A stretch of DNA of 47,805 nucleotides from an uncultured Clostridia bacterium. GTDB lineage: Bacteria; Bacillota; Clostridia; Oscillospirales; Ruminococcaceae. Below are positions 1-47,805 of the stretch, one piece after another. Both the position numbers and the translations under genes were made by a program. Positions within the stretch are counted from its first letter, which is position 1. Each line of letters opens with the position of its first letter. Under the pieces are notes generated by a model. That model ran no database searches, was not told the origin of the DNA, and worked only from the letters and a program-made list of their open reading frames with translations. Location: assembly GCA_947627875.1 (NCBI GenBank), contig CANQXS010000020.1, forward strand, positions 1 to 47,805, given 5' to 3'.

Positions 1-80
1 ACCTGTTGACCTAAATCCAAGTGTGCTATGCAGATGCACTTAAAACTTTCTGCAAATCTTATTATACGAGGAGAATTGCT

Positions 81-599
81 ATGAAATACGCATATCCCGC
101 CGTATTCACATACGAAAAGAGCGAGGGAGTTTATTATGTGAATTTTCCGGATATAGAGAACTGCTTCACCGACGGCAGAAGCGTTGCCGAGGCTCTTGAA
201 ATGGGCGAGGACGCACTGACGCTTATGCTCTGCCGGATGGAGGACGACGGAATACGGCTTCCGGAGCCGACGGATATCAAAAAAATATCGCTCGGAGAAA
301 ACGAGACGGCAACGCTCGTTTTTGCCGACACCGACGGATACCGCCGTGAAAACGCAGTGAAAAGAATATATTATCCCGCAGTATTTCATCCCGAAGAGCA
401 GGGGTATTCCGTAAGCGTCCCCGACCTTGACGGCTGCTTTTCTCAGGGCGAGACCGCAGCAGAGGCTGTGGAGATGACCGTGGACGCGATAAGGCTTTAC
501 CTCGACGGTGAGAAAGCCGTTCCTGCGGCTTCGCGTCCGGAGGATATAAAGCTCAGACAGCCTGATTTTATCGTGATGATACCTTACGAAGGAAAATAG
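81..599 (+). CDS. Tandem HicB-like domain protein (orphan antitoxin-type)
   Basis: The 172-aa product contains two copies of the HicB-like fold. Copy 1 (about residues 2-65) has YPAVF, then VNFPDIENCFTDG and SVAEALEMGEDAL. Copy 2 (about 95-160) has YPAVF, VSVPDLDGCFSQG and TAAEAVEMTVDAI. The ATG at 81 is chosen because GAGGAG (68-73) sits 7 bases upstream; a longer in-frame GTG start at 21 lacks such a site. HicB proteins are normally antitoxins that neutralise the HicA mRNA interferase and carry a C-terminal DNA-binding domain. Here the second half is another HicB domain, and no DNA-binding region is visible. No HicA follows, since a terminator comes 6 bases after the stop. A HicA gene could lie left of the window, although the first 80 bases show no clear end of one. 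The family assignment is firm; an antitoxin role is not established. Confidence 0.85.
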   Translation: MKYAYPAVFTYEKSEGVYYVNFPDIENCFTDGRSVAEALEMGEDALTLMLCRMEDDGIRLPEPTDIKKISLGENETATLVFADTDGYRRENAVKRIYYPAVFHPEEQGYSVSVPDLDGCFSQGETAAEAVEMTVDAIRLYLDGEKAVPAASRPEDIKLRQPDFIVMIPYEGK

Positions 600-605
600 T
601 CGCAG

Positions 606-632
606 AAGCCCCGTGCGAACACGGGGCTTTTT
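606..632 (+). terminator. Intrinsic terminator after the HicB-like gene
   Basis: A perfect 10-bp stem AAGCCCCGTG (606-615) pairs with 620-629 across a CGAA tetraloop and runs into a T tract. It lies directly after the stop codon at 599, so it ends the HicB-like transcript. Confidence 0.93.
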
Positions 633-639
633 ATACCGT

Positions 640-868
640 ATTCGGCGTCTTATTTAACGTCATCTCGGTGTGTACCTATTGTGTAGTGCGCATTACAATG
701 CAAGTTACTTCAGCAGAGAAAAACCCGCAGTAGTGGGTGAGAAAGACCGCAAAAAGTTGGCGGCGTTGCGGAGGCGTCGTGAGCGCAAGCCTCAAAGGCA
801 CGCCTGTGGAAGGTTGGGTGTCGACTAAGCACCTCAAGAAGGTCTGATATCCTCATTTTTGCCCATAG
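640..868. other. Gene-free stretch with several short hairpins; possible structured RNA
   Basis: No convincing ORF is present. Local pairings are visible on the plus strand: a near-palindrome around TGCGCA (about 680-699), ACCCGC-AGTA-GTGGGT (about 726-741), GAGGC...GCCTC (about 774-796) and GGTG...CACC near 820-835. The stretch ends at the strong hairpin at 869-904. This would fit a small non-coding RNA or the decayed remains of a mobile element. I do not recognise an RNA family, and I see no group II intron domain V. No good promoter was found in front of it. Confidence 0.3.
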
Positions 869-904
869 AAATGCCCCTGCAATGTTATCCTTGCGGGGGC
901 ATTT
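869..904. terminator. Strong 14-bp hairpin, possible bidirectional terminator
   Basis: AAATGCCCCTGCAA (869-882) pairs with TTGCGGGGGCATTT (891-904), with one T-G wobble and an 8-base loop. It lacks a proper T run on either side, so it is a weak terminator by the usual rule. Its position suits ending either a plus-strand transcript from the preceding 200 bases or the small minus-strand gene at 978-1118. Confidence 0.5.
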
Positions 905-977
905 CGGAGGCAGCGGGAGTAAGGCTTCCCGCGTGCCTCAGTTGGTTGAGTGAGTGATGTATCTTTAGTCGGAGAGG

Positions 978-1118
978 TCACTCACTTTTGCTTTCTTCGC
1001 TTTGCTCGCCGAGAACATTTTCGACGGCTTCGCGAAGTTCTTCAAGAGTTTCGCACTTGTCTATCAGCTCAAGCACAAGCCTCAGAAGATATTCAGAAGT
1101 TGTTGCCATTTCTTCCAT
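978..1118 (-). CDS. Small acidic helical protein, 46 aa, unknown function
   Basis: This gene reads on the minus strand from ATG (1118-1116) to TGA (980-978). The product begins MEEMATTSEYLLRLVLEL and ends GEQSEESKSE. It is rich in Leu and Glu with only four Lys/Arg before the tail, so it is probably one or two amphipathic helices. Two things make it more than a chance ORF. A GGAAGG ribosome site lies about 6-7 bases before the ATG, and a near-consensus promoter (TTGACA-N17-CATAAT) lies just upstream. No signal peptide or membrane segment is seen. Small acidic proteins in such places can be anti-CRISPRs, antitoxins or regulators, but nothing here chooses among these. I do not recognise the family. 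Confidence 0.7.
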   Translation of the reverse strand: MEEMATTSEYLLRLVLELIDKCETLEELREAVENVLGEQSEESKSE

Positions 1119-1162
1119 TGCGTTCCTTCCTTTCTTAAGAGGTTTCTCTGCTTTCAAGTATT

Positions 1163-1191
1163 ATTATGCCGCCAATTTTGGGGCTTGTCAA
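1163..1191 (-). promoter_or_regulatory. Sigma-A type promoter for the 46-aa gene
   Basis: On the minus strand, TTGACA (1191-1186) and CATAAT (1168-1163) are separated by exactly 17 bases. The start codon is about 45 bases downstream of the -10. Confidence 0.8.
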
Positions 1192-1592
1192 GTGCTTAGT
1201 TTTCAAAAAAATTTTTAAGCTGAGCAGAAGCTCAAAATGGTAGAATTTTATTACACACTTTACTACACACTTTTCAGTGTAATTTTGATTATTTTTGCAC
1301 GGTTTCGCATAGTCAAAAAGCAGCGAAAAACCCGTAATAATAGGTCATTTGCGCCTTAAATGATATGAAGTCTGCGGCAGGGGTCCCCGCAAAGCGCAGC
1401 TTTGTGGGGAAAAGGCGGAGCAGCGGAATGAGTGAAGCGGCGATTTCAAATGCGAAGCATGAAGAAAGCGCCGCAAGCGATATGAAGCTTGCGACGCCGT
1501 GGCGACAATATAAGCGTTATTTCTTGCCGTTCGCTCTCGCTCGCCGTCACGGTTTGGCTCGCGGAGCTCACGGAGAAATAATCGCGTATATG
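1192..1592. other. Gene-poor stretch with hairpins, possible degenerate repeat
   Basis: No coding region with a ribosome site and plausible composition is found; ORFs here are chance readings through repeats. The visible structure is: a cluster of TACACACTTT copies (1251-1282); CCCCGCAAAG-CGCAG-CTTTGTGGGG (about 1387-1411) next to GGGGTCCCC; and GCAAGC...GCTTGC (about 1475-1493). The GGGGTCCCC motif and the hairpin style resemble the repeat units at 17.8 and 20.6 kb, so this could be a decayed relative. Confidence 0.4.
1251..1282. repeat. Overlapping direct and inverted repeats, possible operator
   Basis: ACACACTTT occurs twice, 12 bases apart (from about 1253 and 1265). The block is bounded by TTACAC (1251-1256) and its inverse GTGTAA (1277-1282). 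Inside it, ACACT-TTTC-AGTGT (1267-1280) forms a small palindrome. It lies about 60 bases upstream of the -35 of the minus-strand small gene, a possible regulator-binding site. No regulator is identified. Confidence 0.4.
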
Positions 1593-1638
1593 TCCGCCAA
1601 TAAAAAAATCCGCGTAAGCGGATTTTTTTATTGGCGGA
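1593..1638 (-). terminator. tRNA-Ser terminator that reuses the tRNA 3' end
   Basis: A perfect 21-bp inverted repeat (1593-1613 with 1618-1638, loop GTAA) contains A7/T7 runs. On the minus strand it is a stem with an internal U run, directly after the tRNA. The tRNA-proximal arm includes the last seven tRNA bases (TCCGCCA on the minus strand, 1638-1632), so in the precursor the tRNA 3' end can pair either with its own acceptor strand or with the terminator. Confidence 0.75.
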
Positions 1639-1723
1639 GCAGGAGAGATTCGAACTCTCGGACGGCTTATCACCGTCACACGATTTCCAGTCGTGCTCGT
1701 TATGACCGCTTCGATACTGCTCC
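1632..1723 (-). tRNA. tRNA-Ser (anticodon GGA), CCA encoded
   Basis: Read on the minus strand, the 92-base gene starts GGAGCAG (1723-1717) and ends CTGCTCC-G-CCA (to 1632), giving a perfect 7-bp acceptor stem with discriminator G and an encoded CCA. The anticodon stem-loop CGACTGGAAATCG shows GGA, which reads UCC/UCU serine codons. The T arm has GAGAGTTCGAATCTC. The long variable arm (GACGGTGATAAGCCGTC) is the class II feature expected of serine tRNA. Its promoter is at 1753-1781. Confidence 0.97.
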
Positions 1724-1752
1724 GTGTCATAACTGTATTCACAACGCTCAAT

Positions 1753-1781
1753 ATTATAGCAGATTCGTTTTCAAAAAGCAA
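1753..1781 (-). promoter_or_regulatory. Promoter of tRNA-Ser
   Basis: On the minus strand, TTGCTT (1781-1776) and TATAAT (1758-1753) are separated by 17 bases. The -10 lies about 30 bases before the tRNA 5' end. Confidence 0.8.
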
Positions 1782-1802
1782 GCCCTTTTTGAAAACTTTT
1801 TT
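1767..1802 (+). terminator. Terminator-like hairpin overlapping the tRNA-Ser promoter
   Basis: GTTTTCAAAAAG (1767-1778) pairs perfectly with CTTTTTGAAAAC (1785-1796) across a 6-base loop, followed by six T. On the plus strand this is a terminator shape. No plus-strand gene is seen directly upstream, so it may stop readthrough before the two-component operon. The 5' arm and loop cover the -35 of the tRNA promoter on the other strand. Confidence 0.6.
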
Positions 1803-1819
1803 CTTTTATTTCCGAAAAA

Positions 1820-1877
1820 TTAAGAATTTCTTAAGAAACTCGGGGTTGTTTCTTAAGAATAGGCGTGTTATTATAAT
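1820..1877 (+). promoter_or_regulatory. Promoter with phased TTAAGAA repeats, likely response-regulator box
   Basis: TTAAGAA occurs at 1820-1826, 1831-1837 and 1853-1859, so the starts are 11 and then 22 bases apart, one and two helical turns. A TATAAT -10 lies at 1872-1877, but no good -35 is present; the third repeat sits where it would be. OmpR/PhoB-family regulators bind such direct repeats and replace a poor -35. The site directly precedes the response-regulator gene, so autoregulation is the simplest reading (inference). Confidence 0.65.
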
Positions 1878-1933
1878 TACAGGCTTTTTAAGGAAAGCGG
1901 TTTATACAATTCTATGAAAAGGAGTGCAGCACT

Positions 1934-2629
1934 GTGTACAACATTCTGATCTGCGACGACGAGCGCGATATCGTTTCCGCGCTGAAAATCTATCTTCAGG
2001 GGGAGGGCTACGGGCTCTACGAGGCTTATAACGGAGCCGAGGCTCTCGATATCCTGCGGACCAAAAAGATACATTTGGTCCTTATGGACATCATGATGCC
2101 CGAGGTCGACGGGATATCAGCTCTCAGCGAGCTTCGGGCGTTTACCAACGTCCCCGTTATCTTTCTTACGGCGAAATCCGAGGATATCGACAAGATAGTC
2201 GGCTTGAACCTCGGCGCCGACGACTACATAACCAAGCCTTTCAACCCCATCGAGCTTATAGCGCGGGTGAAATCCCATATAAGGCGCTACGTTATGCTCG
2301 GGAGCGCTCCCGAAGCGCCGGGGTCTCTGAGAATAGGCGGAGTCGAGATAAACGACAGCGACAGAACCGTTTTTGTAGACGGCGAGCCGATAAAATTAAC
2401 CGCGAAGGAATACGAGATACTTCATTTTCTTATGTCCAACGCGGGGACCGTTTTTTCTCCGGCAGAGATATACCGCAAGGTCTGGGGGAACGTCCCCGTC
2501 GGGGTCGACAACGCGATAGCAGTGCATATCCGCCACCTTCGCGAAAAGATAGAGATAAACCCCGCCGAGCCGCGCTATTTAAAGGTGGTCTGGGGCAGGG
2601 GATATAAATTCGACAAAGGCGAAAAATAA
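1934..2629 (+). CDS. OmpR/PhoB-family response regulator (VanR-like)
   Basis: The 231-aa protein has a receiver domain (about 1-120) and a winged-helix DNA-binding domain (about 135-230). The receiver shows the acidic pair D8-D9, phospho-acceptor D52 in LVLMDIMMP, the switch Thr T79 and K101 in the TKP motif. The C-terminal domain has LTAKEYEILHFLM and the IAVHIRHLREKIE recognition-helix region. GTG at 1934 is the start, with AAAAGGAG ending 9 bases upstream. The histidine kinase follows after 28 bases and a VanY-like peptidase comes third, so the system probably senses a cell-wall signal. The TTAAGAA repeats upstream suggest that it controls its own operon. VanR, VncR and similar regulators are closely alike, so no specific name is given. 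Confidence 0.93.
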   Translation: MYNILICDDERDIVSALKIYLQGEGYGLYEAYNGAEALDILRTKKIHLVLMDIMMPEVDGISALSELRAFTNVPVIFLTAKSEDIDKIVGLNLGADDYITKPFNPIELIARVKSHIRRYVMLGSAPEAPGSLRIGGVEINDSDRTVFVDGEPIKLTAKEYEILHFLMSNAGTVFSPAEIYRKVWGNVPVGVDNAIAVHIRHLREKIEINPAEPRYLKVVWGRGYKFDKGEK

Positions 2630-2657
2630 CCGCATCGGTTGATTTCGGAGGTTTTTT

Positions 2658-5324
2658 ATGAGCGACAGGAAAATAAGAAAGCGCTTGACCGAGCGCGTCG
2701 GGTTAAAGGTGCTTGCGGCAGCGCTTGCAGTCTTATGCCTCTGTGTTCTCTATTTCTCGGCTACACTCAGCATAATCTGCCTTCAGAACGACGTTTACTT
2801 CGACGGCGGCGAAAAGCTCCTGCGCGACACCGTCTACAATCAGGCTTACGTCAATCTTCGGGGAACGCTTATCGGGCTGCTCGGCGGAGATTATGCGGAG
2901 ATCGACGAAGACGGCGTTTTAGCCGATAAAAAAGCGCTCGACGAGCGCGCAGAGAGCTATCTCGGAAACAACGCCTACGTCTCGGTGAAGGATTCCTCGG
3001 GCAAAGAGCTGTATTCCTACGGCAGAGAGCCGGACGGCGCGAGCACCCTCATCATCGACAAATACGCTTTTGAATTCACCGGCATAGTTCCGGATTCCTC
3101 CGAGGATTTCGTCAAGAACTTCGGCTCCGATTTTGCCGCTGCCGCTGAATGGCTCAGCTACGACGGCGAAGCGCGCGATTTTAAGGGTTCTTTGGTTTTG
3201 ACATATTCCGTTTCGCTTCCCGACGAGAGCGTAACCTCCGGCTCTTTGCAGCTCGTGCAGGCAAACTACGGCGGAAACGGAAGAAAGCTGGTCAACGGCA
3301 TTGTCTTCAACGCCCTTCAGCGCCTCGGAACGACCTATTACGGAGTAGACGCCGCAGGAAATCCTCCCGACATTGATTCGTTTGACCTTCAACAAAGCTT
3401 CAACGGTACTGTCCTTCCCGTGCCGGATTCCGGCGGCTGGGAGCAAAGAGAATATTACCCCGTAGCTCCCAAGGCAGCCTTTCACACCGACGTCTGGAAC
3501 GGCGATTATATGCCCGGCGTTATGTATGACTACGATATATGGCAGCTCAGGGCAGATACCGGCACCTCGGAATTCAATTCGATAATACCCTCGCTGTTCG
3601 CCGACGACTGCTCGGTAGTTTCCCTCAGCATAAAAGCCGTAGGCACCGCCTGCGAAGCCGAAAGCGTAAGCGCCTCGGCAGAAATGTATCTTTTAAAGTC
3701 GGCGGACGACCTCGACGCCAAGTTCATCGACGCGATAACCGCCCGCACCGTTATAAAATACGCCGACAGCTTCCCGATAGCTGCGATAGTCTCGGCGCTG
3801 CTTCTTATACCGCTTATCTGCTATATTTGCTGCGCGGCGGGCAGAAGAGCCGGAGCCGACGCTCCCTCGCCGATATGGTTCGATAAAATTCCCTTCGAGC
3901 TTTTCATCGCGGGCGCGGCGCTGGGCGTGTTCCTGATGGTCGAGGAGTATTTTGACCTTGTATACTCTGAATACATCGTAAAAATGTTCAGCAAGAGGAT
4001 ACTCGATATATGCCTGTTTGCGGCGATGCCGCTCGTTCTCAGCATATTTGTTGTCCTGACTGTTATGACCCTCGCTACCCGCTTAAAATGCGGAGTATTC
4101 TGGAAATACACCGCCGTGGGAATGATATTCGTATTGCTTAAAGCGGCGGCGAAGCTTGCCTGGAACATAATAAGCAGCGTTTTCGTCGGCTGGAAAGCGG
4201 TTTTGCTCATCGTCATCATCTCGGTTTATGACTTTTTCTGCGTCAGCCTGTTCCAGTTCGATATTGCCCCGCTTTTTGTTGCGGTAATTGTCGGAAACAT
4301 CGTTATTCTCTGCGTTATGCTCGTCTGGATAGGCGGCTTCAACCGAATACGGAAATACGCCGGAAAGCTTGCAAACGGCGAGCTCGATTCCCATATAAGC
4401 CGCGACAGCCTTATCGGAGACCTTAAAAAGTGCGCCGACGACCTCGAAAACGTCGGAGAAGGTGTAAAAAAGGCTGTCGACGAGAGAATGCGCTCGGAGC
4501 GGCTTAAAACCGAGCTTATAACCAACGTCTCCCACGACCTCAAGACCCCGCTCACCTCGATAGTGAACTACGTCGATATTCTCTCGAAGGACGACGACCC
4601 CGCCGCGGCAAAGGAGCATATAGACATTTTGAGGCGGCAGGCTGCGAAGATGAAAAAGCTGATTGAGGACCTCGTCGAAGTCTCGAAGGCTACGAGCGGG
4701 AACATCGCGGTAAATCTCAGCCGCACTGACGTCAACCTTCTTATAACCCAGACCGCCGCGGAATACGCCGCCCGCTTCGAGGAGCGCAAGCTCGAAACAG
4801 TGATAAAAACCCCGCAGAAAAAGCTGATAGCCAACCTCGACGGCAGGCTGATGTGGCGGGTGCTCGACAACCTCTGCGGAAACATCTGCAAATACGCGCT
4901 CCCGAACACGAGGGTCTACATTACCGCCGAGCTCAACGGTCCCTGGATAACCCTCAGCTTCAAGAACATCTCAAAGGACGTTTTAGAGATCTCGGGCGAC
5001 GAGCTTATCGAGCGCTTCGTAAGGGGCGACAGCTCGCGCAACACCGAGGGGAGCGGTCTCGGGCTCTCGATAGCAAAGAGCCTCTGCGACCTTCAGGGCG
5101 TAGGCTTCGCGATAGACATCGACGGCGACCTGTTCAAGGCTTCGCTCACGATTCCCTCCGCGAGCGACGATGACATTATGGAGGGTGATTTCTCGAACGA
5201 CGACGCCTATTCTGAAGAACCCGACGGGGATATCGGGCAGACCGAGCAGAGCGCAGAGGAAGCGGAAGAAATATCGGAGGAGCATAAAGATGACGGAGAA
5301 GAAAACGGTCAGACCCTTGCGTAA
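2658..5324 (+). CDS. Large multi-pass sensor histidine kinase (VanS-like position)
   Basis: The protein has 888 aa, about twice the usual length of a VanS-type kinase. An N-terminal membrane helix (about 18-40) is followed by an extracytoplasmic region of some 330 residues, then several further helices (about 372-570), a HAMP-like linker, a DHp domain with phospho-acceptor H626 in NVSHDLKTPLTS, and a catalytic ATPase domain. That domain has N738/N742 in LDNLCGNICKYA and a G box EGSGLGLS near 797-804. The last 45 or so residues are an acidic Asp/Glu tail. The start ATG has GGAGG 6-7 bases upstream. The 3' end overlaps the next gene by 35 bases, so the two are coupled. It should phosphorylate the regulator at 1934-2629. 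The ligand is unknown; the VanY partner suggests a wall-related signal. Confidence 0.92.
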   Translation: MSDRKIRKRLTERVGLKVLAAALAVLCLCVLYFSATLSIICLQNDVYFDGGEKLLRDTVYNQAYVNLRGTLIGLLGGDYAEIDEDGVLADKKALDERAESYLGNNAYVSVKDSSGKELYSYGREPDGASTLIIDKYAFEFTGIVPDSSEDFVKNFGSDFAAAAEWLSYDGEARDFKGSLVLTYSVSLPDESVTSGSLQLVQANYGGNGRKLVNGIVFNALQRLGTTYYGVDAAGNPPDIDSFDLQQSFNGTVLPVPDSGGWEQREYYPVAPKAAFHTDVWNGDYMPGVMYDYDIWQLRADTGTSEFNSIIPSLFADDCSVVSLSIKAVGTACEAESVSASAEMYLLKSADDLDAKFIDAITARTVIKYADSFPIAAIVSALLLIPLICYICCAAGRRAGADAPSPIWFDKIPFELFIAGAALGVFLMVEEYFDLVYSEYIVKMFSKRILDICLFAAMPLVLSIFVVLTVMTLATRLKCGVFWKYTAVGMIFVLLKAAAKLAWNIISSVFVGWKAVLLIVIISVYDFFCVSLFQFDIAPLFVAVIVGNIVILCVMLVWIGGFNRIRKYAGKLANGELDSHISRDSLIGDLKKCADDLENVGEGVKKAVDERMRSERLKTELITNVSHDLKTPLTSIVNYVDILSKDDDPAAAKEHIDILRRQAAKMKKLIEDLVEVSKATSGNIAVNLSRTDVNLLITQTAAEYAARFEERKLETVIKTPQKKLIANLDGRLMWRVLDNLCGNICKYALPNTRVYITAELNGPWITLSFKNISKDVLEISGDELIERFVRGDSSRNTEGSGLGLSIAKSLCDLQGVGFAIDIDGDLFKASLTIPSASDDDIMEGDFSNDDAYSEEPDGDIGQTEQSAEEAEEISEEHKDDGEENGQTLA

Positions 5325-6183
5325 GGCGGCGGTAACGGTCGCCGCAGTCGCGGGAGTGGCAATCATTGCGGGCTTTTTCGGAAAGAGCGCCTACAGGCTC
5401 GCGAAGGAGCATTACTACGCGATGCTCTCGCGGACCGAGCGCGAAAATATCTCCTTCGAGGAATATTCCGGAGCAACCGAAATAACGACTCTTGAAGCCC
5501 TAAAGCTCGATACGAGAGCGGCTTTCGACCAATCGGGAATGCTGATAAACTCAGAAAACCCGCTCCCCGACGGATTCGAGGCGGAGGCGGTCGAATATAA
5601 AGACAGCGGGGTTTATATGAACCGCTGCATAACCGAGGGCTACGGGGCTCTCGCCGAGGCGGTGAATGAAAGGCTTTCGGAAAAGCTCTATGTTTCCTCG
5701 GCATACCGAACCGCCGAGGAACAGCTTGAAGCCGAAGTCGAGGAGGGCGACGCCGCTCAGGAGGTAGGCGCCTCGGAGCATCAGGCGGGGCTCGCGCTCG
5801 ACGTTTACGTCCTCTACCACGGCGGTATGGGCTTTGTCGAGACCGAGGCGGGGCAGTGGGTAAATTCCGACTGCTGGCGCTACGGGTTCATAATCCGCTA
5901 TCCGCTGGGCAAAAAGTCCGTGACCGGCATCGGCTACGAGCCCTGGCACATAAGATACGTCGGCGCGCCACACGCGGAATACATCATGAAATCCGGTCTC
6001 ACGCTCGAGGAGTATTTCGGGCTTCTTTCCGACGGCAAGCCGAGGTATATAAAAACCGACGGCGGGGAATATGTAGTTGTAAGAGGGAGCGCCGAAAGCC
6101 TCCCCGCGCCGGAAGAGTACGAATCTGCGACCGTCTCGTCAGACAACACCGGAGGGTATATCGTAACCTACAAGTTAAAATAA
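5290..6183 (+). CDS. VanY-like M15 D-alanyl-D-alanine carboxypeptidase
   Basis: The 297-aa protein has an N-terminal membrane anchor (VTVAAVAGVAIIAGFF, about residues 15-30) and a C-terminal peptidase domain. Zinc-site motifs of the M15B family are present: SSAYRT, then SEHQAGLALDV (His and Asp ligands) and GYEPWHIRYV (catalytic Glu and His ligand). Such enzymes remove the terminal D-Ala from peptidoglycan stem peptides outside the membrane. ATG 5290 is preferred over the longer open frame because GGAGG (5276-5280) lies 9 bases upstream and the signal/anchor follows at once. It is the third gene of the two-component operon. No vanH, vanA or vanX genes are near, so this is a wall-trimming module, not a full vancomycin-resistance cluster. 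A terminator follows. Confidence 0.92.
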   Translation: MTEKKTVRPLRKAAVTVAAVAGVAIIAGFFGKSAYRLAKEHYYAMLSRTERENISFEEYSGATEITTLEALKLDTRAAFDQSGMLINSENPLPDGFEAEAVEYKDSGVYMNRCITEGYGALAEAVNERLSEKLYVSSAYRTAEEQLEAEVEEGDAAQEVGASEHQAGLALDVYVLYHGGMGFVETEAGQWVNSDCWRYGFIIRYPLGKKSVTGIGYEPWHIRYVGAPHAEYIMKSGLTLEEYFGLLSDGKPRYIKTDGGEYVVVRGSAESLPAPEEYESATVSSDNTGGYIVTYKLK

Positions 6184-6209
6184 AAGAGGGAGTTTTTACT
6201 CCCTCTTTT
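6182..6209. terminator. Bidirectional terminator between convergent genes
   Basis: AAAAGAGGGAGT (6182-6193) pairs with ACTCCCTCTTTT (6198-6209). T runs follow in the plus direction, and the A run gives U on the minus strand. It separates the VanY-like gene from the convergent beta-galactosidase gene. Confidence 0.92.
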
Positions 6210-6222
6210 TGATGTCTATGCG

Positions 6223-9200
6223 TTATTTTTCGGTAGTCCAGAGCTCCGCGAGCGCCTGCGGGTCGTCGGCGTTCTTGTCGAACGGAACTATCGTATAGGA
6301 GTAGCGCAGCCCGAGGCTTGTGCTCACGACTTTATACTGGCTCAGCGGCTCGGGTCCGCAGGAAGCTCCGCCGGTACCCCTCGAACCGTAGTCGACGTTG
6401 AGATATGTGTGCTTTATATCGGTCGGAAGCTGATAGGGGTATCTTGCGTTGGAAAGATCGCTCACGCTGTAGTGGAGCGCCGAGGCTTCGAGCTCGCCAT
6501 TAGCGGCGATGAGGATACCCGTGTTCTTTTCGTCAGAGGTGAGCGCGAGCCAGCGCACTCCGGTCTTGTTGCCGGTGTCCTGAGGCTTGCCATATGGGTA
6601 GAAGCTGTCGGTAACGGTCTGCGAATACACTCCGACAGGGGAGCCGCGCCTGCGGTCGCTGTAGGTGTCGGCTTCGCCGCTGCCGTAGTAGGTCATATTC
6701 TCGTAGTCGGCGGGAAGGGTGATGAGGTTGCCGTATTTATAGACCTCGGTAACGTCTGAGCCGAACTCGGAATTGCAGCTTATGTTTACCGCGCCGTTTC
6801 CGTAAACGGTGTAGGTCATATTGTCATAAGAGCCGTTTGCCGAGAGCTTTAGGCGCTCGGTAACGGTAAGAGTCTTCTTGTCGGCTGAAAGCTCGTATTC
6901 AAAGCTTTCTGCCGAGCTCACCGAGGCGTTGTCGAGCGGGGTTCCGATGTTGTCGTTCGAGAGCCTTGCGCGCTTATAGTTCGGAACGGGTCCCTTTTCA
7001 AAGATATCCTCGCCGTTTACGGTGAACGTGCTTATCGCGCCCTTCGCCTTGTCAAACACGATTACGGTTTTGCCGCCGTTTGCGGTCACTGTGAGAGAGC
7101 CGTCGGCATCGGAAACATCGAGCTCGGGCATAGAAGCGGTATCGGCTTCGGATTCATCGGTCTTAAAGCGGATATCAAACTGCTCTATGGCGATTTTGCT
7201 GCCCTTTTCGCCCCAACCGTTGTCTTCCTTCAGAGCGGCGTAGACGTTGAGCAGATACTCGCTGTCAGGCTTGTTTTCAAGGGTATAGGGGATCTCTACC
7301 TCAACGGTCTCGAGCGGCGCGCATTCGACCTCGAAGCTGCCGCTGTCTACGACCACGCCGTTTCTCAGAAGCTCATATCCGAAGTCGAAGGCAGAGAGAT
7401 CGGTAAAGCGGAACTCGTTGTAGATTTCGATCGTTCTCTTGGCGTCGGTGAGGCGGTCGTCGTCGAACCAGACCGACTGATATACATATTTTACCTCCTG
7501 AGCCTCGGGCTGTATCTCGCGGTCGGCGCTGATGATGCCGTTCTGGCAGAAGTCGCCGCTGTTGGGGTTGTCGCCCCAGGTGCCGCCGTAGGCGAGGAAC
7601 TTGCCGTTGCCGTAGTGGTCATAGCCGTTTGCATTGGGTATCTCGGTCCAGATCGCCTGGTCTACGAAGTCCCAGATAAATCCGCCGAGGACATTGTCGT
7701 ATTTCCTTATTGCCTCCCAGTATTCATAGAGGTTGCCGACCGAGTTGCCCATCGCGTGGGCGTATTCGCAGAGAAGATAGGGCATGCGGTTTTCCCAGGT
7801 GCCGCGCCATTCAACGTCGCTTACCGGCGAATACATCGTGCTCGCGATATCGACTCCGCCGCCGCTTCCCTGCGACTCAAAGTGAATAGGTCTTGTCGGG
7901 TCACGCTGCTTTAGCTCGGCAATGCAGTTTACAAAGGTATCGCCGCCGCCGACGGTCTCGTTGCCCATCGACCAGATTATAATGCAGGTGCGGTTTTTAT
8001 AGGCTTCGGTGTGGGCTTCTATCCTGTCGCGGACCACCTTCGAGAAGTAGGTCTCGGTGTCGCCTGCGCTCACGTTGTAGTGGGTCTCGACGTTGCATTC
8101 GCCCATAACGAGTATGCCGTATTTGTCGCACATATTGTAGAAGTTTTCGTCGTCGGGATAATGAGAGGTCCTCACTGCGTTTATATTGAGGCTCTTCATT
8201 ATTTTAACGTCCTTCTCCTCGAGCTCCATAGGCAGATATCTGCCGGTCTCGGGGTTTACCTCGTGGCGGTCAACGCCCTTTAAGATGAGCGGTTTGCCGT
8301 TGAGCAGGACCTGTGAATAAAGCTCGTTTTCCGTCGTTCCCTCGGTGGGAGTGAAGCTGAGCTCCCTGAATCCGAGCTGCTGAGAAATGCTGCCGTAATA
8401 GGCTCCGCTGCCGTCATAGAGCGAAACTACGAGGGTATAAAGGTAAGGGTCTTCGTCGGACCAGAGCCGCGGAGAAGATACCTTTTTAGAGAGCGACACC
8501 GAAGCGGTCTCTCCCGAAGCGGTTTTCGGGACGGCTTTTCTCATCGGGCTTGAGGCGAAAACTTCGTTCTTGTCGGCGTCGAAGAGCTTTACGTCAACGG
8601 TGAGCCCCTCGGCGGTGTCCGAAACGGTGGTGTTCGATATCTCGACTTCGAGCTTTAAGTCGGCGTCTTTATAGGACTTGTCGAGGTCGGTGATAACTCT
8701 GTAGTCCGAAATTCTTACGCCGGTTGTGGAGTAGAGATAAACGTCGCGGAAGATTCCGGCGAGCCTTAAGAAGTCCTGATTCTCGAAGTAGCTGCCGTCG
8801 CACCAGCGGTGTACCTCTACCGCAAGGAGGTTGTCCTTTCCGTCGGGGTTGAGATAGGGGGTGATGTCGAAATCTGCGGCGTCGAAGGTGTCTTCGCTGT
8901 AGCCGACTTCATGCCCGTTTACATATACATAATATGCCGATTCTACCCCTCCGAAGGAGATATAGACCCTTCTGCCCTCGGATATCCATTCCGGATCGAC
9001 GTCGAAGTAATGCCTGTAGAAGCCCACGGGGTTCATGACCGTCGGGATATTCGGGGCATAGGTTTTGTCGGTGCCGTAGGCGCCGTCGTTCCAAGGGTAG
9101 ATGGTGTTGGTATAGATCGGGAAGTCGAAGCCCTGAGTCTGCCATGAGGCGGGGAGGGTAACGTCTTTAAAGCCGCCGTAATAGGCGTTTGAGGAGGAAT

Positions 9201-9684
9201 ATATCTTCTGCTCGCCCTCGTATTCCGGCGCTGCCGACATATCGTAGTCGGTTCTGTAAAACCTATCGTATACTCCCGCGGCGGTCGCGTCGTCAACGTT
9301 TTTATAGACCGCGAGCTGCCAGACGTTTTCCTCGCCGGTGAGGAGCTCATAGTAGTCCGAAAGGCTTCTGTCGTAGCTGCGCGCGCCCTCAAGCGCCTTC
9401 TCGACGCTGCCGTAAACCGCCGTCCCTACGCTGTGATAGCCAACGGTGTTCACCCTTACGATATCGCTCTGGCTGACCGAATTTCCCTTAATATCCCGCG
9501 AGAAGGGCTTGCCCGTCCATTCGAGCTTTGAAAAAATCAGCCCCGCGTCGGTGTCAATGAGCTCCGCATCGGGCTTGAGGGAATAATCCCAGGGGTCTGC
9601 CTCGGCTCCGCAGGAGGAGAGCGCAGCTGCCGCCAAAAGCGCCAAAATAACCGCCAACGCGCGTATCTTTCTATAATGTCCCAT
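6223..9684 (-). CDS. Lipoprotein GH2 beta-galactosidase (LacZ-type)
   Basis: The 1153-aa protein has a lipoprotein signal (basic start, hydrophobic core, lipobox LSSC with Cys25), so it is exported and lipid-anchored. The glycosidase part has the classic LacZ order: sugar-binding jelly roll (about 190-325), Ig-like domain, TIM barrel (about 455-760), further beta domain and a C-terminal Bgal_small-like domain. In the barrel, RTSHYPDD and MGECNVETH are seen, with the acid/base E576 in SMGNETVGGG and the nucleophile E640 in LLCEYAHAMGNS. The expected activity is removal of terminal beta-galactose from oligosaccharides. About 170 residues precede the first GH2 domain. Cytoplasmic LacZ lacks an anchor; this enzyme would work outside the cell on dietary or host glycans (inference). 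It is divergent from the giant surface protein and has its own promoter. Confidence 0.93.
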   Translation of the reverse strand: MGHYRKIRALAVILALLAAAALSSCGAEADPWDYSLKPDAELIDTDAGLIFSKLEWTGKPFSRDIKGNSVSQSDIVRVNTVGYHSVGTAVYGSVEKALEGARSYDRSLSDYYELLTGEENVWQLAVYKNVDDATAAGVYDRFYRTDYDMSAAPEYEGEQKIYSSSNAYYGGFKDVTLPASWQTQGFDFPIYTNTIYPWNDGAYGTDKTYAPNIPTVMNPVGFYRHYFDVDPEWISEGRRVYISFGGVESAYYVYVNGHEVGYSEDTFDAADFDITPYLNPDGKDNLLAVEVHRWCDGSYFENQDFLRLAGIFRDVYLYSTTGVRISDYRVITDLDKSYKDADLKLEVEISNTTVSDTAEGLTVDVKLFDADKNEVFASSPMRKAVPKTASGETASVSLSKKVSSPRLWSDEDPYLYTLVVSLYDGSGAYYGSISQQLGFRELSFTPTEGTTENELYSQVLLNGKPLILKGVDRHEVNPETGRYLPMELEEKDVKIMKSLNINAVRTSHYPDDENFYNMCDKYGILVMGECNVETHYNVSAGDTETYFSKVVRDRIEAHTEAYKNRTCIIIWSMGNETVGGGDTFVNCIAELKQRDPTRPIHFESQGSGGGVDIASTMYSPVSDVEWRGTWENRMPYLLCEYAHAMGNSVGNLYEYWEAIRKYDNVLGGFIWDFVDQAIWTEIPNANGYDHYGNGKFLAYGGTWGDNPNSGDFCQNGIISADREIQPEAQEVKYVYQSVWFDDDRLTDAKRTIEIYNEFRFTDLSAFDFGYELLRNGVVVDSGSFEVECAPLETVEVEIPYTLENKPDSEYLLNVYAALKEDNGWGEKGSKIAIEQFDIRFKTDESEADTASMPELDVSDADGSLTVTANGGKTVIVFDKAKGAISTFTVNGEDIFEKGPVPNYKRARLSNDNIGTPLDNASVSSAESFEYELSADKKTLTVTERLKLSANGSYDNMTYTVYGNGAVNISCNSEFGSDVTEVYKYGNLITLPADYENMTYYGSGEADTYSDRRRGSPVGVYSQTVTDSFYPYGKPQDTGNKTGVRWLALTSDEKNTGILIAANGELEASALHYSVSDLSNARYPYQLPTDIKHTYLNVDYGSRGTGGASCGPEPLSQYKVVSTSLGLRYSYTIVPFDKNADDPQALAELWTTEK

Positions 9685-9714
9685 AAAATCAACTCCAATC
9701 GTGATTATATTTTT

Positions 9715-9742
9715 ATTGTACCATACTTTTTTACGATTGCAA
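9715..9742 (-). promoter_or_regulatory. Promoter of the beta-galactosidase gene, with flanking inverted repeat
   Basis: On the minus strand, TTGCAA (9742-9737) and TACAAT (9720-9715) are 16 bases apart, with TGG before the -10 (extended -10). An inverted repeat, CAATCGT (9696-9702) and ACGATTG (9733-9739), surrounds the -10 and touches the -35, so a repressor could act here. A TTGGAG ribosome site precedes the ATG. Confidence 0.72.
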
Positions 9743-9884
9743 CTGACTTATTCTCATTTTTGTTTTAATTATATCAGCAATTATCAGCAAAAAATGAAGA
9801 AAAGTTAGAATTGTTAAATTATACAATTTCGGGAATCGCGGTTAGTAAAAACCGCTGAAAATAGGTAAAAAGCAACAAATAATC

Positions 9885-9913
9885 TTGACGGTTTTAAAAA
9901 TCGGTGGTATATT
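9885..9913 (+). promoter_or_regulatory. Promoter of the giant surface protein
   Basis: TTGACG (9885-9890) and TATATT (9908-9913) are 17 bases apart, with TG at 9905-9906. A leader of about 40 bases follows, then AAGGA (9946-9950) and the ATG at 9961. An intact promoter and ribosome site argue that the gene is meant to be expressed despite the frame break. Confidence 0.8.
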
Positions 9914-9960
9914 ATTATCATATATTATGCGGCGAGTCCGCGAGAAAGGAAGAATGAGGA

Positions 9961-12900
9961 ATGAAGAAAAGAATAGTGTCGGCGCTGCTGGCATTGGTTT
10001 TGATCCTCTCAAATTTCACCGGGGGGGGGGTTAATTGAACACGTCCATGTCGAGGCGGCAACCGGCTCAACAGAAGTCTTGCTTGATGTTTGGGGCTTAG
10101 GCAAATCTGAGCCGCAAACGATTTCCGGTGCAGGTACTTATACCTTTAAAGTGGAGAATGAGGCTGGCTGTGTTCTTGACGGATTGGGCATCGTCCTGAC
10201 TAATCCGTTAACTACAGATGGTGCCTCCAAAATCCAGGGCTATAAGATCAAAACCGATTTCGTAAAAGTAAACGGGGTTGAGTGCGAGACCATAGAAAAA
10301 TTGAATTGGGAACAAAAGCCCAACGAAGATAGCGTAAATGCTCCTATGTTCTTTACAGGTGATATAACCTATTATAACTGTTATTATCATGATGGAGATT
10401 TAGTCACAATCGTTGATGGAACTGTTGTAACCTCGGTTGAAGTAACCGTTACATTAACCGACGAATCTGTTGGTATAGATACTCCCGCGCCGCCCACGAA
10501 TATGGGAGAGGTTATATATACTTATTCCATTATAGGCGGCGGCTATTTTTCAATCTGTCAAGGTCCGCTTCCTGTAGCTTTCGACAATTTAAGGGAAGCC
10601 CTTAAAACAGAGGGTGCAACACTTGTTGTTGAAAGCACAAATCAGATTGATTGGGCTAATTTCAACTTTAATAATAACGATTATGCATCTTCGTTTAAAA
10701 AGAGTGAGGATAATAAATCGTATACCGCTTCTGCTTCGGATATATCTAAAGTGGTAGAAGAGAATTTTGTAGAAGGAAACGCTTGGGGCAATTCGTTTTT
10801 GTTCCAGCTTTCTTGTCCGGCTGATAGCAACATAGGTATGACAATATCTGTTGTTGCGCCTGCCGGTGATTTCGAGCCGTTTGAAATCGGACTTTATGTT
10901 GGTGGATTTAACCCAGACATAACTATAAGGGCGAAGAATTATGGTCAATACACTATTAGATGGGAAGGTTCTAAAGAAGAACTTGGCTGGCTAATGGTGA
11001 AAAGTACGGCAGGTGACAATATTTCCACTCTTGCAGAAGGAACCGAAATCAAGTTTACTTCCCTAAAGATAGACGACACTCCTCTTACTTTTAATAGCGG
11101 AGAATCTTGGTCTTATAAAATTGAATCAAACGGCAAATTTGAGGCTATGTTAAAGTCTCATACGGGAGTATATCAATACAAGGATGAAAGTGCTGTACCG
11201 AAAGAATCCGTTGAGGTCACTTTTGAAATTATTGATCCGAATGCTGAGCCTGAGCCTGAGCCCGTTCCCAAGCCGGTGGCTCCCGAAGGCTACGAGATAG
11301 TTTACGAGCTCGATTTGACTGATAAGAATATCGAGCCCAACTGGCAGGGCATAAGCGGCGATAATGCCGCGATTGCCGCGGCACTCCAGAAAGACGGCGC
11401 TTATGTTGAGTTCATAACCTGCTATCCCGGTGCAACTGCCGGCTGGATCAGGATAGAGCTCGAAGACGGAACGCAGCTCGAATATAACAGCTATGACTCC
11501 GAAATAAGGTCTGTTATAGATAAGACCGATAGAACAAGTATAGTAAGATTGCCGAACGAGGCTGTTCTCGACGCTATAAAGCAGGCGCAGGAAAAAGGCA
11601 CTGCTATAAAGGGCATTTCTCTTGTTTCAACAGGCTATTCTGATAACGACACGGCTAAAGAAAACAAATGCTTAGGTCTGTTTATTTACGCTAAGATACC
11701 CGGAGACGAACCCGACGAGCCCTGTACCCACCCCGAAGAAAGCCGCGAGTGGAAGTCCGACGCCGAGAATCATTGGCAGGTCTGCAAAAAGTGCGGCGAA
11801 GAGGTCCCCGAAACGAAAAAGCCCCACGACGCTCTTACTTATGAAGAGCTCGACAGTGAGAAGCACACCGTCAAGTGCGACACTTGCAGTTATTCCGGCG
11901 AGGAGGAGCACAGCTGGGACGGCGGAAAGACCGTTGAAGCCACCGAGACCGAAAAGGGATATATCCTTTACACCTGCGAAAAGTGCAAAGCCGAGAAGAA
12001 GGTCGAGACCGCTCACGTCCACAACGGCGACGGAGAGTTGAAATCCGACGAGGACAGTCACTGGTACGAGTGCACTGACCCTAAATGCCCTGACGGCGGT
12101 ATCTACGGCAAGGAGTCACATACTTATGAAAACGGCGTCTGCACAGTCTGCCGGCACGAGCATGCTGCTGATGCGCACACCCCGAAGGCGGGCACATATA
12201 AGAGCAACGGCGACACTCACACCTATGTATGCGATGTCTGCGGAGCAACGGTCACCGAAGGACATAAGATCGTTAAAGTCAGCGACGATCCTTCCGGACA
12301 CTATGACAAGTGCGAATTCTGCGACTACCAGACTAAGCCCGAGCCTCATACCGGATATGAACTTATCCCCGGCGACTTCATAAATCACTATGTGAAGTGC
12401 AGCTGCGGATATACCGCCAAGGAAGCGCATACCCCCGGCGCGGATTATGAAAAAGAGGACAACGACGCCCGCTATCATATCTGCACTAAGTGCGGCGGAA
12501 GATGCGACCCCGCATATCACGATTACACCGTTTATGTTGACGATGAAAACGGCGAGACCCACCATATAGAATGCTCCGGCTGCGGACATGTAAAGCCCAA
12601 CAGCACCGAAAAGCATACCTATGAAAACGGCGTCTGCACAAAGTGCGAATACGCGCACGCAGACCACGACTGGAAATGGACTCCCGACTTTGGCGGCACC
12701 ACCCATTCCCGCACCTGCTCGATCTGCCATAAGACCGAGACCGCAGCACACACCCAGGGCGAGCAGAAGAGCGACGAAAATAACCACTGGTATGTTTGCT
12801 CCGAGTGCAACGCGGAGTACAACATAACCAAACACGTTCTTGAATATGTCACCGACGGCGCAAATGGGCATCATCAGGAGTGCACCGGCTGCGAATATAA

Positions 12901-15412
12901 GACCGAGACCGTTGCTCACTCCTCTGCTCCTGCCGAAGGCGAAGAATACACCGATTTCGGAGACGGAGAGCACCATACTTACAAATGCGCACAGTGCGGC
13001 GACACCGTGACTGCCGCTCATAACTTCGAGAAAGGCGCCTACGAGGAAAGCACCACCGACCACTGGCAGATTTGCAAGGACTGCAAGGGCGAATCCGTCA
13101 GAGAAAACCATAAGTATATAGACGGCAGCGACCGCTGCTCCGTCTGCAACTACTGGAACCACCAGCACACGTTGGAGTGGAAGGACGACGGCGAAAACCA
13201 CTGGCAGGAATGCTCGAATCCCGACTGCGATTATAAGACCGAGAAGGAGCCTCACGTTTTAGGCGACAAATATGATTATAATGATACCCAGCATTCCCGT
13301 ACCTGCACCGTGTGCGGAAAGACCGTAGCTGAAAATCATCAGTTCGGCGATTATAAGTTCAACGCAGGTATGCACTGGCACGAGTGCTCAGTCTGCCAAT
13401 ACAAGACCGATTACAACGTCCATACGCTTGACGACGCTTCCGACGCAACATCTCACTGGCAAGAATGCACCGCCGAGGGTTGCGATTATGAGACCGAACA
13501 CAAGGCACATACTCCGAGCGAGGAATACGGTCAGAGTGATACTCAGCACTGGAGCGTATGCACCGAGTGCGGAGAAAAGTATAACTATTCAGAGCATACC
13601 CTTGCCAAAGATCTGAAGCACGACGCAGATGGTCACTGGACTGTCTGCTCCGTCTGCGGATATGAGAGCACCGAGAAGAATGAGCATACTTGGGATACCG
13701 GCAAGGTGACCGTTGAGCCCACCGAGACCACCGAAGGCGTTAAGACTTACACCTGCACCGAGTGCGGCGAGACTAAGACCGAATCCGTTCCTAAGTCCGC
13801 TCATAAACACGTTGCCGGCGAGGAATGGAAGTTTGACGAAAAGACCCACTGGCACGAATGCGTCTCCGAGACCTGCGACGACAAGAGCGCTAAGCTCGAC
13901 GAAGCTGCACATACCGAAGACGAAGGCACCGTAACAAAGGCTGCCACCGAAACCGAAGAAGGCGTAATGACCTTCAAGTGCACTGTCTGCGGCGCCGTTA
14001 CAAGAACCGAAGCCATTCCGAAGGTAAAGCACACTCACGTTGCGGGTAAGGATTGGAAGTTCGACGAAAAGACTCACTGGCACGAATGCGTCTCCGAGAC
14101 CTGCGACGACAAGACCGCTAAGCTCGACGAAGCCGAGCACGTTTGGGACGACGGCAAGGTAACGGTTGAGCCCACCTACACCAAGGAAGGCGAAAAGCTC
14201 TACACCTGCGAAGTCTGCGGCGAAACCAAGACCGAGACGGTTCCCGTTAAGGGTCACGAGCACAGCACGGTCACCAAGTCCGACGAAAAGGGGCACTGGG
14301 AAGAGTGTACGATCTGCGGAGAGATCATAGGCGAAGTCGAAGCCCATACTCCCGGCGAGTGGATAACCGACAGCGAAGCCACCTCGACCGAGGCGGGCAA
14401 GCGCCATAAGGAATGCACCGTCTGCGGATATGTTACCGATGAGCTTACCGTTCCCGCGGTCGGAGATATCGACGTCGAAGTTCCTACCGTAGGAAATGTT
14501 CCGAAGGTCGAGCTCCCCGCCGAGCAGCAGGAAGTTCTTAAGAACGCGATCATCGACGAAGAAGACGTAGAGGCCATCGAAAACGGCGCTTCCATCGACA
14601 TTGAACTCACCGTTGAGAACGCCGAGAGCACTATAGCTCCCGAAGACAAGGCAAAATCCGACGAGGCTGCGGCACAGGGCAGCTACACTCACGTCCGCTA
14701 CCTCGACATCAACCTCACCAAGGTAGTCACCGACGCGAGCGGAGTCTCGACTTCGGAGGAAATAAGCGAGCTCGGCAAGGAAGTCAGGATAGTCATCACC
14801 GTACCTCTCGGGCTTGCAAGACAGAGCGGCAGAGACTTCGCGGTTATCCGCGTACACGACGGCGAAGCGACCGTCCTTAAGGACCTCGACAGCGACCCGA
14901 ACACGGTCACCATTTCGACTAACCTGTTCTCGAGCTACACTCTTGTCTATGTCGACACAACTCCCGTTCCCTCCACTCCCGGCGGATTGATCGGACACGT
15001 TCACGTCATCACCGGACTTCAGAACGACGCCCATTACCACTGGAGAGGTTGCTTCATATGCAGCATGAGAGTCGACTATGAGCCTCATAGGTTCATAAAC
15101 GGCGTCTGCACCGTCTGCGGCTACCGCGATCCGGATTACGTTCCCGAGGTCGAGGAGGAAGAGCCCGCAGAGGCGCCCGACACGGAAGTCACGGTAGTTG
15201 ACGCTCCCGCCGAGGGTACCGAGCAGGGCGGCGATTCCGAGGGTACTCCCGAAGTCACGGATACCCCCGCTGACCTTCCGGAAACCGAAGCGGAAGTAGT
15301 CGAAGTCAAGGAAGACGACGAGACCTCCGAGAACCCGAAGACCGGCGTTGTATTCACCGGCATCGGCGCGGTAATGGCTGCTATTGCAGCGCTTATCGCA
15401 AAGAGAAAATAA
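9961..15412 (+). CDS. Giant cysteine-rich cell-wall-anchored protein, frame broken at G10
   Basis: From ATG 9961 the frame encodes a signal peptide (MKKRIVSALLALVLILSN), enters ten G (10021-10030) and stops at a TGA at 10036. The next frame is open from the tract to 15412. With nine G the two join exactly into 1816 residues. Downstream parts are: an N-terminal region of all-beta look (to about residue 570); then about 30 repeats built on HW..C..CG with paired CxxC; a folded domain (about 1500-1660); two last CxxC motifs; an acidic Pro/Glu/Thr stretch; and NPKTG (1791-1795) followed by a hydrophobic helix and KRK, a sortase-type sorting signal. The CxxC/His pattern suggests zinc-ribbon-like modules (inference). 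Possible roles are adhesion or surface display; the function is unknown. As given (G10) the product is a 25-residue peptide. This could be phase variation, a mutation or a sequencing error. Confidence 0.85.
10021..10030 (+). repeat. Homopolymer G10 inside the signal-peptide coding region
   Basis: Ten consecutive G follow the codons for the hydrophobic signal core. Loss of one G restores the frame through the whole downstream protein; nine G would encode GGG and then LIEHVHVEA, a plausible end of a signal peptide. Confidence 0.95.
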
Positions 15413-15425
15413 ACAAATGAAAATG

Positions 15426-15455
15426 CCCGCTCGGGAGCGATCCCGGGCGGGTTTT
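15426..15455 (+). terminator. Terminator of the giant surface protein
   Basis: CCCGCTCGGGA (15426-15436) pairs with TCCCGGGCGGG (15441-15451), with one T-G wobble and loop GCGA, followed by T5. Confidence 0.93.
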
Positions 15456-15460
15456 TCGTA

Positions 15461-15491
15461 TAAAAAACCGGCGCCGAAGTTCGGTGCCGGT
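15461..15491 (-). terminator. Terminator of the rnhA-nifS-nifU operon
   Basis: On the minus strand, ACCGGCACCGAA (15491-15480) pairs with TTCGGCGCCGGT (15478-15467), with one wobble, followed by a run of T (the A6 at 15462-15467 on the plus strand). It follows the nifU stop by about 12 bases. Confidence 0.9.
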
Positions 15492-15503
15492 CAAATTTTG
15501 CTT

Positions 15504-15929
15504 TTAAATCTCGCAGACGTCGGAAGCGCCGAGGTCGCCGATGATGAGCGCGGGGTCTACGCCCTGCCTCTTATAGTAGTCGGCAAGAGCGGCTTTCATA
15601 GCCTGCTCGGCGAGAACGGAGCAATGGAGCTTTACCGCTGGCAGACCGTCGAGTGCCTCGACGACAGCCTTGTTGGTGAGCTTAAGAGCCTCCTCGATGG
15701 GCTTGCCCTTTATAAGCTCAGTCGCCATAGAGCTCGTTGCGACGGCGGCGCCGCAACCGAAGGTCTTGAACTTAACGTCGGTTATGATGCCGTCGTTGAC
15801 CTTTATATACATCTTCATAATGTCGCCGCATTTGGCGTTGCCTACCTCGCCTACGCCGTCCGCGTCGGGAATTTCGCCGACGTTGCGCGGATTTGCGAAG
15901 TGGTCCATTACCTTTTCACTGTAGATCAT
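15504..15929 (-). CDS. nifU: NifU/IscU-type iron-sulfur cluster scaffold
   Basis: The 141-aa protein matches the stand-alone IscU/NifU N-domain in length. The three cluster-binding cysteines are C34 (in GNAKCGD, with the key D36), C59 (in FGCGAA) and C103 (in KLHCSVLA, next to H102). It should assemble [2Fe-2S] or [4Fe-4S] clusters in the cytoplasm from sulfur delivered by the cysteine desulfurase encoded 34 bases upstream. The ribosome site is AAAGGA before ATG. The NifS-NifU pairing without hscAB, iscA or fdx is usual in anaerobic Clostridia. Last gene of the operon. Confidence 0.95.
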   Translation of the reverse strand: MIYSEKVMDHFANPRNVGEIPDADGVGEVGNAKCGDIMKMYIKVNDGIITDVKFKTFGCGAAVATSSMATELIKGKPIEEALKLTNKAVVEALDGLPAVKLHCSVLAEQAMKAALADYYKRQGVDPALIIGDLGASDVCEI

Positions 15930-15963
15930 AGTTATCGTCCTTTCATAATATTTTTATCGGAAT

Positions 15964-17160
15964 TTATTCGGCGTCGATGTCCTCGTCGCGCAGTATCCTC
16001 TCCCAAAGCGGGCTCATCGCCCTCAGCTTTTCGACGACCCTCGGAACCACCTCGCAGATATAATCGGCGTCCTCCTCGGTGTTTTCGTCGGAAAGGCTGA
16101 GCCTGAGCGAGCCGTGGGCGGTGGAGTGGGGGAGACCTATCGCCAGAAGAACGTGGGAAGGGTCGAGCGAGCCCGAGGTGCAGGCAGAGCCCGAGGAAGC
16201 GCAGATACCCTCAAGGTCGAGCGACAGGAGAAGGCTCTCGCCCTCGATCCCTCTGAAGGAGATGTTCACGTTGCCGGGCAGACGCTTTATCGGGTCGCCG
16301 TTGAGCCGCGATTCGGGGATTTTTGTGAGCTCCGCGATAATGCGGTCCCTGATTTTCGAGAGGCGCTCCTGCTTCTCTGCGATGTTTTTGGTGCATTCCG
16401 AAACCGCGGTCGCGAGCGCAACGATACCGGCGACGTTTTCCGTGCCGGCGCGCTTCGAGCGCTCCTGAGCCCCTCCGTGAATGAGGTTGGGGAGGTTTAT
16501 CCCCGCGCGCATATACATAGCTCCGATGCCCTTGGGCGCGTGAATTTTATGCCCCGACATCGAGAGAAGGTCGATGTTCATCTCCGCGACGTTTATTTCA
16601 ACGTTGCCTATTGCCTGCACCGCGTCGGTGTGGAAGAGTACCTTCTTTTCGCGGCAGAGAGCGCCAATCTCGGCAATCGGCTGAATTGTGCCTATTTCGT
16701 TGTTGGCGAACATCACGGTAACAAGGCAGGTGTCGTCGCGGATAGCCTTTTCGATATCCGAAATGTGGACGAGCCCCATTTCGTCGACGGGAACGTAGGT
16801 GACCTCAAAGCCGTGCTTTTCGAGATACTGGCAGGTGTGGAGAACGGCGTGGTGCTCGAAAACGGTGGTGACTATATGCTTTTTGCCCTTCGAGGCTCCG
16901 ACCTCGGCAGCGCATTTTATTGCCCAGTTGTCAGATTCCGAGCCGCCCGACGTGAAGTAGATTTCGCCCGTTTTGGCTCCTATAGCCTTCGCAACGGTCT
17001 CGCGCGCCTTTAAAATCGCTTTTGCAGAGTCCATTCCGAGGGAGTAGATGCTCGAGGCGTTGCCGTAGTGCTCGGTAAGATAGGGCATCATAGCGTCGAG
17101 AACGGGCTTTGATATTTTTGTGGTTGCCGAATTGTCGGCATAAACAAAGCGTTTGTCCAT
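15964..17160 (-). CDS. nifS: Cysteine desulfurase (NifS/IscS family)
   Basis: The 398-aa PLP enzyme turns cysteine into alanine plus an enzyme-bound persulfide. PLP-binding K205 lies in [10 protein letters not shown], and the catalytic C327 lies in the mobile loop [10 protein letters not shown], matching group I (IscS/NifS) desulfurases. Other family signs are [10 protein letters not shown] at the N terminus, [10 protein letters not shown] and HTDAVQAIG. The ribosome site GGAAAGG stands about 9 bases before the ATG. It sits between rnhA and nifU in one minus-strand operon and would donate sulfur to the scaffold just downstream, and possibly to tRNA thiolation. Confidence 0.96.
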
Positions 17161-17197
17161 ATAAAATTCCTTTCCGAAAGCGGTAAAAGCCGCCTTC

Positions 17198-17647
17198 TTA
17201 TTTTCGGCCCTGCTTTAAATTGCGGTACTGCTCAACGGCGAGCCTGTCGCACCGCTCGTTTTCGGGGTGACCCGCATGCCCCTTTACCCAAACGAAGGTT
17301 ATCTTATGCTTTTCCGAGAGCTCTAAGAGCCGCTCCCAGAGGTCTGGGTTGAGGGCGGGCTTGCGGTCGGATTTGACCCAGCCTTTCGAGCGCCAGGAGC
17401 GCGCCCAGCCGAGGTTCATCCCGTCGCAAACGTATTTTGAATCCGTTGTAAGAATGACTTCGCAGGGTTCTTTGAGCGCCTCGAGAGCCGAAATAACGGC
17501 GGTGAGCTCCATTCTGTTGTTGGTGGTATCGGGCTCGGCGCCCGAGAGCTCCTTTTCGACGCTTCCGTATCTGAGGATAGCGCCCCAGCCGCCCGCGCCG
17601 GGGTTGCCCGAGCAGGCGCCGTCGGTGTAAATATATACTTTTTTCAT
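17198..17647 (-). CDS. rnhA: Ribonuclease HI
   Basis: The 149-aa protein has the usual RNase HI length and its four catalytic acids: D9 ([11 protein letters not shown]), E47 ([10 protein letters not shown]), D69 (TTDSKYV) and D134 (NERCDRLA), with H124 in [11 protein letters not shown] Trp-rich helix, [12 protein letters not shown], is the basic protrusion seen in E. coli-type RNase HI. It degrades the RNA strand of RNA-DNA hybrids, including R-loops and primers. It is the first gene of the rnhA-nifS-nifU operon and has a consensus promoter with an unusual hairpin at the start site. Confidence 0.95.
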
Positions 17648-17677
17648 TATAACCTTTTTGTCTGAAAATTGCGCAGC

Positions 17678-17706
17678 AAAAAAACGGTTGCTTTACGCTA
17701 ACCGTT
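17678..17706 (-). terminator. Terminator hairpin straddling the rnhA transcription start
   Basis: On the minus strand, AACGGTT (17706-17700) pairs with AACCGTT (17689-17683) across a 10-base loop and ends in a T7 run. The 5' arm begins at the base after the -10 element, so a transcript started at the promoter would lack most of that arm, while a transcript coming from further upstream would carry the whole terminator. Confidence 0.75.
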
Positions 17707-17735
17707 ATTATACTACCTTCGCCCGCTTTTGTCAA
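17707..17735 (-). promoter_or_regulatory. Consensus promoter of rnhA-nifS-nifU
   Basis: On the minus strand, TTGACA (17735-17730), a 17-base spacer and TATAAT (17712-17707) match the sigma-A consensus at every position. Confidence 0.92.
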
Positions 17736-17778
17736 TACGGTTTGATGGGGCGTGTATATCCATTTTTCGCATAGAATA

Positions 17779-17995
17779 TAAAAGTTTTCGGTCAAGCCTT
17801 TTCCAAAAGGCTTGCAGGTTCCAAGGGCAGCGCCCTTGGTCGCAGCCCGCAGGCTGCGAAATCCTTATTCAAATAAAAATCAGGAGGGTAGCCTGAATCC
17901 GTCCTGTGGACGGTTCGGGCGCAGGGGACCCTATTAAGGGGTCCCCTGTTTGCCAAGCGGCGAGCGAGGCAAAATTAAATGCTTGCCGCCTTATG
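17779..17995 (+). repeat. Hairpin-array intergenic repeat, copy A
   Basis: The unit opens with AAAAGTTTTCGGTC and then has six hairpins in order: CAAGCCTTTT/AAAAGGCTTG (17793-17814); CCAAGGGC-AGC-GCCCTTGG (17821-17839); CGCAGCC-CGCA-GGCTGCG (17841-17858); a long stem closing CCGTCC-TGT-GGACGG (17891-17920); AGGGGACCC/GGGTCCCCT with a 7-base loop (17923-17947); and TTTGCC...GGCAAA (17949-17973). Copies B (20551) and C (37549) keep the opening block and most of the stems. It fills the gap between the cotH-like gene and the rnhA promoter. No coding sense was found. Confidence 0.88.
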
Positions 17996-18059
17996 CCTTG
18001 ATACATTATCGCTTTTATACGATATATATGTCCCGAAAAGCCTTTTACCGCTCTTTACT

Positions 18060-19826
18060 TTATCCCCACAGCGTGTTCAGATATTCTATCCTGTCCTGCG
18101 CCCAATGGACTATCGTTATCGCGCGCCCCGAGCGGCGGGTGCCGTCCTTATTGAGCTCGTCCGAGTAGTTGACCACAAAGTTCTCGACCTCTCCCGCCGC
18201 GGCGGTAATGCTGCTGTAGCGCTCCTGCCACTTCTGCTTAACAAGGTCCTGGAACCAGTCGGCAGAGTAGAAGAGTATCAGCCAGGGGTTGGAGCGGTCG
18301 CCCCAGTGCTCTACAAAGTAGCTGTCCTTGAATTTCGCGGCGTAAAGCCCGCCGTCAGCCTTCGAGGAGTAGTCGGCATAAGCCCAGTCGAAGTCCCAGG
18401 GCGAGACCATCGTCAGCGTCGGATATTTCGAACCCTCGGCGAAGTCTACCGCGAAGAAGAAGCTGCCGCCGCCAACGTCCTGATTGTTTGTTATCTCGTG
18501 GGTGATATACATATCTACGACGGAATCTATGTTTACTACCTGACTTATGCAGTCGTAAGCCGAGGAAAATTCCTCCTGCGCGGGAATGAGGTTCAGCTCC
18601 TCGTCGAATTTGTAATACTGCCCGTCCCTTATCGCGCGCATAGGTATCTCCCAGGCGATCTCGAAATAGCGCTCGATATAGGCGCGCTGCTCGTCGCTGT
18701 AGGTGTCGCTCTTTATGGCGTAGGTGTATCTGCGCGGAACGCGCGTCGTGCCGTAAACGTCGGTTATCGGCTCCTTGTTGTAGGTGATATAGAAGAACGG
18801 CTTTTCGGCGTAGTTGTCGAGTTCAACGAGATATCCGATATCGGTGCCGGTATAGCCGTTCTCGGGCTCGGTTATGTCAATTCTTTCGGAGTTTGCCTGA
18901 GTCTGCTCGCAGAGGACGTAAGGTCCCGCGTATTCCTCGTTGATGTAAAGCTGAACTATAGCCGCGTCTGAGCTGTAATAGTCGCCGTTGTTTATTGCCT
19001 TCGCAAGGTTAAAGGCGAGGTAGTCGTTCACGCCGGTCTCGTAGGTCCTCAGAAGGACCCATGAGCGGCAGCGGGCGAAGTCGTTGAGCCCGAGCATCGA
19101 CTGTTTTTCGGTGAACTTTATGCGGTAGGGAGCGCCGTTCTTGCGTATCTTGCTGACGTCGCCGTAGAAGGCGCTGGCGTTGCCCCTTACCCTGACTTCG
19201 GCGCTCGTGGCTTCCATTTTATAGATGTCGTCGCAGTTGAGGACTTCGACGAAGCAGTCGATATATTCGTCGAGCGAGAGTATCTCGGCGTTGTTCTTGG
19301 TGGTGATATGGATTATCGGCAGAGCCGTCTCCGAACTTATTTTTACGTTATAGGCGCTGCGGTGCTCCTTGTCGATGCCGAACGCCTGTAGAAGCTCGTC
19401 GGGGTCCTCGCTCTTGAGGTCGAGCCCCGAGGACCAGTCGTCGATAACGTATCCTTCGGAGTCGGTCTGCTGCGTCTGCTCGGTTACTGCCGCAGGCGGA
19501 GCCGTTACCGGAGGTTCGGTCGCGGGTGCGGCGGTTTCGGGCGGCTCGGTGACAACAGGCTCTTCGGCTGTGGAGACGGTTCCGCTTTCGGTCTGCTGAA
19601 TTTCGGGTTCGGTTACAGCGGGGGGCTGGGTCGCGGGATTCGCGCTTCCGACGGTGAAATCGGGGATATTCGGGTCGGCGGTGGTGGTTGCAGCGGTTTG
19701 AGACGCGGGAGTGGTAACGTTTTCCCCGGAAATATCCTGTTTTTTGTCTGCACAGGCTGAGGTCAGCGCCGATGTAAGTATCAGCGCCGAGGCGAAAACA
19801 GCGCGAACGGTATTGCTAAATTTCAT
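18060..19826 (-). CDS. CotH-kinase-family lipoprotein
   Basis: The 588-aa product begins at ATG 19826, chosen because GGAGG lies 8 bases upstream; the open frame extends further without a ribosome site. A lipoprotein signal ends in TSAC (Cys25). About 90 residues rich in Thr, Pro, Glu and Val follow, a likely linker. The rest is a CotH-type kinase-like domain: EVRVRGNASA, PYRIKFTEKQSMLGLNDF, then RSWVLLRTYE, QLYINEEYAGPYVLCEQ and TMVSPWDFDWA, where the last Asp pair fits metal binding. CotH proteins phosphorylate spore-coat proteins in Bacillus; related extracellular proteins are common in cellulosome-forming and gut Clostridia. A lipid-anchored CotH would act outside the membrane. The target is unknown. 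It is a single gene with its own promoter. Confidence 0.87.
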   Translation of the reverse strand: MKFSNTVRAVFASALILTSALTSACADKKQDISGENVTTPASQTAATTTADPNIPDFTVGSANPATQPPAVTEPEIQQTESGTVSTAEEPVVTEPPETAAPATEPPVTAPPAAVTEQTQQTDSEGYVIDDWSSGLDLKSEDPDELLQAFGIDKEHRSAYNVKISSETALPIIHITTKNNAEILSLDEYIDCFVEVLNCDDIYKMEATSAEVRVRGNASAFYGDVSKIRKNGAPYRIKFTEKQSMLGLNDFARCRSWVLLRTYETGVNDYLAFNLAKAINNGDYYSSDAAIVQLYINEEYAGPYVLCEQTQANSERIDITEPENGYTGTDIGYLVELDNYAEKPFFYITYNKEPITDVYGTTRVPRRYTYAIKSDTYSDEQRAYIERYFEIAWEIPMRAIRDGQYYKFDEELNLIPAQEEFSSAYDCISQVVNIDSVVDMYITHEITNNQDVGGGSFFFAVDFAEGSKYPTLTMVSPWDFDWAYADYSSKADGGLYAAKFKDSYFVEHWGDRSNPWLILFYSADWFQDLVKQKWQERYSSITAAAGEVENFVVNYSDELNKDGTRRSGRAITIVHWAQDRIEYLNTLWG

Positions 19827-19866
19827 ATTTTGACCTCCGTAGGTGGTTTTTGTTTCATATACGGAT

Positions 19867-19895
19867 ATTATATCACCGCCGCCCGCCGATTTCAA
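19867..19895 (-). promoter_or_regulatory. Promoter of the CotH-like gene
   Basis: On the minus strand, TTGAAA (19895-19890) and TATAAT (19872-19867) are separated by 17 bases, with TG one base before the -10. It is followed by a leader of about 40 bases to the ATG. Confidence 0.88.
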
Positions 19896-19958
19896 TAACA
19901 AAGAGGTAACAAAACCGCAATTTTTGAAAACTTAAGATTTTGAAGCCGTGACGACAGC

Positions 19959-19991
19959 AAAAAAGCGCCCGAAGCCTGCTCCGGACGCTTT
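19959..19991 (-). terminator. Terminator of the flavin reductase gene
   Basis: On the minus strand, AAAGCGTCCGG pairs imperfectly with TTCGGGCGCTTT and is followed by T6. It lies 14 bases after the stop codon. Confidence 0.82.
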
Positions 19992-20004
19992 AGTTCATTT
20001 GCCC

Positions 20005-20505
20005 TTACTGCCTGTATGCCCTTACGATTTCCCCGACGTAAATTGTGTGGAGGTCGCGGGCGGGGTAGTTGCGCTCAAGGGTGTCTTTGTCAATAAAGCT
20101 CTCTTCGAGCATAGGCTGCGCAAAGAGCTTGCGGCAGACGAGAACAAGATTCGCCTGCTCGAATGCCACTCCGAGACCGTCATAAAACGGCTTCAGACCG
20201 GTTTCGGCAGCCTTGTCGCGGTCCCTTCCGGAATACTTTCCGCAGAAGTTAAGAGCATCGCGCCAGCCGTCGGGGAAGAAGCTGAGGGTAAAGTATTCCT
20301 CGCGGTCGACGAATTCCTTGGTGTATCTCTGCGGGCGGATATAGCAGGTCGCGACTTCTTTGTTCCAGAGGATCCCCACGCCGCCCCAGGAAGCAGTCAT
20401 AGTGTTGTAGCTGTCCTTGTTTCCGGCGGTTATCAGGCACCAGTCGCGCCCGATGCGCTCGAAGGGATTAAAGCCGAGCGTTTTCACATCAAATTCGGTA
20501 AGCAT
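20005..20505 (-). CDS. Flavin reductase-like FMN-binding protein
   Basis: The 166-aa protein looks like the flavin reductase-like split-barrel family: a start with DWCLITAGNKDSYNTMTASWGGVG, where the TMTASW motif contacts FMN in relatives, then ATCYIRPQRYTKEFVD and YFTLSFF. The length is typical. Such proteins bind FMN and reduce flavins, or act as oxidoreductases of unknown substrate in anaerobes. GGAGG lies about 7 bases before the ATG. It is monocistronic, with a terminator behind it and repeat copy B in front. No neighbour hints at the substrate. Confidence 0.85.
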   Translation of the reverse strand: MLTEFDVKTLGFNPFERIGRDWCLITAGNKDSYNTMTASWGGVGILWNKEVATCYIRPQRYTKEFVDREEYFTLSFFPDGWRDALNFCGKYSGRDRDKAAETGLKPFYDGLGVAFEQANLVLVCRKLFAQPMLEESFIDKDTLERNYPARDLHTIYVGEIVRAYRQ

Positions 20506-20550
20506 CGCAATTCCTCCAATTATTTATCAGAAGTTTTGTCAATTAAAATT

Positions 20551-20745
20551 TAAAAGTTTTCGGTCAAGCCTTTAAAGTTTTCGGTCCACCCTTTTTCAAA
20601 AGGGTGGCGAGAGTCCAGAGGCGAGAAGCCTCTGGTTGCGCTCCTCAGAGCGCGAAATGCTTATACGAATAAAAATCAGGAGGGTAGCCCGAATCCGTCC
20701 GGTGGACGGTTCGGGCGTAGGGGACCCTATTAAGGGGTCCCCTAC
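20551..20745 (+). repeat. Hairpin-array intergenic repeat, copy B
   Basis: The opening block is partly doubled: TTTTCGGTCAAGCCTTT is followed at once by a second AAAGTTTTCGGTCC. The hairpins are CCACCCTTTT/AAAAGGGTGG, CCAGAGGC-GAGAA-GCCTCTGG, GCGCTC-CTCA-GAGCGC, a stem GCCCGAA...TTCGGGC closing CCGTCC-GGT-GGACGG, and AGGGGACCC/GGGTCCCCT. Where the stems differ from copy A, both arms differ together. The final TTTGCC/GGCAAA stem is absent. The unit fills the space between the prs 3' end and the flavin reductase gene. Confidence 0.88.
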
Positions 20746-20771
20746 GGCGCCGCATCTTATTATATTCCCCG

Positions 20772-21929
20772 TCAGCCCATAATATGCTCGTGCTGCTTGA
20801 GAAGGCTGTGTATCTTCTCGTGCGGGTCGATTATGTCGCTGACCGACATATCGTGGTTGAGCGCCGCAACGAAGTATGAAACATATTTCGAGCAGTCGAC
20901 GGTGTTGAACCATTCGCGGGTCTTGAGGTCGGGGTTGAGATAGCTCAGATTAGTGCCGTAAACGCCGGTTATCAGCCCTTTTTCGTAGGCGTCGTCGAAT
21001 GCCGAGAGCCCCGCGGTGAATATCGGGAAGGTCGCATAGGCGAATATCCTTCTTGCTTCGCGGTTTTTGAGCTCGTTGGCGATATCGAGGACCGATTCGC
21101 CCGAGGATATCATATCGTCGGCGATAAATACGTCCTTGCCCTTTATGCTGTTTCCGAGGTATTCGTGGGCGACGATCGGGTTGCGCCCGTTTACAACGGT
21201 CGAGTAATCCCTGCGCTTATAGAACATCCCGAGGTCTACGCCGAGAACGGAGGCATAATACATATTTCTCGACATAGCTCCCTCGTCGGGCGAGACGACC
21301 ATAAACGAGTCCTTGTTTATCTCGAGGTCTTTTACGGTGTTGAACAGCGCCTTGAGGACCTGATAAGAGGGAATGATGTTGTCGAAGCCCATAAGCGGGA
21401 CGGCGTTCTGTACTCTCGGGTCGTGGGCGTCGATGGTCATAATGTTTTCCACACCCATCGAGCGGAGCTCCTGGAGCATCCAGGCGCAGTCGAGCGACTC
21501 GCGGTAGTTGCGCCTGTGCTGGCGCCCGCCGTAGAGGATAGGCATTATAACGTTTATGCGGTGAGCCTTGCCGCCCGCAGCCTGAATTATCCTCTTGAGG
21601 TCCTGATAGTGGTCGTCGGGCGACATGTGGTTTTCGTTGCCGAAGAGGGGATAGGTGCAGCTGTAATTGCCGATGTCGCAGATGATGAATAGGTCGAGCC
21701 CTCTGACGGTAGCCTCGATAAGGGCTTTGGCGTCGCCCGATTGGAACCTCGGGCATTTATGAGGGATCAAAAATGTGTCGATGTCCTGCCCCGACTGCCT
21801 TGCCCAGGTAACGAGATAGTCGTTGATCTTCGAGCCAAGCTCGCGAGCGCCCTCCATAGCGATGATTCCGAGGGGAGCAACGCTTACGTTCGGATTGAAC
21901 ACCTGCGCGGTCTTTCTGCGTTTTGTCAT
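20772..21929 (-). CDS. prs: Ribose-phosphate pyrophosphokinase, long form
   Basis: The 385-aa protein should make PRPP from ribose 5-phosphate and ATP. It has two phosphoribosyltransferase-type halves. The N half has YPLFGNENHMSPDDHYQDLKRII and PILYGGRQHRR, the C half has MVVSPDEGAMSRN and the PRPP-binding loop VFIADDMISSGES. Classical PrsA is about 315 aa, so this form is about 70 residues longer; long forms are seen in Clostridia. The start ATG 21929 has GGAGG 7 bases before it; the open frame runs further without a site. PRPP feeds purine, pyrimidine, His, Trp and NAD synthesis. It lies 73 bases after potD, so cotranscription is possible. Confidence 0.88.
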   Translation of the reverse strand: MTKRRKTAQVFNPNVSVAPLGIIAMEGARELGSKINDYLVTWARQSGQDIDTFLIPHKCPRFQSGDAKALIEATVRGLDLFIICDIGNYSCTYPLFGNENHMSPDDHYQDLKRIIQAAGGKAHRINVIMPILYGGRQHRRNYRESLDCAWMLQELRSMGVENIMTIDAHDPRVQNAVPLMGFDNIIPSYQVLKALFNTVKDLEINKDSFMVVSPDEGAMSRNMYYASVLGVDLGMFYKRRDYSTVVNGRNPIVAHEYLGNSIKGKDVFIADDMISSGESVLDIANELKNREARRIFAYATFPIFTAGLSAFDDAYEKGLITGVYGTNLSYLNPDLKTREWFNTVDCSKYVSYFVAALNHDMSVSDIIDPHEKIHSLLKQHEHIMG

Positions 21930-22002
21930 AATAACCTCCGTACCCTTTCGGGAATATTTATTTTGGCGCCCCGCCCGGGGCGGCATCAAGCATAAACGGG
22001 AG

Positions 22003-23271
22003 TCAGAAGCTGTCGCGGCGCTTTTTGCGCGCTCGGTAAACGTTTACCGCGATAGTTGCGGCTATAAGGCATACAAGGAATATCGGCACGAACCAAACGT
22101 TGGAGTTGTCGACCTTGAGCTGGGTCCAGAGCTCCTGCATATAGGCGTTGGCTTCGTCGCTCATATTCACGAACACCTCGGTATTTTCGGCGAGAAAGTC
22201 GTCCGAAGGGTAGCGGCGCTCGTCGGCTTTGGCGTCGTCGTCCAAAAGCTCATACGCCTGAGTTACGGGCGTCGAGTAGCCTACATAGTCGCAGTTGGCA
22301 AGGGCTATTTCGGGCTCGCAGAGGAAGTTTATATACATCTCCGCGGCCTCCTTGTTGTCGTGGTCTGCGGTGGTGGGAATGCATATGGCGTCAACAAACC
22401 AGTTGGTGCCTTCCTCGGGGATAACGAAGTCGAGGTCGGGGTTGTCTTCACACATCGTGACCGCGTCGCCGACGTAATAGGGAGCTATAGCCGCCGAGCC
22501 GCCCTCCATCTTGTCGAAGATCTCGTCCATAACATAGCCCTGAACGATCTCCTTCTGCTCTCTGAGCAGCGATGCGCAGGCGTCGAGCTCGGCGTGGTTC
22601 TCGGTGTTGAGGCTGTAGCCGAGGTAAGCCTGAGCTATCCCGAAAGCGTCGCGCGGGTTGTTGAACATAAGTATGTCGCCCTCGTATTTCGGGTCCCAGA
22701 GCGAGCTCCAGCTCGTTATCTCGTCGTCCACCATAGTCGTGTTGTAGATTATGCAGACCATTCCCCAGAGATAGGGGACGGAGTATTCGTTGTCGGGGTC
22801 ATACTGCGGGTTCAAAAAGCTCGGCATTATGTTCGCGAGGTTGGGAATGTTCTCAAAATTCAGCTTTTCGAGCATTCCCTCTTTTATCATCTTCGAGATC
22901 ATATAGTCCGAGGGGATAACGATGTCGTAGGTGGCGCCGCCCGAGAGGAGCTTTGAATAGAGCGTCTCGTTCGAGGCGTAGGTCTTATAGTTGACCTCGA
23001 TCCCCGTGAGGGCTTCAAAAGCCTCGTTTACGTCGGTCATCTCGTCGTCGTTGATCGACATATATTCGCCCCAGTTGGCGACGTTAAGGGTTATTTCCTG
23101 CCCGTAGAACCTGCCGTAGTCGTAATCCGAGAAGAGCTCGGGGTCGAGCCCGAACGATTCGAGTATTTCCTCGGTCGGGAGCCTTTTTTCGTCCGAACCG
23201 GCAGACTGCCCGCAGCCCGCGAGCGAAAGGACCAGCGCGAGCGCCAGAACAAGAGAAATTATTTTTTTCAC
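22003..23271 (-). CDS. potD: Spermidine/putrescine-binding lipoprotein PotD with C-terminal membrane helix
   Basis: The 422-aa protein has a lipoprotein signal (LVLSLAGC) and a PotD/PotF periplasmic-binding fold: NVANWGEYMS, FEALTGIEVNYKTYASNE, YDIVIPSDYMI and a C-lobe with PTTADHDNKEAAEMYINFL. It should capture polyamines outside the membrane for the PotABC transporter. GTG at 23271 is the likely start, because AAGGGGGG stands 8 bases before it; the first in-frame GTG (23280) overlaps that site. Oddly, the C terminus adds a hydrophobic helix (WFVPIFLVCLIAATIAVNVY) with a basic end, so the protein may be held by both a lipid and a helix. It is the last gene of potABCD. Confidence 0.92.
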   Translation of the reverse strand: MKKIISLVLALALVLSLAGCGQSAGSDEKRLPTEEILESFGLDPELFSDYDYGRFYGQEITLNVANWGEYMSINDDEMTDVNEAFEALTGIEVNYKTYASNETLYSKLLSGGATYDIVIPSDYMISKMIKEGMLEKLNFENIPNLANIMPSFLNPQYDPDNEYSVPYLWGMVCIIYNTTMVDDEITSWSSLWDPKYEGDILMFNNPRDAFGIAQAYLGYSLNTENHAELDACASLLREQKEIVQGYVMDEIFDKMEGGSAAIAPYYVGDAVTMCEDNPDLDFVIPEEGTNWFVDAICIPTTADHDNKEAAEMYINFLCEPEIALANCDYVGYSTPVTQAYELLDDDAKADERRYPSDDFLAENTEVFVNMSDEANAYMQELWTQLKVDNSNVWFVPIFLVCLIAATIAVNVYRARKKRRDSF

Positions 23272-23285
23272 CGTCGGCACCCCCC

Positions 23286-24101
23286 TTAAGAGCGCGCCGC
23301 TCTCGAAAGAGCGAGGTCGCGGCGGAGCCTGCGGTTTTCGAGTATGTTGCGGACTATCATTATCGCGGCTATTACAACGAAGATTATCGCCGAGAGCGCG
23401 TTTATCTTCGGCGAGACCTTTACTCTCGTCATAGATTCGATAGTTACGGCGAGGGTCTCTACGTTGGTGCCCGAGGTGAAGTAGCTGACAACGAAGTCGT
23501 CTACCGAGTAGGTTAGCGCCATAAGGAAGCCCGAGAAGATACCCGGCATAATTTCGGGTATGACCGCCTTAAAGAACGCCTGCCTCGGGTTGCAGCCGAG
23601 GTCCTGAGCGGCCTCTACAAGGTTGGGGTTCATCGCCCTAAGCTTCGGCAGAACGTTATATATCACATAAGGCACGTCGAACGAGATATGCGCAAGGATA
23701 AGCGTTGCAAAGCCGAACTGGAAGTGAAAATGAGTCACGAAGAAGCGGAAGAGTATCATAAGCGAGATACCCATAATGATCTCGGGATTGATAACGGGGA
23801 TATAGGTCGCGCCCATAAATATCGCTCTGCCGGTTTTTTTCATGCTGTGTATCCCGAGCGCCGCCATAGTGCCGAGAATTGTCGCGAGCACCGAGGCGCA
23901 CAGCGCGACGATAACGGTATTCAGAAGCGAGGTGAGAATCCTCTCGTCTCTGAAGAGCGCCACATACCAGTCGAGGGTAAAGCCCGTCCAGTTGGCGCGG
24001 GATTTCGACTGATTGAATGAGAATACTATCAGCACGAGTATCGGCAGATAAAGGAATATGTACAGCAGGTACATGTAGATCTTTGAAGATAAACTTTTCA
24101 T
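23286..24101 (-). CDS. potC: Spermidine/putrescine ABC permease PotC
   Basis: The 271-aa inner-membrane protein has six predicted helices and the permease EAA loop in EAAQDLGCNPRQAFFKAVIPEIMPG, which docks to the ATPase PotA. The helix at the start (YMYLLYIFLYLPILVLIVFSF) and the PotC-like length support the call. The start ATG lies inside the potB stop (4-base overlap), with GGAGGAGGA upstream. It forms the transport channel with PotB. Confidence 0.94.
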   Translation of the reverse strand: MKSLSSKIYMYLLYIFLYLPILVLIVFSFNQSKSRANWTGFTLDWYVALFRDERILTSLLNTVIVALCASVLATILGTMAALGIHSMKKTGRAIFMGATYIPVINPEIIMGISLMILFRFFVTHFHFQFGFATLILAHISFDVPYVIYNVLPKLRAMNPNLVEAAQDLGCNPRQAFFKAVIPEIMPGIFSGFLMALTYSVDDFVVSYFTSGTNVETLAVTIESMTRVKVSPKINALSAIIFVVIAAIMIVRNILENRRLRRDLALSRAARS

Positions 24102-24907
24102 AGCGGTACGTCCTCCTCCGAGCCGAACTGATTGAAGAGGCTCATCATAAACAGCACGATTATCATCAGGACGAGCGCCATAGCCGAGCCGAGATGGGGG
24201 TTATAGGAGTTGCCCGAGAACTGCATTTCGATGATATCGCCGATAAGGTCGTTGGTGCCGCCGCCGAGCATCCTTGAAATGATGAAGGTAGATACCGACG
24301 GCACGAATACGGCAATTACGCCGGTCGAGATGCCGGGCATCGAGAGGGGCAGAAGGACCTTTCTGACAAGGCGTATCTTATTCGAGCCGAGGTCCTGCGC
24401 GGCCTCTATAATGCTGTGGTCTATCTTAACCATCACCGAATAGAGCGGGAGTATCATAAATGGCAGATAGTTATACACCATGCCCAGAATGACGGCGCCC
24501 GAATTGTTGATTAGGCTGTAAGGTCCGAGGTCTATGAGCCCCAAGAGCCTGTTTATAAGTCCGTTTGACTCCAAAAGGGTCATCCAGGCGTAGGTCCTGA
24601 GCAGGAAGTTTATCCACATCGGGACCATAAGCAGGACTATAAATGTGGATTGGTTTATCGCGTTGACGCGGGAGATTATATATGCCGCAGGGAACGCTAT
24701 CAAAAGGCATATTACGGTCGCGATTATCGCAAAGAGTATCGAGCGGAACAGCACCGACATATACTCCGACATCGCGAAGATGTTTTCAAGCGTGATATTT
24801 CCGTCTGGATTGGTAAAGGCAAAGCCCACTACCAGTCCGAGCGGGACGACGGTGAATATCAGCACCCATACCGCATAGGGTATGGCAAGCGCTCTCGGAG
24901 TCTTCAT
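24098..24907 (-). CDS. potB: Spermidine/putrescine ABC permease PotB
   Basis: The 269-aa permease has helices of PotB type (AIPYAVWVLIFTVVPLGLVVGFAF at the start) and the EAA loop EAAQDLGSNKIRLVRKVLLPLSMPG. ATG 24907 is chosen because GGAGGACG stands just ahead, and its first base is the last base of the potA stop region (TAATG arrangement). A longer open frame extends into potA without a ribosome site. It works as a heterodimer with PotC. Confidence 0.93.
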   Translation of the reverse strand: MKTPRALAIPYAVWVLIFTVVPLGLVVGFAFTNPDGNITLENIFAMSEYMSVLFRSILFAIIATVICLLIAFPAAYIISRVNAINQSTFIVLLMVPMWINFLLRTYAWMTLLESNGLINRLLGLIDLGPYSLINNSGAVILGMVYNYLPFMILPLYSVMVKIDHSIIEAAQDLGSNKIRLVRKVLLPLSMPGISTGVIAVFVPSVSTFIISRMLGGGTNDLIGDIIEMQFSGNSYNPHLGSAMALVLMIIVLFMMSLFNQFGSEEDVPL

Positions 24908-25953
24908 TATTCGTCCTCCGATTTGTGCATGATATGTATGTCTTCCGGCGTAACGTTCATTCCGATTATCGAGCCGACCTCCTCGCTCCTGGTCGACTGG
25001 ATTATCCATTTATAGCCGAGGGCGTCAACGGTTATCTCGTAATGGACTCCCTTGAAGACGATATTCTCAACAACTCCGACGATAGCGCCCTCCTGCTGAG
25101 GGACGACCTTTATATCCTCGGGGCGTATAACAACGTCGACGAGCTCGTCTTTATCAAAGCCCTTGTCGACGCATACGAATTCCTTGCCCGCGAATTCAAC
25201 GAGGAAGTCGCGGCGCATAATTCCGTCGATTATGTTAGATTCGCCGATGAAGTCTGCTACAAAGGCGTTCTTCGGCTCGTTATAGATGTCCTGCGGAGTG
25301 CCTATCTGCTGGATACAGCCGTCGCGCATAACGACAACGGTATCCGACATAGTCAGGGCTTCCTCCTGATCGTGCGTTACATAGATGAAAGTAATTTCCA
25401 GATCCTGCTGCATTCGTTTCAGCTCTATCTGCATGTCTTTCCTGAGTTTAAGGTCGAGCGCTCCGAGAGGCTCGTCCAAGAGCAAAACCTTCGGTCGGTT
25501 CACGAGAGCTCTCGCTATTGCAATCCTCTGCTGCTGACCGCCCGACAGCGAATTGATAGAGCGCTTTTCATAGCCCCGCATATTAACAAGCTCGAGCATT
25601 TCGCTCACGCGCTCCCTGATCTCGTCCTCCGGAAGCTTTTGAATCCGAAGTCCGAAAGCGATGTTCTCATAGATATTCAGATGAGGAAACAGCGCATACT
25701 TCTGAAATACGGTGTTGACCTGACGCTTATGCGGAGGAAGATTTTTTATATTAACACCGTTAAAAAATAGTTCACCGCTCGCCATTTCGGCGAAGCCCCC
25801 GATGATACGCAGGGTTGTAGTCTTGCCGCAACCCGACGGCCCCAGAAGAGTTACGAACTGCTTGTCGATGATATCGAGGCTGATATTTTTTAATATCTGC
25901 TCCCCGTCGTATTCAACGACCGCATTCCGCAAACTGATGATAGTATTTTCCAA
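24907..25953 (-). CDS. potA: Spermidine/putrescine ABC transporter ATPase PotA
   Basis: The 348-aa ATPase has Walker A GPSGCGKT (38-45), a Q loop in [15 protein letters not shown], signature [15 protein letters not shown], Walker [12 protein letters not shown] and switch His in [10 protein letters not shown]. The last 100 residues are a TOBE-type regulatory domain. It powers polyamine import. The start is TTG at 25953, since the frame has no upstream ATG and the protein begins as family members do. The site AAGGAG is about 13 bases ahead, which is long, so translation may be weak. It is the first gene of the potABCD operon. A leader hairpin GGCGG/CCGCC lies between promoter and start. Confidence 0.95.
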
Positions 25954-26014
25954 TTACTTTCTTTGTCTCCTTCGTTTTAGAAAATTCTTCGGCGGTCTGA
26001 CCTCCGCCGCAAAC

Positions 26015-26043
26015 ATTATAGCGCTTTTTTATTATTATTACAA
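26015..26043 (-). promoter_or_regulatory. Promoter of potABCD
   Basis: On the minus strand, TTGTAA (26043-26038) and TATAAT (26020-26015) are 17 bases apart. It is divergent from the murD promoter about 100 bases away. Confidence 0.85.
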
Positions 26044-26136
26044 TAACCTTAAAATAATTTTTCATTTCATACAAAAATCGACCCTTTCGCGACATTTCTT
26101 TTTTAATATTGACCAAATAATTCCCCCGAGAAGTGG

Positions 26137-26165
26137 TTGAAATTTCCGAAAAAATATTATATAAT
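26137..26165 (+). promoter_or_regulatory. Promoter of the murD-dnaE run
   Basis: TTGAAA (26137-26142) and TATAAT (26160-26165) are separated by 17 bases. The leader has a hairpin GCCCGC/GCGGGC (26183-26202) without a following T run, then GAGGAG before ATG 26239. Confidence 0.88.
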
Positions 26166-26238
26166 AATTACGGAAGGATTTTGCCCGCTTTTTTCGGCGG
26201 GCTCAACCGCTGCAATATGTCCGAGAGGAGTTTTTTAT

Positions 26239-27633
26239 ATGAGCAAAACCGCGCGTTTTTTTGAAGGACTGAAAGACAAAAAGGTCGCCTTTATCGGCAC
26301 CGGCGTGAGCCATAACGAGCTGATTTCCCTTTTTCTCAAGAAGGGGATAGACGTTACCGTTCTCGACCGCAAGACCGAGGAGCAGTATGACCCCGAGCTT
26401 CTCGGAAGGCTTCGCGGCGCGGGAGTAAAATTCATTACCGGCGAGGGCTACCTCGATTCTCTTGCCGATTTCGACGTTGTTTACCGCACCCCGGGAATGT
26501 ATTACAACCACCCTAAGCTTATCGAAGCCCGAAGCAGGGGAGTCGTTATAACGAGCGAGATGGAATCGTTTTTCGAGCTCTGCCCCTGCCGCATCTTCGC
26601 GATAACCGGCTCGAACGGAAAAACCACCACTACCACCCTTATTTCGGAATTTCTCAAAGCCGAGGGCTATACCGTCTGGCTCGGCGGAAACATCGGCAAG
26701 GCGCTTCTGCCGAGGATAGAGAGCATCTCTGAGGACGACTACGCGGTAGTCGAGCTCTCGAGCTTCCAGCTAATCTCGATGCGCCAGTCGCCCGACGTCG
26801 CCGTTATCACCAACATCACCCCCAACCATCTCGACGTCCACCCGAATATGGAGGAATACGTCGCCGCGAAGTGCAATATTTTAGACCACCAGAGCGCGTT
26901 TTCCCGCGCGGTCCTCAATGCAGACAACGAGGGGACTCTTAACCTTTGCGGAAGGGTCAGGGGCAGCCTCAATATGTTCTCAAGGCTTAAAAAGCCCGAG
27001 GTCGGAGCTTATCTCGACTCCGCGAGGAATATCTGCTATACCGACGGCAGAAAATCCGTTAAGATAATGCCCGCTTCAGACATAAGGATACCCGGCGAGC
27101 ATAACATCGAAAATATCCTCGCTGCGGTATGCGCCGTCTGGGGCGACGTTTCCGCCGAGACGATAGCCAAAGTCGCCAAAAACTTCGGCGGCGTCGAGCA
27201 TAGAATAGAATTTGTAAGAGAGCTCGACGGCGTTAAATACTACAACGATTCCGAGGCGACGAGCCCCCAGAGCACAGCCGTCTGCCTGCGCTCCTTCGGA
27301 AAGCGCATAATCGTGATCGCCGGCGGCTACGACAAGAAGATACCTTTCGACCCGCTCACCGAGCCGATGAATCAATTCGCTAAGGTCCTCGTCCTCATCG
27401 GCGCTACGGCTCCGCTGATAGAAAAAGCCGTCACCGACACTCCGCTCTACGACCCCGCCAAGCTTAAGATACTCCACGCCGGCTCGATGCGCGAGGCGGT
27501 CGAGCTTTCCCGCGAAAACGCCGTTTCGGGGGACGTTGTTGCTATGTCGCCCGCCTGCGCCTCCTTCGATATGTATCCCAACTGCAAGGTCAGGGGCAAG
27601 GACTTCAAGGCGATAGTGAATTCGCTGAAATGA
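26239..27633 (+). CDS. murD: UDP-N-acetylmuramoylalanine--D-glutamate ligase
   Basis: The 464-aa cytoplasmic ligase adds D-Glu to UDP-MurNAc-L-Ala with ATP. Mur-ligase order is clear: an N-terminal Rossmann domain (VAFIGTGVSHNELI), the central P loop GSNGKTTTT (about residues 120-130), ITPNHLDVH and YYNDSEATSPQS, and a C-terminal domain with VIAGGYDKKIPFDPL and SPACASFDMY. The length equals other MurD. ATG 26239 follows GAGGAG by 8 bases; the open frame extends upstream through the promoter and cannot be used. It leads a nine-gene run, with its stop overlapping the next start by 4 bases. Confidence 0.96.
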   Translation: MSKTARFFEGLKDKKVAFIGTGVSHNELISLFLKKGIDVTVLDRKTEEQYDPELLGRLRGAGVKFITGEGYLDSLADFDVVYRTPGMYYNHPKLIEARSRGVVITSEMESFFELCPCRIFAITGSNGKTTTTTLISEFLKAEGYTVWLGGNIGKALLPRIESISEDDYAVVELSSFQLISMRQSPDVAVITNITPNHLDVHPNMEEYVAAKCNILDHQSAFSRAVLNADNEGTLNLCGRVRGSLNMFSRLKKPEVGAYLDSARNICYTDGRKSVKIMPASDIRIPGEHNIENILAAVCAVWGDVSAETIAKVAKNFGGVEHRIEFVRELDGVKYYNDSEATSPQSTAVCLRSFGKRIIVIAGGYDKKIPFDPLTEPMNQFAKVLVLIGATAPLIEKAVTDTPLYDPAKLKILHAGSMREAVELSRENAVSGDVVAMSPACASFDMYPNCKVRGKDFKAIVNSLK

Positions 27634-28385
27634 TAAGGCTGCTTGAACAATTCGACGGTTCGGGGCTCCGCAGGTCTCATTATTCCGAGGCGATACTCAG
27701 CCATCTTGAAGCCTACGGCGCGGGCTTCGATTTCTGCCGATTCTACGAGGTCGCCGAAAAGAAGCGCTCAGCGGTTATATCGGTTTTCAACGGCTCGATG
27801 ACCGCGGATTTTACAGAAGGCGCCAAAATAACGCGCGCCGTCTGCCGCGAAATAGCTGAGTTTGCCGACTTTTGGCAGCCCTATTCGATAGAACTTCCCC
27901 GCGAGCTCGTGCAGCCCCGCGGCTTCTCGGGATATACCTCCCGCGAGCGGGTGTTTTTCGACGTCCCTCCGGCGGAGTCCTCCGAAGGGATAGCCGCCCC
28001 CGACCCAGAAACGGTCTTTAAGACGGTTTATTCCGACGGCGGAGACTACGGCTTATGGCTCACCGACACGCTGCGAAGGGTAAATATGAATCTGTCGCGG
28101 CTTTACGGATATGAGAGCGCCGTCCTTACGGTCAGGTTTATGCGCGGCGGCAGTGCCTATATAACCGACGTCGCGACCCCTCCCGAAGACAGAGGGCGGG
28201 GCTATGCCGAAAGGCTTTTAGGCGGAGCATCAAGGCTCCTCGCCGAAGAGGGACTTAGCGCCTATCTTGCCGCACCGCCCGAATCTGCGGGGTATTACCG
28301 AAAAATCGGCTGTCCCGAGTTTGCTTCGGACAGGATTTTCATAAAAAAAACAGTAACGGAGAATAAAAATGACGGAATTTTTTAA
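27630..28385 (+). CDS. GNAT-family N-acetyltransferase with N-terminal extension
   Basis: The 251-aa protein has a C-terminal GNAT fold from about residue 140: VLTVRFMRGGSAYITDVATPP, the acetyl-CoA loop EDRGRGYAERLLGGAS (R-G-x-G-Y-A type), and YYRKIGC near the end. The first 130 residues are unrelated to the short GNAT core but are common in Clostridia proteins of this class. The substrate is unknown. Start and stop overlap murD (ATGA) and the next gene (17 bases), so it is part of the operon. Confidence 0.82.
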   Translation: MIRLLEQFDGSGLRRSHYSEAILSHLEAYGAGFDFCRFYEVAEKKRSAVISVFNGSMTADFTEGAKITRAVCREIAEFADFWQPYSIELPRELVQPRGFSGYTSRERVFFDVPPAESSEGIAAPDPETVFKTVYSDGGDYGLWLTDTLRRVNMNLSRLYGYESAVLTVRFMRGGSAYITDVATPPEDRGRGYAERLLGGASRLLAEEGLSAYLAAPPESAGYYRKIGCPEFASDRIFIKKTVTENKNDGIF

Positions 28386-29637
28386 GATCGATCCAAAGCT
28401 CAGAGCCCTCGCAGAAAAGGCTGAGGAAGCCTGCGAGGCTGATTTTAAGCGCATAGACGACATCGCGCGGCATAACGGCGAGAAGGTCCTCGCCGCGTTC
28501 ATAAAGAACAGCGTCCCCGAGACCGCCCTTCACGGCACCACCGGCTACGGCTACGACGACCTCGGCAGAGACACCCTCGACAGGGTATATGCCGACGCAC
28601 TCGGCGCCGAGGACGCGCTCGTCCGCTTCAACTTCGTGAACGGCACCCACACCATCTCGACCGCGCTCTTCGGAATACTCCGCCCCGGCGACAGGCTGCT
28701 TATGTGTACCGGCGCGCCTTACGATACCCTTGAAGAGATAGTCGGCAAGCGCGGAAAGCCGGGAAACGGCTCGCTCCGCGACTACGGAATCGAATACGAG
28801 GAAGTAGACCTTAAGCCCGACGGAATGCCCGACCTTGAGCGGATAGCCGAGAGGGCGAAGGGCGCGAAGATAGCCTATATCCAGCGCTCGCGCGGGTATT
28901 CTACAAGACCTTCATACACCGTCGGAAACATCGCCGAGATCGTCAGGGCGATACGCTCAGCCGGCAGCGACGCTGTCATTATGGTCGACAACTGCTACGG
29001 CGAATTTGTAGAAGAGCTCGAGCCGCTCGACGTCGGAGCCGATATAATGATGGGCTCGCTGATCAAAAATCCCGGCGGCGGAATAGCCTCGACGGGCGGC
29101 TACATAGCCGGCAGGCGCGACCTTATCGAGCTCTGCTCCTACCGCCTTACAGTTGTAGGAATGGGCAAGGAGATAGGCGCAACGCTCCATCAGAACCGCG
29201 AGATGTATCTCGGATTCTTCCTCGCCCCTCAGACGGTTGCAAACGCCGTTAAAACCTCGGTATTTGCCTGCCGTCTCTTTGAGAGCCTCGGCTATGAGAC
29301 CTTGCCTAAGTCTGGCGAGCCGCGGGCCGATATAATCGCCTCGATACTCCTGAAAAACGAAGGCGCGCTCTGCTCCTTTATCCGCGGAATACAGCACGGC
29401 GCCCCGATAGACAGCTTCGTTACCCCAGAGCCATGGGATATGCCGGGCTACGAATCCAAGGTGATAATGGCTGCGGGAGCGTTCACTATGGGAGCTTCCA
29501 TCGAACTTTCTGCCGACGCCCCGATACGCGAGCCCTACGCCGCCTGGCTCCAGGGCGGGATAACCTATCCTACGGGGCGCATGGGGGTAATACTCGCGGC
29601 GCAGAATATGATCGACGAAAAAACAATAACTTTATAA
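28369..29637 (+). CDS. Methionine gamma-lyase-like PLP protein (YnbB family)
   Basis: The 422-aa protein has the fold-type I PLP pattern of the family sometimes called aluminium resistance/methionine gamma-lyase (YnbB). The signs are FVNGTHTISTALFGIL, VDNCYGEFVEELEPLDVGADIMMGSLIKNPGGG, where the Lys of SLIKNPGGG is the probable Schiff-base residue, and a C-terminal ELSADAPIREPYAAWLQGG typical of the family. It probably acts on sulfur amino acids, but the true substrate is not known. ATG 28369 has GGAG 8 bases ahead. hprK follows after 12 bases. Confidence 0.88.
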   Translation: MTEFFKIDPKLRALAEKAEEACEADFKRIDDIARHNGEKVLAAFIKNSVPETALHGTTGYGYDDLGRDTLDRVYADALGAEDALVRFNFVNGTHTISTALFGILRPGDRLLMCTGAPYDTLEEIVGKRGKPGNGSLRDYGIEYEEVDLKPDGMPDLERIAERAKGAKIAYIQRSRGYSTRPSYTVGNIAEIVRAIRSAGSDAVIMVDNCYGEFVEELEPLDVGADIMMGSLIKNPGGGIASTGGYIAGRRDLIELCSYRLTVVGMGKEIGATLHQNREMYLGFFLAPQTVANAVKTSVFACRLFESLGYETLPKSGEPRADIIASILLKNEGALCSFIRGIQHGAPIDSFVTPEPWDMPGYESKVIMAAGAFTMGASIELSADAPIREPYAAWLQGGITYPTGRMGVILAAQNMIDEKTITL

Positions 29638-29649
29638 GGAGAGATAATT

Positions 29650-30609
29650 ATGGCGGAAGTCTACAAGGTATCAATAGCCGACCTCGTGAACGAGCTTTCA
29701 CTCGAGGTCGTCTACAGCAAAGGCCCGCTCGAAAAGAGCTATATCTACAACAACGATATCAACCGTCCGGCGCTCCAGCTCACCGGTTTTTACGAGTATT
29801 TCAACACCGGAAAGGTCCAGGCCTGCGGCAACACCGAGTTTGCCTATCTAAACGGTCTCGACCCCGAGACCCGCGCAAAGTCGCTCGACAAGCTGTTTTC
29901 CTATAAATTCCCCGCGCTCATCGTCTGCCAGAACCACGATATCTTCCCCGAGATGCTCGCCGCCGCCCAAAAATACGAGGTCCCGCTTCTCAGGACCGCT
30001 CTCGGCTCCTCGGAGCTCCTCGCGAGGGGTATAGCCTATCTCAACGTTCAGTTGGCTCAGCGAATAACCCGCCACGGTGTTCTGATCGAGATCTACGGCG
30101 AGGGCGTTCTCATCGTCGGAGAGAGCGGCGTAGGTAAATCCGAGACGGCTATCGAGCTCGTAAAGCGCGGGCATCGCCTTGTCGCCGACGACGCCGTCGA
30201 GATAAAAAAGGTCTCGGCGATATCCCTTGTAGGCTCCTCACCCGAGAATATCCGCCACTTCATCGAGCTCAGGGGCATAGGAATAGTGAACGTCCGCAGG
30301 CTCTACGGAATGGGCTCGATAAAAATGACCGAGCGCATCGACCTCGTCGTAAAGTTAGAGCCTTGGGACCCCGACCGCTTCTACGACAGAATGGGAGTAG
30401 ACAGCGAATACACGAGCATTTTGGATGTAAAGGTCCCGAGCATTACAATACCGGTAAAGCCCGGGCGCAACTTAGCAGTTATTCTTGAGGTCGCGGCGAT
30501 GAACAACCGCGAGAAGAAGATGGGCTACAACGCCGCTCAGGAGCTTTTAGGGAACCTCGGTCTCGAGATGGAAGGCACCGAAACCGTCCAGAATTGGACC
30601 GATTTATGA
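29650..30609 (+). CDS. hprK: HPr kinase/phosphorylase
   Basis: The 319-aa protein phosphorylates and dephosphorylates Ser46 of HPr, the switch of carbon catabolite control in Bacillota. The N-terminal half is the MurF-like HprK domain. The kinase half has Walker A GESGVGKS (157-164), H142 (ITRHGVLIEI), the acid pair VADDAVEI and the HprK signature near LELRGIGIVNVRRLYG (about 210-225). The length is normal. AAGGAG stands ahead of ATG. The stop overlaps the next gene by 4 bases. It is placed with cell-wall genes, as in many Clostridia. Confidence 0.96.
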   Translation: MAEVYKVSIADLVNELSLEVVYSKGPLEKSYIYNNDINRPALQLTGFYEYFNTGKVQACGNTEFAYLNGLDPETRAKSLDKLFSYKFPALIVCQNHDIFPEMLAAAQKYEVPLLRTALGSSELLARGIAYLNVQLAQRITRHGVLIEIYGEGVLIVGESGVGKSETAIELVKRGHRLVADDAVEIKKVSAISLVGSSPENIRHFIELRGIGIVNVRRLYGMGSIKMTERIDLVVKLEPWDPDRFYDRMGVDSEYTSILDVKVPSITIPVKPGRNLAVILEVAAMNNREKKMGYNAAQELLGNLGLEMEGTETVQNWTDL

Positions 30610-31349
30610 CGAACGGGCTGTTTTTAGAGGCCGACCTTCACACCCATACGGTCGCTTCGACCCACGCTTTTTCGACGATTACCGAGAACTGCGAATACGC
30701 ATCGCAGATAGGCGTAAAGTGTATTGCCTTGACAGATCACGGCATGGCGATGCCAGATTCGCCCCACGTCTGGCACTTTGAAAATATGCGCGTCCTGCCC
30801 CGAAAGATACGCGGCGTAAGCGTATTAAAGGGCGTCGAGGCGAATATTTTGAATTATGACGGCAATCTCGACGTCCCCGAAAAGCACCTCGCAAATATCG
30901 AATGGCTCGTCGCCTCGTATCACCGCTACTATTTCGAGAATTTCGCCGTCGCCGATAAAAAGACGGTTACCGAAGGATATCTGAAGCTCTTCGAGCGTTA
31001 CGGCGTCGACCTTGTCGGTCACCCGACGACCAAGAATTTTCCCGCAGACTGGGACATTCTCGCGAAAGCCGCCGCCGAGCGGGGGATACTTTTAGAGCTC
31101 AACGAGAGCTCCGTCGCGACGGGAAAAAGCCCGCGCGAAAACGTTCTGGCGATGCTTTCCGCCTGCAAAAAATACGGCTGCGAAATAGCAGTCGACAGCG
31201 ATGCTCATTTTTGGAGCGCGATAGGCTCTGCGCCGCTCTCGTCGAAGCTCTTAGAGGAAGCCGGCTTCCCGACCGAGCTTATCGTCAACGCCGATATAGA
31301 CCGCCTGCGCGAAAGGGTGCATAAAAAGCACCCCGAAATTGAAATATAA
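30606..31349 (+). CDS. PHP-domain phosphoesterase (YcdX-like)
   Basis: The 247-aa protein has the PHP metal-binding motifs: ADLHTHTVAS (motif I), ALTDHGMAM (motif II), EANI, ASYHRYY, GHPTTK and DSDAHFWS (motif IV). Three metal ions are expected. YcdX-type enzymes are small phosphatases; HisJ-like and PolX PHP domains differ in context. The substrate is unknown. ATG 30606 overlaps the hprK stop. A further ATG-type start 12 bases upstream in frame lacks support. MurB follows 21 bases later. Confidence 0.87.
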   Translation: MTNGLFLEADLHTHTVASTHAFSTITENCEYASQIGVKCIALTDHGMAMPDSPHVWHFENMRVLPRKIRGVSVLKGVEANILNYDGNLDVPEKHLANIEWLVASYHRYYFENFAVADKKTVTEGYLKLFERYGVDLVGHPTTKNFPADWDILAKAAAERGILLELNESSVATGKSPRENVLAMLSACKKYGCEIAVDSDAHFWSAIGSAPLSSKLLEEAGFPTELIVNADIDRLRERVHKKHPEIEI

Positions 31350-31370
31350 TACCTCCGAGGGGAAATGCTT

Positions 31371-32300
31371 ATGACTCACCGTGAAAAGCTTGGATTTATC
31401 GAGGCTTACGCTGCCGATAAAGGCTGCAGGATACTGAAAGACGAACCCCTCAGGCTCCATACCTCGGTCAGAACCGGCGGGAGCTGCGACCTTATGGTCT
31501 TTGCGCCAGATTCCGAGACCGCCGCAAGGGTGTATTTCAAATGTAAAGATACCGAGCTTTACAGTATGATCCTCGGAAACGGCTCTAACGTCCTCTTTAC
31601 CGACAAAGGCTTCAGGGGCGCGGTGATAGTCCCCGAGGACCCGCCTGGGAGCATAAAATGCGACGGCGAGAGGATAACCGCCTCGGCGGGAGTAAAGCTC
31701 TCGACGGTCTGCAAAGCCGCTCTTGACAACGGTTTGACGGGTCTTGAATTTGCCTACGGCATTCCCGGAACGGTGGGCGGGGCGGTTTATATGAACGCCG
31801 GAGCCTACGGCGGAGAAATAAAGGGCATAGTCGAGAGCGTAAGAGCCGTTCTGCCCTCCGGCAAGGTAAAAGACTTTACAGCCGACGGGCTTATGCTCGG
31901 CTACCGAACCAGCAGATTTGCCCATAGCGGCGAGGTAATTACCTCTGCTGTTTTCAGGCTCGAAAGTGGCGACCGCGATCAGATCTCCGCGAAGATGGAG
32001 GAGCTTATAAAGCGCCGCCACGACCGCCAGCCGCTCGAATATCCCTCCTTCGGCTCGGCATTCAAGCGCCCCGAGGGAACTTATGCGGGGCTCGTCATCG
32101 AGCAGAGCGGGCTTAAAGGCGCTGCGGTCGGCAGGGCTCAGATAAGCCCCAAGCACGCAAACTTCATAATAAACCTCGGCGGCGCAACGTCGTCGGATAT
32201 AATAGAGCTTATCGAGCTGACCAAAAGGACGGTCAAGGAAAAAACGGGGTATACCCTCGAGCCCGAGGTAAGGCTTATACCCTCCGAGCCCGTAAAGTAG
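31371..32300 (+). CDS. murB: UDP-N-acetylenolpyruvoylglucosamine reductase
   Basis: The 309-aa flavoprotein reduces UDP-GlcNAc-enolpyruvate to UDP-MurNAc with NADPH. It has TSVRTGGSCDLMV and LGNGSNVLFTD (FAD), GIPGTVGGAVYMNAGAYGGE, LGYRTSRF, PSFGSAFKRPEG (proton-donor Ser) and a final EPEVRLI. The missing extra loop makes it the type II form. ATG 31371 is preferred to the ATG at 31365, since GAGGGG ends 8 bases before the first and only 2 before the second. It makes the substrate branch used by MurC/MurD. Confidence 0.95.
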   Translation: MTHREKLGFIEAYAADKGCRILKDEPLRLHTSVRTGGSCDLMVFAPDSETAARVYFKCKDTELYSMILGNGSNVLFTDKGFRGAVIVPEDPPGSIKCDGERITASAGVKLSTVCKAALDNGLTGLEFAYGIPGTVGGAVYMNAGAYGGEIKGIVESVRAVLPSGKVKDFTADGLMLGYRTSRFAHSGEVITSAVFRLESGDRDQISAKMEELIKRRHDRQPLEYPSFGSAFKRPEGTYAGLVIEQSGLKGAAVGRAQISPKHANFIINLGGATSSDIIELIELTKRTVKEKTGYTLEPEVRLIPSEPVK

Positions 32301-32327
32301 CCCCGCTTTACATCGAAAGGAAGAAAA

Positions 32328-33182
32328 ATGAACATTATCATCGTAACGGGAATGTCGGGAGCCGGAAAATCCAGCGCTCTCAACGTCTTTGAAGACCTCG
32401 GATTTTACTGCATCGACAATATGCCGCCCGAGCTTTTGGCGAGTTTTGCCGAGCTGATAGGAAATTCCGCGCCCAAGACGGATAAAATCTGCTTCGCCGT
32501 CGACGTCCGCTCGCGCGACCTCTTCTCGAAATTCCGCGAGAGCGTCGAAGGGCTGAGGAATTCCGGCGCGTCGGTGACGGTCGTGTTTATCGACTGCGAC
32601 GACGGCGTTCTCATCAACCGCTATAAAGAGACCCGCCGCAGGCACCCCCTTGAAGACGAGGCTTCGGGCAACCTTATGAGGGCGATCGAGCTCGAGCGCG
32701 CCGAGATCTCGGGCGCAAGGGAGCTTGCCGACATTTATATCGACTCTACGAGCGTCCGTCCGGCTGAGTTCAAGAACCGCATACGCGGTCTGTTTTCCGA
32801 CAGCGCGGGAGGCATGATAATCGACGTCGTTTCCTTCGGCTACACCTTCGGAATTCCCAAGGACGCCGACCTCGTTTTCGACGTAAGGTGCTTCGACAAT
32901 CCGTTTTACGTCCCCGAGCTCCGCCCCCGAACCGGTCTCGACGACGAGGTCTATAACTACGTCTTCGGAAACAGAGAAGCCGTCGAGATTTACGAAAGAA
33001 TTTACGGTCTTGTGACCGCGATGATACCCCTCTGCAAAAAGGAGGGAAAGAGCCGCTTTGTAGTGGCGTTCGGCTGCACGGGCGGGCGCCACCGCAGCGT
33101 GAGCTTTGCGCGCAGGCTCTCGGAAGCCCTTATTAAAGACGGCTGCGACGTAAGAGTCGAGCACAGGTGTCTGATAAAATGA
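32328..33182 (+). CDS. rapZ: RNase adapter RapZ/YvcJ nucleotide-binding protein
   Basis: The 284-aa protein has the P loop GMSGAGKSSA (8-17) followed by LEDLGFYCIDNMPPELL-type sequence, and the RapZ C-terminal domain with TFGIPKDADLVFDVRCFDNPFY and the CTGGRHRSVSFARRL motif (about 258-272). In E. coli RapZ controls GlmZ decay and GlcN6P synthesis; in Bacillus YvcJ has a less clear GTPase role. AAAGGAAG lies ahead of the ATG. The stop overlaps whiA by 4 bases, with no yvcK gene between them. Confidence 0.95.
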   Translation: MNIIIVTGMSGAGKSSALNVFEDLGFYCIDNMPPELLASFAELIGNSAPKTDKICFAVDVRSRDLFSKFRESVEGLRNSGASVTVVFIDCDDGVLINRYKETRRRHPLEDEASGNLMRAIELERAEISGARELADIYIDSTSVRPAEFKNRIRGLFSDSAGGMIIDVVSFGYTFGIPKDADLVFDVRCFDNPFYVPELRPRTGLDDEVYNYVFGNREAVEIYERIYGLVTAMIPLCKKEGKSRFVVAFGCTGGRHRSVSFARRLSEALIKDGCDVRVEHRCLIK

Positions 33183-34099
33183 GCGGGGAGCTTTTTTCGC
33201 ACAAGGTGAAGGCGGAGGCGGCGCAGAACATAACCGGAAGAAAGCGCTGCGAAGCCTGCCTCGGGGGAATGATACTCTTCGGCAGGGAGATGTCGCCCGA
33301 AGAAGTTCTTTTACAGACCGAAAACCGCAACACCCGCGACCTCTTCGTCAGGCTCGTGAACCATATAACGGGCGAGAGCTCGGTAAACGTCGCAAAGACC
33401 GACAGGGGAGCGAAGCCCGCGCTCTATTCGATGTCGGTAAGAGGAGCAGAGAAGCTCGGAGGGCTTTACGATGCTCTCGGGATAGACCCGCGCGGCGAGC
33501 GGAGCGTTTCGATGATAAAGCCGCCTTCCGAGAAGTATTTCGGCTCTTTTGCGGCGGGAGTATTTTTAAGCTGCGGGAGCGTCGTGTCTCCCGAAAAGGG
33601 CTATCACCTCGAATTCGTCGTCCCGAGCGAAAGGCTCTGCCGCGAGCTCGGCGAAATGTTCTCCGAAAGGCTCGGGATCGAGGGCGGAATAGTCTCAAGA
33701 AAGCGCGCGAGCGTCCTCTATTTTAAAGAGAGCGAGCATATCGAAGACATTTTAACGCTTATAGGCGCGCCGAAATCCAGCCTCGAGCTTATGAACGTTA
33801 AAATCTACAGGGATATACGCAACCGAGTAAACCGCGCCACCAACTGCGACACCGCCAACTGCGGCAGGCAGAACCGTTCGGCGCTTAGGCAGATAAGCGC
33901 GATAAATAAGATAATAGCTTCCGAGGGCGGGCTATCAAGGCTGCCGGACGAGCTTGCCGAGCTTGCGCGAATAAGGCTCGAAAACCCCGAAATGAGCCTT
34001 TCCGAGCTCTGCGAGCTGTTCGAGCCGCCGCTTTCCCGCTCGGGAGTCAACCACCGCTTTATGAGAATAGAGCAGATAGCGGAGGAAACAGAGGACTAA
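33179..34099 (+). CDS. whiA: WhiA sporulation/cell-division regulator homolog
   Basis: The 306-aa protein has an N-terminal LAGLIDADG-like domain (residues 1 to about 190, FGSFAAGVFLSCGSVVSPEKGYHLEF) and a C-terminal helix-turn-helix. The conserved family motif DIRNRVNRATNCDTAN joins them, and ELARIRLENPEMSLSELCELF with SGVNHR is the HTH. WhiA binds DNA and links division, chromosome segregation and sporulation. ATG 33179 overlaps the rapZ stop; the open frame 12 bases longer lacks its own site. dnaE starts 3 bases later. Confidence 0.94.
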   Translation: MSGELFSHKVKAEAAQNITGRKRCEACLGGMILFGREMSPEEVLLQTENRNTRDLFVRLVNHITGESSVNVAKTDRGAKPALYSMSVRGAEKLGGLYDALGIDPRGERSVSMIKPPSEKYFGSFAAGVFLSCGSVVSPEKGYHLEFVVPSERLCRELGEMFSERLGIEGGIVSRKRASVLYFKESEHIEDILTLIGAPKSSLELMNVKIYRDIRNRVNRATNCDTANCGRQNRSALRQISAINKIIASEGGLSRLPDELAELARIRLENPEMSLSELCELFEPPLSRSGVNHRFMRIEQIAEETED

Positions 34100-34102
34100 G
34101 CT

Positions 34103-37100
34103 ATGCCGAAGTTTGTTCACCTTCATGTTCACACCGAATATTCGCTGCTCGACGGCGCCTGCCGCATCGGGCGGCTTGTTTCGCGCGCAAAAGAGCTAAG
34201 AATGCCCGCCCTTGCAATCACCGACCACGGCAACGTTTACGGCGCCGTGGATTTCTATAAAGCCTGCAAGTCGGCTGGAATAAAGCCGATAATCGGCTGC
34301 GAGTTCTACGTTGCGCCGAGAACGAGGTTCGATAAAGCCGGCAAACAGGATTTGCAGCCCTACCACCTTATTCTTCTCTGCAAAAACGGCGAGGGCTACG
34401 GCAACCTCTGCAAGCTCGTTTCCTATGCCTATATCGACGGCTTCTATTCCAAGCCGCGAATCGATTTCGGGCTTCTCGAAAAGTATCACGGCGGGCTGGT
34501 CTGCCTCTCGGCGTGTTTACAGGGAGAAGTCGCGAAAAAGCTTTCGAACGGCGATTACGACGGTGCCAAAGAGACCGCCGCCCGCTATAAAGCTCTCTTC
34601 GGGGAGGATTACTATATCGAGGTCCAGAACCACGGGCTCAGGGAGCAGTTGGGAATACTGCCCTATCAGTACAGGCTCGCGCGGGAGCTCGGAATAAAGC
34701 TCTGCGCGACTAACGACTGCCATTATATTTATAAAACCGACGCGAGGGCGCAGAGAATTTTAATGTGCATAGCCACAAACACCACCGAAAACAGCCCCGA
34801 CGCCATGTCATTCGGTACCGACGAATTCTATTTCAAGTCGGCGGAGGAGATGGAAGAGCTCTTTTCTCAGCACCCCGAAGCGCTCGAGACCACCCTCGAA
34901 ATAGCCGAAAAATGCAATTTCGACTTCAAATTCGGCGAGAAAAAGCTCCCCGGCTTTTCGATCGAGGGCGTGAGCGACAACAAAGCCTATTTAACGAAGC
35001 TCTGCTACGACGGTCTTCGCCGCAGATACGGCGAAAACCCGCCCGAGGCGGCGGTAAAGCGGCTTGAATACGAGCTTTCGGTCATCACCGAGATGGGCTT
35101 CGTAAACTATTATCTCATCGTCTGGGATTTTGTCAGATATGCGGTCTCTCAGGATATCCCCGTCGGTCCGGGAAGGGGTTCGGGGGCAGGAAGCCTTGCC
35201 GCCTACTGCATCGGAATAACCGGCATCGACCCGCTCAGATACGGGCTTTTGTTTGAGCGCTTTCTCAACCCCGAAAGGGTCTCGATGCCCGACTTCGACA
35301 TTGATTTCTGCTCTGAGCGCCGAACCGAGGTCATAGATTACGTCAAGCGGCGCTACGGTGTCGACCATGTGGCTCAGATCATAACCTTCGGCACTATGGC
35401 TGCGAGGAACTCGATTCGCGACGTCGCCCGCGCTATGGGCTTGCCCTATAACGTTGCGGACAGAGCCGCGAAGGCTGTCCCATACGGAATGTCTATCGAC
35501 GGCGCGCTTAAGGCTTCTTCGGAATTCGGCGAAATTTACCGCGAGAGCGAGCAGATGCGCGAGCTCATCGATACCGCAAAGCAGGTCGAGGGGCTGCCGC
35601 GCCACTACTCCACCCACGCCGCGGGAGTGGTCATAACCGCCGGACCGGTCTATGATTACGTTCCGCTCCAGACTAACGACGGGCAGATAATGACCCAGTA
35701 CCATAAAGACGTCCTTGAGAGCCTCGGGCTTCTTAAAATCGACTTTCTCGGCTTAACCAACCTTTCGGTGATAAGCGACGCCCAGAAGATGATAAGGCAG
35801 CGCAAGCCGGATTTCAGCATAGATAATATACCTATCGACGACCCCGGGATATACAGAATGCTCGCAAGGGGCGACACCTGCGGGGTGTTCCAGTTTGAAT
35901 CTCCGGGAATGACTTCAACAACGGTAAGTCTCGCGCCTCATCGGATAGACGACCTTATCGCCGCCATAGCGCTTTACAGACCTGGTCCTATGGAATCCAT
36001 ACCCGTATATTTGCGCAACCGCCGCGACCCCTCGAAGATAGCCTACGACACTCCGCTCTTAAAGCCGATACTCGACAATACCTACGGAGTTGTGATATAT
36101 CAGGAGCAGGTAATGGAGATATTCCGCGCGCTTGCGGGGTATTCCTACGGCAGGGCCGACGTTATAAGGCGCGCTATGTCGCATAAGAACCGCGAGGCGC
36201 TCGAGGCAGAGCGAAAGGTGTTTATTTACGGCGACGGAAAGGGCATCGTCGGGTGTGTCGGAAACGGCGTTCCCGAGGGCGTTGCGAGCAGCCTTTTTGA
36301 CAAGTTAGAGGCATTCAGCGACTACGCCTTCAATAAGTCCCACGCCGCCGCTTACGCCTATGTAGCGTATCAGACCGCCTACTTAAAGCGGTATTATTTC
36401 AAGGAATATATGGCTGCGCTTCTGACGGGCTTTGCGGGCAGCGCCTCTAAGGTTACCGAATACACCGACGCTTGCGCCTCGAGAGGCGTAAAGCTTTTAA
36501 GACCCGATATAAATCTGAGCTTCAACGGCTTCACGTCCTGCCCCGAGGGGATACGCTTCGGGCTTATGGCGGTAAAGAACGTCGGCAGCGGAATGATAAA
36601 CGCCGCAATAGCCGAGCGCGAGAGCGGCGGACCGTTCAAGTCGCTCTACGACTTCATTGAGAGAATGTACGGCAAAGAGCTCAACGCCCGCGCGATAGAA
36701 TCGCTTATAATGAGCGGCGCTTTCGACGGCTTCGATAACAATCGCCGCGAAATGCTCACGAATTACGACAGGCTGCTTTCGGCCGTCGCGGATTCAAAGC
36801 GGGGGAATATCGAGGGGCAGCTCGACCTCTTCGGCGAATACGAGGGCGGCGGCGAGCCCGAGATACCCGAGGCTGAGGAGTTTTCGTTCCCTGAGCTGCT
36901 TGAGATGGAAAAAGAGATGCTCGGGGTATACGTTTCGGGTCACCCTCTTTCGGAGTATTCCTCCTGGATAGGCGTCGACGGTATCACTACCGTAAGAAGG
37001 ATAATCGAAGGTTCCGACCCGAAGGTTGCAGAATACCGCGACGGCAGCAGGGTCGAGATAATCGGTATGCTTCGCTCGAAGAAGATGTTCACATCAAAGG

Positions 37101-37534
37101 GCGGCAGGCAGATGTGCTTTACCGGATTTGAAGACATTTCGGGAGACATCGAGGCGATAGTCTTCCCGAATATCTACGAGCAGGCGAGGGCGCTGCTCCA
37201 AACCGGCGAAAAGCTCTGCGTAAAGGGAAAGGTATCCCTTAAAGACGAGGAGGACCCGAAGATACTCGCCGACGAAATAAAGCCGATAAAAGACAGGATA
37301 ATCGAGCTTTCGCACAAGACCGTCTGCGTCAGGCTGAAATCAGCCGAAAGGGAGAAGATAGCCCGCCTGCGGGAGATCTGCAAAGAGTTCCACGGCTCAA
37401 ACAGGCTTACGGTTTATTTTTCAGACCTTAATAAGCTCACTGCGATGAAGGGCGCGGCGACCGTCGGTCTGAGCGGCAGTCTCTTAGAGGAGCTGAACGA
37501 TGCTTTCGGGAAAGGCAACGTAAAGCTGCAATAG
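34103..37534 (+). CDS. dnaE: DNA polymerase III alpha subunit DnaE
   Basis: The 1143-aa C-family polymerase has an N-terminal PHP domain (HLHVHTEYSLLDGA, 7-20), a palm with catalytic D397 and D399 in PDFDIDFCSERR and D547 in KIDFLGLTN, the fingers region PGRGSGAGSLAAYCIGIT, a tandem HhH region (VFQFESPG, LYRPGPM, NKSHAAAYA, GFTSCPEGIRFGLMAVKNVG), an OB fold (VEIIGMLRSKKMFTSKGGRQM), and a short C-terminal part. The size fits DnaE1-like proteins of Clostridia, which work beside PolC. GAGG lies 8 bases before ATG. It closes the murD run; a 0.75-kb gene-free stretch follows. Confidence 0.95.
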   Translation: MPKFVHLHVHTEYSLLDGACRIGRLVSRAKELRMPALAITDHGNVYGAVDFYKACKSAGIKPIIGCEFYVAPRTRFDKAGKQDLQPYHLILLCKNGEGYGNLCKLVSYAYIDGFYSKPRIDFGLLEKYHGGLVCLSACLQGEVAKKLSNGDYDGAKETAARYKALFGEDYYIEVQNHGLREQLGILPYQYRLARELGIKLCATNDCHYIYKTDARAQRILMCIATNTTENSPDAMSFGTDEFYFKSAEEMEELFSQHPEALETTLEIAEKCNFDFKFGEKKLPGFSIEGVSDNKAYLTKLCYDGLRRRYGENPPEAAVKRLEYELSVITEMGFVNYYLIVWDFVRYAVSQDIPVGPGRGSGAGSLAAYCIGITGIDPLRYGLLFERFLNPERVSMPDFDIDFCSERRTEVIDYVKRRYGVDHVAQIITFGTMAARNSIRDVARAMGLPYNVADRAAKAVPYGMSIDGALKASSEFGEIYRESEQMRELIDTAKQVEGLPRHYSTHAAGVVITAGPVYDYVPLQTNDGQIMTQYHKDVLESLGLLKIDFLGLTNLSVISDAQKMIRQRKPDFSIDNIPIDDPGIYRMLARGDTCGVFQFESPGMTSTTVSLAPHRIDDLIAAIALYRPGPMESIPVYLRNRRDPSKIAYDTPLLKPILDNTYGVVIYQEQVMEIFRALAGYSYGRADVIRRAMSHKNREALEAERKVFIYGDGKGIVGCVGNGVPEGVASSLFDKLEAFSDYAFNKSHAAAYAYVAYQTAYLKRYYFKEYMAALLTGFAGSASKVTEYTDACASRGVKLLRPDINLSFNGFTSCPEGIRFGLMAVKNVGSGMINAAIAERESGGPFKSLYDFIERMYGKELNARAIESLIMSGAFDGFDNNRREMLTNYDRLLSAVADSKRGNIEGQLDLFGEYEGGGEPEIPEAEEFSFPELLEMEKEMLGVYVSGHPLSEYSSWIGVDGITTVRRIIEGSDPKVAEYRDGSRVEIIGMLRSKKMFTSKGGRQMCFTGFEDISGDIEAIVFPNIYEQARALLQTGEKLCVKGKVSLKDEEDPKILADEIKPIKDRIIELSHKTVCVRLKSAEREKIARLREICKEFHGSNRLTVYFSDLNKLTAMKGAATVGLSGSLLEELNDAFGKGNVKLQ

Positions 37535-37548
37535 TTTTTGCAAAAAAA

Positions 37549-37836
37549 TAAAAGTTTTCGGTCAAGCCTTTTCCAAAAGGCTTGCGACGGGTCAAATGCA
37601 AGCTGGTTTTGTAACCGTTCATACTTCGCGGGCATAAACGCCCGCCCGCTCGTATTCTCGGACAAAACCCCGCGTGCATCGGGCGGAGCCCCCCGCCGCG
37701 CCCGCAGGCGCGGAATCTTTTTCAAACAGAGCGCAGGACGGGGGAGAAAAACTGTCCGGTGGACAGTTTTTCTTGGGGAGACCCTCGCCGGGGGTCTCCC
37801 CGATTTGCCGAGTAGGGCGAGGCAAATTAAAGCTTT
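37549..37836 (+). repeat. Hairpin-array intergenic repeat, copy C (expanded)
   Basis: It starts with the same AAAAGTTTTCGGTC block and the same CAAGCCTTTT/AAAAGGCTTG stem as copy A. An extra 100-base insert follows, nested within GGTTTTGT (about 37605) and ACAAAACC (about 37672) and holding GCGGGC-ATAAAC-GCCCGC. Then come CCGCGCC-CGCA-GGCGCGG (37696-37713, same loop as copy A), a perfect 13-bp stem closing ACTGTCC-GGT-GGACAGT (37745-37773), GGGGAGACCC/GGGTCTCCCC with a 7-base loop (37775-37801), and TTTGCC/GGCAAA (about 37804-37826). It lies after dnaE on the same strand. Confidence 0.87.
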
Positions 37837-38235
37837 GCGCTGTGTTTTCCCCCACCCTCTCCTCCCTCCCCCAATGGGGGGAGGGCTCCGTCACTTTTCT
37901 GCTCGTGCAGAAAAGTGATGCGAAAAGACACGCCAAAGGGGGATTGCGATTTCCCCCCTTGGAATCCCCTTAAAACGCTTACGGCAGCCGCGCCTTCCCA
38001 TGGGCTTTTGCCGCAAAGGTCACAGAGGGAAATGGCGAGTACAGATAATTACCTTTTCGGGTCGAGAGCGAAGCGAACGACTTATGCGGCGTGCAGGCAG
38101 TACGGTTGGTGCAAGCTTTTGTCGCCGCATTTGCGCATTCGCGCCATAATGAGCCGCACCAAGCTCCAAGCCTTGAGACTTACTTTTGAGAAGCTTAAAA
38201 TTTTGTTTTTTCTTCTATTCTCCAAAATCTTGCTC
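37837..38235. other. Gene-free stretch with a second hairpin cluster
   Basis: Three further stems are seen: CCCTCCCCC/GGGGGAGGG (37864-37885), a perfect 12-bp TCACTTTTCTGC-TCGT-GCAGAAAAGTGA (37891-37918), and CCAA-GGGGGA/TCCCCC-TTGG with mismatches (about 37931-37963). From 38000 to 38235 I see no repeat or gene; open frames there have no ribosome site. The block is a probable mosaic of dispersed repeats. Confidence 0.65.
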
Positions 38236-38264
38236 TTTACAAACTTAAATAAATGTGGTATTAT
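38236..38264 (+). promoter_or_regulatory. Promoter of the nfeD-SPFH pair
   Basis: TTTACA (38236-38241) and TATTAT (38259-38264) are 17 bases apart, with TG upstream of the -10. AAGGGGG (38283-38289) lies about 20 bases downstream. Confidence 0.8.
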
Positions 38265-38301
38265 GGATATACCGAATATGTCAAGGGGGTCAGCGTTGTT
38301 T

Positions 38302-38736
38302 ATGAAAGCGTTTATGATAGTTCTCTGGGGCGTGGTCATCATCGTCGGGATCATCGCCGAGCTTGCGACGACCCAGTTCGTTTCGATCTGGTTTTCCTTC
38401 GCGGCGCTCTTCTCGCTTATCCTTGCCGGAATAGGCGCGCCGCTCTGGGCTCAGCTTTCGGTCTTCGCTGCCGCGACGGCTCTTCTGCTCATCTTAACAA
38501 AACCGCTCGTAAGAAAGCTTCGCGGGAGCTTCGTCCGCACTAACGCCGACCTCAACATCGGCAAGACCGCGATAGTCACCGAGGATATCGACAACGAGCA
38601 TTCCAAGGGCAGGGCGACGGTAGGCGGAGTCTCCTGGATAGCAGTAAGCGAGGACGGCAGCGCGATTTTATCCGGCGAATCGGTAATAATCAAGGATATC
38701 GACGGCGCAAAGCTTATAGTTGCAAGAAAAGCCTGA
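38302..38736 (+). CDS. NfeD-like membrane protein
   Basis: The 144-aa protein has two or three N-terminal membrane helices (VLWGVVIIVGIIAELATTQFV, ISFAALFSLIL-type, LSVFAAATALLLIL) and a soluble C-terminal NfeD OB-fold domain (NIGKTAIVTEDI, KGRATVGGVSWIAVS, GESVIIKDIDGAKLIVAR). NfeD proteins pair with SPFH proteins in membrane microdomains; the next gene is such a protein. ATG 38302 is given, but a TTG at 38296 in the same frame is 6 bases from AAGGGGG and may be the real start. The longer upstream open frame is not supported. Confidence 0.88.
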   Translation: MKAFMIVLWGVVIIVGIIAELATTQFVSIWFSFAALFSLILAGIGAPLWAQLSVFAAATALLLILTKPLVRKLRGSFVRTNADLNIGKTAIVTEDIDNEHSKGRATVGGVSWIAVSEDGSAILSGESVIIKDIDGAKLIVARKA

Positions 38737-38778
38737 GCCGCACGGTATAGATACAGTGTTCTGAAAGGAGTCATAAAA

Positions 38779-39732
38779 ATGGAAGCAATAGTCATTTTTG
38801 TAATCATTCTGGTGATATTCTTTATCGTCATCTCAAACTTCAAAATCGTCCCTCAGGCGCAGGTCTTCGTCGTCGAGCGCTTGGGAGCCTTTAACCGCGA
38901 GCTCCACACCGGTCCGCATATGCTCTTCCCGTTTATCGACAGGATAGCGAAAAAGGTCTCAATAAAGGAGCAGGTCGCAGATTTTCAGCCCCAGCCCGTC
39001 ATTACCAAGGATAACGTCACGATGCAGATAGACACGGTCGTGTTCTTCCAGATAACCAACGCGAAGCTCTATACCTACGGCGTTGAGCGCCCGATCGCCG
39101 CGATAGAGAATCTCACCGCCACCACCCTGAGAAACATCATCGGCGAGATGGAACTCGACGCAACGCTTACTTCGCGCGATACTATCAACACCAAAATTAC
39201 CGTTATCCTCGACGAGGCGACCGACCGCTGGGGAATAAAGGTAAACCGAGTTGAGCTCAAGAACATTCTCCCGCCGAGAGAAATTCAGGACGCTATGGAG
39301 AAGCAGATGAAGGCGGAGCGCGAGCGCCGCGAGAAGATATTGCAGGCCGAGGGCGATAAGAAGTCGCAGATACTCGTAGCCGAGGGCGAAAAGGAATCGA
39401 AGATACTCAAGGCGGAAGCCGATAAGCAGGCGGAGATTCTTCACGCCGAAGCGGAGAAAGAGGCTATGGTCCTCAGAGCCGCCGCCGTAAGGGAGCAGAA
39501 GATACTCGAAGCTCAGGGCGAGGCGGAGGCGATTGACGCCGTTCAGACCGCGCTTGCGGAGAGCCTCAAAAAGCTCAACGCCGCGAGCCCCAACGAGCAG
39601 GTAATAGCCCTTAAGAGCCTCGAAGCCTTCTCGAAGGCTGCCGACGGCAAGGCGACTAAGATAATCATTCCGAGCGAGATACAGGGTCTTGCCGGTCTCG
39701 CCGCAAGCTTAAAAGAGCTCACAAAAGAATAA
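38779..39732 (+). CDS. SPFH/band-7 protein (QmcA/HflK-like, flotillin-type)
   Basis: The 317-aa protein has one N-terminal helix (VIFVIILVIFFIVISNF), then an SPFH domain (VPQAQVFVVERLGAFNREL, ITKDNVTMQIDTVVFFQI, NIIGEMELDATLTSRD), and a long Lys/Glu/Ala coiled coil (about 180-250, with a repeated heptad-like ILxAEGEKxSx pattern). It should form ring oligomers at the membrane. The 43-base gap and NfeD partner form a standard membrane-scaffold operon. GGAG is placed ahead of the ATG. A terminator follows. Confidence 0.92.
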   Translation: MEAIVIFVIILVIFFIVISNFKIVPQAQVFVVERLGAFNRELHTGPHMLFPFIDRIAKKVSIKEQVADFQPQPVITKDNVTMQIDTVVFFQITNAKLYTYGVERPIAAIENLTATTLRNIIGEMELDATLTSRDTINTKITVILDEATDRWGIKVNRVELKNILPPREIQDAMEKQMKAERERREKILQAEGDKKSQILVAEGEKESKILKAEADKQAEILHAEAEKEAMVLRAAAVREQKILEAQGEAEAIDAVQTALAESLKKLNAASPNEQVIALKSLEAFSKAADGKATKIIIPSEIQGLAGLAASLKELTKE

Positions 39733-39746
39733 AATCCTGAACACAC

Positions 39747-39784
39747 CGCCGCATCGGTCATCAGTAAGACCGGTGCGGCGATTT
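39747..39784 (+). terminator. Terminator of the nfeD-SPFH pair
   Basis: CGCCGCATCGGTC (39747-39759) pairs with GACCGGTGCGGCG (39768-39780) with one wobble, followed by ATTTT. Confidence 0.88.
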
Positions 39785-39810
39785 TATGCGCTCCGCCCCC
39801 TTTATGCCTC

Positions 39811-39839
39811 TTTACATTTTTTCGACTTTGTGATATACT
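39811..39839 (+). promoter_or_regulatory. Promoter of recJ operon
   Basis: TTTACA (39811-39816) and TATACT (39834-39839) are separated by 17 bases, with TG at 39831-39832. GGAG precedes ATG 39871. Confidence 0.85.
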
Positions 39840-39870
39840 ATCCCATATATTTTATTTTGACGGAGCGATT

Positions 39871-41901
39871 ATGAAAAAATGGACAGTCTCCCGCGCCGAC
39901 GCCGCGCGGGTCAACAGAATAAGAACTTCGACCGACCTGCCGCCGCTTCTTGCCGAGGTTATGGCGGCGCGCGGATATAATACAGCCGAAAGCCTTGCCG
40001 CGTTCTTTAACGGCGAGGAGCTCTCCGACCCGTTTTTGCTCGCCGATATGGATAAGGCGGTCGACGCTATAAACGCCGCCGTCGAAAACGGCGAAAAGAT
40101 CTGCATCTTCGGGGATTACGACTGCGACGGCGTAACCTCGTCGGCTATCCTCTACGGCTATCTTATGAGTATGGGAGCCGACGTTTCGGTAATGCTCCCC
40201 GAGCGCGAAGAGGGCTACGGGCTCAGCATCTCCGCCGTGGAAAAAATGCATAACAGCGGCGTTTCGCTAATCGTAACCGTCGACAACGGCATCTCTGCCA
40301 TAGAAGAGGCGAAGCGGATAGCCGAGCTCGGAATGAGCCTCGTCGTCACCGACCACCACCAGCCGCTTGAAGTTCTGCCCGAGGCTCTCGCAGTAGTAGA
40401 CCCTCACCGCCCGGGCTGCCTTTCTCCGTTTAAAATGCTCTGCGGAGCGGGAGTGGTTCTTAAGCTCTGCGCCGCGCTCGACGGGGGCGATTACGGAACG
40501 GTATGCGAGCAGTACCTCGACCTCGCCGCAATAGCCACCGTCGCCGACGTCGTGCCGCTCATCGGCGAAAACAGAGTTATCGTCTCCTCGGGGCTGAGGC
40601 TCCTCAAAAACACCGAAAACGTCGGTCTGCTTTCGCTCTTGGAGCAGTGCGGGACGAGCCCCGAAGCCGTCAATTCCACCGCGCTTGCTTATACAATAGC
40701 CCCGAGAATAAACGCTTCGAGCCGCTTCGGTTCGCCTATGACGGCTTTCAATATGCTTACCGCCGAAGACGAATCCGCCGCTGGATACGCCGCCGAGCTT
40801 ATCCGCCTCAATTCGATGAGAAAAACCGCCGAGGGCGGGGTAATGGGCGAAATCGCCGCTATGATAGATTCCGACCCGAAGCTGCTTGAGGGCAGGGTGC
40901 TTACCGTTGCGGAGCGGGGCTGGCATTCGGGAGTTATCGGGATAGTCGCCGCGAGGCTCGTTGAGATGTACGAAAAGCCCGCGCTCGTTATTTCGATCGG
41001 CGACGGCGGCTTGGCGCGGGGCTCCGCGCGCTCCGTCGAGGGCTTCAACGTGTTCAAATGCTTCGATCACTGCCGCGAGCTGCTGATAAAATACGGCGGG
41101 CACGAGCTTGCCGGCGGTCTCACCGTTTCTGAGGATAACATTCCCGCCCTGCGCGAAAAAATCGAGAGCTACGCGCTTGAATTCCACTGCGCTATGCCGA
41201 GGGCTACTCTCAACGCAGACAAGCTCCTGACCGGCGCCGACCTTACCTTTGACAACGCCGCCGCTCTTTCGCGGGCTGAGCCCTTCGGTCAGGGGAACCC
41301 CGAGCCGCTTTTCGCCGTCTCGGGGGCGGTCATAAAAGCCGTATATCCCCTTAAAAACGGCGAATACACAAAGCTTGACCTCTCGCTGGACGACGTTTCT
41401 GCTTCGGCTCTCTTCTTCAAGGAAAAAACCGCCGACTTCCCGCTTAAAGTCGGCGACAGAATAGACCTTATGGCAAATATGCTCCCGAATGAATATAAAG
41501 GTAACAGGAGCGTTTCGCTAAAAGCCGTCGATTACCGACTCCACGGCGTTAAGCAGGACAGATTCTTTGCCGCCTGCGACGTTTACGAAAAATTCCGCCG
41601 CGGAGAAAAGGTCGAAAAAAGGCTCCTCGAAAAGGGTCTGCCCGATAGGGCGGAGCTCGTCGGGGTATATAAATACATAGCCGGAAGCGCTTCTCCGCTG
41701 ACCTTTGAAAGCCTTTATGCGAGGGTTCAGAGCGACAGCCTGAACGCATTCAAGCTGAGGATAATGATCGACGCCTTCGCCGATACCGGTCTTCTGAAAT
41801 ATTCCCCTTCTTCGGGGAGGATAGAGCCCTCGGCTCCGAAGAGCAGGGTAGATATCGAAACGAGCGAAACGCTCAAAAAACTTCGCGCGATGATTCTGTG
41901 A
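39871..41901 (+). CDS. recJ: Single-stranded DNA 5'-3' exonuclease RecJ
   Basis: The 676-aa protein has the DHH phosphoesterase motifs: GDYDCDG (81-87), VTDHHQP with D161-H162-H163, and CGAGVVLKL, followed by the DHHA1 domain with the GGHELAGGLT motif (about 410-420) and a C-terminal OB-type region (IDLMANMLPNEYKGNRSVSLKAVDYRL). A further 110 residues at the end form an additional domain usual in Clostridia RecJ. It degrades 5' ended single-strand DNA in recombination and mismatch repair. It leads the operon with rel, a common Clostridia arrangement. Confidence 0.95.
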   Translation: MKKWTVSRADAARVNRIRTSTDLPPLLAEVMAARGYNTAESLAAFFNGEELSDPFLLADMDKAVDAINAAVENGEKICIFGDYDCDGVTSSAILYGYLMSMGADVSVMLPEREEGYGLSISAVEKMHNSGVSLIVTVDNGISAIEEAKRIAELGMSLVVTDHHQPLEVLPEALAVVDPHRPGCLSPFKMLCGAGVVLKLCAALDGGDYGTVCEQYLDLAAIATVADVVPLIGENRVIVSSGLRLLKNTENVGLLSLLEQCGTSPEAVNSTALAYTIAPRINASSRFGSPMTAFNMLTAEDESAAGYAAELIRLNSMRKTAEGGVMGEIAAMIDSDPKLLEGRVLTVAERGWHSGVIGIVAARLVEMYEKPALVISIGDGGLARGSARSVEGFNVFKCFDHCRELLIKYGGHELAGGLTVSEDNIPALREKIESYALEFHCAMPRATLNADKLLTGADLTFDNAAALSRAEPFGQGNPEPLFAVSGAVIKAVYPLKNGEYTKLDLSLDDVSASALFFKEKTADFPLKVGDRIDLMANMLPNEYKGNRSVSLKAVDYRLHGVKQDRFFAACDVYEKFRRGEKVEKRLLEKGLPDRAELVGVYKYIAGSASPLTFESLYARVQSDSLNAFKLRIMIDAFADTGLLKYSPSSGRIEPSAPKSRVDIETSETLKKLRAMIL

Positions 41902-41911
41902 GGTGATTTTT

Positions 41912-44104
41912 ATGGCTGAGCAGACCATACAGACCTGCAACCAAAACTTTGAAAAGCTTATCGACCGTCTTTCCGACCTCGATAAAAACTATAATCTTGC
42001 CAAAATACGCTCGGCATACGAATTTGCCCGCGAGATGCACGAGGGGCAGTTCCGCGAATCGGGGGAGCCCTATATAACCCACCCCCTCGCCGTCGCTGGG
42101 ATACTCGTCGACCTCGGAATGGACACCGACGCCATCTGCGCGGCGCTTCTGCACGACGTCGTTGAGGACACCGACGCGACCTATGACGACGTAAAAAAGA
42201 AGTTCGGAGCCGACGTTGCGAACCTTGTCGACGGCGTTACCAAGCTCGATAAGATCAACCTCGCCTCTAAAGAGGAGCAGCAGGCGGAGAACATCAGAAA
42301 GATATTCCTTTCTATGGCGAAGGATATCAGAGTTATCATAATCAAGCTCGCCGACAGGCTCCACAATATGCGCACCCTCGGATTCAGAAGCGGAGTAAAG
42401 CGCCGCGACGTTTCGCTCGAAACAATGTCGATCTTCGTTCCGCTCGCCAACCGCCTCGGTATCCGTCAGCTCAAAGAGGAGTTGGAGGACATCTCCTTCG
42501 GCTATCTCGACCCTTACGCCTATGCCGAGATAGAGCAGCTCCTCGAAAAGAGCAAGCGCGAGCGCGAGGAATTCATCGAAACGATAAAAACAAGGATAAA
42601 AAGGCGCCTTGCCGCCGATTTCGACCCCGTCCCGACCGTTGAGGGAAGGGTAAAATCCGCCTACGGGATATACAAGAAGATCTATGAGCAGGGCAAGACC
42701 TTCGACGAAATTTACGACAAATACGCAGTTCGCGTTATAGTCAACACCGTCACCGAATGCTATTTCGTCCTCGGAATAATGCACGATATGTTCCAGCCGA
42801 TACCCAACCGCTTCAAGGACTACATCTCTACCCCGAAGGCAAATATGTATCAGAGCCTTCATACAACGGTAATGGGGCGCGAGGGGATACCCTTCGAGGT
42901 CCAGATCAGGACTTGGGAGATGCACCACACCGCCGAGTTCGGCATCGCCGCGCACTGGAAATACAAAGAGGGCAGGAGCGGCAAATACAAGTTCGACGAG
43001 CGCCTCAACTGGGTTCGTCAGATACTCGACACCCAGAAGGAATCGGACGACGCCGAGGATATAGTCCGCGCGATAAAAAACGACCTTTCCCCCGAAGACG
43101 TATTTGCGATGACCCCGAAGGGCGACGTTATAACCCTGCCTCAGGGAGCGACAGTCATCGACTTCGCCTATGCGATACACACTCAGGTCGGGCATAAGAT
43201 GACCGGCGCAAAGGCGGATAAAAAGCTCGTTCCCTTCGATTACGTCATAAAAACCGGCGAGATAATCGAGATAATCACCTCGAAAGACCCTTCCCACGGT
43301 CCGAAGCGCGACTGGCTAAATATCTGCAAGACCAACGAGGCGAAGGCGAAAATCCGCTCGTGGTTCAAAAAGGAGCGCCGCGACGAGAACATCGTAGAGG
43401 GCAGGGAAGCCCTCTGGCGCGAGCTAAGAAGGAATATGGTCAGGATAACCGAGGAGGAGCTCCCCGAGTTTGTCGCGATAGATATGAAGCACCACGGCTG
43501 CGAGACCCTCGACGATTTCTATGCGGCGATAGGCTACGGCGGCATAACTCTTTCCAAAATTATTCCGAGAATAAGGGACGACTATGCAAAGCGGGTCGCC
43601 GAGGCGGAAAAGAACGAGAGCTTCGAGTTTACCCCCGACGTTTCAAAGTCGGCTTCCGGCGTTATCGTCGACGGAATTGACAACTGCGTGGTAAAGCTTT
43701 CCCAGTGCTGTTCTCCTCTCCCGGGGGACGACATAATCGGCTTTATAACCCGCGGTCACGGCGTTTCGGTCCATAAGAAAGACTGCATTAACTACCTCTC
43801 CCAGAAGGATTCCGAGCCCGACAGATGGGTGCCGGTCCGCTGGGCGGGCAAGCAGCTCCCGAATTACTACAAGGTCGCGCTCGAGGTCGTCGGCTACAAC
43901 CGCATAGGCATTTTCTCCGATGTTCTTGCGAGCCTCAGCGAGGCGAGGATAACCACCCACGAGGCGGCGGCGAGAGTCCTTAAAAACGGCAACTTTATGG
44001 CTTCGCTGACTATAAGCGTTGCCGGAACCGCCGAGCTCGACGGCGTTATTTCGAGAATGAAGAAGATATCCGGCGTTCTGTCGGTAGACAGGAGCGCAAA
44101 ATGA
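41912..44104 (+). CDS. rel: Bifunctional (p)ppGpp synthetase/hydrolase (Rel)
   Basis: The 730-aa protein controls the stringent response. It has an HD hydrolase domain with LLHDVVEDT (H81-D82 and E85-D86), a synthetase domain (YDKYAVRVIVNTVTECYFVLGIMHD, then RFKDYISTPKANMYQSLHTTV), a TGS domain (VFAMTPKGDVITLPQGATVIDFAYAIHTQVG, about 400-460), a zinc-finger/helical region with the CCSPLPGDDIIGF motif, and an ACT domain (NRIGIFSDVLASLSEARITTHEA). Both catalytic sites seem intact. ATG 41912 is 8 bases after GAGG; a GTG 9 bases upstream is not preferred. The stop overlaps the next gene by 4 bases. Confidence 0.96.
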   Translation: MAEQTIQTCNQNFEKLIDRLSDLDKNYNLAKIRSAYEFAREMHEGQFRESGEPYITHPLAVAGILVDLGMDTDAICAALLHDVVEDTDATYDDVKKKFGADVANLVDGVTKLDKINLASKEEQQAENIRKIFLSMAKDIRVIIIKLADRLHNMRTLGFRSGVKRRDVSLETMSIFVPLANRLGIRQLKEELEDISFGYLDPYAYAEIEQLLEKSKREREEFIETIKTRIKRRLAADFDPVPTVEGRVKSAYGIYKKIYEQGKTFDEIYDKYAVRVIVNTVTECYFVLGIMHDMFQPIPNRFKDYISTPKANMYQSLHTTVMGREGIPFEVQIRTWEMHHTAEFGIAAHWKYKEGRSGKYKFDERLNWVRQILDTQKESDDAEDIVRAIKNDLSPEDVFAMTPKGDVITLPQGATVIDFAYAIHTQVGHKMTGAKADKKLVPFDYVIKTGEIIEIITSKDPSHGPKRDWLNICKTNEAKAKIRSWFKKERRDENIVEGREALWRELRRNMVRITEEELPEFVAIDMKHHGCETLDDFYAAIGYGGITLSKIIPRIRDDYAKRVAEAEKNESFEFTPDVSKSASGVIVDGIDNCVVKLSQCCSPLPGDDIIGFITRGHGVSVHKKDCINYLSQKDSEPDRWVPVRWAGKQLPNYYKVALEVVGYNRIGIFSDVLASLSEARITTHEAAARVLKNGNFMASLTISVAGTAELDGVISRMKKISGVLSVDRSAK

Positions 44105-44727
44105 CGGTATACCCGATAACCGACCTCGGCGATTTCGGCGCCGACTGCTATATCATCCCTACGCCCGAAAACAACGCCGTTCTCATCGACGCGCCCTGCA
44201 GCGCGGAAATAATATCAAAAAAGCTTGATTCGCTGGGGCTGAATCTCAAGAAGATACTTCTTACCCACGGTCACTGCGACCATATCGAGGCGCTCGGCGG
44301 TCTTAGCGAAAAATACGGCTGCGAGGTTTATATCTCTGCCGAGGATTCAGCTATGCTGACTGACCCGAGGCTCTGCCTTGCCTCTTATTTCGGGACGGAT
44401 TTCACCCCATTTTACGGCGCGAAGCCCCTCGGAAGCGAGGTCGTTCTCGACGGCGTAGCGCTTAAGGTGATACCCACTCCCGGGCATAGCGCGGGCTCGG
44501 TATGTTACCTTGCGGACGGCTGTATTTTCACCGGAGACACTCTTTTTGCGGGCTCTGTCGGAAGGACCGACCTCGGCGGGAGCTTTTCCGAGCTTATGAA
44601 CTCCGTGGCGAAGCTTATCCGCCTCGGAAAAAACTATGTTATCTATCCCGGGCACGGCGGCGCGAGCGACCTCGACGCCGAACTTATGTATAATCCATAT
44701 CTCGAAGAGCTTCGGAGGCGGTTATGA
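44101..44727 (+). CDS. Metallo-beta-lactamase-fold hydrolase (glyoxalase II-like)
   Basis: The 208-aa protein has the zinc-binding motif THGHCDH (H56, H58, D60, H61), TPGHSAGSVCYL (third His ligand), FTGDTLFAGSVGRTDL (bridging Asp) and YPGHGGAS (last His). It fits the YcbL/GloB-like group acting on thioesters or related substrates. Nothing selects a substrate. The overlap on both sides (ATGA) with rel and hemZ shows an operon. In many Clostridia a D-Tyr-tRNA deacylase (dtd) lies between rel and this gene; here it is missing. Confidence 0.92.
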   Translation: MTVYPITDLGDFGADCYIIPTPENNAVLIDAPCSAEIISKKLDSLGLNLKKILLTHGHCDHIEALGGLSEKYGCEVYISAEDSAMLTDPRLCLASYFGTDFTPFYGAKPLGSEVVLDGVALKVIPTPGHSAGSVCYLADGCIFTGDTLFAGSVGRTDLGGSFSELMNSVAKLIRLGKNYVIYPGHGGASDLDAELMYNPYLEELRRRL

Positions 44728-46232
44728 CCCTGATTTTTATAGGTCACGGCTTTAAATACGAGCTTGAAGCGGTCTGCAAGCTGTTTTTCCCCGTGCAGAC
44801 CTTTTCTTTTGCTTTTTTAAACGAGGGCGACCCTCTGCCCGAGACCGAGGGCGACTTCTGCGTTCTCTCCCGTTTTGTTGAAGATAAAACCGCGAAAATG
44901 TCGGTAAAAGCGGTGATATCTGGGCGGGAGCTTTACCGCGAGGAATTCCTGAACACGGATATCCCCGATTACGAGCACCGCTGCGAGCTTACTCTCTGCG
45001 GTCTGCTTTTTAATTGCCTGAAGGATATTACCGGCGTTTCCCCCGAATGGGGAATGCTCACAGGAGTGCGACCGGTAAAGCTCGTCACCCGCCTTAAAAA
45101 CGGCGGAGCGGACGAAAAGGCGATATACGAGCGCCTCAAAAAGGAGCTCTTTGTCTCGGACGAGAAGATACGCCTTGCCTGCGCAACGGCGGACAACCAG
45201 CGCGAGGCGGTAAAAAACCTTCCCGAGCGGAGCGTCAGCCTCTATGTTTCGATACCCTTCTGCCCGTCGAGGTGTGCCTACTGCTCCTTCGTCTCTCAGA
45301 CCGTTTCGGGCTTCAAAAAGCTTATGCCGGAATATGTGGACAAGCTCTGCCGCGAGCTTGAATATATCGCCGACGCGCTGAATTCGCTTTCTCTCGGGCT
45401 CGATACCGTTTATTTCGGCGGCGGGACTCCTACCTCGCTCGAAGCTTCCGACCTTGAGCGGATAATGAAGACCGTTTCGCAGCGGTTCGACCTCTCGAAG
45501 CTTCGCGAATATACCGTCGAGGCGGGAAGACCCGATACCGTGACCCCGGAAAAGTTAGCGGTAATAAAGGACAACGGCGGCGACCGCGTGAGCGTGAACC
45601 CGCAGACCCTTCACGACGGCGTTCTTGAAGCTATCGGCAGAAAGCATACCGTCGCGCAGTTTTACGAAGCCTATGAGCTCGCCAAAAAAGCGGGCTTCAA
45701 GGCTGTGAACGTCGACCTTATAGCGGGTCTTCCGACCGACAGTTTCGAGGGCTTTTGCGACAGCCTTACCCGCGTTATCGGGCTCGACCCCGAGAACATA
45801 ACCGTCCACGCGCTCTCGATAAAGCGCGCCGCCGACCTTATGCAGTCGGGAGGGGAGGGGCTCAGCTCGGCGCTTACCTCGCGTATGACAGCATTTTCAA
45901 ACGCCGCTCTTCTTGAAAGCGGCTACAGCCCCTATTACCTTTACAGGCAGAAGAACCAGCTCGGCAATCAGGAAAACGTCGGCTGGGAAAAGGGCGGAAA
46001 CGTGGGCATCTACAACGTCAATATGATGGAGGAGATACAAACCGTCCTTGCGGCGGGCGCGGGCGGCTCGACCAAGATAGTCGCCGCCGCCGACAGAATT
46101 CAGCGGCTTTACAACCCGAAGTATCCCCTCGAATACATAAAGCGGTTTGAAGAAACCGTTATACCGAGAAAAGACGAGGCCCGCGAAAAGATGGCGGAGA
46201 TACTTTCCCGCGGAGGGAGGCTTACGCTTTGA
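44724..46232 (+). CDS. hemZ: Oxygen-independent coproporphyrinogen III oxidase-like HemZ
   Basis: The 502-aa radical-SAM protein has the cluster motif C180-x3-C184-x2-C187 (PFCPSRCAYCSF), then VYFGGGTPTSLEASDLERI, EAGRPDTVTPEKLAVIK, RVSVNPQTLHDGVLEAIGRKHT and DLIAGLPTDSFEGF. The N-terminal 170 residues before the cluster are the HemZ-specific extension and distinguish it from HemW/HemN. It should cleave SAM and act in porphyrin metabolism, though many Clostridia lack full haem synthesis. A 4-base overlap with the gene before is seen. Confidence 0.9.
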   Translation: MTLIFIGHGFKYELEAVCKLFFPVQTFSFAFLNEGDPLPETEGDFCVLSRFVEDKTAKMSVKAVISGRELYREEFLNTDIPDYEHRCELTLCGLLFNCLKDITGVSPEWGMLTGVRPVKLVTRLKNGGADEKAIYERLKKELFVSDEKIRLACATADNQREAVKNLPERSVSLYVSIPFCPSRCAYCSFVSQTVSGFKKLMPEYVDKLCRELEYIADALNSLSLGLDTVYFGGGTPTSLEASDLERIMKTVSQRFDLSKLREYTVEAGRPDTVTPEKLAVIKDNGGDRVSVNPQTLHDGVLEAIGRKHTVAQFYEAYELAKKAGFKAVNVDLIAGLPTDSFEGFCDSLTRVIGLDPENITVHALSIKRAADLMQSGGEGLSSALTSRMTAFSNAALLESGYSPYYLYRQKNQLGNQENVGWEKGGNVGIYNVNMMEEIQTVLAAGAGGSTKIVAAADRIQRLYNPKYPLEYIKRFEETVIPRKDEAREKMAEILSRGGRLTL

Positions 46233-47805
46233 ATAAAAACGACATTGTAACCCTCGAGATAACGGGGCTTACGAACGAGGGCTTCGGAGTTGCCCACTCC
46301 GGCGGAATTGCTGTTTTTGTGCCTTATGCCGCAGTCGGAGACGTCGCCGAATGCAGAATAGTAAAGGTTATGAAGAGCTACGCCTATGCGAAGCTTATGC
46401 GGCTCGCCGTCCCCTCGGAGGACCGCATTGAATCCGGCTGCGATGCCTTCGGCAGGTGCGGGGGCTGCTGTTTTCGGCATATCTCCTACGAAGCCGAGCT
46501 TCGGGCAAAAGAGGGCTTTGCCCGCGACGCGCTCAAAAGAATAGGCGGGCTCGATATCCCCTTAGAGCCGATGATCCCCGCAGGAAGCGTTGAAAGATAC
46601 CGCAACAAGGCTCAGCTCCCCGTCGCCGAGATAAACGGCAGAGCCGTCTGCGGATTCTATTCGCCCCGCTCTCACCGCGTTGTTCCCTGCTCCGACTGCA
46701 AGCTCGCCCCCGAGGTCTTTTCAGAAATAACCGACGAGATACTCTCATACCAGAGCGCCTCGGGGCTCTCCTGCTACGATTCCGAGAGCGGCAAGGGGCT
46801 CCTTCGGCATATCTACCTGCGGCGCGGTCATTACAGCGGCGAGATCGCGGTCTGCCTCGTCGTGAGCGAAAAAACCGACCGCTATAACGAGCTCGTCCCG
46901 AGGCTCGTTTCGCGCTTTCCCGAGATAAAAACGGTCGTTCTGAATATAAATCCCGACAACACCAACGTTATTCTCGGAAAAAGGGATATCCCGCTTTACG
47001 GCGACGGGACGATAAGCGACAGCATCTGCGGCGTAGGCGTTAAGATTTCGTCGGGGAGCTTTTATCAGGTCAACACTCCGGCTGCCGAAGCCGTTTACCG
47101 CAAGGCGGCGGAATACGCCGAGCTGAGCGGAAACGAGACCCTTCTCGACCTCTACTGCGGCGCCGGGACGGTCGGGCTTTCTATGGCGAAGGGAGTTAAA
47201 AGGCTGATCGGGGTGGAGGCGGTAGAGGAAGCCGTCCGCAACGCAAGAGAAAACGCCGAGCGAAACGGAGTTAAAAACGCGGAATTCATAGCCGGCGACG
47301 CCGGAAAAGCGGCGAAAATGCTTGCCGAGCGAGGCGAGCGCCCCGACGTTATAGTCGTCGACCCGCCGCGAAAGGGCTGCGACTCGCTCACCCTCGATTC
47401 GATAGTAAAGATGTCGCCAAAAAGGGTGGTAATGATATCCTGCAACCCCGCGACCGCCGCAAGAGACGTAAAATACCTTGCCGAGCGGGGATATGCGCCG
47501 CTTAAAGCCTACCCGGCGGATATGTTCCCGAGAACGCAGCATGTGGAGACGGTATGTCAGTTAGTTCTGAGAAAACCGGTTGTACATGTCGACATAGATG
47601 TGGATGTAGAAGAATTGGTGCAGGACAAAAGAGGGCTTGCGTCCTATGAGCAGATCAAGGCATACGTTTTGGAGCATAGCGGATTTAAGGTCAGCCATCT
47701 TTATATCGCGCAGGTGAAGCGGAAATGTGGCATTATTGAGCGGGAGAATTACAACAAGCCCAAGTCAGAGGATTCCCGGCAGCCCCAATGCCCGCCGGAG
47801 AAAGA
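46229..47805 (+). CDS. TrmA/RlmD-family uracil-5 methyltransferase, partial at window end
   Basis: The gene starts at TTG 46229 overlapping the hemZ stop, with GGAGGGAGG 8 bases ahead, and stays open to the last base (525 codons plus two bases). It has an N-terminal TRAM domain, an iron-sulfur cysteine set (C71, C77, C80 or C81, and a later Cys in VVPCSDC), the SAM motif LLDLYCGAGTVGLS, VVDPPRKGCD, and catalytic C405 in ISCNPATAARD, with HVETVCQL closing the core. It should methylate U at C5 in 23S rRNA or tRNA. The core would be expected to end near 47570. Some 75 more residues follow, with YEQIKAYVLEHSGFKVSHLY, IAQVKRKCGIIERENYN and KPKSEDSRQPQCPPEK, a tail found on several Clostridia proteins. 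Its codon use differs from the core. Confidence 0.9.
   Translation, partial: MNKNDIVTLEITGLTNEGFGVAHSGGIAVFVPYAAVGDVAECRIVKVMKSYAYAKLMRLAVPSEDRIESGCDAFGRCGGCCFRHISYEAELRAKEGFARDALKRIGGLDIPLEPMIPAGSVERYRNKAQLPVAEINGRAVCGFYSPRSHRVVPCSDCKLAPEVFSEITDEILSYQSASGLSCYDSESGKGLLRHIYLRRGHYSGEIAVCLVVSEKTDRYNELVPRLVSRFPEIKTVVLNINPDNTNVILGKRDIPLYGDGTISDSICGVGVKISSGSFYQVNTPAAEAVYRKAAEYAELSGNETLLDLYCGAGTVGLSMAKGVKRLIGVEAVEEAVRNARENAERNGVKNAEFIAGDAGKAAKMLAERGERPDVIVVDPPRKGCDSLTLDSIVKMSPKRVVMISCNPATAARDVKYLAERGYAPLKAYPADMFPRTQHVETVCQLVLRKPVVHVDIDVDVEELVQDKRGLASYEQIKAYVLEHSGFKVSHLYIAQVKRKCGIIERENYNKPKSEDSRQPQCPPEK

Follow-up and report, generated by a model that had tools for sequence, protein, structure and literature searches.

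A G10 tract in the leader of a giant putative surface protein as a probable contingency locus within a multi-gene set of poly-G tracts in uncultured Clostridia

The window analyzed here, a stretch of 47,805 nucleotides from the genome of an uncultured Clostridia bacterium (the source genome), contains at position 9961 an ATG start codon (beginning ATGAAGAAAAGAATAGTGTCG...) that opens a signal-peptide frame on the forward strand. The start codon and the initial portion of the signal peptide (MKKRIVSALLALVLILSNFT, 9961–10020) are followed by a tract of ten G residues (G10, 10021–10030), the proposed switch, which occupies codons 21–24 of the leader, i.e., the 5' part of the coding sequence; in the present assembly the frame then ends at a TGA stop codon (10036–10038), and its complete translation is MKKRIVSALLALVLILSNFTGGGVN. 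The tract is embedded in the flanking context CAAATTTCACC-G10-TT (10010–10032). A preliminary description of this DNA had noted the ATG, the signal peptide, the tract and the stop, all of which are present in the window, together with a good promoter and ribosome site; these correspond to an extended −10 promoter of the sigma-70 type (TTGACG-17-TATATT with TG before the −10 box, 9885–9913, forward strand), which could be aligned in the related genomes G029 and G023, and to a purine-rich ribosome-binding region 5' of the ATG (9945–9959, forward strand). The 5' leader between them carries a short inverted repeat, GCGG...CCGC (9929–9941, forward strand); read by eye, it is retained in the two relatives (GCGGC/GCCGC in G029, GCGGT/ACCGC in G023), a single C-G pair being replaced by T-A. 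The divergent neighbor on the reverse strand (6223–9684) matches the profile of a GH2 beta-galactosidase of the LacZ type.

The long frame, which encodes the giant putative surface protein (10037–15412, forward strand), is open from 10004 to 15412; the first ATG, GTG or TTG within it is the TTG at 10079, giving 1777 codons, in agreement with the earlier view that this frame has no credible start of its own. Translation of its beginning yields a signal peptide end, EHVHVEA/A (10037–10060), that compares with EHVHANA/A in a sister leader discussed below; the frame arithmetic is also correct in that removal of one G joins the two frames. At its C-terminus (...SENPKTGVVFTGIGAVMAAIAALIAKRK), the sequence NPKTG, a hydrophobic stretch and KRK were read by eye as a sortase-type tail, as had been claimed. 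The N-terminal part is devoid of named domains, and profile searches of the long frame against Pfam and NCBIfam returned no match. Numerous short Cys/His repeats (HW..C..C) are visible by eye; at two places (query 1392–1477 and 1407–1467; E 1.4e-22) they match the C-terminal region of 9qa6_A, an IgA protease chain of solved structure, a likeness that is read as a common repeat, and the profile searches and the 9qa6_A comparison found no catalytic domain in the window protein.

A DNA search found the leader in three of 31 genomes of the genus (the source genome, G029 and G023), plus a weaker second copy in the source genome. Promoter and leader align among the three, and a G tract sits at the same place in each, as G10 in the source genome, G7 in G029 and G8 in G023; one genome per species was compared, and these are length differences between species. 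Such a comparison of homologous loci had been proposed in the preliminary description, which named an invariant G10 accompanied by further frame-breaking changes in relatives as evidence against a switch; instead, tract length varies, promoter and leader are conserved, and long open frames follow the tract, the G023 tail being absent. After the tract, 2600 codons are open in G029 up to the contig end, which falls within the NPKTG tail, and 1865 codons are open in G023 before a stop without a sorting tail; none was found in any frame of the 300 remaining bases examined. All three orthologous copies (3/3) are out of register in their assemblies, the source genome and G029 being offset in one direction and G023 in the opposite one, and no in-register copy of the giant gene itself was found among the leader matches of the 31 genomes. 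Three out-of-register copies would arise by chance with a probability of (2/3)^3, about 0.3, and they also fit a dead or rarely used switch; the G7 of G029 is short for fast slippage.

The second leader of the source genome (C10:32350) lacks the tract and reads ...SSVTGTVLFEHVHANAADD in one frame, which is open over all 529 codons examined. It carries EHVHANA/A in this continuous frame and matches the window sequence SNFT-Gn-LIEHVHVEAA; since it thus matches both window pieces, both are parts of one signal peptide. Between the source genome and G029, dN/dS was 0.34 over 1164 aligned codons, with dS of about 1 and possible local misalignment of tandem repeats, and differences were distributed over the three codon positions as 327/310/548; two G023 stretches at 29–35% identity fell below the threshold for this test. 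By this comparison the long frame is under purifying selection, and the earlier remark that the rest of the frame is intact, unlike that of a decayed gene, agrees with both the dN/dS value and the 1777 codons free of stops.

By itself, the G10 tract is unremarkable: when the window was dinucleotide-shuffled 100 times, at least three overlapping G8 matches turned up in 18 of the shuffled sequences. It belongs, however, to a set of 20 G runs of at least eight bases in the source genome (two G8, twelve G9, five G10 and one G12), 18 of which are nine or longer; a 441-kb sample of this genome, chosen to contain every long tract, holds 307 G5, 29 G6 and 3 G7 runs beside the 2 G8, 12 G9, 5 G10 and 1 G12, and A runs in it reach at most 8. 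A first-order chain for this sample (probability of G after G, 0.235) predicts 1.3 G9 and 0.3 G10 runs, and 23 G7 runs vs. the 3 seen; about a quarter of the runs of at least eight would be expected to reach nine, vs. the observed 18 of 20 (binomial estimate about 5e-10). Scaled to the whole genome, the chain null yields about ten runs of nine or more vs. 18 seen; the numerical excess of long G tracts is modest, and the shape of the run-length distribution and the flanks bear the argument. Chance as the source of the tract set is opposed by the run-length distribution, the flanks and the orthologues. At least one G run of nine or more occurs in 25 of the 31 genus genomes. Long clustered G runs in G006 and G010 and 464 overlapping G9 matches in G017 are probably sequencing or assembly artefacts. 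Loss of MutS as a cause of tract instability was ruled out, as all but one of the 31 genus genomes, with the source genome among the 30, have a mutS1 match above the cut-off; the exception, G002, gave only a weak MutS-family match. Adjacent pairs of open frames of 475–522 residues with a MutS-type domain were observed at G020:C47, G023:C27, G029:C15, G017:C67 and G018:C18.

The long tracts have a common directional context, an A/T-rich patch about 5–10 bases upstream followed by C-Gn-TA. In the source genome, C precedes 18/18 runs of nine or more and T follows 16/18; the window tract has the A/T patch and the preceding C, but its run is followed by TTA where the motif has TA, and the tract-free sister leader at C10:32350 lacks the A/T patch. 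For 47 deduplicated genus tracts from chosen loci (source genome, G019, G020, G026 and G029; two G023 stretches had no run of nine or more), compared with 3381 G4–G6 runs of the same loci, C before the run was found in 98% vs. 55%, T after it in 87% vs. 31%, TA after it in 77% vs. 6%, and A/T at all of the positions −9 to −7 in 81% vs. 13%. A general property of G runs is ruled out as the source of the motif by the 3381 short runs, which show neither C excess nor A/T patch; a promoter by-product was likewise rejected, as 34 genus tracts without TTGA or TTGT within 20 bases upstream still show the motif (82%). Among 14 picked genus genomes, C precedes 102/114 runs of eight or more across nine genomes, but only 11/35 in the other five (G007, G008, G009, G012 and G016).

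At the family level, 40 of 297 genomes together contain 124 occurrences of the pattern C-G9-TA, and its reverse was found twice; three or more occurrences were found in 12 genomes of 8 genera. The A/T patch accompanies 43% of 30 tracts in other genera, and 58% of the 19 without TTGA or TTGT upstream, vs. 12%; these tracts come from seven genomes in seven genera that were picked for having C-G9-TA, with the A/T patch unselected. The motif is not general to the phylum: outside the family, 396 genomes contain 26 sites vs. 8 in reverse (24 genomes with sites), never more than two per genome; a TTGAC/T string and a −10-like box together around the tract were found at 0/26 of these loci, and the A/T patch in 32% of 25 deduplicated contexts. 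The motif, a direct handle on the origin of the tracts, may be a slippage-prone context favored by selection. Alternatively, its presence in unrelated genes, in promoters and across several genera would mark a dedicated process in which an enzyme or protein of this lineage recognizes the flank and creates or lengthens the G tract or keeps it unstable, thereby writing switches at specific sites in place of passive slippage; we consider this unlikely.

Fourteen distinct tracts among the loci examined, two of them in the source genome, are of a putative promoter type, assigned by sequence pattern, in which TTGA[C/T]N and a −10-like box enclose a tract-containing spacer of 14–19 bases; the G run abuts the −10 box, with one base between them in L130. 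A search of viral contigs with one G9 pattern found no phage copies of such a tract. A promoter-like stretch, GGGTCTTGACACC-G9-TATGTTATGATAGG, recurs at six loci of G313 (L206–L211), four of which lie no more than about 100 bases from a contig end, and is probably a multi-copy promoter; G183 has a repeated promoter-like stretch as well (L229, L230). With regard to coding sequences, 30 gene pieces were hand-picked beside 27 of 59 C-preceded tracts of the source genome and four related genomes; 22 had Pfam matches and the other 8 none. By our own tally, 15 of the 22 belong to surface, glycan or cell-wall families, and no Pfam match to a DNA-modification family was obtained among the 30. The tract-bearing families comprise S8 subtilases, acyltransferase-3, LacAB/RpiB, MurT, DegT aminotransferase, nucleotide-sugar epimerase, aldo/keto reductase, bacterial sugar transferase, a LytTR regulator, three short-chain dehydrogenases, TupA ATP-grasp, two glycosyltransferases, a solute-binding protein, an EAL protein and a pilin-like N-terminus; both in-register and out-of-register genes are present among them. 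In G019, the two halves of an acyltransferase lie in two frames around a G11 and match successive parts of Acyl_transf_3, the second half just below the cut-off.

Several explanations other than a switch have to be weighed. Homopolymers are prone to sequencing error, and if the assembled tract length were wrong, the gene would be intact and no switching would occur; the artefact-like long or very numerous G runs in some genomes of the genus (G006, G010, G017) lend this view some weight. Yet assembly error cannot explain the recurrence of tracts at equivalent positions in relatives whose genomes were assembled independently, and in functionally sensible sites, and it fits poorly with the source genome, in which 18 of 20 runs of at least eight are 9–12 bases long and share their flanking context; even with G10 wrong, the orthologues with G7 and G8 would still stand, as would the wider tract set. 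Error as the full explanation is therefore quite improbable.

The frameshift could also be a fixed loss of function in a decaying gene, in keeping with three out-of-register copies out of three and with the G023 copy that lacks a sortase tail. We regard decay as very improbable because selection (dN/dS 0.34 for the source genome vs. G029) and long intact frames (1777 codons without a stop, and 2600 to the contig end in G029 and 1865 in G023 after the tract) speak against it, as do the conserved promoter and leader. Long G runs may slip in transcription, and full-length protein might be produced from every tract length, with the DNA unchanged, by RNA-polymerase slippage or by programmed ribosomal frameshifting, in keeping with the out-of-register copies that selection maintains. 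The direction of the shift is not constant, as it would be at a programmed site, G023 being shifted in the opposite way to the source genome and G029, and tracts also occur in promoter spacers, upstream of the transcript; because of this opposite shift and the untranscribed promoter tracts, programmed frameshifting has very little probability in our view.

The interpretation that we favor, with a probability of about 0.83, is that G10 is a slipped-strand contingency locus belonging to a poly-G switching system that spans several genes in uncultured Clostridia; from these comparisons we infer that slippage is the mutational step, that live populations switch and that the protein is displayed on the surface. 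On this simplest account, the G run would gain or lose G by slipped-strand mispairing during replication, with selection for switchable surface and glycan functions. In one tract-length class (modulo 3), start codon, signal peptide and giant protein would share one frame, and the protein would be secreted and anchored; in the other two classes, translation would end a few codons past the tract and no protein would reach the surface. The assembled copy would represent an out-of-register class. The about 20 tracts would act as translational switches in coding sequences and as transcriptional switches in promoter spacers beside −10 boxes, with others near gene ends, and a population would be expected to consist of cells in different surface states, as in a mosaic. 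The phase-variable expression put forward in the preliminary description is thus well supported by sequence comparison, in the form of varied tract lengths, a read-through sister leader, purifying selection and the tract set; of the OFF state that it assigned to this genome, the out-of-register frame stands, and "OFF" as such is a reading of the assembly. The tract set and its flanking motif are new beyond this earlier single-locus reading.

Multi-gene poly-G switching is best known from pathogens, including the poly-G contingency loci of Campylobacter; in Neisseria switches of the porA/nadA type, repeat length alters promoter geometry. The promoter-type tracts described here resemble the latter (TTGA[C/T]N-...-C-Gn-TATAAT-like, spacers 14–19), but the G run abuts the −10 box, the lineage is Clostridia, and coding tracts with the same flanks coexist. 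For Helicobacter canadensis, one study (PMC2823697) proposes slippage of G runs with selection for switchable surface and glycan functions, and some of its table rows give runs of 9–16 in genes for a glycosyl transferase and for methyltransferases as well as for proteins that are secreted or located at the surface; the same three placements (promoters, gene 5' ends and gene 3' ends) recur there. The present system differs from those of Helicobacter and Campylobacter in its uncultured Clostridia host, its runs of mostly 9–10 in the source genome, and possibly the common A/T patch-C-Gn-TA context. Clostridioides difficile and gut Bacteroidales use invertible promoters for phase variation, with site-specific inversion by recombinases, according to a review (PMC11868660); the likeness lies in surface and signaling functions that are switched in gut bacteria, and the difference in the mononucleotide runs found here. 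A gut habitat of the source organism is inferred from one relative, the uncultured Clostridia MAG "Lapin-012" (CANQPB010000014.1), a rabbit sample by its name. Among the matches listed in the open-access literature, none described poly-G switching in Clostridia. Such tract sets are present in the source genome and in several uncultured Clostridia genera related to it; should the switching prove real, these bacteria would form a bet-hedged mosaic with respect to surface proteins and glycans, with a bearing on phage resistance, on antibody recognition, and on genome annotation, where OFF copies resemble broken genes.

Some individual tracts deserve separate mention. A MurT-like gene was found at E 1e-60 in 4/31 genomes of the genus: a G9 splits it in the source genome and in G029, a G6 splits it in G025, and with G8 it is in frame in G020; in this MurT-like lipid II amidation ligase (G000:C9:5491-5499, i.e., L102; L162, L163 and L164), the tract lies just 3' of the GTNGKT nucleotide-binding motif, and switching of such a cell-wall amidation enzyme would be unusual. 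A G9 (G000:C2:27361-27369, L001/L097) splits a putative DNA cytosine methylase gene, recognized by eye from ENPRGGLRKM; its downstream piece had no Pfam or NCBIfam match. Another G9 (G000:C6:40462-40470, L007/L099) lies a few bases 5' of the TTG at which a LytTR response regulator may start, a position from which it might serve as the ribosome site or alter the spacing of that site. Acyltransferase-like genes of different genera, L109 (source genome, C32; the one tested against Pfam) and L195 and L198 (both G181), carry the tract at the same place, where it encodes GGGT immediately ahead of the first hydrophobic segment (two of them have RIGYIDxLKGFA there). Four short-chain-dehydrogenase genes have the tract at about the same position (L120:2955, L122:3013 and L138:3063 by Pfam, L120:17195 by eye). 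Finally, the element CCCCCGCCCCGAAATTCATC-G9/10-TAGTTT is conserved in three species (L105:10239, L146 reverse complement 2572 and L148:2959); base pairing between its C-rich arm and the G run could form a terminator-like structure.
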